Shown: positions 1 through 31,113 of the stretch, piece after piece
Position numbering within the stretch: the first letter of the stretch is position 1
How the letters are laid out: each line of letters begins with the position of its first letter
DNA from: a virus
Direction: 5' to 3' (one strand)
Virus record (IMG/VR): IMGVR_UViG_3300043446_001432
Coordinates: 1-31,113 of that record
Length of the DNA stretch: 31,113 nt
The notes under the pieces: model-generated
Seen by the model: the letters and a program-made list of their open reading frames with translations, nothing else
The model's database searches: none
Told to the model about the DNA's origin: nothing
Made by a program: the position numbers and the translations under genes

Positions 1-1
1 C

Positions 2-382
2 ACTCATCTAGCGGTATCTGGCGCTCGATGGTTTAAGGAAAAACAAGTCGAGCAAGCCGAGGCGCTGGACTTCGTGCGATTGCTGCTAGCCGCGCCGATA
101 CAGCGCATCGCGCTGGAAAACCCGATTTCAATCATAAGCAGCCGTATTCGTAAGCCAGACCAGATCATTCAACCGTGGCAGTTTGGGCATGGAGAAACAA
201 AAGCTACCTGTTTATGGTTAAAAAATTTGCCTCTGCTTAAACCGACAAACATCGTCGAAGGCCGCGAGGCGCGTATTCACAAAATGCCACCAAGCGAGGA
301 TAGATGGAAGAAGCGCAGCGAGACTTATCAAGGCATCGCTAATGCAATGGCTGAACAATGGGGAAAACCATCATGGCAATGA
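2..382 (+). CDS. Phage protein of the family usually labelled DNA cytosine methyltransferase (5'-truncated)
   Basis: The frame is open from base 2, so the N-terminus lies outside the window. The 126 visible residues include THLAVSGARWF at the start, a central IALENPISIISSRIRKPDQ and QPWQFGHGETKATCLWLKN, then a basic C-terminus. I recognise this as the C-terminal two thirds of a small phage protein family commonly annotated as DNA cytosine methyltransferase or as hypothetical. The ENP tripeptide is reminiscent of the ENV/DPP-type motifs of methylases, but the S-adenosylmethionine-binding N-terminus is not visible, so methylation is not demonstrated. It overlaps the next gene by a few codons, suggesting one operon. 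Family assignment is from memory; enzymatic function is uncertain. Confidence 0.7.
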   Translation, partial: THLAVSGARWFKEKQVEQAEALDFVRLLLAAPIQRIALENPISIISSRIRKPDQIIQPWQFGHGETKATCLWLKNLPLLKPTNIVEGREARIHKMPPSEDRWKKRSETYQGIANAMAEQWGKPSWQ

Positions 383-549
383 CTAAAAAAGAGCGGGCGC
401 AGATTGAGCGGCTCGAACGCTTGTTAGATGTTGAGCGCGAGCGCGCCGAAACAGCTTGGGAAAACTATCGGTCTGCGCTATACGAGCTGGTTGATGTAAA
501 AATGAAACTTGAGCAAGTCGAAAAAGTGCTTAGAGGGGAATATGACTGA
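373..549 (+). CDS. Small charged coiled-coil protein
   Basis: 58 residues, almost entirely helical and charged (MTKKERAQIERLERLL and further heptad-like leucines), so probably a short coiled coil. The function is unknown. I chose the ATG at 373 because GGGGAAAA lies about 7 bases upstream; ATG 379 is the alternative, and the more distant ATG at 358 has no ribosome site. It overlaps the previous gene by 10 bases and the following nuclease gene by 8 bases, consistent with coupled translation. A DNA- or protein-binding accessory role is possible but there is no direct evidence for it. Confidence 0.65.
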   Translation: MAMTKKERAQIERLERLLDVERERAETAWENYRSALYELVDVKMKLEQVEKVLRGEYD

Positions 550-922
550 CCGCATTCCCACCGAGCACGAAGAGCAACGCGAGTTCGTCCGATGGTTCCG
601 ACAGACCTACCCAGGCGTAAGAATCTTTGCCATCCCGAACGGCGGAGCAAGGTCGCCAAGCGTGGCCGGACGACTCAAGGCCGAGGGCGTGTCCAAGGGC
701 GTGCCAGACCTTTATATCCCGGCATGGCGCACCTGGGTTGAGATGAAACGCACCAAAGGCGGCACAGTCTCGCCAGAACAGAAAGACTGGCGAGCATACC
801 TTGAAAGCATCGGAGATTTTGTTATAGTAGGCAAAGGCAATGAAGATGTTCAAAGGCAAATTATTGCCCTAGAATCATCAACAAGAAAGCAGGCTGAAGG
901 TTTTTTCATCTTTAACAGATAA
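542..922 (+). CDS. VRR-NUC domain nuclease
   Basis: 126 residues with the hallmarks of the VRR-NUC branch of PD-(D/E)xK nucleases: EHEEQ near residues 8-12, GVPDL at 53-57 (catalytic Asp56), VEMK at 66-69 (Glu67-x-Lys69) and Gln80 in SPEQ. Phage stand-alone VRR-NUC proteins act on branched or flapped DNA in recombination and repair, possibly as Holliday junction resolvases. The ATG at 542 follows AGAGGGGAAT and overlaps the preceding stop; an ATG at 509 in the same frame lacks a ribosome site. The last 15 or so residues (about SSTRKQAEGFFIFNR) look unlike a normal domain end and are encoded by one arm and the loop of a long inverted repeat, so the C-terminus may be a recent extension. Confidence 0.85.
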   Translation: MTDRIPTEHEEQREFVRWFRQTYPGVRIFAIPNGGARSPSVAGRLKAEGVSKGVPDLYIPAWRTWVEMKRTKGGTVSPEQKDWRAYLESIGDFVIVGKGNEDVQRQIIALESSTRKQAEGFFIFNR

Positions 923-954
923 AAATTAGCGCCCTTCAGCCTGCCTCCTTGTTG
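879..954. repeat. Long imperfect inverted repeat overlapping the 3' end of the nuclease gene
   Basis: GCAGGCTGAAGG at 889-900 is exactly complementary to CCTTCAGCCTGC at 933-944 (12 bp). Outside it, CAACAAG at 879-885 pairs with CTTGTTG at 948-954 (7 bp) across a symmetric 3x3 internal loop (AAA/CTC). The 32-base loop can itself pair weakly (T-run and ATC against GAT and A-run). This makes about 19 bp of helix from one arm inside the VRR-NUC coding region and one outside. The outer right arm overlaps the first stem of the adjacent three-way junction (951-958), so the two folds exclude each other in part. Confidence 0.8.
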
Positions 955-1025
955 GTGGCAAACGACAGTCCCGGTGAAAAGGCGCCGAAGTAACCGGTAA
1001 GCGCGTTGGATTCGCGCCCACCAAC
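951..1025 (+). ncRNA. Candidate structured RNA (three-way junction) in front of a terminator
   Basis: Read by eye, this segment folds into a three-way junction. P1 is 951-958 (GTTGGTGG) with 1018-1025 (CCACCAAC), 8 bp. P2 is 971-975 (CCGGT) with 993-997 (ACCGG), enclosing a 17-base loop. P3 is 1001-1005 (GCGCG) with 1013-1017 (CGCGC), with a 7-base loop, stacked directly on P1. A Rho-independent terminator follows five bases later. There is no convincing ORF. I could not match it to a known riboswitch, ribozyme or tRNA. It could be a trans-acting RNA, a cis-regulatory switch or simply a processed 3' end. Confidence 0.45.
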
Positions 1026-1029
1026 AACC

Positions 1030-1054
1030 AACCCGCTCACAAGGCGGGTTTTTT
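1030..1054 (+). terminator. Rho-independent terminator
   Basis: AACCCGC (1030-1036) pairs with GCGGGTT (1044-1050) over a 7-base loop, and six T residues (1049-1054) follow. This should end transcripts of the nuclease operon and the structured RNA before the new promoter at 1096. Confidence 0.9.
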
Positions 1055-1095
1055 ATTGCCTGCACACTTTTTTTACATTCTTTTGTTAAAAAGAC

Positions 1096-1124
1096 TTGCA
1101 TCATGCGCGCATTGTGCGTAATAT
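1096..1124 (+). promoter_or_regulatory. Strong sigma70-type promoter
   Basis: TTGCAT (1096-1101), a 17-base spacer and TAATAT (1119-1124) lie between the terminator and the gene at 1165. The predicted start is near 1131, giving a leader of about 35 bases. The spacer contains a CGCA-TTG-TGCG inverted repeat (1108-1118) that might be a repressor site; that part is inference. Confidence 0.75.
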
Positions 1125-1164
1125 GAACACATCAACAACGCAACATCAACCAAGGAGCTGCATC

Positions 1165-1524
1165 ATGCAAACACTTGAATCCACGCCGATCATCGCCCCA
1201 GAAGGTTACTTTGTTTATGACATTCGGCTAACTGAAGCCGGTCGCGCGAAAGTCGAGCATGCGTGGGAACACTGGAACAACACCACATGGGAATTCATCG
1301 GGCACAAATGGGAAAACTGTGTCTATGACATAGAGTGCGATGCAATATCAATGGAATGCGAACCGGCTTGCAAGATTGGCAATGAAGTTATCAACTTCGT
1401 GCGAGACATTGATTTTGTTGTGGAAATGCGATCTTCTGAAGCCGCAAAACTTGAGAGACTCGCCAAAGAATTAAACGAGTTGCATAGCATCTTGGAGCAA
1501 GAACTAAACAGGCTTGGCGCTTAA
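1165..1524 (+). CDS. Hypothetical phage protein, acidic with C-terminal helix
   Basis: 119 residues. The start at 1165 is supported by AAGGAG about 7 bases upstream; the in-frame ATG at 1096 lies inside the promoter and is rejected. I do not recognise the family. The first half is mixed and rich in aromatic residues (HAWEHWNNTTWEF), with four cysteines in the middle (CVYDIEC, MECEPAC) that might bind a metal or form disulphides. The last 35 residues form a leucine-rich amphipathic helix. It is the first gene after the 1096 promoter and so probably heads this operon. Confidence 0.7.
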   Translation: MQTLESTPIIAPEGYFVYDIRLTEAGRAKVEHAWEHWNNTTWEFIGHKWENCVYDIECDAISMECEPACKIGNEVINFVRDIDFVVEMRSSEAAKLERLAKELNELHSILEQELNRLGA

Positions 1525-1531
1525 TCAATCA

Positions 1532-1547
1532 GCCCCCCTCGGGGGGC
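1532..1547. other. Very GC-rich intergenic hairpin without T-run
   Basis: GCCCCCC at 1532-1538 and GGGGGGC at 1541-1547 form a perfect G:C hairpin in the 43-base gap between two genes. No T-tract follows, so it is probably not a full terminator. It may be an mRNA-stabilising or pausing element just upstream of the ribosome site at about 1558. Confidence 0.6.
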
Positions 1548-1567
1548 GTTACTCACAGGGAGGTAAT

Positions 1568-1789
1568 ATGCAGAACATGAAAACAAAGCAGCAATTGGCC
1601 CGTCGTGCAGTACAAATCTTCCCAATGCGTGATTATGCAGACCGCCGCGCAGTCATTCACCAGCGCAAAGGCTGGGCGCGTAGTGTCTTGCAGCTTGGCA
1701 AAAAATGGATTCTTGCGGCAGACCGCGACACCGCCGTGTTCCTTGTGTGCATGGCCTGTGTTCCGGTGCTTTGCATGGTGCCTGCATGA
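1568..1789 (+). CDS. Small basic hypothetical protein with hydrophobic C-terminus
   Basis: 73 residues. GGGAGGT ends 4 bases before the ATG at 1568, a strong ribosome site. The first 50 residues are basic (KTKQQLARRAVQIF, RDYADRRAVIHQRK), and the last 19 (TAVFLVCMACVPVLCMVPA) are hydrophobic with three Cys. This could be a short tail-anchor membrane segment. The family is unknown. It overlaps the next gene through ATGA at 1786-1789. Confidence 0.6.
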   Translation: MQNMKTKQQLARRAVQIFPMRDYADRRAVIHQRKGWARSVLQLGKKWILAADRDTAVFLVCMACVPVLCMVPA

Positions 1790-1938
1790 GTCTGACTCGT
1801 TACGGCATTCTTGATGACATGGGAGAAATTATTCGCTGGACGTATGAAAAGCCCTCAGATGGTGTTGCATATTTAATTGAAGTCACAAAACCATTGCACG
1901 AGATTGATTGGGAAAACTTTGAGGAGGCGCTGTTTTGA
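1786..1938 (+). CDS. Small acidic hypothetical protein
   Basis: 50 residues starting at the ATG of an ATGA overlap with the previous stop, which implies translational coupling. The longer in-frame reading back to 1705 overlaps the previous gene and has no ribosome site. The C-terminus is acidic (HEIDWENFEEALF). Its GAGGAGG-encoded stretch (1921-1927) doubles as the ribosome site of the next gene. The function is unknown. Confidence 0.6.
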   Translation: MSLTRYGILDDMGEIIRWTYEKPSDGVAYLIEVTKPLHEIDWENFEEALF

Positions 1939-2390
1939 GAAAGCACAGTAAGCGCCAAGTCAGGCAAAAAGTAATTCCGACTTTAGCTTTTTTGTACTCT
2001 GTGCCAGATCTTGAAATCTCAATTCTCAGCGCAGTGGCAGCATTTCGCGGTGGGTACGCATCACCCGGCCAGTTTGACATATTGCTAGACACTCGCGACT
2101 TGCTGCTACTTGGCGCAGTTGGTGCAAAGGATGAAGGCGTAAAAGAAGTAGCGCGTGCAATCAATGACGTGTTGGCCGACATTCGAGAATCGTGGGATGG
2201 CACCAAGTTTTCGCCACTCAACGAGGATGCGCTAAACGCTTTGGATGTTTTGGCCGATGTATCAAATGATTTTTGGAAGCGGAAGTCTGGGGCACTTTAC
2301 CAAGCTGCGTACATGCATCTAAAAGCATGGCGGCAAAAACAGGGAGGCTGTACCGATGAAGATTCGAGCGATTCAAGAAGAGCCGATTAA
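1935..2390 (+). CDS. Hypothetical helical phage protein
   Basis: 151 residues from a TTG start at 1935 that overlaps the previous TGA; GAGGAGG lies 7 bases upstream. The N-terminus is basic (RKHSKRQVRQK) and the rest is predicted mainly helical, with a conserved-looking LDTRDLLLLGAVGAKDEGVKE core. Similar small proteins occur in early regions of other proteobacterial phages as I remember them, but no function is established. The 3' end overlaps the following gene by 35 bases. Confidence 0.65.
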   Translation: MRKHSKRQVRQKVIPTLAFLYSVPDLEISILSAVAAFRGGYASPGQFDILLDTRDLLLLGAVGAKDEGVKEVARAINDVLADIRESWDGTKFSPLNEDALNALDVLADVSNDFWKRKSGALYQAAYMHLKAWRQKQGGCTDEDSSDSRRAD

Positions 2391-2577
2391 GCCTGGTTGG
2401 TATATCGTCGAATGGGGCGAATTCGCAGCCAGCCCGACGCTTATCTATTACGACGAGCGCGGCTGGCAGCGCAGCCCTGGCAACGATAGCTTTTTTGGCA
2501 CCCATGAGGATGATGTCTGGTGGGACGAATTCGAGCCTTCTGACTTCACCAAGTTTTTGCTGCGAGTGCTGCCATGA
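2356..2577 (+). CDS. Small acidic, tryptophan-rich hypothetical protein
   Basis: 73 residues with five tryptophans (GWYIVEWGEF, GWQRSP, DDVWWDEFEPSDF), giving a compact beta-type fold with a strongly acidic second half. The pattern (P-G-W-Y near the start, repeated W) resembles the small phage DUF551/DUF1653-like sandwiches, but I cannot assign a family. GGGAGG about 8 bases upstream supports the ATG at 2356. It starts inside the previous gene and overlaps the next by ATGA. An acidic DNA-mimic role is conceivable but unsupported. Confidence 0.65.
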   Translation: MKIRAIQEEPIKPGWYIVEWGEFAASPTLIYYDERGWQRSPGNDSFFGTHEDDVWWDEFEPSDFTKFLLRVLP

Positions 2578-2735
2578 AGTGGGCTGACTATGTGATGCAG
2601 AAACCGCAAACGCTTGATGAGCGACGCATAGAGAAATCCGTCCAGTTCAGAAGGGAAAAACAGAATGAATACAGGCGCAAACGCCGAGCAGCCAAAAAGA
2701 TGGTGCAGCAATTGTTGGAAAAGCCAGCCGACTGA
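2574..2735 (+). CDS. Very basic 53-residue protein
   Basis: Starts at the ATG of an ATGA overlap with the preceding stop. After a short neutral N-terminus (MKWADYVMQKPQTLDE) the protein is an extremely basic helix (RREKQNEYRRKRRAAKK) ending in a leucine-rich tail. The composition suggests nucleic-acid binding. Its last 71 bases overlap the next gene in another frame, so one of the two may be the main product; both have acceptable starts. Confidence 0.5.
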   Translation: MKWADYVMQKPQTLDERRIEKSVQFRREKQNEYRRKRRAAKKMVQQLLEKPAD

Positions 2736-2832
2736 AGGCGGCGGTTACAAAGTATCAAAAAGCCCTGTTAAACGCTGGCGATGCGCTGAATGCACAAGGA
2801 GAGCCAAATGTACGAATACAAAGCAAAAGTAA
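2665..2832 (+). CDS. Small zinc-ribbon protein in an overlapping frame
   Basis: 55 residues, missed by length-limited gene finding. It contains WCSNCWKSQPTEGGGYK, then RWRCAECTRRAKC: two CxxC pairs 22 residues apart, typical of a zinc ribbon. The pattern C-x-N-C-W-K ... E-G-G ... RWRCA-C is one I recall from small phage proteins. AAGGGA lies about 10 bases before the ATG at 2665. It overlaps the preceding basic gene by 71 bases and the thermonuclease-like gene by 25. Preservation of four Cys inside an overlap argues that this frame is used. A DNA- or RNA-binding role is likely but not shown. Confidence 0.65.
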   Translation: MNTGANAEQPKRWCSNCWKSQPTEGGGYKVSKSPVKRWRCAECTRRAKCTNTKQK

Positions 2833-3128
2833 CTAACGTAGTTGATGGCGATACAGTAGATGCGCTCGTTGATCTTGGTTTTAAAGTGCAGACTCTACAA
2901 CGCTTGCGACTGGCCCGAGTGGATACGCCTGAGCGAGCTCAACCAGGATACGGCGCAGCGCGTGACTTTGTGAAACAGTTGGTCGAAGGTAAAGACGTAA
3001 CCATGCGCACTCACAAGGTAAGTAAATGGGGATACTTTCTTGCAGATATCAGTATCGAAGGCCGCGATGTAGCAGAAATACTGCTCGCGGCTGGACTGGC
3101 TAAGTCGTATGACGGGGGTACGAAATGA
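2808..3128 (+). CDS. Thermonuclease (SNase-like) family protein with a changed active-site residue
   Basis: 106 residues forming a complete SNase-like OB fold: VDGDT at 12-16, RLARVDTPE at 34-42 and a C-terminal LLAAGLAKSYDGG. SNases are calcium-dependent DNA/RNA endonucleases. Relative to Staphylococcus nuclease, Arg34 matches Arg35, Asp39 matches Asp40 and Glu42 matches Glu43, but the third key residue (Arg87 of the YGR motif) appears as Tyr76 in KWGYFLAD. Activity may therefore be lowered or different. The start at 2808 follows AAGGAG. No signal peptide is present, so it acts in the cytoplasm, perhaps on host nucleic acid. It overlaps the next gene by ATGA. Confidence 0.85.
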   Translation: MYEYKAKVTNVVDGDTVDALVDLGFKVQTLQRLRLARVDTPERAQPGYGAARDFVKQLVEGKDVTMRTHKVSKWGYFLADISIEGRDVAEILLAAGLAKSYDGGTK

Positions 3129-3241
3129 GCATTGAAGCCATGAAACAGGCGCTTGAGGCGTTGGACAGCAAGCACGATATGTCCAAAGCTGAATGGCGCG
3201 TACTTCAATATCGCGCGCTAAATCTTAAGGAGAAAAAATGA
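3125..3241 (+). CDS. 38-residue hypothetical protein
   Basis: Starts at an ATGA overlap with the previous stop and ends in an ATGA overlap with the next gene. The product is a single amphipathic helix-turn-helix-like peptide (SIEAMKQALEALDSKHDMSKAEWRVLQYRALNLKEKK). Peptides with MKQALEAL are common in phage early operons and have no known function. Overlaps on both sides favour a real coupled gene; its AAGGAG-containing end is also the ribosome site of the next gene. Confidence 0.55.
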   Translation: MSIEAMKQALEALDSKHDMSKAEWRVLQYRALNLKEKK

Positions 3242-3666
3242 ATGTAAGCCAGATTAGGCAATCACCAATGCCTGAACGCCATGTTCATTTTTCAGATCAT
3301 ATTCAGGTCAGAATAATTGAACCAAGAGAAAGCGCCCCCATCCAGCCTTCACTGTATGCGCAACGCCTAGAGCGCCAGTTACGCGCAGCGCCTAACATTG
3401 TTCCGCAGCCAAGGCCAACGCAGCCTACGCCGCACGTTAATCGTTGCAAGGATGCGCTGCATAAGGCGGCTATGATTTGCGGGGCGCTTGTTTTGCCGTC
3501 ATTCGCATGTCTAGCGTTAGGGCCAATTGGATTAATTGCACCTGCTGCGTTGTTAGCACTAAGCGTTGTTTTTTATATTTTAGGCGGGAAGCAGACAGAG
3601 CGTATGCAGCAAGAATGCGCCATACGTCGCGCCGAGGCGCGGAGGTTTGACTCGCAATGCAACTAA
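3238..3666 (+). CDS. Predicted membrane protein with two transmembrane helices
   Basis: 142 residues: a soluble, proline-rich N-terminus (about 1-75), then two hydrophobic segments at about 77-94 (AMICGALVLPSFACLALG) and 97-116 (GLIAPAALLALSVVFYIL), and a basic C-terminal tail rich in Arg and Glu. AAGGAG 7 bases before the ATG supports the start. No family is recognised. Inner-membrane proteins in phage early operons often act in superinfection exclusion or host takeover, which is only an analogy here. The stop overlaps the next gene's start region. Confidence 0.65.
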   Translation: MNVSQIRQSPMPERHVHFSDHIQVRIIEPRESAPIQPSLYAQRLERQLRAAPNIVPQPRPTQPTPHVNRCKDALHKAAMICGALVLPSFACLALGPIGLIAPAALLALSVVFYILGGKQTERMQQECAIRRAEARRFDSQCN

Positions 3667-3854
3667 AAAATTCTTCGGATGGAATTGCCGTAGTGGATCA
3701 CGACTACTACTGGCAACCGATGGAAACATGCCCGACAGGGCGCAAGGTTCAGCTTCTTAGCAAGCTGGGTTGTGCCGTGTATGGCACTTACAACGGGCGC
3801 GACACATTCTGGATTATGTGGGCGCCATTACCTAAAAAACCTGAAAATCATTGA
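3657..3854 (+). CDS. DUF551-like small protein
   Basis: 65 residues. The core WQPMETCPTGRKVQLLSK...GTYNGRDTFWIMWAPLPKKP matches the layout of DUF551-type phage proteins: W-x-x-M near the start, P-x-G-x-x-V, then a closing W-x-P-L-P. These proteins are frequent in early regions of temperate phages and have no agreed function. GGAGG about 10 bases upstream supports the ATG at 3657, which lies inside the end of the membrane-protein gene. Confidence 0.7.
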   Translation: MQLKNSSDGIAVVDHDYYWQPMETCPTGRKVQLLSKLGCAVYGTYNGRDTFWIMWAPLPKKPENH

Positions 3855-3878
3855 TTTTTGTGTTACAAAATATAAAGG

Positions 3879-3894
3879 TATGCCGCAAGGCATA
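3879..3894 (+). other. Hairpin with GCAA tetraloop
   Basis: TATGCC and GGCATA pair perfectly around a GCAA (GNRA-type) loop in the 98-base gap between 3854 and 3953. It is followed by an AGGAGG sequence (3902-3907) with no obvious start codon at the right distance. The role is unknown; possibly an mRNA structure or a relic of a lost gene start. Confidence 0.5.
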
Positions 3895-3952
3895 TGCTTT
3901 AGAGGAGGCACCAAAACCAATAATTGATAAACGTGGCGAAAGGTAATCAATC

Positions 3953-4021
3953 ATGGGAGAGTTTGATTTTGTTTCGCTGGCTGGCATTTTGTTAATTATT
4001 TTTGGCGGGATTCTTGATTAA
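3953..4021 (+). CDS. 22-residue single-pass membrane peptide
   Basis: MGEFDFVSLAGILLIIFGGI is a short acidic head followed by one hydrophobic helix. AAAGG lies about 10 bases upstream. The stop is directly followed by the operon terminator, and the hydrophobic run is better than expected from random sequence. Too short for a family assignment. It could be a membrane-active regulator or a chance ORF. Confidence 0.4.
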   Translation: MGEFDFVSLAGILLIIFGGILD

Positions 4022-4025
4022 AAAA

Positions 4026-4050
4026 ATGCCCGCTTAGTGCGGGCATCTTT
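4026..4050. terminator. Bidirectional terminator between convergent operons
   Basis: ATGCCCGC (4026-4033) pairs with GCGGGCAT (4039-4046) around a 5-base loop. An A-tract (4021-4026) precedes and a T-rich tract follows, so it can stop both the plus early operon ending at 4021 and the minus late operon ending at 4052. Confidence 0.9.
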
Positions 4051-4051
4051 G

Positions 4052-4228
4052 TTAGTCTCTAAAGATTGGCGTTGTAGTAACCCAACGCAAAACGATATTT
4101 GCCAGAGCAAGCAATGACACCGCAGCGGCACCGCTGTGCCCAAAAAGCGCCCCACTATTGGCGAGAATGTCGATCACCGGAATAATTCCAGCAGCCGCAT
4201 TAACAACGACAGTTTTGTAGCCTTTCAT
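4052..4228 (-). CDS. Holin-like small membrane protein
   Basis: 58 residues with two hydrophobic segments: about 6-22 (TVVVNAAAGIIPVIDIL) and 34-51 (AAAVSLLALANIVLRWVT), separated by a short glycine-rich turn, and a short tail TTTPIFRD. Size, two-helix layout and position directly after the endolysin fit a class II holin or the closely similar phage proteins annotated as hypothetical. It begins 3 bases after the endolysin stop with AAAGGG upstream. Holins make inner-membrane holes that release endolysin; the role is inferred from context, not shown. Confidence 0.65.
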   Translation of the reverse strand: MKGYKTVVVNAAAGIIPVIDILANSGALFGHSGAAAVSLLALANIVLRWVTTTPIFRD

Positions 4229-4231
4229 CGA

Positions 4232-4681
4232 TCACCCTTTCATAAAAATGATTTCAGCCTCACGCCTTGCCACAAGACCCGGCAACACAATCCCGCCAGC
4301 CTTTACCCACTTCCTAAGCTCATCCTCTGCGCCTTGCCAGTCTTGTGCATTGATTCGACGTCGCAGCGTGCTTCTTTGAAGGTTTCCGGCCCCTAAGTTA
4401 TAGCAAAAATCCACAATGGAATTTAACTTGTTGGGATGTTGCTTTAGAACAGGGCAAAGCCTTAGTACTTCTGGAAGGTAAGTTTCATTAAGCTCATGCT
4501 TAAGTAACTTTTCTGCATCTTCGTTACTTATTGGCGCATCAGTCATCGACACCTTTTTGCCGCCAGAATAATACGTCGAGCCATATCCAATGGTAGGAAC
4601 ACCAGCAGGGCATAGATATGGCTTTGACCTAAAACCCTCAAAGCGTTTGCACAGATCAATGGCGATGGTGAGATCAATCAC
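4232..4681 (-). CDS. Endolysin, GH24 phage lysozyme
   Basis: 149 residues of the T4/P22 lysozyme type that cleaves the glycan strands of peptidoglycan. The catalytic layout E-x8-C-x5-T is visible: Glu15 in RFEGF, Cys24 and Thr30 in PTIGYGS; Cys at the second position is a known natural variant of the Asp found in T4. NSIVDFCYNLGAGNLQRSTL in the middle and AGGIVLPGLVARREAE near the end are family typical. It has no signal peptide or signal-anchor, so release depends on a holin. The start is GTG at 4681, overlapping the upstream stop by GTGA. Confidence 0.93.
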   Translation of the reverse strand: MIDLTIAIDLCKRFEGFRSKPYLCPAGVPTIGYGSTYYSGGKKVSMTDAPISNEDAEKLLKHELNETYLPEVLRLCPVLKQHPNKLNSIVDFCYNLGAGNLQRSTLRRRINAQDWQGAEDELRKWVKAGGIVLPGLVARREAEIIFMKG

Positions 4682-4956
4682 TTTTTATCTAGCCGGTCTG
4701 AAACCTTCTCTAAATTGCGACGAATATCGCTCAATGATTCCTTAATCTGGCCCATTGATTGCGACAACCGTTCATCTTGGTTTGCATCAATCTGCGCCTG
4801 AACCCGCCTAGACTCTTCCAAAACTGTGAGCCTGCGATCAATGCTAGACCACGCACCAAAGCCCGTCAGGACGAATCCAACAAATGTTAGAAGGTGGCCT
4901 AGATTGATCGTAGAGTCGAATTTCACGAGTCTTTTCTCATTTACTGAGGTTGGCAT
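4678..4956 (-). CDS. Membrane-anchored coiled-coil protein of the lysis cassette
   Basis: 92 residues: a short charged N-terminus, one transmembrane helix at about 19-36 (LGHLLTFVGFVLTGFGAW), then a long charged coiled coil to the end with hydrophobic residues at heptad spacing. It precedes the endolysin and overlaps it. The layout resembles DUF2730-type phage membrane proteins and inner-membrane spanin (Rz) subunits; an Rz1-like lipoprotein gene embedded in another frame was not seen. Spanin, antiholin and holin are all possible. Its promoter is not obvious; the 48-base gap upstream is AT-rich. Confidence 0.6.
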   Translation of the reverse strand: MPTSVNEKRLVKFDSTINLGHLLTFVGFVLTGFGAWSSIDRRLTVLEESRRVQAQIDANQDERLSQSMGQIKESLSDIRRNLEKVSDRLDKK

Positions 4957-5004
4957 TTTTAGTTACATTCTTTGCCTAATTTATGGCTTTTAAATGTTTG
5001 TTAC

Positions 5005-6900
5005 TTAAACGATTGAACCTTTTGATACTGGTAGCCACGCGCCAGCTTGAGCAGAATACACCGTTTCAATGTATTGGTTCTGCGCGAGAACCGCAGTACC
5101 GCCGCCGCCAGTCAATACAACGTTCATATTGAAAGCGCCGGAACCAGTCCTAATAACTTTAAAATAAGCGCCGTCATAGACGTTTGATGACGCCATATTG
5201 ACTGTCACGTCTGCTGTCAAGGTCGTTGCCTGCCTTTGAACAGGCGAATCAACACCCGGCGTGAGCGTAAACGTTCCAGTACCACCCAACGCGCTATTCT
5301 TTACGCAATCCAATACTGCACCTGCGCCAAAGGTGTTGCTTACGGCGACGTTAGCCGCAGACAAAGTTATCGGTGTTGAATAGGAACTAACGTAATTATC
5401 GGAAAGCAGATTCCGATTGTTTGTGCCCGGATTGTTTGTTGATTGAATGTAAATACCGCTTCTGCCTGTACCCGCGCCAATAATCCTGTTTGCGCTTACG
5501 ACGCCGCCGCCAACAGTGGTTCCTGAAATGTTGATGCCGTCGTACAAATTACTTGCCGCAGCGCCGCACGTATAAACAGTGTTTCCTGTTATTAGAAACC
5601 CAGAAATACCAGACAAAGAAATGCCGTGATACTGATATTGATTTAACTCGTTATTGGCTATCAACGGATAACAAGTTGAAGTGATCTTGATCCCGGTAGA
5701 TGTATTGGTTGTGTCATTGCAAAACAATGAATTTCCGCTAATGACAATGTTTCTCAGGTTTGCCGTAAACGTGGAGTTGGTAAGATCAATCTCAATGGTT
5801 GAACCGGCCCCGCGCATCCGGGTAAACATATTACCCGTGATTGTGGCGCTGTTAATGCAGCCATAAATTGCGGCATACGAATCATCTACATAGTTGCCGA
5901 CAAAAACCAGTTCCCGGAAGTTGGCTTCCGCAGCATATCCAACGACATAAACGCCATACGCCGCAGTGGATGCACCGCCAAGCGAATGAAATCGGCAATA
6001 TGTTACTGAAAGTCCCCTAAAATCCGCAGCAACGGCAGAGTTACGGTCAAGATACAACCCATAAAGAGAATTGCTAAACAGCGTATTAACTGCACTGACG
6101 TTTTTGCCTTTAACTTCAACGCATTTGTTTAGATAAACAAAACTGCAAGAATTAAAGTAATTGTCGCAATCTGTGCCACTGGCCGCGCTGCATCGAACGC
6201 CATTAACTGTTGAGCTTGCGCCGTAAGTCGTGCCGTTTCCTTGAAATTTTAGCCCTTCAAACACGACGCCCGCGTTAGTGCAATCAAACATGAAGTTTGA
6301 TCCGCTGGACATTTTGATAGTCGGAACAGTGATATATTCTGGGTTTGAAACACCCTTTAACATCACTGAAGCCGTAGCGATAGTGATTGTTGAAGAGATC
6401 AAATAAATACCAAGTGGAAACAGCAAAGTAGAGCCAGCCGAGCACGCATTTACAGCCGCTTGAATCGCCGCAGTGTCGTCTGTTACCCCGTTACCAACAG
6501 CACCAAAGTCTTTAACGCTAACAGTCTCTCTAATCTTATCCTGCACGCTTCTTTGCACAGCCCCAGTGCCTGCCTGCAAAAACGTAATTAACTCGCTGCT
6601 GTATTTGTCAGTTGATGCTGGCGCACTATAAATCTCACTTCCATTCTTGTTTTGCACGCGAATGGAGTAGTCAGAATTGACGTAAAGCCGCCCAGGTGAG
6701 CCAGACTTTGCCGGGTAGCCGTTGATCGTGCGGATAGGCTGTACGGCAGGCTGCGTGAGCGCCGCGTCCCAATAAACCGCAATAGGATTGACTTGAGGGT
6801 CAAGATTGGCTGTGCCGATCCAGATATAGCCATTTTCAAGCGGCTGACCGTCTGCCTCGGTGAAGATCGGGAAAGTTGGCTGTACTGACAAGACGGACAT
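5005..6900 (-). CDS. Tailspike 1 (P22-type head-binding domain plus beta-helix)
   Basis: 631 residues. Residues 1-110 are a P22 tailspike-type particle-binding domain (PLENGYIWIG at 20-29, NPIAVYWD at 38-45, QPIRTINGYP at 54-63). A linker with FLQAGTGAV and VSVKDFGAVGNGVTDDTAAIQ (about 127-146) opens a right-handed parallel beta-helix of the pectate-lyase superfamily, rich in Asn, Gly and Ser, followed by a C-terminal beta domain. Such trimers bind and usually depolymerise host O-antigen or capsule. It follows the injection proteins and precedes lysis genes, the position of P22 gene 9. The active-site acids cannot be assigned by eye. Confidence 0.9.
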   Translation of the reverse strand: MSVLSVQPTFPIFTEADGQPLENGYIWIGTANLDPQVNPIAVYWDAALTQPAVQPIRTINGYPAKSGSPGRLYVNSDYSIRVQNKNGSEIYSAPASTDKYSSELITFLQAGTGAVQRSVQDKIRETVSVKDFGAVGNGVTDDTAAIQAAVNACSAGSTLLFPLGIYLISSTITIATASVMLKGVSNPEYITVPTIKMSSGSNFMFDCTNAGVVFEGLKFQGNGTTYGASSTVNGVRCSAASGTDCDNYFNSCSFVYLNKCVEVKGKNVSAVNTLFSNSLYGLYLDRNSAVAADFRGLSVTYCRFHSLGGASTAAYGVYVVGYAAEANFRELVFVGNYVDDSYAAIYGCINSATITGNMFTRMRGAGSTIEIDLTNSTFTANLRNIVISGNSLFCNDTTNTSTGIKITSTCYPLIANNELNQYQYHGISLSGISGFLITGNTVYTCGAAASNLYDGINISGTTVGGGVVSANRIIGAGTGRSGIYIQSTNNPGTNNRNLLSDNYVSSYSTPITLSAANVAVSNTFGAGAVLDCVKNSALGGTGTFTLTPGVDSPVQRQATTLTADVTVNMASSNVYDGAYFKVIRTGSGAFNMNVVLTGGGGTAVLAQNQYIETVYSAQAGAWLPVSKGSIV

Positions 6901-8910
6901 TTATTCGGTCTCCGGTTGGGTTTGGCTTGCTTGCTGAATCTTTTCTGCCTGAGTTTGCATGGTAGAAATCACACGCCTTGCCAGCTCATCTTCAAGTGCT
7001 GACCCAAGCTCTGCATCTCGCAATTTTAGAAGCAAATTTCTAACAGGTGCGCTTTCGTATGTTCTCGCCAATAATCCGATTCCAGCGGTCGCCGCTGCAC
7101 CAGAAACAGCGCTACCAAAAACTTGCGTCATCAATCCGCCAGCAACAAACGGCACCGCCTGAGCACCAGTCGCCGGAGCTTCTGCCGCTTCACGCGCTCG
7201 CTTGGTGATGTTCAATACACGCATCAATCCTTCAACTCGCTTTAGGTCGTCCCCCTTAAACAAAACGCCGACAGAATTGCCCATTTTTTGCACATTCTTG
7301 GCGAATTGATCCGGCAAAACGATTTTTCCTTCTGCGACCTGCATCGAGGCATCGTCCGCAGCTTTAGCAAGCACAGCCGCACGAGCGTTGGCCTGGCCTT
7401 GAGGGGTGAGTTTTGAATAAATGGCGCGAACTTCGCTTGGTTTGCCTGAGAAAAGGATTCTGTTGATTACTTCAGGCTGAACGTTGCCTTTCATCAACAC
7501 CGTTTTGAGCGAGGCATTTTTCATATCCTCCGATGTTTCTGCAAGGCGCTTATTGGACACCATCCACTTTTCAAAATCACGGCGCTCGCCGGTTTGCTTG
7601 ATGAAATCGCCCATGTCGCGGCGCACTGGGTCATAAATAGCGCGCAAGGCTTTTTCGCCGACTTCTCTAGCTGCTGGGCTTAATGGTCTAGCTGGGTCGT
7701 CCATAAATGCCTTTGCAAGCTCGTCGCGGCGATATGCCTCAAGCTGAAAAAGATCACGATCTTGCAGATTTGTTTTGATCTCATTCAGTCTTTCGATAGC
7801 CTCATCTGCCGCTGGCGATCTGCGTCGAGTGAGTTCCGCAATTTGATCGTCAATGGCTTTGTTTGCATTCCCCATCGGAACAATGCCTTTTTGAGACAAT
7901 CGATCAATCACCTCGTTTTTTGCTTGTGAATACTTGCTGATATCTGCCGAACGTTTAGCCGCCAAGTCTTTCAAAACGTTGTCGCTAAGTTTTGCGTAAT
8001 CATCTGCCTCGTATTCACGCAGCACATTTCGAACGGCTTCGATGCGCTGCTCTTGTTGAGCACGCCGCATGCCAGCAGTTCCAGCCAATGGGATGCGCTC
8101 GCCGGTGGCCTGAATGATTTTCGTGGGAAAGGTGCGAGGCGCGATGACGTCGCTAGTCATCAATCGAACACCGGCCTTTTCTGCCGCTTCAATGTCAGAT
8201 TGAGCGATCTGTTGCTTTGGCGTTGGCGCTTTGGCAGTCGTTGGCCCTTGTTTAATACGTTGAACTGCCCTCGGCGCAGCGGCACCGGCAACACCCCCGG
8301 CAAGACTTGCCGCAATCTGTGCGCCAGTTCCCATGCCTGCTTCTTGTGCCATCTGACCTGCCGCACCAGCCCCAGCACCACCAGATACTTGAGATACAGG
8401 TTGCCCTGCAAGCATACGCCCAACGCCAGCCGTAACTGGTGCAGCCTGACCCGCTGCCGCTTGAATGGCCCTGCCAGCCGCCACAGTGCCGCCAGCGCCT
8501 GCCGCGCCTGCTGCGGTAGCCTGAACGATGCGCTCAGCCTGTGTGCGGGCTTCTGGCACGCCGATACGGGTAAGCAAATCTTCCATTGCTTCCGTTGGCA
8601 TAGTGTATTTGGTGCCAAACAGATTGTTAATCGTGCCGACAATCGGATCACCAACCAACCCGGCAAGTGTTGCCGCACCAGCGCCAGCAATTGCGCCTGG
8701 TACTGCGCCAACACCGCCGAACGGCAAACCAGCCGCCGCGCCAAGTGCAGCACCAGCAGTAGGCAAAGCAAGGCCACGAGTCACCGCGCCCATGACACCT
8801 GATGCGGTAGTTTCTGGTGCAGGCTGTCCGGGTTGCTCAATCTCAAAGCCGGGAGGCAAATTTCCTGCCTCCTTATTGCCTTCTAATACAAAACCGGGTG
8901 GAAGCGGCAT
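6901..8910 (-). CDS. Large DNA-injection (internal virion) protein, gp16-like
   Basis: 669 residues. The N-terminus has two short LPPGF repeats (MPLPPGFVLEG and NLPPGFEIE), then a long Gly/Ala-rich part (about 35-220) with glycine-zipper segments that could cross or insert into membrane, and from about 225 a charged helical domain. A hydrophobic stretch near 600-640 (GAQAVPFVAGGLMTQVFGSAVSG) comes before a helical tail. Gene order after the gp7- and gp20-like genes fits P22 gp16, an ejected protein needed for DNA passage across the envelope. Sequence identity to gp16 is not evident by eye, so the assignment is by layout and position. The stop abuts tailspike 1. Confidence 0.7.
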   Translation of the reverse strand: MPLPPGFVLEGNKEAGNLPPGFEIEQPGQPAPETTASGVMGAVTRGLALPTAGAALGAAAGLPFGGVGAVPGAIAGAGAATLAGLVGDPIVGTINNLFGTKYTMPTEAMEDLLTRIGVPEARTQAERIVQATAAGAAGAGGTVAAGRAIQAAAGQAAPVTAGVGRMLAGQPVSQVSGGAGAGAAGQMAQEAGMGTGAQIAASLAGGVAGAAAPRAVQRIKQGPTTAKAPTPKQQIAQSDIEAAEKAGVRLMTSDVIAPRTFPTKIIQATGERIPLAGTAGMRRAQQEQRIEAVRNVLREYEADDYAKLSDNVLKDLAAKRSADISKYSQAKNEVIDRLSQKGIVPMGNANKAIDDQIAELTRRRSPAADEAIERLNEIKTNLQDRDLFQLEAYRRDELAKAFMDDPARPLSPAAREVGEKALRAIYDPVRRDMGDFIKQTGERRDFEKWMVSNKRLAETSEDMKNASLKTVLMKGNVQPEVINRILFSGKPSEVRAIYSKLTPQGQANARAAVLAKAADDASMQVAEGKIVLPDQFAKNVQKMGNSVGVLFKGDDLKRVEGLMRVLNITKRAREAAEAPATGAQAVPFVAGGLMTQVFGSAVSGAAATAGIGLLARTYESAPVRNLLLKLRDAELGSALEDELARRVISTMQTQAEKIQQASQTQPETE

Positions 8911-8913
8911 TGA

Positions 8914-10236
8914 TTACCTCGCTTGAGTCCAAGTATTACCGCCATCGACTGACATGATGCGCTGGCCGGTTTTCGGATTGATTGCATACATTGCTTGTTT
9001 TGGTGCGGCAGGAATATCTGGCGCAGATTCAGGTAACCCAGATCGAGCCGTCATGTTTTGACGTGCTTTATTCAAAAGACGCGTTGCTTCCTTAACATTC
9101 TCTACCAATCTCTCAGGAGACTGTCGAAGGCTAAAGTTCTGCAAGGCGGCAGTTAGTTTTTCGCCTTCAGCATTTGACAGCGCCCCCATGCCTTTAATGT
9201 TTGGAATCTGGGCAAGGAAAGCTTGAGAGCCAAGAGTATTAACAAGCTCTTCAAAATCTGCTGTGTCTTGGCTAAGAGTAGGAACACGCGCAGAAATCGG
9301 GCCAGCAGCCGCGCCAATAATACTTTTAGGCGTGCTAATAATTCTTTGAGCCGTGTTGAGCATGTTATCAACGTTTGCCCTTGCAGATTCAAGGTCAGCG
9401 GCTTTTTCACGAACAGCCGTATCCCTTTTTTCCGTCATTTCCTGCAACTTCATGCCAAGCTCTTGTCTCTTTAATACATTTCCCTCTTTGGCAATCTGCG
9501 CGTTCAGTGCTGCAATGCTTGAGTTTTGCTTTGCAATCTTAATATCTTCTTGAATCTTGGTTATATCCCAGCCTTTTTTCTGGAGATCGAGCGCAGCCTC
9601 AGACTCAGCAAATTTTGCTTTTGCCGCTGCTGTTTGTGCTTTTGCTTGCGATTCTGTTAGTTGAGACGGAGCCAACTGCTGAGCGCGTTGCTCTTGTTTT
9701 ATTTTTAAGTACGACTCAATTGCTTTATCTCCGCCGGGCAATCCTTTAATAAGTCCGCCGACGATGGAAATAGCCCCTGCTGGGTCTAGCTCTGCTAGTT
9801 TTGCACTTCGTTCATATGCTTGCGCCTGATTTTCATTTCCTGCATTGCGCTCTGCCTGCGCTCTTTCGTTTAGAAGATCAATTCCAAATTTAGGGTTTTT
9901 GCTGTCTAGCGCAGCCATAACCTGAGAGCCAAAAGACAGCATTCCTTGCTGCCTTTCTTTTGACATTGACTCCCAAACCTTTAGCGATACTTCGGCCTGA
10001 TCTTTTGGCGCAAGCAAAGCAAATTGCCCAAAGTCAGCCTCAGTAGCAGTCCCGGCTTTGATCTTGTCGCTCAGAGTGCCCATTGCATTGGCAAGCGACT
10101 GCTGCTGTTGCATTTTTAACTGCTCTGCTTCACGTCTTGCAGCAACATCAGCAAAAGCTGAGCCAAGTTTAAGCCCACTTAACAATGCATCTGCTGGACT
10201 TTGTACATCAACTGAATAATCATAAGGTGCGGGCAT
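8914..10236 (-). CDS. DNA-injection (internal virion) protein, gp20-like
   Basis: 440 residues, mostly helical, starting MPAPYDYSVDVQSPADALLSG, an N-terminus common to phage ejection proteins. Residues about 25-60 and 200-300 are Gln/Ala/Lys-rich coiled coils, with a compact middle and a C-terminal TGQRIMSVDGGNTW segment resembling the end motif seen in many phage structural proteins. Position between the gp7-like and gp16-like genes fits P22 gp20, one of three proteins ejected with the DNA. It is separated from its neighbours by 3 and 10 bases. Confidence 0.7.
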   Translation of the reverse strand: MPAPYDYSVDVQSPADALLSGLKLGSAFADVAARREAEQLKMQQQQSLANAMGTLSDKIKAGTATEADFGQFALLAPKDQAEVSLKVWESMSKERQQGMLSFGSQVMAALDSKNPKFGIDLLNERAQAERNAGNENQAQAYERSAKLAELDPAGAISIVGGLIKGLPGGDKAIESYLKIKQEQRAQQLAPSQLTESQAKAQTAAAKAKFAESEAALDLQKKGWDITKIQEDIKIAKQNSSIAALNAQIAKEGNVLKRQELGMKLQEMTEKRDTAVREKAADLESARANVDNMLNTAQRIISTPKSIIGAAAGPISARVPTLSQDTADFEELVNTLGSQAFLAQIPNIKGMGALSNAEGEKLTAALQNFSLRQSPERLVENVKEATRLLNKARQNMTARSGLPESAPDIPAAPKQAMYAINPKTGQRIMSVDGGNTWTQAR

Positions 10237-10246
10237 TTTTTAATCC

Positions 10247-10903
10247 TTAAAACATACCGCCAAAACCCATTCCGGCTTTTCCACCAGCGCCAATTTGGGC
10301 GCCAAAAACTTGTGCGGGAAGATTATACAATCCGCTATATGCCTGAGCCTTTCCGAGTGCTCCACCGGCAATAGCTGCGCCACGCTGCCCAAGCAATTCT
10401 CCAACTGCCCCAGCAGATTGCATACCTGCCGCGCCCTGTCCTGCCGCTGATTGCTGGCCCAATGTAGTCATACCAGCCAAGTTTCGATATTGCTGCGCGA
10501 TCTGCTCTTGCAGCATGGCGGGACGGAATTGCGCCAGTGCCGCCTGAATGTTGCCTCCGCGAAGGCCCCCAGTGGCCGACGCCCTCTGAAGCAATGCTTC
10601 CTCACCTTGCCTGACGGCTGATTGGAACAATGGACTTTGCTCAAGCGCGCCGATTGCTGCTTGCTGTTCAGGAGCGCCACGCAAGCCAAGAAACGCTTGC
10701 TGTTGCTGAAGTGCAGGCGGGCCAGCCTCTACGTATGGCTTTAAAAGCTCTTGCAAAACATCAAACTGATAACGTTGTTCCGCAATAGCTTGATCGCTTG
10801 CTTCTGCTTGGGCGCTTGCGGCTCGTGATGCTGCCTTTGATTGACTGCGCGCCCCGAGGAGTGCCCCTCCACCTACGACTAAACCTGTTACTGGATCAGG
10901 CAT
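10247..10903 (-). CDS. DNA-transfer protein, gp7-like
   Basis: 218 residues, with an N-terminus MPDPVTGLVVGGGALLGA, then Ala/Gln-rich helices, a central SATGGLRGGNIQAALAQFRP and a Gly-rich C-terminus. I recognise this as the phage DNA transfer protein family (P22 gp7 and relatives, sometimes labelled ejectosome component). The N-terminal hydrophobic glycine-rich helix probably helps membrane insertion during ejection. In P22, gp7 is made as a precursor; a protease site cannot be read here. It overlaps the upstream gene by 8 bases and precedes the gp20-like gene, as in P22. Confidence 0.78.
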   Translation of the reverse strand: MPDPVTGLVVGGGALLGARSQSKAASRAASAQAEASDQAIAEQRYQFDVLQELLKPYVEAGPPALQQQQAFLGLRGAPEQQAAIGALEQSPLFQSAVRQGEEALLQRASATGGLRGGNIQAALAQFRPAMLQEQIAQQYRNLAGMTTLGQQSAAGQGAAGMQSAGAVGELLGQRGAAIAGGALGKAQAYSGLYNLPAQVFGAQIGAGGKAGMGFGGMF

Positions 10904-11375
10904 TGCCGAACTCCTTCATGTAATCCTCAAAATTCTCGCCATAAAGCGCCATCACGTGATGTGCTACTTTAACCGCTGCATCTGCCCCGTGGCAAAGTTG
11001 CACCGCCATCAGCACTACATCGTAGTATCCTGCGCGCCAGACAAATGATTTTGCGTCGGCGTTTCCGTCTCGCTCTGCTCTGTCTGACGCTTGCCATTTC
11101 AAGATTGCAGCGCCTACGACAGGGGCCAAAACAAGTGAATTTTCACGCCAGAATTGATTCTGCGGCATGGCGACCAAGACGTTCCAGATAACAGAGTTCA
11201 AAGATTCTCTGTTGATCTCGTCTCCGTCTGCCACATCATCAAATAATTGAGTTGCCTCCCATAGCATCAACAGCCATTGAACGGCTGACGCTGGAAGCAT
11301 AAAGACCTGATCAAGATTTTGTTTTAGGCTGTCTGGGTAAGCCATCCGGCGTTTTCTCAAGTATTGAGACAACAT
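10896..11375 (-). CDS. Helical phage protein of unknown function (gp14 position)
   Basis: 159 residues from ATG 11375, or 149 from ATG 11345 (MAYPDSLKQ), which is the more family-like N-terminus; neither has a clear ribosome site. The protein is all helical with AVQWLLMLWEATQLFDDVADGDEI, then FVWRAGYYDVVLMAVQLCHGADAA and a closing HHVMALYGENFEDYMKEF. I recall homologues next to injection genes in other podoviruses, with no known role. Its place just before the gp7-like gene equals that of P22 gp14 (head assembly). The aspartate-rich FDDVADGD resembles the metal-binding motif of prenyl synthases but the rest of that fold is not evident. Confidence 0.65.
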   Translation of the reverse strand: MLSQYLRKRRMAYPDSLKQNLDQVFMLPASAVQWLLMLWEATQLFDDVADGDEINRESLNSVIWNVLVAMPQNQFWRENSLVLAPVVGAAILKWQASDRAERDGNADAKSFVWRAGYYDVVLMAVQLCHGADAAVKVAHHVMALYGENFEDYMKEFGNA

Positions 11376-11424
11376 GGCCGCCGGTCGCCTGGGTGCTCGG
11401 CTGTTTGATTCTACAGCATAAATC

Positions 11425-11760
11425 TTAGGTTATTTCTCGACCGCTTGCACGAATTGTAAGCGATGTAGCAGCACTGGCAATGGTTGAAATAAACCCGCCA
11501 GCCTCAAGCGAATGACCAACAAGCTCAGGAAAAGTATAAGTCTCGTCGGGCGCGATATTTCTGCTGTCGATAACAAGATTGTCTGCACTAGGCGACCCTG
11601 CATTAGTCACTAAATTGACGCTCAATGAAACATTTCCTGCGTTCGTATTTGTCGCAGTGAATTTATCAATAATTGTTTTGCAATTATTGGCAGTGTATTG
11701 AGTCGTTTGTACGTTTTCAGCCTGCTTTGCAGGAATCAAAACTTTAACTGTAACGGTCAT
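11425..11760 (-). CDS. Small beta-rich structural protein downstream of the tail fibre
   Basis: 111 residues, alternating hydrophobic and polar strands (VTVKVLIPAKQAE, SLSVNLVTNAG, TSLTIRASG), compatible with an immunoglobulin-like or jelly-roll sandwich. It starts 9 bases after the fibre stop. Similar small proteins follow fibre genes in other phages, perhaps as decoration, fibre-tip or attachment proteins; no family name is certain. A 49-base gap without a gene separates it from the next gene. Confidence 0.6.
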   Translation of the reverse strand: MTVTVKVLIPAKQAENVQTTQYTANNCKTIIDKFTATNTNAGNVSLSVNLVTNAGSPSADNLVIDSRNIAPDETYTFPELVGHSLEAGGFISTIASAATSLTIRASGREIT

Positions 11761-11769
11761 GACTATCCT

Positions 11770-14700
11770 TTAGCTTGTCACTGCTTTGATTATCGCAAAG
11801 TTAAAGACAGGCTGCTCGGTTGTTGTGCCGCCAGTGGTGGCAAAAGTAATGCGGAAGCTGCCAGCCGCTACTGTTGTGACGTGAATCATGTAAAGATCGG
11901 TGCCAGACTTTTGACAGACTTTCACAACATCAGTCGCTGCAACTTTATTGTTTGTAACGGTAAAGGACTGCCATGCCGTTGTGCCCGCCGCGCTGACTAA
12001 CGTGATGGCGCCGTTGGTTTTGTCCAGCGTCACGCCGGTAGTGCGCGAAGTGGCTTGTGTGACTGCACCGCCGGAGCCGGTGCCATAACCAAGGCCGCCC
12101 GGCCCTGTGACCAACAAATTGCCTAATGCGTCTATCCGAGCGCGTTCTAAATTTGTCGTAAAAAACGTAAGCGGCAAAGCATCGATTACGGCTACACGGA
12201 ATGAACCCGACAAAGCAGTAATATAGCCGTTTGTTGCTGTTGCAGAAGTTCGAGTAAAACGAATGCCGCCACCTGCGGATCCGCTGACTTCTAGCGTAGA
12301 TATGCCTGCGCCTATTGATGAGGGCGCAGTAGTACCAATTCCGACAACGCCTGCGGAATCAATTCGAATGCGTTCAGCGCCAGAAGTAGATGCCGCAATC
12401 GTATCGGCAGCCGGAAACCAGAAACCGGTGTTGAGGTCACCCTTATGCGCGATAGAAGGAGTAGCCGCTGCGCCGTCACCAAATGATGCGATAGTATTGA
12501 CTGTCAGCAACGCGTCAGGACTTGTGGTGCCAATGCCGACGTTGCCGTCCGACGCATTCCACGTCATAAGCCATTTGTTGCTTTCCCACGTAAATAACCC
12601 CATCTGACTGGATGCGCGGGTTGTTGAGGAAAGCGGGCCTAGAAAAAAACCTTGCGCTGTGTCGGTTGTGCCAAAGGTAATGGCTGGCCGAGCATCGCCA
12701 CCAGATAGCGTACCAACGCTGCCGGTATTCCAAAGATTTAGCCAACTGCTACTTGCGATTTGCCCTCTAGCGTCTATCTTGGCGATAGGATTATTTGTCC
12801 CAACCCCAACATTACCGGTTGTTTGCTGGATTACAAATTCAGGGGTTGTAAAACTTGAGTCGGTACTTTTGCCAATGCCAACAGCGAAATCACTGGTGTT
12901 GTACACCATCCCAATTGACCAAACAGCGTTTAAAGACCGAACAAGGTTTATGTGCTGGCCTGAAGCAGCAAGTCTGGTTGATCGAATGGTTCCTTTATAT
13001 CCATTATCTTGCGCTGTATCCGCAGCATGGATATAGCTAGAAAACCCACCTATAACACCTGTGATGTTTCGACTTGAATCTACTACTGTAGTTCCGCCTA
13101 CGGCTATCGCACCATTTACGTCGAGTTTTTGAGTTGGACTAGGAGTGGCAATGCCCACATTGCCACTGTTCAAAACCCGCATTGCTTCCGTCGCGCCGTT
13201 ATTGCCGGTCTGGAAAATGATGTCGGCGCCCGTGGTGCCTACGCCGGAAGTCGAACGCAGCGTCAGCGTGCTAGTCGTGCCTGTTCCACCGATGACAAGC
13301 GGAACGGTCGCGGATGTGGTGATAGTCGGAGTGGCAATCGTGGGGCTACCTGAAAACACCAGATCAGTGCTTGTGGTGCCTGTTGCGCCCGATGCGGTAT
13401 AGCCGGTAATGTTGTTAAAACTGGTAATGCTAGCTGTGCTGGCGTTGGTGCCGCCGTTGGCTACTGGCAACACGCCGGTTACGCCAGTCGTAAGCGGCAA
13501 TCCTGTGCAGCTTGTCAGCGTACCAGACGACGGTGTGCCGAGAGCGCCGCCATTAACCACGAATGCACCAGCGGTGTCGGTATTGACGCCAAGCGCTGTA
13601 ACTACGCCGGTGCCGGTTGTGATGGTAGAAGGCGCTACGCCGGCGCCGCCGCCCACAACAAGTGCGTTAGAAGTTAGCGCGGTGGAGCTGGCAAGCGTGC
13701 CGGATGCCGAGTAATACAACACACCGCCAGATGTGCCGGAAGTCAGTCCAGTACCACCGTTGGCAACTGGCAGCGTGCCAGACACATGTGTTGTTAGGCC
13801 AATCTTGCCGTAGCTGGGCGCCACACCTACGCCACCTGAGATTAGCGCATTGCCGGTGGCCACATCGGCCAGTTTGGACAGCGCGGTGGTAGTGGAAGCA
13901 TAAAGCAGATCGCCCACTGCATAACTTGATTGCCCGGTGCCGCCGCTAGTAGCTACCAAAGTGGCCGATAAGCCCGCTGCGGTGCCCGTAGTGTTCTGGT
14001 TGAACGTTGGCCACGTAAATGTACCAGTGCTGAAGTTGCCTGATTGCGGGGTTCCCAGAATAGGCGTGACTAGCGTTGGGCTAGTTGCCCGCACCACATT
14101 GCCTGTTCCGGTAGTGCTATCCCATTCTGGCGCTGTTCCGCCTGCATTAACAGCCAGCACTTGATCGGCTGTGCCGATGCTGAGGAATGTTGTAGTGCTT
14201 GCGCCAGACTGATAAGGCACTGAGCCAGCAACACCGCCCGCCAGATTAGTGGCAGTGCCAACAGAAACCGTCGAAGGGGCGACGTTTCTCCAATATGCCC
14301 CCGCGCCATAATACTGAAGCAGGTCCCCATTTGTTGCCGTTGCTGTATTTACGTCATGCAATTCATTCATTGATTCGCCCGTTTTCATTCGGACGAAAAT
14401 AGCGCCGTTGTTTTTGGCGCTGGTAACAATTGCAATTGGCAAATCCAAGCCCGGCGCGCTTGGTTCAACCTTGGTTAGCTCGCCAGGATAAACCGGATCA
14501 AAATACAGAATATCGCCATCGACCCAAACTTCTGGAACAGTCTTATTTGCTCCGGTCGTATTGAATCCTCGGACGCTGCCGAACCAAACAACATAGCCAA
14601 AACTATTTACCGGAATGTCTTGAGCAGCAATCCCAAGCATATACTGGGCGGGAATACTTCCGTCTGCCACTGCGCGAGCGCAGGTAATCTTTGTGCTGCT

Positions 14701-15162
14701 TCCGACAACGCCGGTCGCCATCACCGCCATGCCTTTATTGATCTGCGTAGCGCCGGTGTTCTTTGGGTAAAAATCAAGCTGCTGGCAAATTTGCCCTGTA
14801 ACGCCGCCCTCTAAACCAAACTCAAGCGTTGCGTCATCGTCGCTCCAATAAAGACGCCCCACCTTTTCAACAGGTGTCGGCGCAAGCGGATTGATATCTA
14901 CATAATCAGTTTTGACTGAATTGTTGTGCTCTATCGGTGGCGGCGTTTCAACAAGCTCAAACGCGTCTGCCAGCCTTTGAAGCTGCGCCAGTGCTTCATT
15001 AGCCGATGCCTGAGCATTACCGGCGTTGATGTTGATTTCATTTACAACGTCAGGAGCAATCGAATCAGCAAGAGCAAAAAGCTGCTCAAATTGTTTGATC
15101 TGCTCTGCGTCCTTAAGAAAGGAAGCAAGCTGGTCACGGGTAAGTTTTAGTTTGTTTGCCAT
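11770..15162 (-). CDS. Long tail fibre protein, in the position of the P22 needle gene
   Basis: 1130 residues. The N-terminus (KLKLTRDQLASFLKDAEQIKQFEQLF) is a helical motif I associate with podovirus tail proteins, with further helix to about residue 75. A virion-associated domain follows (about 80-270). The central part carries low-complexity Gly/Thr/Ser-rich repeats (LPVANGGTG type), then four GNVGIGT-x-x-P repeats between about residues 670 and 955. The end is a conserved-looking C-terminal domain starting near GYGTGSGGAVTQATS. This is the make-up of a trimeric, beta-rich receptor-binding fibre. It starts one base into the gp10 stop (TGATG), so it is translationally coupled to gp10. Confidence 0.85.
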   Translation of the reverse strand: MANKLKLTRDQLASFLKDAEQIKQFEQLFALADSIAPDVVNEININAGNAQASANEALAQLQRLADAFELVETPPPIEHNNSVKTDYVDINPLAPTPVEKVGRLYWSDDDATLEFGLEGGVTGQICQQLDFYPKNTGATQINKGMAVMATGVVGSSTKITCARAVADGSIPAQYMLGIAAQDIPVNSFGYVVWFGSVRGFNTTGANKTVPEVWVDGDILYFDPVYPGELTKVEPSAPGLDLPIAIVTSAKNNGAIFVRMKTGESMNELHDVNTATATNGDLLQYYGAGAYWRNVAPSTVSVGTATNLAGGVAGSVPYQSGASTTTFLSIGTADQVLAVNAGGTAPEWDSTTGTGNVVRATSPTLVTPILGTPQSGNFSTGTFTWPTFNQNTTGTAAGLSATLVATSGGTGQSSYAVGDLLYASTTTALSKLADVATGNALISGGVGVAPSYGKIGLTTHVSGTLPVANGGTGLTSGTSGGVLYYSASGTLASSTALTSNALVVGGGAGVAPSTITTGTGVVTALGVNTDTAGAFVVNGGALGTPSSGTLTSCTGLPLTTGVTGVLPVANGGTNASTASITSFNNITGYTASGATGTTSTDLVFSGSPTIATPTITTSATVPLVIGGTGTTSTLTLRSTSGVGTTGADIIFQTGNNGATEAMRVLNSGNVGIATPSPTQKLDVNGAIAVGGTTVVDSSRNITGVIGGFSSYIHAADTAQDNGYKGTIRSTRLAASGQHINLVRSLNAVWSIGMVYNTSDFAVGIGKSTDSSFTTPEFVIQQTTGNVGVGTNNPIAKIDARGQIASSSWLNLWNTGSVGTLSGGDARPAITFGTTDTAQGFFLGPLSSTTRASSQMGLFTWESNKWLMTWNASDGNVGIGTTSPDALLTVNTIASFGDGAAATPSIAHKGDLNTGFWFPAADTIAASTSGAERIRIDSAGVVGIGTTAPSSIGAGISTLEVSGSAGGGIRFTRTSATATNGYITALSGSFRVAVIDALPLTFFTTNLERARIDALGNLLVTGPGGLGYGTGSGGAVTQATSRTTGVTLDKTNGAITLVSAAGTTAWQSFTVTNNKVAATDVVKVCQKSGTDLYMIHVTTVAAGSFRITFATTGGTTTEQPVFNFAIIKAVTS
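12290..13165 (-). repeat. Four coding repeats of the GNVGIGTxxP type in the tail fibre
   Basis: The fibre gene repeats a motif that reads GNVGIATPSPTQKLDVNG, GNVGVGTNNPIAKIDARG, GNVGIGTTSPDALLTV and GVVGIGTTAPSS; the reverse-strand bases lie near 13150, 12810, 12540 and 12350. Each unit probably forms a beta-prism segment of the shaft. The copies are diverged, so slippage between them is unlikely to be frequent today. Confidence 0.75.
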
Positions 15163-16562
15163 CAGTAGGCCAGCGGCTCAAGTTGAGCCTCAAGTCTAGC
15201 AAAAGACAGGTGCGCCTGGCTGTCGCCACGGAAGCGTTGAATGCGCCAGTGCCCCATATTTCCATTTTTGAACCACACAAGGCGTTTTTGTGTTTCACCA
15301 GTAGTGCCAGCTCTGATTGGCCTATCTTGGCCCCACACGACGCCATCTAGCGAATAGCTGGTGGTGATAATCGGGTTAATGACAAGCGCCACGCGCCCGG
15401 TAAGAGACACAAGCTCAAGCTCGTTGAAGAGTGCGCCCTTGCCTTCGTTATAAACAATGAGCGTTCCAAACTCCCAGCGAACGATCTGGCCCCAATGATT
15501 GCCAGTATCTTGCACCAAATAGCCAACGCTTGATGATTGCGTATCGCCAACGAGCCACTTGTCATAGGCCCACACCAGATTCCGCGCGCGATACTGTTCA
15601 AATCCCGTTGTTGCAGTGGTCAAAACAAACCAGACTTGTTGCCCAAGCTCTTGCGACGCTGCTCCATCATAAACAAGCGTGCGGTCTGGCAGGTGAATAT
15701 AAAGGTGCTGATGCGCTTTATCGTTGCGCGCCTCTAGCTTTACATCGGAAAGCTGGTTCTCGGTGTATCCGAGAAGAATATCGTCGATCTCTTGCGTGCT
15801 GATCTTCGTGGCCGAAGCATTCACGCCAAGATAAACACCAGGAGACTCGTTGCGACCACTACCAAGAAATGCGATTGCCTCAAGATAAACGCAGCAAGCA
15901 TGAGTGCCAATAACACCTTTTTGAATCTGCGCGCCGTCGATACGTTGGAATGGGAAGAAGTCACCTCCCACGTTATCGAATACTTCGACGGTGTTTCTGT
16001 TTAGCGCGTAAATTTCATTACGCAACTTAAGAAGCGCTACAATGGGGTCAGGATCAACCTCGGACGATCCATACTTGAGCGGATTGACCTGAGTCGGATC
16101 GCTTAATTCAGTGACTATCAAGAACTCACCATCGGTGGTCATGAAGTAGCCATCAACCCACACCACATCAAGAACGGTGCCAATGTCGGGGTCTGTCACT
16201 TGCGTAAGCGTGGTGCCGTTCCAGTAATACAGGCGCCCGCCTGATGCGATAGCCAGCCGGTCAAAGCTGTAATCAAACGTTACCAGATCGCCAGAGCCAA
16301 CATCGCCAAGCGTCGTGACGGTGCCATTGCTGGCGACACTCACTAGCTTAGTGCCCATGACGCGATAACACACGCCTTGCCAATTCACGCCGCCTCGATC
16401 AATACCAGGGCCAGTGCCATTGGCAACGATGCCATCAGCAGGGCGCAGAAACCCGGCGCTGATGCCTGAGTTTTTAGGCACAGGCACAAGATTGACCGGG
16501 TAAGACGTGCGAAGGTCTGGGCCGCTGTCAGTGTAAATGCCGTTGAGGATTGGTATTTGCAT
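15162..16562 (-). CDS. Packaged DNA stabilisation protein, P22 gp10-like tail plug
   Basis: 466 residues, close to the 472 of P22 gp10. The N-terminus (MQIPILNGIYTDSG...YPVNLVPVPKNSGISAGFLRPADGI) and the repeated beta-blade segments (GTKLVSVASNGTVTTLGDVGSG, SFDRLAIASGGRLYYWNGTTLTQV, VVWVDGYFMTTDGE) match the family. Gp10 forms a hexameric tube below the portal and gp4 ring and seals the head after packaging. It begins at a TAATG overlap with the HNH gene and ends at a TGATG overlap with the fibre gene. Confidence 0.93.
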   Translation of the reverse strand: MQIPILNGIYTDSGPDLRTSYPVNLVPVPKNSGISAGFLRPADGIVANGTGPGIDRGGVNWQGVCYRVMGTKLVSVASNGTVTTLGDVGSGDLVTFDYSFDRLAIASGGRLYYWNGTTLTQVTDPDIGTVLDVVWVDGYFMTTDGEFLIVTELSDPTQVNPLKYGSSEVDPDPIVALLKLRNEIYALNRNTVEVFDNVGGDFFPFQRIDGAQIQKGVIGTHACCVYLEAIAFLGSGRNESPGVYLGVNASATKISTQEIDDILLGYTENQLSDVKLEARNDKAHQHLYIHLPDRTLVYDGAASQELGQQVWFVLTTATTGFEQYRARNLVWAYDKWLVGDTQSSSVGYLVQDTGNHWGQIVRWEFGTLIVYNEGKGALFNELELVSLTGRVALVINPIITTSYSLDGVVWGQDRPIRAGTTGETQKRLVWFKNGNMGHWRIQRFRGDSQAHLSFARLEAQLEPLAY

Positions 16563-17080
16563 TAGCTAATTACTTCACCTTGTTTGTCGGCAATCGCAGA
16601 GCAGATGGCAATAAAGTGCTCCTGACTGAATGCCTGTTTCATCATGTTGACGTCTTTGTGCAGCAGTTGGACGTTGTTAATTACGTAGCCTTTGCTGCTT
16701 TCAATGCGATCAAGCGATGCCGTGTGAATCTGGCCGACAGATGCCCATGCAATTGGGATGCCTGAGAGATGACAAACGCCGCCTTGCTGGACGTAAAGCT
16801 GCCACACGTCCTCAATGCTCATGCTCCACTCAATGCCTCGAGTTTCTGCGCCGATCTTGCACTTTTTGAACCAAGAAATCCTGATGGCATTGAACATGCC
16901 ACGATGGCAGTTTTCGGTTTTTTTGTTGCTGCATGCCTTGCACTCTTTACCCACCAAGAACGACAGGATTGCGTAGTTCCTCCGCAAATAATCCTGTTCA
17001 ATGCCACACGATGGGCATGGCTTGCACCAGCGTCCATCTTGTCTTCGGTAAACTTGATCTGGTAGTTCAAGAGCGTCCAT
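16562..17080 (-). CDS. HNH endonuclease-like protein, probably a freestanding homing nuclease
   Basis: 172 residues. The N-terminal part has CKPCPSCG and CKACSN cysteine pairs (zinc-finger-like), and the C-terminal half has the HNH signature: GGVCHLSGIPI, then HTASLDRIESSKGYVINNVQLLHKDVNMMK. This combination is typical of phage intron-free homing endonucleases of the HNH_3/AP2-like type, which cut related genomes and spread themselves. The gene interrupts the structural operon between a DUF gene and gp10. The ATG at 17080 is chosen; an in-frame GTG at 17089 overlaps the previous stop. A function in head or tail assembly is unlikely. Confidence 0.8.
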   Translation of the reverse strand: MDALELPDQVYRRQDGRWCKPCPSCGIEQDYLRRNYAILSFLVGKECKACSNKKTENCHRGMFNAIRISWFKKCKIGAETRGIEWSMSIEDVWQLYVQQGGVCHLSGIPIAWASVGQIHTASLDRIESSKGYVINNVQLLHKDVNMMKQAFSQEHFIAICSAIADKQGEVIS

Positions 17081-17082
17081 AG

Positions 17083-17364
17083 TCACCACTTTACGCGGTT
17101 ACTCCACCATGCGGCTGACAATTTGCCCTTGGCGATATTCTCGGAGTGCCGAGCCTTAAACGACTCACGCCGCGTCTTATCCGCCTTCGACTCGCCATCG
17201 CGTTTAGGCGATCCTGACACCCCCTGCTGACCAAAGCGGATGGTCTTAACCTTGTCGCCATCCTTCGCCACCACAACATGCGACTTGGTGGGGTGTGAAG
17301 GCGTGCGCTTAGGCTTGTTAAAGCCTTCGACGCCTGCGCGGGTTAGGCGGGGGTCTTTTACCAT
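17083..17364 (-). CDS. Basic phage protein of unknown function (DUF6321-like)
   Basis: 93 residues, very basic, with the recognisable run KRTPSHPTKSHVVVAKDGDK followed by TIRFGQQGV and a C-terminal KARHSENIAKGKLSAAWWSNRVKW. I recall this as a widespread phage family (DUF6321, name from memory) found among structural and packaging genes, with no known function. The regular basic residues and small size suggest binding to nucleic acid or to a capsid surface. It is preceded by a 75-base intergenic region with a promoter candidate and directly followed by the HNH gene. Confidence 0.7.
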   Translation of the reverse strand: MVKDPRLTRAGVEGFNKPKRTPSHPTKSHVVVAKDGDKVKTIRFGQQGVSGSPKRDGESKADKTRRESFKARHSENIAKGKLSAAWWSNRVKW

Positions 17365-17417
17365 TTATGTTTGATTCCTATGGAATCCATGATCTACCGG
17401 GCCAGTACGGTTTAAGT

Positions 17418-17445
17418 TTAATACTATTCTATTCAAAAGTTACAA
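17418..17445 (-). promoter_or_regulatory. Possible sigma70 promoter inside the late operon
   Basis: On the minus strand TTGTAA (complement of 17440-17445), a 16-base spacer and TATTAA (complement of 17418-17423) precede the DUF gene. It starts at the very end of tailspike 2. A GATTCC-TAT-GGAATC inverted repeat (17373-17387) lies downstream, between this promoter and the gene. It might supply extra gp10 and fibre transcripts, or be a relic of the inserted genes. Confidence 0.35.
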
Positions 17446-19431
17446 ATTGCCTTCCGAAACCCAAGTTCCGGGTGTTCCTGCGACAGTGCAAACCCACCCT
17501 TTAGGCTGGCCAACAACAGGCGTTGATTGTTGCACTCTATCTCCAACAGCCCAAGTTCCTGATGCTGGGGTTGTAGTACCAAACAACACATAGGATTTAT
17601 TATTTGGGAGTGTATTTCCGCGATTATTGTTATCAACAATAATTGGATTAGGGCCATCATAAACTTGCCCGCCACCGGCAATAGACTCTGAAACATTCCC
17701 CTTGAATACGCGAGTAACCCAATTGGTAGAGTTTCCCATCGAAAACGCAACGCCGCCGTTTTTTAAGCCTGCACAATAATTGTTTTGAACAACAACGCCA
17801 AGGCACGCATTATCCACGCGAACACCGAACAACTGAGTTCCTTCACCAGATGATCCGACAACATTATTTTCAACAACGTGATTCGTTCCGTTGCCAAAAA
17901 ATACGCCGGAAGCAGCCGCAGCGGATGCGCCGCTTGTGCCGTTTCCGTAAGTGTTTGTGTTTCTTACTGTGCAGTTTTTTGGATTGACTGTGCCGTTGCT
18001 TATGTAAATTCCTTGGTTGTAATTTGAGTAGTATGCGCCTCCATCAACAACCAATCTCTCTACATTTGCGCCAGTAGTTACGCCAGTGTTATGTCTGATT
18101 GCCTTGCAATCTTTCAGTTTTACACCATAAGCGCTTGAAATTGCAAATCCGCCACCCGCTGAAGAGGGCGTTTTTCCGTAAGTGCTGCATCCTTCAATAA
18201 CTAATCCAGTTGCGTCGTAAATAGGAGTTCCTGGCGCAAAAGGAGCCTGCATATCAACAATCACGCCGTTAGTAATTGAGTTATCAGACCGGCAATTACG
18301 AACATAAATGCCGCTAAATCCAATGTCTTTTACATTGGTCGGAGCGTAATACAGCCCATAATCGCCCGCATAAACAGTCACAACAGATTTCTGCACTTCA
18401 GAAACCCGCACATTGCTAACTTCAACATTGATTGCAGCAGCAAGATAAACAATTTCAGCGCCGGTATAGGTGTATGCACCACAAGTCACATTGCTGATAC
18501 GAATGTTGTTGGGGTGATATGTACCGGAAGCAGGAGCGTCTGCGCCGCCCCAATGCACACAGATAAACGCCCCAGTGGTCGCATCTCCTGCACCATAAAT
18601 CTGGTCAATGACGATATTGTCTGACGCGCCAGTAACTAAAATGCCGTTACCATCTGGCCGATTGCTTACGATAGTGAGATTCTGCAACAGAATGTTTTTA
18701 TATCCAGTTCCAATTGCATAATTACCAACGCAAATCGGTGCTTGGTATTGTCCCGCGCCTGACGGCGAACTTCCTGAGTTGCGAATAGTGCCGTTCAAAA
18801 CAGAACAACCAGACACCGGAAGCAAGCACTGCGTAGCCCCACTAATGACAAAATCAATCGTGCTGCCATTCATCAATAAAGTGGTGTTTGCTCCCATAAC
18901 AATGGCGGCAGTTGTCTTGTACCGTTTGCCAGGCTCAAGGCTCAACACATTACCAGCGGCAGCGGTAAAAGCATTGGCAAGCGCCGCAGTGTCATCTGTA
19001 CCAGACGACCCGTTCCAGTCGCCCACCGCCCCAAAATCCTTTACCGACACCACATCCCGCATTTTGGCTTGAGCAGTTCTAACAACTGCACCTGTTCCAG
19101 CCTGCAAGAAATTAACATCAGCCGCAGAAACCTCAGTCGCGTTATACAGCGACACAGGCACCGTTTCCGCCCCATTTACGTTCGTTACCTTGACCGAGTA
19201 ATCGGTGGCCGAGATGTAAAGACGCGAGCGCACGCCAGCATTCGACGGATACCCGCCAATGGTACGGATAGGCTGGGTTGCAAGCTGTGTGGCTGCGTCA
19301 TCCCAATAGACGCTGATCGGATTTGCCACCGGGTCAGACCCGGCAACGCCGATCCATACATAACCGTTTTCAAGCGGCTTGCCATCAACATCAAGGAACG
19401 AACTAATCGGAAACGGGGCGGTATAGGACAT
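17440..19431 (-). CDS. Tailspike 2 (P22-type head-binding domain plus beta-helix)
   Basis: 663 residues. The first 110 residues are clearly paralogous to tailspike 1 (PLENGYVWIG, NPISVYWDDA, QPIRTIGGYP), the linker repeats FLQAGTGAV and VSVKDFGAVG, and the catalytic or receptor part differs completely: an Asn/Gly/Ser-rich beta-helix of pectate-lyase type ending in a small domain with GTTTPASGTWAVGDRVQQSTP and GWVCTVAGTPGTW, a C-terminus shared by other phage spikes. It probably recognises another surface glycan. Its place between gp4-region genes and gp10 is not that of P22 gene 9. Confidence 0.9.
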   Translation of the reverse strand: MSYTAPFPISSFLDVDGKPLENGYVWIGVAGSDPVANPISVYWDDAATQLATQPIRTIGGYPSNAGVRSRLYISATDYSVKVTNVNGAETVPVSLYNATEVSAADVNFLQAGTGAVVRTAQAKMRDVVSVKDFGAVGDWNGSSGTDDTAALANAFTAAAGNVLSLEPGKRYKTTAAIVMGANTTLLMNGSTIDFVISGATQCLLPVSGCSVLNGTIRNSGSSPSGAGQYQAPICVGNYAIGTGYKNILLQNLTIVSNRPDGNGILVTGASDNIVIDQIYGAGDATTGAFICVHWGGADAPASGTYHPNNIRISNVTCGAYTYTGAEIVYLAAAINVEVSNVRVSEVQKSVVTVYAGDYGLYYAPTNVKDIGFSGIYVRNCRSDNSITNGVIVDMQAPFAPGTPIYDATGLVIEGCSTYGKTPSSAGGGFAISSAYGVKLKDCKAIRHNTGVTTGANVERLVVDGGAYYSNYNQGIYISNGTVNPKNCTVRNTNTYGNGTSGASAAAASGVFFGNGTNHVVENNVVGSSGEGTQLFGVRVDNACLGVVVQNNYCAGLKNGGVAFSMGNSTNWVTRVFKGNVSESIAGGGQVYDGPNPIIVDNNNRGNTLPNNKSYVLFGTTTPASGTWAVGDRVQQSTPVVGQPKGWVCTVAGTPGTWVSEGNL

Positions 19432-19440
19432 TTTTTACCC

Positions 19441-19896
19441 TTAAGCGATGCGATACCAGGAGTTGGTCGGCTGGTAAAAACGATACCGCACAAATCCCCC
19501 AGCGGCGAGAGAGGTCACAGCGCCATAGATGTTAGAAGCGCCATTCGCAGCCAGGGCAAAGGTTGTAATTTGCTGCGTGCTGGTAATCAGAACTTCGGTG
19601 CCATCAGCCACGCCGGTATTCAGCGGAAATGTAATCGTGCCAGTGGCAAGCGTGCCAGCAGGCTGCAACAGCATCCATTGCTGCTGCGCTACCGGAGTCG
19701 GCACCGTCTGATTAAAGCCAGTGGCCGGTACGTACAGATTCGTTGCCAACGTGGGGCTGGCAAAGCTCTGCTGGAAGTACGAGAGCAGGGCACTGATGGA
19801 CATGCGCCGAGCGTCGCCATTGCTAGGCGTATAGACGGGAATCTGATCGCCAGAAGATACGGTGGCAAGAGAAGGCAGTTGATTGATTGTCGGCAT
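19441..19896 (-). CDS. Small tail-associated structural protein
   Basis: 151 residues. MPTINQLPSLATVSSGDQIPVYTPSNGDARRMSISALLSYFQ is an N-terminal motif found at the start of many phage fibre or tail proteins; the remainder is beta-rich with a terminal GFVRYRFYQPTNSWYRIA. It may be a short fibre or a chaperone or adaptor bound to the tail. It starts 2 bases after the gp4-like stop and ends 9 bases before tailspike 2, so it may attach or support that spike. Function not established. Confidence 0.65.
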   Translation of the reverse strand: MPTINQLPSLATVSSGDQIPVYTPSNGDARRMSISALLSYFQQSFASPTLATNLYVPATGFNQTVPTPVAQQQWMLLQPAGTLATGTITFPLNTGVADGTEVLITSTQQITTFALAANGASNIYGAVTSLAAGGFVRYRFYQPTNSWYRIA

Positions 19897-19898
19897 AA

Positions 19899-20384
19899 TT
19901 AACCCCAGATGTTGAGCGGGCCATCCTGTCCGGTCAGCACAGGATCAACGGGACGGCGAAGGAACGGATCATCATAAACGCGCCACGGCTTGTTGCCAGC
20001 CCCGGCAGGCATAGACCCCGGCAACTGTTGCTGTGGTGGCAACGTAGCCCGGTTTAAAAGCGTTTGATAGGCATCGCGTGCGGTGGTCTTAGTCTCGACC
20101 ATCAACTGCTTGCCATAACTAGGCGCAATCCTGATTGCCAAGTTAGTAATGATCGCCTCGTTCGCGCTGTCAGGAACTTCTGACTCGGCATCAATGTCGC
20201 TAAACTGTGGGCTTGAAGGCAGAGGATACGCCAATCGAATTCCTTTGCCGTTCCAGTCTGCCATCATTGAATCCAAACGACGCAACGCGCTTTCAAGTTG
20301 CTCAGGCGATACGTCAAAGTTATAAGACGCAATCCCGATCTCTTCGAGCGCAGCGGTCACAAATTGGCGTTTGCTATATCCCAT
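19899..20384 (-). CDS. Tail accessory factor, P22 gp4-like head-tail adaptor
   Basis: 161 residues (P22 gp4 is 166). ALEEIGI near the N-terminus, ESALRRLDSMMADWNGKGIRLAYPLP in the middle and NEAIITNLAIRIAPSYGK fit the gp4 family, which forms a ring of twelve under the portal and stops DNA leakage; P22 gp4 was also reported to have cell-wall lytic activity. The ATG at 20384 is chosen; a GTG at 20390 is the alternative and overlaps the previous stop. Gene order (coat, small genes, gp4) agrees with P22-like phages. Confidence 0.88.
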   Translation of the reverse strand: MGYSKRQFVTAALEEIGIASYNFDVSPEQLESALRRLDSMMADWNGKGIRLAYPLPSSPQFSDIDAESEVPDSANEAIITNLAIRIAPSYGKQLMVETKTTARDAYQTLLNRATLPPQQQLPGSMPAGAGNKPWRVYDDPFLRRPVDPVLTGQDGPLNIWG

Positions 20385-20386
20385 AG

Positions 20387-20710
20387 TCACCCACCCAGCG
20401 CCTGTTCAATGCGCTCTAAAAGTTTCTTGTCTGTCGTGCGCCCGTCAAACTTCAAGCCAAGCGCAAGGGCCTTTTGCTCAAGTTCAGCACGAGTTGGCTG
20501 ATCGTCAGGAATAGGTGCAGGCGACGAAGTAACCTCGGGTGGTTGAGGCTGCTTGAGGGAAGCGAACGCCGCCGCCCGCGAGGGGTGCCAACCATCAGCG
20601 ATTCGTCGGTCAAACTCTTCCTGAGTTTTTACTCCGACATAATCATAAGTCCCGTGAGCATTACGACGACTGCCGGGGCTTTTATAAACGATGGTTGGGA
20701 ATTGAATCAT
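20387..20710 (-). CDS. Small head-region protein with a C-terminal HeH/SAP-like segment
   Basis: 107 residues. The N-terminus ([43 protein letters not shown]) contains a motif frequent in phage head genes ([11 protein letters not shown]), followed by a proline-rich linker and a C-terminal [29 protein letters not shown] that looks like a short helix-extension-helix (HeH/LEM-like) unit. I cannot name a function; proteins of this type lie between coat and adaptor in many podo- and siphoviruses. It starts inside the end of the preceding small gene. Confidence 0.65.
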
Positions 20711-20880
20711 TTTTTACCTTTTTTAGCCGGTGCCTTAGCGGGTTTGCCAGCAGTTTTAGCAGCTTTTCGCGCAACGCTGAGAGCCACCGCAACAGCTTGT
20801 TTTTGAGGCATTCCGCTTTTAATCTCTTTGCTAATGTTAGCCGAGATTGTCTTTTGCGAATAACCTTTTTTCAGAGGCAT
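20707..20880 (-). CDS. 57-residue basic protein (DUF6496-like)
   Basis: [20 protein letters not shown] followed by [19 protein letters not shown] and a lysine/alanine-rich tail ([12 protein letters not shown]). The KQAVA-x-AL-x-xAR core is typical of small DUF6496-type phage and bacterial proteins (name from memory). The histone-like tail suggests DNA binding. Too short for some gene finders, but it overlaps the next gene's ATG by 4 bases and has a compatible AAAGGG upstream. Confidence 0.65.
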
Positions 20881-20898
20881 ATTTTACCCTTTAAATGA

Positions 20899-20920
20899 GA
20901 AAGGGGCCGAAGCCCCTTTC
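20899..20920 (-). terminator. Hairpin terminator after the coat gene
   Basis: A 9-bp stem (GAAAGGGGC with GCCCCTTTC) around a TTCG loop when read on the minus strand lies between the coat stop and the next gene. The following T-run is weak (TCATTT), so it probably reduces rather than abolishes readthrough, leaving coat as the most abundant message. Confidence 0.75.
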
Positions 20921-20936
20921 CGTTACATCACCGCAA

Positions 20937-22217
20937 TTACGGGGCGGTTTGACCGAACAGCATGATGCCGGACATTTCGGGCTGCTTATTCACAACGCCA
21001 AACAGCGTGTCCAAACGATACTTGGTGGTCATGGTGTTGATGTCGTACCACTTCTGCATCACCAGCTCGATACCCTGGTCGGTAGCAGCGCGCATGACAG
21101 CGGTGCCAGCATCAGCCGGAACAGCGTAACGACCCGGCAGGATTTCCAGCGCATCTTTCTGCCAGAACACGTTGATAGGAGCTGCAACGATGTTAAGGAA
21201 ATTGATGTTTGCAGTGCTGTCGCCAGCGGTAATGACGCAGTTCTGATACTGGTAGTCAGCATCGGTCGGCGTGGTCGCGGCAGCGATGATAGGGGGGCTG
21301 ATGGTCATGGTGGTTGGGGTATCAACCGAGATCACGCGGAAGGTCTTGAGCTGGCCGGTGTCACCCTTGGTGATGTGATGAACAGCATTCACACCGTCAA
21401 TGGTGAAAGCATCGCCAGCAACAACGCCAGTAGTGCTAGACACGGTAACGGTCTGGAAACGGTTATCCACGTTCAGCACGCCAGCCACAGAGTTCGTAGT
21501 GGCAGAAGGGGTGTATTCCTGCGAACCGTTGGCGGTGTTGATCGTGATGCCAGAGCCAGCAGCGGCAGTGATACGGTTGGCGTAGTCAAGCTTGTAGGTG
21601 TCAAAAGACGCCACCATGCCGACATAAGCGCGCTCGTAGGCGGTCAGGGTCTTGCCAGCGCCAAGGAACTGGCGATTGCCAAGGTTAGACGCCATTCCGT
21701 TGTAATCACGGGTCGAGAGGGCAAGGTAACGGTCATAAGCCGGAACGCCCTGTTCGTTCATGATCGCTTCGCACTGCGCCACGTCATCAAAGCCGGTGGC
21801 GGACAGGGGACGATCCACCACGAGGGTGCCCTGAGCAGCAGCGACGTTCATGATCGCAACGTTAATGTCGGACGCCAGTTTTTGCTTGGCGGAATCGCCA
21901 AGGCGACCTTCTTGCAGCGCATCGCGCAGCTCGAAAGCATTCAGCGTCCAAGGCACAGATTGGCTGTAACCAAGGGTGGCCGGAACAGCAAGCTGGGTGT
22001 AATTCTTGTACTGCGCGCTGATATCCACGCCGGGGGCGGCGGAAATCGACTGGCTGATGTAAGGCTGGGGACGCCACAGGACATTGTCCGTCCGTTCCAT
22101 CATGGTGCTGTCGGTGTTATAGACAGCCACATTACGGGACAGCACGAGAGCGTCCTGAAAGCCTTCCAGGATATCTTCAAACGCAACGCGTTCTTCTTTG
22201 CTAAAGGCATTAGCCAT
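20937..22217 (-). CDS. Major capsid (coat) protein, P22 gp5-like
   Basis: 426 residues, near the 430 of P22 coat. The HK97-fold core with MMERTDNVLWRPQPY near the N-terminus and the segment VLNVDNRFQTVTVSSTTGVVAGDAFTIDGV (beginning of the P22-type I-domain insertion, about residues 225-340) identify the family. INFLNIVAAPINVFWQKDALEI in the C-terminal part also matches. 415-420 copies would form a T=7 shell around the scaffold in P22-like phages. It lies immediately after scaffold, as in P22, and is followed by a hairpin. Confidence 0.95.
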   Translation of the reverse strand: MANAFSKEERVAFEDILEGFQDALVLSRNVAVYNTDSTMMERTDNVLWRPQPYISQSISAAPGVDISAQYKNYTQLAVPATLGYSQSVPWTLNAFELRDALQEGRLGDSAKQKLASDINVAIMNVAAAQGTLVVDRPLSATGFDDVAQCEAIMNEQGVPAYDRYLALSTRDYNGMASNLGNRQFLGAGKTLTAYERAYVGMVASFDTYKLDYANRITAAAGSGITINTANGSQEYTPSATTNSVAGVLNVDNRFQTVTVSSTTGVVAGDAFTIDGVNAVHHITKGDTGQLKTFRVISVDTPTTMTISPPIIAAATTPTDADYQYQNCVITAGDSTANINFLNIVAAPINVFWQKDALEILPGRYAVPADAGTAVMRAATDQGIELVMQKWYDINTMTTKYRLDTLFGVVNKQPEMSGIMLFGQTAP

Positions 22218-22234
22218 GATTAAAAACTCCTAAA

Positions 22235-23119
22235 TTAGTTTTGTTTTGCGCGCATTTGCCGCTTGTAGGCGATAACCTTGCTCATATCACCAGACTTCGC
22301 AGCTTCCTCACGCAGCCGTTCAAGGGTTGAGTCCACCGATCCTGAAACGCGGCCAGTACCTTTGACCACCTTCTCGGGCGGCGGGGCCGCCTTGCGATTG
22401 CTAACTTTCAACTGAGTCTCCAGTTTTGCTACCGCGAAGGCAAACTTCACGGGGTCTTTAATCGAAGAAAGCTCTTTCACCTTTTTAGGGTTCTTGCCGA
22501 GTGCATAAACAACCAAGGCGGGGTTTTCAGCCCCTTGCACGATGATGCCCTGCTGCGTAATGTCGAGAGTCTCTTGGGCCGTAGCTTCAGCATCCTCAAA
22601 ATCACGCACCTTCAGCGAAGCTTTCGCCTTGCCGTAGGCTTCTAGCGTTTCCTGCCAGGCTTGCTGTTGCGCTTGTTCAACCTGCCGTTGTTTCTCAGCT
22701 TGCAGATCAAGCTCTCGCTTTCGCTCGTACCAGTCAGACAACGCGCTTTCGTACTTGTCAGAGTCGTAATCAAAAGCTTCCAGCGTAGGCTTTTGCCCCA
22801 GCGAAACCGGCTTGATCTCAGTTGTCTGGGTTAGCTTTGCCTCAAGCTCTTTAATGCGACGCTCTTTTTCCCTGTTTGCTTTCCGCAGTTCACGAACCCA
22901 TTCAGGCGCACGAGTTTCTTCTTCTTGAGGTGGCGATTCCTCACCGATAGATACAACGATCTCGTCTTGTTCGTCGGCCTGCTCTTCGGGCTGTTCATCA
23001 TTCCGGTCTGCGACGGCTTCGTTCTCATCGCCAACTTGCTCATCCTGATGCTCTTCGCCTTCCTGCTGTTCGACTTCCTCGACTTCGATCTGTTCCTCCA
23101 TCACTGCCGTTTGCGTCAT
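22235..23119 (-). CDS. Scaffolding protein, P22 gp8-like
   Basis: 294 residues. The N-terminal third is extremely acidic (VEEVEQQEGEEHQDEQVGDENE), the middle is coiled coil (KANREKERRIKELEAKL, then ERKRELDLQAEKQRQVEQ), and the C-terminus is a short basic helical hairpin (MSKVIAYKRQMRAKQN) like the coat-binding end of P22 gp8. The size (P22: 303) and position between portal and coat fit. I prefer the ATG at 23119, which has GGGGG upstream, over ATG 23143. Scaffold directs procapsid assembly and leaves before or during packaging. Confidence 0.88.
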   Translation of the reverse strand: MTQTAVMEEQIEVEEVEQQEGEEHQDEQVGDENEAVADRNDEQPEEQADEQDEIVVSIGEESPPQEEETRAPEWVRELRKANREKERRIKELEAKLTQTTEIKPVSLGQKPTLEAFDYDSDKYESALSDWYERKRELDLQAEKQRQVEQAQQQAWQETLEAYGKAKASLKVRDFEDAEATAQETLDITQQGIIVQGAENPALVVYALGKNPKKVKELSSIKDPVKFAFAVAKLETQLKVSNRKAAPPPEKVVKGTGRVSGSVDSTLERLREEAAKSGDMSKVIAYKRQMRAKQN

Positions 23120-23172
23120 AAAGCCCCCGTTTAACTCACCCATTTAGGCGGCTGGGTGGATGCCGCTAAAAA

Positions 23173-25227
23173 TCATTGCAGTGGTTGCACTTGTCCTGCA
23201 ATAGCGCCACCAATCTCACGTGCCATGTTAATCGCGTGGTCTTGCGAATCCATATCAACCTTAGCCAACGTTTCCACCGTCCGAGCGCGGCTTAGTTCAG
23301 CGTCGGCCACCGTCTTAACGGTATCTGCCCGAGCCTTAGCAGCTTTGGCGGTAGCTTCTTCAGCAGCAGCTTGCAAGAAGATGGCATTCGGGTCTTGCTG
23401 CTGGCCCTGCATCATTGCCGCCATTGCTTCGGCTTCTTTCTCGGTCGGCTCGATCACGCCCATGCTAACCAAGCGCTTGCGGAAGAACTTTCGAACATCG
23501 CTGATGCCCTCGCCTTCCATGTTCATCATCGCCATGGCTTGCAACACTTGCTTGGTTTCCGGGTCATCGCTGATTGCCAACATACCAGTGAGCGCACGCA
23601 CCGTAGCGGCTCGCTTGCTGGCACTGGACGGGCCAACTTCAACGGCTACATCAAACGCGGCTTCGCTCAGGTCGTTTTCAAGCTCAATCTCGCCAGATTC
23701 TTCGTTTATGGTGGGCTTCAAAAGCTCGATTGCCGACACTTCTCCACCTTCGGAGACGGCCTTCATCTTGCGCTTTTCTTCGCCGTAGATTTCCTTCGCC
23801 ATCGACAGCCAAATCTCGCCGCTGCGCTTGATGGCCTTGGCGTAATTCGACATGTAGATAAACGCCTGCATGTCGAGCCGCTGCTGGATCATCTCTACAG
23901 CTTTGCCGCTGATGTTCGACACCATCTTATCGGCCTGCTGCGAACTGCCGAGGATGTCTTGCATATCCTGTTCAGTGACTTGCAGCAAGCCAGCCAGTGC
24001 AGGCGGCACATTGGGAGACTTGGTGTAAGCAACAGGCCCGCCAACGGTCGTGTTGCCATTGGCATCGGTAATTGGGTTGATAAGCAGGTACGGATAATCC
24101 TTAAGGTTATCCTCTGCCCACATCATCTGGTGGCCTGCCACTTGCTCAGGCGTGAGGATAGGCTTCTCAACGCTCGACAATGCGCTGATCTCGCCAAGCT
24201 TTGATAGCTGCATGTTCTTCAGACGCTGCGCATCTTTCGCCAGTCGCACATGGCCCATGCAACGCTCGACGTTATCCACGAACCAGCGTTTGCCATAGAC
24301 AGGCACAATCGGGATGCACTTGCCAGCGATGTATCCGCAATCCTCAAGGATCTTGCCGCCACTCATGATGTACTTACGAACGCGCTTAACTTTGTACTTC
24401 TTCGAGCGCACTTCGGTCGAGCCAATGGCAGCAAGGCGCTCTTCAAGCTCCTCGTCCTCGTCAAAATCGGCCTGACTGTAACGCTCCTCATCGCCCGAGA
24501 TCGTGCGGAAGATACGAACCGTCTCGCTCTTTTCCTCGACGCGGTAATACTCAGCGACATACACAACATCAGGGGTGCACCAGTCGAATTCGGATTGATG
24601 CACCACTTTCGGCCAGCTAGTAGGATCATCACCCCACGTGGCTTTATACGCCTCGCGCGTCATTGAGGTAATGACGAAGCACTTTTTAGCGTCAGACTTA
24701 TCTTGACGCTTGGCTTCAAGGTCAAAGAACACGGACGAATCTGCATCGAAAATCGGCTCGATGCAAATACGCTGCCGGTCATCATCAGGGTCTTCGTCAT
24801 CTTGGTATTCGGTACGCAAACGCCATGCGCCAAAGCCACCGCCGACAGCCTCCTCAAAGGCATTGTCGTATGCTTCATCGGCCACGCTATCCTGCTCGTC
24901 GGCACGATAAAGACCGGCGCAGGTATCGGCCAGACTATCGTATTCTTCGCCTTCTTTGCTCACGAACGACACCGACACCTTATTGTTTCGGTACTCGTTG
25001 ATGATGCGAATGACGGACAGGTGAATCTTGTTCACCTCGAACTTAGGCTTGTTTTCGTATTGATCCCAAAGCGGGCCTTCCCACTGCGCGCCCGCCAGCG
25101 AGTAAAAGCGCCGATCTTGCAAGCATTGCAGGCGCTCATCGCGCAATGCAGATTGAATGTTATCGAACTCTGCCAGCGCCTCGGCGTGCAGGTTTGCAAG
25201 GTACTGGTCTTTAGAGATTCGAGCCAT
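23173..25227 (-). CDS. Portal protein, P22 gp1-like
   Basis: 684 residues (P22 portal is 725). The N-terminus has DRRFYSLAGAQWEGPLWDQYENKPKFEVNKI, typical of the family, followed by NEYRNNKVSVSFVSKEG and GGGFGAWRLRTEYQDDEDP. The last 100 residues are helical with Met/Ala/Gln-rich composition and form the start of a barrel, shorter than that of P22. The portal is the dodecameric vertex through which DNA enters and to which gp4 binds. Between large terminase and scaffold, as expected. Confidence 0.94.
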   Translation of the reverse strand: MARISKDQYLANLHAEALAEFDNIQSALRDERLQCLQDRRFYSLAGAQWEGPLWDQYENKPKFEVNKIHLSVIRIINEYRNNKVSVSFVSKEGEEYDSLADTCAGLYRADEQDSVADEAYDNAFEEAVGGGFGAWRLRTEYQDDEDPDDDRQRICIEPIFDADSSVFFDLEAKRQDKSDAKKCFVITSMTREAYKATWGDDPTSWPKVVHQSEFDWCTPDVVYVAEYYRVEEKSETVRIFRTISGDEERYSQADFDEDEELEERLAAIGSTEVRSKKYKVKRVRKYIMSGGKILEDCGYIAGKCIPIVPVYGKRWFVDNVERCMGHVRLAKDAQRLKNMQLSKLGEISALSSVEKPILTPEQVAGHQMMWAEDNLKDYPYLLINPITDANGNTTVGGPVAYTKSPNVPPALAGLLQVTEQDMQDILGSSQQADKMVSNISGKAVEMIQQRLDMQAFIYMSNYAKAIKRSGEIWLSMAKEIYGEEKRKMKAVSEGGEVSAIELLKPTINEESGEIELENDLSEAAFDVAVEVGPSSASKRAATVRALTGMLAISDDPETKQVLQAMAMMNMEGEGISDVRKFFRKRLVSMGVIEPTEKEAEAMAAMMQGQQQDPNAIFLQAAAEEATAKAAKARADTVKTVADAELSRARTVETLAKVDMDSQDHAINMAREIGGAIAGQVQPLQ

Positions 25228-25238
25228 TTATGGTTTCC

Positions 25239-26483
25239 TTAGTGCCTGCGCGTATTGTCGCCCCAGCGGTTGATTGTTGGCAATGGCACAAAGTTTTCAA
25301 CCTTTTTGGGCTGGGCGCGCCTTGCGCTTTCACAGGCATATCTTAGCGCATCAATAACGTGATTGCTCTTATCTTCCAATATAGGCAAAACTTTACCAGT
25401 CAAAGGGTCTGTTTTATAACTATATAACGTCAATTCGTCGATTGTATGCTTACACCGAGGATGCACAACAATATCAAAGCTTTTTAGCCATTCTATACCC
25501 TCTTCTACCGACTTCGCCCCTTTTACTGCTGGCATGATCTTTTGGAAGCCATGCGAGCGCATGTGGGATATGGTTTCAGGGCGTGAGCTATCCGCCACCA
25601 TCGGCCACTTTTCAGATTCTGGCACCGTCATAAACAAATCGGGTGTATTCACGATCTCACAACCGACCATGTAAGCCTCGTGGTCGATGTAAAGCGTGCG
25701 CCCAACGATGTGGCAGCGCACCAGTACTGTCGGATCGCTGGCAAACCCCCAGTCAGCGCCGAGCCTATGCACCGCATCTTTCGGTGCGTCAAACTCTTCG
25801 ATTCGCCAGTTGCTAAACACCCTGCTTGTGCTGTTTTGCAGGTAGCCACCAAGCCAGACATGCGCGTACTTGTCCGGGTCGCGCCGCCTGTCGTATTCCA
25901 TCTCAGCGCGCAACACTTCAGGAAACCACGGATTGTCATCGTAATTTACAGGCAGAATTACCGAGCCAGGCGGCGGCGTTGGGCCACGCAACAGATGATC
26001 GACCGGGTCGCTGGCCTGACTTGGATTCCATGTGAACCAAAGCTCTGAGTTAGGCTTACGGATGGTCGGGCGCAGCAGATCAAGGCTGCGCTGTGACAAG
26101 CTCTGCGCCTCTTCAACCCACGCCCGGTCGTATCCTTCCAGAGACTTAATCGAATCCGCCGTGTGATTCTGCATCCCCTGGAAGATAATCAAGCCATCAC
26201 CCTTGCGTGACTTAATCACCGCCTCTTGCACCTCAAAGTAAGCGCCTGCCCCCATCTGCTCGATCTTCATTTCGAGCAACCGCTTGACCGACTGCGCCAA
26301 AGACTTCTGCACCTCACGAACACACACCGACCGGCTGGACGGGTTGATTATGTGTTCCTCAATGAGCATTTCAGCGAAGCAATGCGACTTACCAGAGCCA
26401 CGCCCACCGTATGCGCCCTTGTATCGAGCAGGCTTAAGCAACGGCAAAGCCCAGCGCGGGGTCTGTATCTTGAGTGTGGTCAC
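25239..26483 (-). CDS. Terminase large subunit
   Basis: 414 residues of the PBSX/Terminase_3 type. Walker A GGRGSGKS at 26-33, Walker B YDRAWVEEA at 118-126, and the RNase H-like nuclease with ADWGFASDPT (Asp244), MVADSSRPE and DKSNHVIDALRYA. It pumps DNA into the procapsid and cuts concatemers, probably by headful packaging with the small subunit. The start is GTG at 26483, overlapping the upstream TGA. The final 25 residues are basic and aromatic (NFVPLPTINRWGDNTRRH) and may touch the portal. Confidence 0.95.
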   Translation of the reverse strand: MTTLKIQTPRWALPLLKPARYKGAYGGRGSGKSHCFAEMLIEEHIINPSSRSVCVREVQKSLAQSVKRLLEMKIEQMGAGAYFEVQEAVIKSRKGDGLIIFQGMQNHTADSIKSLEGYDRAWVEEAQSLSQRSLDLLRPTIRKPNSELWFTWNPSQASDPVDHLLRGPTPPPGSVILPVNYDDNPWFPEVLRAEMEYDRRRDPDKYAHVWLGGYLQNSTSRVFSNWRIEEFDAPKDAVHRLGADWGFASDPTVLVRCHIVGRTLYIDHEAYMVGCEIVNTPDLFMTVPESEKWPMVADSSRPETISHMRSHGFQKIMPAVKGAKSVEEGIEWLKSFDIVVHPRCKHTIDELTLYSYKTDPLTGKVLPILEDKSNHVIDALRYACESARRAQPKKVENFVPLPTINRWGDNTRRH

Positions 26484-26641
26484 TCAGCCCTCGCCCACTT
26501 GCCCAACTGCTCCCCAAGAAACACCACGTCATCTGCCAGCCTAGCCACTTCTTCCTTGTCAGAGTTTGAATAGGCAATTATTCGCTGCAAGTCGTTGCAG
26601 ATTTTCTTTAGCGCTATCAAATCACTCGCCGGATTGTTCAT
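26480..26641 (-). CDS. 53-residue helical linker protein upstream of large terminase
   Basis: MNNPASDLIALKKICNDLQRI then charged helices ending LGKWARAE. AGGTGA lies 5 bases before the ATG at 26641. It overlaps the preceding HTH gene by 20 bases and the terminase gene by 4 (GTGA). No family recognised. Small coiled-coil proteins between the terminase subunits are frequent in phages. Confidence 0.6.
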   Translation of the reverse strand: MNNPASDLIALKKICNDLQRIIAYSNSDKEEVARLADDVVFLGEQLGKWARAE

Positions 26642-26816
26642 TTTTCACCTTGATGCAAAAGAGTTCGTAAAGCGCCGGGTCCATCGCTCGCTCGCCTAAC
26701 TCCCATTGTTGCCAGTTGCGAGTTGAGCGATAGATCAATGCTGCGGCTTTGGACGCGCTTAAACCCGCCTTTGAGCGGGTTTCGCGCACCTCTTGAGGGG
26801 TGGGGCTATCAGGCAA
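26622..26816 (-). CDS. Small helix-turn-helix (XRE-like) DNA-binding protein
   Basis: 64 residues from a TTG start that overlaps the previous stop; AAGAGG lies about 12 bases upstream. TPQEVRETRSKAGLSASKAAALIYRSTRNWQQWELGERAMD is a clear XRE-type helix-turn-helix: recognition helix around residues 28-40 (RSTRNWQQWELG). Located among terminase genes, it may be an alternative small packaging factor or a late regulator. The internal coding sequence contains a terminator-like hairpin (26761-26782). Confidence 0.75.
   Translation of the reverse strand: MPDSPTPQEVRETRSKAGLSASKAAALIYRSTRNWQQWELGERAMDPALYELFCIKVKNEQSGE
26761..26782 (-). other. Terminator-like hairpin inside the HTH coding region
   Basis: AAACCCGC and GCGGGTTT form an 8-bp stem with a 6-base loop. 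The stem closely resembles the terminator at 1030-1050 (AACCCGC/GCGGGTT), but only TTTAA follows, so it is at most an attenuator or pause site. It encodes ETRSKAGL, which is well conserved in the HTH family, so the match may be coding coincidence. Confidence 0.45.
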
Positions 26817-27021
26817 CTTGAAAGCCTCTTAGGTTAAGCCTGCCGGGGATTTTGAATCCCGGCAATAGCTCTACGCCATACAACGTGAGATCACGCCCAT
26901 CATCAAACGTGCGGGCGTGTTCGTAGGCATTGGCAATGTCATTCCAAGCCTGAGACTCGCTTTTGTATGGACCTGACAAAATAAGGTGCCGTTTGCCTTG
27001 TTGTGCGGTTATGTAGTGCAT
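26809..27021 (-). CDS. Hypothetical 70-residue protein
   Basis: A small alpha/beta protein: MHYITAQQGKRHLILSGPYK, then helix SESQAWNDIANAYEHARTF, a GRDLTLYGVELLP strand and NLRGFQVA end. It overlaps terminase small by one base (TAATG) and the HTH gene by 8. The helix-strand layout is seen in small phage proteins of unknown role; I do not recognise a family. Confidence 0.6.
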   Translation of the reverse strand: MHYITAQQGKRHLILSGPYKSESQAWNDIANAYEHARTFDDGRDLTLYGVELLPGFKIPGRLNLRGFQVA

Positions 27022-27476
27022 TACTCATCTTCCTTGTTTGTAAAAGCCCGCTGCTCGATCACCTCACCAACGACCACGCGTTCTATGCGCTCAATCTTAA
27101 GCGGGTTATCAGAATCGCCAGACACTTCGATCTTGTCGCCGTACTTCTTAGGCGCGAGCTTGCTTAGAAGCCATTTGCGCGTGTCAATCTTTAAACGCTG
27201 ATTACTAACCCAACCACTATCTACTTTTCCATCAGGCCCGCGCTCAGGATCAGCATCGGCAAGTGCGACAGTATCATCAGCAATCTTGTCGATCATTGTT
27301 TCACGAGCGGCTTTGTATTGTTCAGCTAAGTTGCGATCCTCGCTAACCCAAAGCATAAATGCCGATGAAGATACATTGTGAGCGTCACAAGCATTACGCA
27401 AGCTTTTACCTGATTGCATCATTTCAAGGATGCTATTTATTGTTTCAGGGTATCGCTTGGTAATAATTCGACCCAT
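27021..27476 (-). CDS. Terminase small subunit
   Basis: 151 residues from ATG 27476 (an in-frame TTG lies at 27482). An N-terminal helix-turn-helix (GKSLRNACDAHNVSSSAFMLWV) is followed by an oligomerisation part (EQYKAARETMIDKIADDTVALADADPERG) and RLKIDTRKWLLSKLAPKKYGDKIEVSG, the signature of the small terminase family that recognises the packaging start site. A flexible acidic tail ends the protein. Such proteins usually have a pac sequence inside or near their own gene; none can be pointed out by eye. Confidence 0.85.
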   Translation of the reverse strand: MGRIITKRYPETINSILEMMQSGKSLRNACDAHNVSSSAFMLWVSEDRNLAEQYKAARETMIDKIADDTVALADADPERGPDGKVDSGWVSNQRLKIDTRKWLLSKLAPKKYGDKIEVSGDSDNPLKIERIERVVVGEVIEQRAFTNKEDE

Positions 27477-27478
27477 AA

Positions 27479-27607
27479 TCAAAACCCACGAGGTTTAGGA
27501 TAACAAACCATAATGCCACGCTTATCAACGGTGCATTCATATGTGTTGGCATTTGCACTATTAGCCATACCAACAAACAACAAAACAGTAACAATATATT
27601 TGTTCAT
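27479..27607 (-). CDS. Small exported protein with a signal peptide
   Basis: 42 residues. MNKYIVTVLLFVGMANSANA is a classical Sec signal peptide with a likely cleavage after ANA at residue 20, leaving NTYECTVDKRGIMVCYPKPRGF with two cysteines that could form a disulphide. GGA lies about 7 bases before the ATG. A 22-residue mature periplasmic peptide next to packaging genes might act in superinfection exclusion or modify the envelope; this is inference. Not found by 60-residue cut-off gene finding. Confidence 0.6.
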   Translation of the reverse strand: MNKYIVTVLLFVGMANSANANTYECTVDKRGIMVCYPKPRGF

Positions 27608-27609
27608 AA

Positions 27610-27672
27610 TTAATCCAAAAACAAAAACAAACTAATGATAATAAAACCAACGAAAGCAATAACGATTTCCAT
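27610..27672 (-). CDS. 20-residue membrane peptide
   Basis: MEIVIAFVGFIIISLFLFLD is one hydrophobic helix with charged ends. AGGTGA precedes the ATG by 4 bases and the ATG overlaps the DUF3310 stop (TAATG), a coupled arrangement. The strong start signals make this more than a random ORF. Possible roles are a membrane regulator or small antiholin-like peptide. Unassigned. Confidence 0.5.
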   Translation of the reverse strand: MEIVIAFVGFIIISLFLFLD

Positions 27673-27875
27673 TATTTCACCTGAATGTTAATTAACCGTT
27701 CAAGGTAATCGTGGGCCTTCTTCAAGTCCTCCAGCCCGTTCTTATCTTTCCACCGAGCAACGTACTTAATCACATTGCCCCAGTAAAACCCCTGTAACTC
27801 TTCCCGGCTCATCCATGCCGCCATAGCATCGATTGGCTGAACGTCTTTCTGGTAGTGCTGTCCGCCTACTTGCAT
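27672..27875 (-). CDS. DUF3310 (SaV-like) protein
   Basis: 67 residues: MQVGGQHYQKDVQPIDAMAAW, then YWGNVIKYVARWKDKNGLEDLKKAHDYLERLI. The Y-x-x-x-x-x-IKY-x-x-R-x-x-x-KNG-x-x-DL-x-KA motif is diagnostic for DUF3310, a phage family often annotated as nucleotide kinase-like without proof. The ATG at 27875 has GGAGAAGAG upstream and suits the family start; an in-frame start at 27899 lies in the control region. Confidence 0.88.
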   Translation of the reverse strand: MQVGGQHYQKDVQPIDAMAAWMSREELQGFYWGNVIKYVARWKDKNGLEDLKKAHDYLERLINIQVK

Positions 27876-27887
27876 CTCTTCTCCCTG

Positions 27888-27922
27888 ATCATAGCACATT
27901 GTTCGTCATTGTACATTGTTCG
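27888..27922 (-). promoter_or_regulatory. Putative promoter with a duplicated ACATTGTTCG element
   Basis: On the minus strand TATGAT (complement of 27888-27893) is a good -10; a -35 TGTACA lies 16 bases away (complement of 27910-27915). The exact 10-mer ACATTGTTCG occurs at 27896-27905 and 27913-27922 on the plus strand, one copy in the spacer and one over the -35, as for an operator. The resulting leader would be only about 6 bases, which weakens the promoter call. Confidence 0.35.
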
Positions 27923-27925
27923 CAA

Positions 27926-28080
27926 CCCCTACCCCTGCCCCTGACGAATTAACAATGCCCCTACCGCCCCTGACGTATACGTGTCAGGGGCAGGGGCGGG
28001 GCGTTTTTTGTTAATTTTTCCACAATCGCCCCTAAACGCCCCTGAAGCCCCTAGGGGCAGTTAGGGGCACTTAGGGGCAC
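27926..28080. repeat. GCCCCT/AGGGGC repeat cluster, candidate replication origin
   Basis: Eleven copies of GCCCCT or its complement lie between 27937 and 28078. They form: an exact 10-bp direct repeat GCCCCTGACG at 27937 and 27966; a 14-bp inverted repeat CCCCTGCCCCTGAC (27932-27945) with 27983-27996; a 9-bp hairpin 27966-27974/27983-27991; the palindrome GCCCCTAGGGGC (28047-28058); and tandem TTAGGGGCAC at 28061 and 28071. An AT-rich stretch (28004-28020) and TTTTCCACA (28016-28024, one mismatch from the DnaA box TTATCCACA) sit in the centre. The last two repeats encode the end of the primase. Origin function is inferred. Confidence 0.5.
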
Positions 28081-30100
28081 TTTTTTTAAGCATCATTGCG
28101 CTAGCCTGAACCCCATCAACGACCACCCAACCATGCTCAAATGGCTCGATTGTTCCGGCGTTGAGCATTGGCGCGATGAGGCCATCTGACCGGCTGGCCT
28201 CGGTTTTGTTCTTGGCGGTGCGCTCTGACATGCCGTCAGATATAAGTAATTCCCTCAAAGCGGAACGGCTTATATATGGTTTATCTTCCCTTATTTCCGC
28301 TCCACTATTAAACCAAGCCCGCTCAAACGTCCTGACGTTCTCATCGTGCTTGGTGGGTCGTTTATGTGACTGCTCTGTGCTGGCGCTTTCATCTGGCACC
28401 GCCACGCAAGTGGTCGCCGGTTTTCCGAACTTGGTTATACCCATTTCCACCACTTCCAAACGGAAATATATAATCTCACCTTTACCCGGCAATTCTCTTT
28501 GCTTGGTAATAGTTGCAGACCTTATTCCGTCCTTTTCCATTACCTCAATTTCTGTATCAATATGCGCCCTAATGCCTGACCATCCGCGAGCACCTTTGGC
28601 TTGATCTTTTCCGTTATGGTGAATAATAAGTAGGGCTGAACCAGTGGCTTGTGCCACAGAATCAAACCTAGCCATAACTGGCCCCATATCCTCGCCGCTA
28701 TTCTCATTTGCCCCGGCGCTCATACGTGCCAAGGTATCGCCAATAATTAAGCGGACGGGCTGCGCTTTGATCTGCTCAATTGTTTTGACCAGCTCAATTA
28801 CGTCTCGTGCATCGCCTTCGTTGGCGTAGAAATTGAGCGGCACCGGAACCATTGCCAAGTTCTCGAGGCTGCACCCGTAATGCTTTTTGATGGCCTGCAT
28901 TCTGGATCGGATCGAGCCGGGCGCTTCGCTCGCTAGATAGACAACTAGGCCGGGGTCGATCTGGCGCTTGAAGAATGGCTGGCCGGATGCGATGTGAGCG
29001 GCAAGCGACAACGCAAAAAACGTCTTTCCGCTGTTGCTGTCGCCATACAACACCGCCATGCCGCCGATGGTCATGAAATCCTCAACCAGCTCATTCGGCG
29101 CTTCATAGTCGGTAGATAGGCCATCACCGAACACCACCTTCAGCTTGTCGAGCATGGTCTTATCGGATTGAGGATTCAAAAGCCCTGCCAGGTCATGCCC
29201 TGCCTGTGCATAGTCATTAGCATCGCCCTGAATAGACGGCATAACCATGCGCGCCCCGTACTTGGCGCAGGCTTGTTCGGCGTATTTCTGGCCTACGCCA
29301 GACGCGTCGTTATCGGCCATAATCACAATGTCTTGTGCTTGTCCGTGTATCTCACGCATGGTGCCAGTGACGGGCACCAAGTTGCTGGCGCTGTATGCCA
29401 CAATCACCGGCCTGCCGCTTACCTCGTGGATGGTGGCGGCGGTGGCAAAGCCCTCTGCAACGTACAACACACCCGGCACATCCAGCGTGCCGATGATGCA
29501 AAACTTACCGCCTACGCTGCCGCCTGGGTGATAAAGCTTCCCGCCTTCAGCATCAATGTATTGCAGGCTGGCGAGTACGCCATCCGAGTCAAAGAGCGGC
29601 ACCATTAGGCGACCGTCGCCCGTGATCTTTGCGCCGTGTGGCTGGATGCCCTTGCGCTTTAAGTACGGATGTTCAGGGCTGGCGGCGGCACCCTCTGACC
29701 ATATCTTATCTACGGTATTAGCGGCGACTTCGTTTTGCTTCTTGCGCTCCAAGTCACGGGCTGCTTTAGCTGCTGCTACGCGAGCGACATGGGCCATCTC
29801 ATCGGCTACGGTATATGGTCGATTTATGGTCGCTTTTATGGTTTGTTCTATGCCTTGCCGCCAATCGCCCCAGATCATGGTGCAGATGCCGTCAGCATGG
29901 CCCACATACCAACCAGAGCGATCGTGCTTTTTCGGGTCAGGACGAAACCGGCGCAACTGACCGTCAAGAATAATTTCGTTCGGGGGCTGAACCCCGGCGC
30001 TTAACATTGCCTCACGAAACTGATCCTCCGGGGGCGCGACTCTTTTCTCGGTCGCTGGTGGTGCCCACGGACCTCCCAAAATCTTTGTAAGGTCAGCCAT
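28061..30100 (-). CDS. TOPRIM primase - RepA-like helicase fusion
   Basis: 679 residues. A TOPRIM domain runs from about 208 to 308: VLYVAEGFATAATIHEVSG (Glu216), then IVIMADNDASG (DND at 263-265) and GDANDYAQAG. The second half is a RecA/RepA-type ATPase (AAA_25): Walker A GDSNSGKT at 353-360, Walker B LIIGDT at 451-456, then ALLIIHHNGKDQ and GWSGIRAHIDTE. A C-terminal extension follows (about 580-679). No CxxC pairs are present in the first 150 residues, so the usual zinc-binding primase part is absent. It probably unwinds DNA and primes replication. It ends in the repeat cluster. Confidence 0.9.
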   Translation of the reverse strand: MADLTKILGGPWAPPATEKRVAPPEDQFREAMLSAGVQPPNEIILDGQLRRFRPDPKKHDRSGWYVGHADGICTMIWGDWRQGIEQTIKATINRPYTVADEMAHVARVAAAKAARDLERKKQNEVAANTVDKIWSEGAAASPEHPYLKRKGIQPHGAKITGDGRLMVPLFDSDGVLASLQYIDAEGGKLYHPGGSVGGKFCIIGTLDVPGVLYVAEGFATAATIHEVSGRPVIVAYSASNLVPVTGTMREIHGQAQDIVIMADNDASGVGQKYAEQACAKYGARMVMPSIQGDANDYAQAGHDLAGLLNPQSDKTMLDKLKVVFGDGLSTDYEAPNELVEDFMTIGGMAVLYGDSNSGKTFFALSLAAHIASGQPFFKRQIDPGLVVYLASEAPGSIRSRMQAIKKHYGCSLENLAMVPVPLNFYANEGDARDVIELVKTIEQIKAQPVRLIIGDTLARMSAGANENSGEDMGPVMARFDSVAQATGSALLIIHHNGKDQAKGARGWSGIRAHIDTEIEVMEKDGIRSATITKQRELPGKGEIIYFRLEVVEMGITKFGKPATTCVAVPDESASTEQSHKRPTKHDENVRTFERAWFNSGAEIREDKPYISRSALRELLISDGMSERTAKNKTEASRSDGLIAPMLNAGTIEPFEHGWVVVDGVQASAMMLKKSAPKCP

Positions 30101-30272
30101 TCCGCACCCCGCCGCTCAGGTAATCAGCCAGGGCTTTCACTACTCGATGCGTCGGGTTTGCTTCAGGTTGCTTAATAATGCTGCGGATCGTATTCGGGTG
30201 GATAGCCGTAGCCCGCGCCACCACCGATATTTTCCTATCCCGCAGAGCTGCGCGGATATCTTCAAGTGTCAT
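30093..30272 (-). CDS. Cro-like helix-turn-helix regulator
   Basis: 59 residues: MTLEDIRAALRDRKISVVARATAIHPNTIRSIIKQPEANPTHRVVKALADYLSGG. Helix 2-turn-helix 3 is at about 16-34 (VVARATAIHPNTIRSI), typical of Cro/XRE repressors. The start at 30272 has AAGGA about 8 bases upstream; a longer reading to 30353 lies in the control region. It overlaps the primase start by 8 bases and is divergent from the Sak4-like gene, so it probably regulates both promoters in the intervening 121 bases. Confidence 0.8.
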   Translation of the reverse strand: MTLEDIRAALRDRKISVVARATAIHPNTIRSIIKQPEANPTHRVVKALADYLSGGVRNG

Positions 30273-30302
30273 GTTTTTATCCTTATTTGTTAAAAAAGTT
30301 TC

Positions 30303-30318
30303 ATTGCGTTGTTGCAAT
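30303..30318. promoter_or_regulatory. Candidate operator palindrome
   Basis: ATTGC-N6-GCAAT is a perfect inverted repeat in the divergent control region. It overlaps a TTGCAA hexamer (30312-30317) that can serve as -35 for promoters in both directions because it is its own complement. A dimeric HTH protein such as the one at 30093-30272 would suit this spacing. Confidence 0.5.
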
Positions 30319-30340
30319 CTATCAGAAGTCTTGCTAAAGT
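30312..30340 (+). promoter_or_regulatory. Candidate promoter of the right-hand early operon
   Basis: TTGCAA (30312-30317), a 17-base spacer and TAAAGT (30335-30340) give a weak sigma70 promoter with a leader of about 47 bases. On the opposite strand the same TTGCAA followed by 17 bases and TTTAAC (complement of 30289-30294) would serve the Cro-like gene. Confidence 0.45.
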
Positions 30341-30393
30341 ACAACCATTGCACGAACGGAATGGCCGACGGTGCAGGTTACAGGAGATGTGAA

Positions 30394-31071
30394 ATGGCAA
30401 TCAATTTAAAGCGTAGCAGCGCGTTAGCTGCTGATGGTGTGAAGTTGCTTGTTTATGGGCAAGCAGGTGCTGGCAAGACTTCGCTTATTAAAACACTGCC
30501 TAATCCGGTGGTGTTGTCTGCTGAGGGTGGTTTGCTGTCCATCGCTGATGCCGACGTGCCATATATTGAGATCGGAAGCATGGATGACTTGCGCGAGGCT
30601 TATGTCTGGCTGCGCGACAGTGCTGAGGCAAAGGAATTTAAATCGGTGGCGCTGGATTCAATTAGCGAAGTGGCCGAGGTGGTGCTGAATGCCGAGAAGA
30701 AAGCCACAAAAGATGGGCGGGCTGCTTATGGCGAAATGAACAGCACCATGACCGAGCTGATTCGCTCGTTCCGTGACTTGCCTGGCCTTCACGTTTATAT
30801 GTCGGCCAAGCTGGAGAAGCTTCAGGATGAGATGGGCAAAGTGATGTATGGCCCATCGATGCCAGGCAAGACGCTGTCTCAAAGCCTGCCCTATTTCTTT
30901 GACGAAGTGCTGGCCCTGCGCGTGGAAAAAGATGCAGAAGGCCAAAGCCAGCGTGCATTGATGTGTGACGGTGATGGTGCATGGTTGGCGAAAGACCGTT
31001 CCGGCAAGCTGGCGGCTTGGGAAGCGCCTGACTTGGGCGAGATCATTAGCAAGATTGGGGGGCAGAGATGA
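30394..31071 (+). CDS. Sak4-like recombination ATPase (AAA_24)
   Basis: 225 residues. Walker A GQAGAGKTS at 22-30, Walker B SVALDSISEV around 84-93, then KDGRAAYGEMNSTMTELIRSFRDLPGLHVYMSAK, the layout of phage AAA_24 proteins related to the single-strand-annealing/RecA-like Sak4 family. Such proteins bind ATP and single-stranded DNA and promote recombination, often with a phage SSB. GLHVYMSAKLEK and PYFFDEVLALRVEKD are family typical. The ATG at 30394 follows AGGAG; a longer in-frame reading (from 30361) has no ribosome site. It overlaps the next gene by ATGA. Confidence 0.88.
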   Translation: MAINLKRSSALAADGVKLLVYGQAGAGKTSLIKTLPNPVVLSAEGGLLSIADADVPYIEIGSMDDLREAYVWLRDSAEAKEFKSVALDSISEVAEVVLNAEKKATKDGRAAYGEMNSTMTELIRSFRDLPGLHVYMSAKLEKLQDEMGKVMYGPSMPGKTLSQSLPYFFDEVLALRVEKDAEGQSQRALMCDGDGAWLAKDRSGKLAAWEAPDLGEIISKIGGQR

Positions 31072-31113
31072 GCGCGCCTGAATCCCTGCGCGATGCGTTT
31101 GCGGCTGTAGCCA
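31068..31113 (+). CDS. Start of a gene cut by the right end
   Basis: The ATG at 31068 overlaps the previous TGA (ATGA) and 15 codons are visible (MSAPESLRDAFAAVA). The family cannot be named. If the window were closed on itself this frame would meet a stop 9 bases into the left end, so the gene continues in sequence not shown. Confidence 0.6.
   Translation, partial: MSAPESLRDAFAAVA

Follow-up and report, generated by a model that had tools for sequence, protein, structure and literature searches.

A repeat array at the 3ʹ end of a phage primase-helicase gene: a candidate iteron origin whose repeat word co-varies with the C-terminal domain of the encoded protein

The DNA analyzed here, termed the window, comprises the entire 31,113 bp of an IMG/VR virus record (IMGVR_UViG_3300043446_001432). 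The virus encodes portal and coat proteins of the P22 type, with terminase genes nearby. On the minus strand, at 28061–30100, lies a gene for a 679-residue protein that combines a TOPRIM primase, a RepA-type RecA-fold helicase, and a C-terminal winged-helix domain. Pfam places a Toprim_3 domain at residues 212–300 and an AAA_25 RecA-fold helicase domain at residues 322–501 (E 8e-34), and a profile search of the PDB matched the helicase to the structure of RSF1010 RepA (1g8y, E 2.8e-7). No D5/SF3 family was reported for the protein in the Pfam and PDB profile searches. Directly upstream of the primase is a gene for a small HTH protein (30093–30272); it overlaps the start of the primase-helicase gene, and relatives commonly have it.

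The C-terminal domain of the primase-helicase (residues 575–679; 28064–28378, minus strand) has no Pfam family. It is predicted to be a winged helix, and we propose that it binds the iterons described below. Its AlphaFold2 model (pLDDT 86) has the element order H-S-H-H-S-wing-S, and a model of the full-length protein agrees with this prediction. The structural neighbors of the domain in a PDB fold search are mostly winged-helix proteins, of generic kinds (Foldseek best E 0.022; best Z only 6.7). The matches listed did not include P4 alpha, an absence that proves nothing, and one C-terminal domain searched against plasmids gave no match. Residues 627–637 (RTAKNKTEASR; 28190–28222, minus strand) make up the predicted recognition helix and the subsequent loop; in the model, the helix itself spans residues 626–633.

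A dense block of short repeats overlaps the last codons of this gene, and its outermost repeats sit within the gene and encode the last residues of the protein. Eleven copies of the hexamer GCCCCT or its complement AGGGGC fall within 142 bp (27937–28078), against nine more in the other 31 kb of the window. By comparison, 20,000 composition-matched random 142-mers held 0.12 copies on average and three at most, and no hexamer of any kind exceeds four copies in other 142-bp stretches of the contig. Along the gene, the GGGGC 5-mers are ordered as three reversed and three forward, an AT-rich spacer, and again three reversed and three forward; they thus form two mirror-symmetric clusters. Block 1 (28028–28078) consists of GCCCCT three times and then AGGGGC three times, about 10 bp apart. 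It flanks a perfect 12-bp palindrome, GCCCCTAGGGGC (28047–28058), and contains tandem copies of TTAGGGGCAC at 28061 and 28071. Block 2 (27937–27997) contains three GCCCCT, two AGGGGC, and near-copies, and surrounds a near-palindrome (27966–27991) with the center ACGTATACGT. The spacer between both repeat sets (28003–28027) is 76% AT and is a candidate melting site. Within it, on the strand opposite to the reading of the gene, is the DnaA-like box TTTTCCACA (28016–28024). A larger, imperfect inverted repeat spans 27947–28016, with the arms AATTAACAA (27947–27955) and TTGTTAATT (28008–28016).

A sequence-only reading had previously taken this stretch for a candidate iteron origin. Its hexamer count and the excess over chance were confirmed, as were the 12-bp palindrome, the tandem repeat, the AT-rich core, and the position at the 3ʹ end of the primase-helicase gene. 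The exact 14-bp inverted repeat that it also described was not found: the best exact one is GCCCCTGAC/GTCAGGGGC (9-bp arms, 8-nt spacer, 27966–27991), and the longer inverted repeats of the block (16–26 nt) are imperfect, at 73–89%. The DnaA-like box is present but lies one base off TTATCCACA. GC skew, a proposed means of mapping the origin, tracks gene direction here and speaks neither for nor against an origin. A DNA-level search of known phages with the block returned only a weak match, to part of the DUF3310 gene.

Strong hairpins are predicted in the transcript that runs through the block and could belong to a structured RNA or an intrinsic terminator where the primase message ends. Yet the sole T-run that follows a hairpin (28004–28009) lies on the other strand from the genes, a terminator scan gave no site within the block, Rfam gave no match, and RNAalifold gave no net covariation support for the hairpins. 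Such a role is extremely improbable.

Protein searches yielded 366 loci encoding the primase-helicase or a relative, some of which are overlapping cuts of one record; the 259 with distinct flanks and usable length were the basis of comparison. IMG/VR contains several hundred further relatives, with candidate counts of 513 and 553. Most of the loci compared come from IMG/VR and some from isolated phages (among the relatives are Alteromonas PB15 and XX1924, Idiomarinaceae 1N2-2, and Salicola CGphi29) and bacterial genomes. Nearly all full family members carry a strongly repeated word directly 3ʹ of the primase-helicase stop codon, usually in the same two-block arrangement. The array is thus conserved with the primase-helicase in position and layout, as an origin belonging to this protein would be, while the expectation that relatives share the same hexamer did not hold, as the word itself varies. 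Put into a common frame, they follow a G-G-N-N-C pattern and include GGGGC, GGGTC, GGAAC, GTAAC, GGTAC, GGGAC, TGGAC, GATAC, GGTCC, GAGTC, and GGTTC, among others. A few loci, L065 for example, have no array directly after the gene.

Array statistics were drawn from 105 non-redundant loci to which a word had been assigned, automatically and in part mis-framed (as in L042). The median array has nine iterons; it starts at the stop codon, inside the gene in 49 of the 105 loci, and ends about 144 bp after that start. Spacing between words of the same orientation peaks at 10 bp and opposed words are often 21 bp apart, as would be the case for proteins bound along the same side of the DNA helix.

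Further features of origins are enriched in the same set. An exact DnaA box TTATCCACA occurs in the 345-nt segment of 28 of 105 loci (27%), compared with 3 of 411 control coding segments, although most relatives, like the window, are without an exact box. The spacer averages 57% AT against 43% for coding sequence and is the richer of the two in 89 of 105 loci. The palindromes of 76 of the 105 loci exceed those of local shuffles, and the outer arms of the large inverted repeat undergo matched changes in relatives (AATCAAC/GTTGATT, AATTGAC/GTCAATT, AATCCAC/GTGGATT). Between or near the blocks there is additionally a word-independent, strand-specific element, GGGGCAAAA: 35 of 105 loci have it on one strand, a single locus on the other. 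It was seen, as GGGGCAAAA or GGGCAAAA, in L022, L038, L144, L152, L242, and others, the longer form being the one counted in the 35 loci; perhaps it is a priming or loading signal.

Two side observations concern arrays elsewhere. In L042, a second complete array with the word GGGACA lies about 180–318 nt after the primase stop, behind a GGTAAC array; the helix of the L042 protein fits GTAAC only, not GGGACA, and the second array is possibly an acquired foreign origin or a decoy. Distant helicases in bacterial genomes (L160–L170; Paraburkholderia, Ramlibacter, and Jiella, for example), matched over the helicase region only, also show strong hexamer repetition near the 3ʹ end of their genes (GGACAG ten times, GTACGG 11 times, CGGGAC 11 times), which suggests that the phenomenon may be wider.

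The genes downstream of the array vary between relatives, and the array stays with the primase-helicase. This bears on two alternative functions. The genes for TerS (27021–27482) and TerL (25239–26483) lie about 450–2,700 bp from the repeat block in the window, and a packaging site (pac or cos) might be sought in such a place; an array that remains behind the primase-helicase when other genes follow, and whose word follows the tail of that protein, makes this hardly credible. Alternatively, the array could be an operator through which the primase-helicase tail or another regulator controls transcription of the downstream DUF3310 gene rather than the start of replication. Autoregulation by initiators is common, and in the window type the array is just upstream of the DUF3310 promoter region (27889–27922). 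Against this, the array keeps its place when the downstream genes differ, a two-sided array of 9–12 copies with an AT-rich spacer, DnaA boxes, and palindromes far exceeds what an operator needs, and the promoter already has a separate operator-like repeat. We consider an operator function unlikely. In the repeat at the promoter, GCACATTGTTCG/GTACATTGTTCG occurs twice at a distance of 17 bp and covers the DUF3310 promoter-like site; relatives of the window type conserve it as GCGAACAATGTRC...ACAATGTGCT, and it is likely a repressor operator.

Across the 259 loci, the word follows only the C-terminal ~95 residues of the primase-helicase. The partial correlation of array k-mer similarity with the C-terminal domain, given the body of the protein, is 0.230 (0 of 500 permutations as high), and the reverse value, for the body once the C-terminal domain is given, is −0.007; for residues 622–644, given the body, it rises to 0.354. 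Among about 660 aligned columns, the highest mutual information with the word belongs to R637, E634, P644, K632, M624, and N631, with R627 slightly lower. In pairs matched by the identity of their bodies, N631, R637, K632, T628, E634, and R627 rank highest among all columns of the protein; these six fall within residues 627–637, which take in the predicted helix (626–633) and the adjoining loop. In this comparison, pairs that share a word conserve N631 in 97% of cases and pairs with different words in 19%, counts that are not independent of one another because the sequences share kinship. Parsimony gives a similar picture: the word changes 25 times on a tree of residues 622–668, compared with 42 times on a whole-body tree and 43–57 times on trees of three 84-residue body segments. 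Neither the adjacent HTH protein, nor the primase type, nor the downstream genes track the word. The C-terminal domain therefore appears to read the repeat words, and in hundreds of related phages the word and the reading residues seem to have switched in concert again and again.

Natural swaps are especially informative. The proteins of the window and L017 are 95% identical over residues 20–575, and 99% over the last 84 of these, yet their C-terminal domains are 45% identical and the helix 13%; the L017 array has GTAGCG repeats instead of GCCCCT. L268 and L316 likewise have bodies that are 92% identical, C-terminal domains that are 37% identical, and different words. These pairs also bear on the possibility that the words are read by the small HTH protein (30093–30272) or by a host protein. 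The position of the HTH gene, overlapping the primase start, and its frequency in relatives would suit a reader. However, the upstream HTH is identical in L268 and L316 and near-identical in the window and L017, with different words in each case, which rules it out; a host protein, in turn, would leave the residue-level coupling to the primase-helicase tail unexplained. A reader other than the primase-helicase is thus very unlikely.

The primase can be separated from the array as well. In L371 (MW202867.1), a Prim-Pol/PriCT (AEP) primase replaces the TOPRIM domain, and the helicase, the C-terminal domain, and the array, with the word TGGGACA, are kept; the array, therefore, does not belong to the primase, and a signal for the primase only was rejected. 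The same locus weighs on the proposal that the hairpins are start signals for the primase on single-stranded DNA (ssi-like, as in RSF1010) and that the repeats arise secondarily from the pairing of stems. The excess of palindromes, the outer stem arms that change together, and the strand bias of GGGGCAAAA are all as such signals would have it. Still, every copy of the word, direct and inverted, changes together, which pairing alone does not need, the word tracks the winged helix, and an unrelated Prim-Pol was exchanged into the protein with helicase, tail, and array unchanged. This explanation is very unlikely. In a further rearrangement (L059 and L069), the array lies between the helicase and the winged helix, which are now two separate genes. 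In L059, L062, L064, and L069, where the fusion is split by the array, a further winged-helix-like paralogue is encoded downstream.

The main caution is that the word and the domain are adjacent on the DNA, so recombination could move both together. Linkage is insufficient as an explanation, since the most tightly coupled residues lie at 627–637, away from the C-terminal end, which is closest to the array, and since the near-single-step pairs L152/L242 and L144/L149 are not swaps. The L144 and L149 types have V and Q at position 631, and the L242 and L152 types S and Y at position 637. One such small step joins KKLKPGS with GGTACG and KKLKPGY with GGTCCG, in bodies that are 89% identical. A rough code can be written for positions 627/628, 631/632, 634, and 637: RT-NK-E/D-R goes with GGGGC, RT-NM-N-Y with GGGTC, S-QY-K-V/I with GTAAC, S-VY-K-A/Q with GGAAC, T-KK-K-S with GGTACG, and T-KK-K-Y with GGTCCG. 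In its strong form, a handful of residues (627, 628, 631, 632, 634, and 637) would set the GGNNC-type word, as a fast-diversifying, nearly readable code of origin identity in which word and reader switched together about 25 or more times in the sample. We advance this tentatively and give it somewhat less than an even chance.

The computed results are a conserved array beside the gene, a word coupled to the C-terminal domain and to residues 627–637, and an enrichment of AT-rich spacers, DnaA boxes, and palindromes. From these, we infer that the block is very probably the replication origin of the phage, docked via the C-terminal winged helices of the primase-helicase. Several copies of the protein would dock through these domains on the GGGGC words, which form two opposed clusters with steps of about 10 bp, one turn of the helix. 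The resulting nucleoprotein complex would open the AT-rich spacer between the clusters, perhaps together with host DnaA at the adjacent box, and rings of the RepA-type helicase would thereby be loaded onto the opened strands. The fused TOPRIM domain would then make primers, and the palindrome of block 2 may aid opening or priming. In this scheme, the steps from physical binding and opening through helicase loading and priming to the firing of the origin are deduced from sequence comparison. The candidate iteron origin of the sequence-only reading is thus supported by the conserved array and the covariation, with a presumed start of replication; its suggestion that the fusion protein binds the iterons is strengthened by the coupling of word and C-terminal domain, which points to the likely binder and its binding domain far more tightly than that reading could.

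The comparison offers a sequence-based route to locating the origin in a large environmental phage family, with binder, domain, and residues named by comparison. It places an arrangement hitherto regarded as peculiar to the origins of PICIs in phages whose helicase is unrelated, and the many natural pairs of word and helix, some of them near-single-step, make winged-helix recognition directly testable. If the code reading is true, co-resident relatives or satellites could not use, or titrate, each other's origin. The natural pairs also raise the question of what drives such frequent change of origin identity. The literature covered consisted of open papers, and an earlier description of this phage family may exist.

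The closest likeness in layout is found in the SaPI/PICI elements, in which the origin lies immediately 3ʹ of the initiator-helicase gene and comprises two short iteron sets around an AT-rich stretch (PMC6092414). Their iterons differ between elements and are recognized by the C-terminal domain of the helicase (PMC6092414; PMC7581432, in its passage citing Ubeda et al. 2007). The window shares the array 3ʹ of the initiator gene and the two iteron sets flanking an AT-rich stretch. However, its helicase is RepA-type (AAA_25) and fused to Toprim_3 rather than SF3/D5-type, and the window is a phage with P22-like portal, coat, and terminase, not a satellite relying on a helper phage.

P4 alpha unites primase, helicase, and an origin-binding winged helix in one protein that acts on repeated short words; its helicase is SF3, its primase is unrelated, and ori and crr are separate sites. 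The window resembles it in having primase, helicase, and winged helix in one chain and short repeated words, the domains being likened by description, and differs in having AAA_25 and Toprim_3 instead of an SF3 helicase with a P4-type primase. P4 alpha with ori and crr is mentioned in PMC6092414. At RSF1010 oriV, RepA, RepBʹ, and RepC are three proteins, the primase is of the AEP type, and iterons accompany hairpin elements (PMC4538821). The window has a RepA-type hexameric helicase (1g8y, as above) and iterons with hairpin elements as well. In contrast, helicase, TOPRIM primase, and putative iteron reader form one 679-residue chain with no separate RepC or RepBʹ, and the words of the window family are 5–7 bp.

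In the archaeal plasmid pRN1 (ORF904) and phage BIP-1, primase, helicase, and winged helix are fused, and a stem-loop origin situated just 3ʹ of the fusion gene is required; what has been demonstrated there is the stem-loop rather than an array of iterons (PMC4234260). The window likewise has a fusion protein with an origin-like element just 3ʹ of its own gene, although an SF3 helicase and AEP primase in ORF904 correspond to RepA-type and TOPRIM domains in the window. To our knowledge, the helicases of SaPI/PICI, P4 alpha, and pRN1 are all SF3. With its RepA-type helicase, in a tailed phage with structural genes, the window system is therefore a member of none of these three groups.

For the co-change of word and reader, a parallel exists in geminivirus Rep, where comparison indicates that iterons differ between close relatives with matching initiator residues (PMC12548392, in its passage citing Arguello-Astorga and Ruiz-Medrano 2001). 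Iteron word and initiator residues co-change there as in the window family, although the initiator is an unrelated rolling-circle Rep and the viruses are eukaryotic ssDNA viruses. The O proteins of lambdoid phages are a further case in which iterons and initiator residues have changed together.
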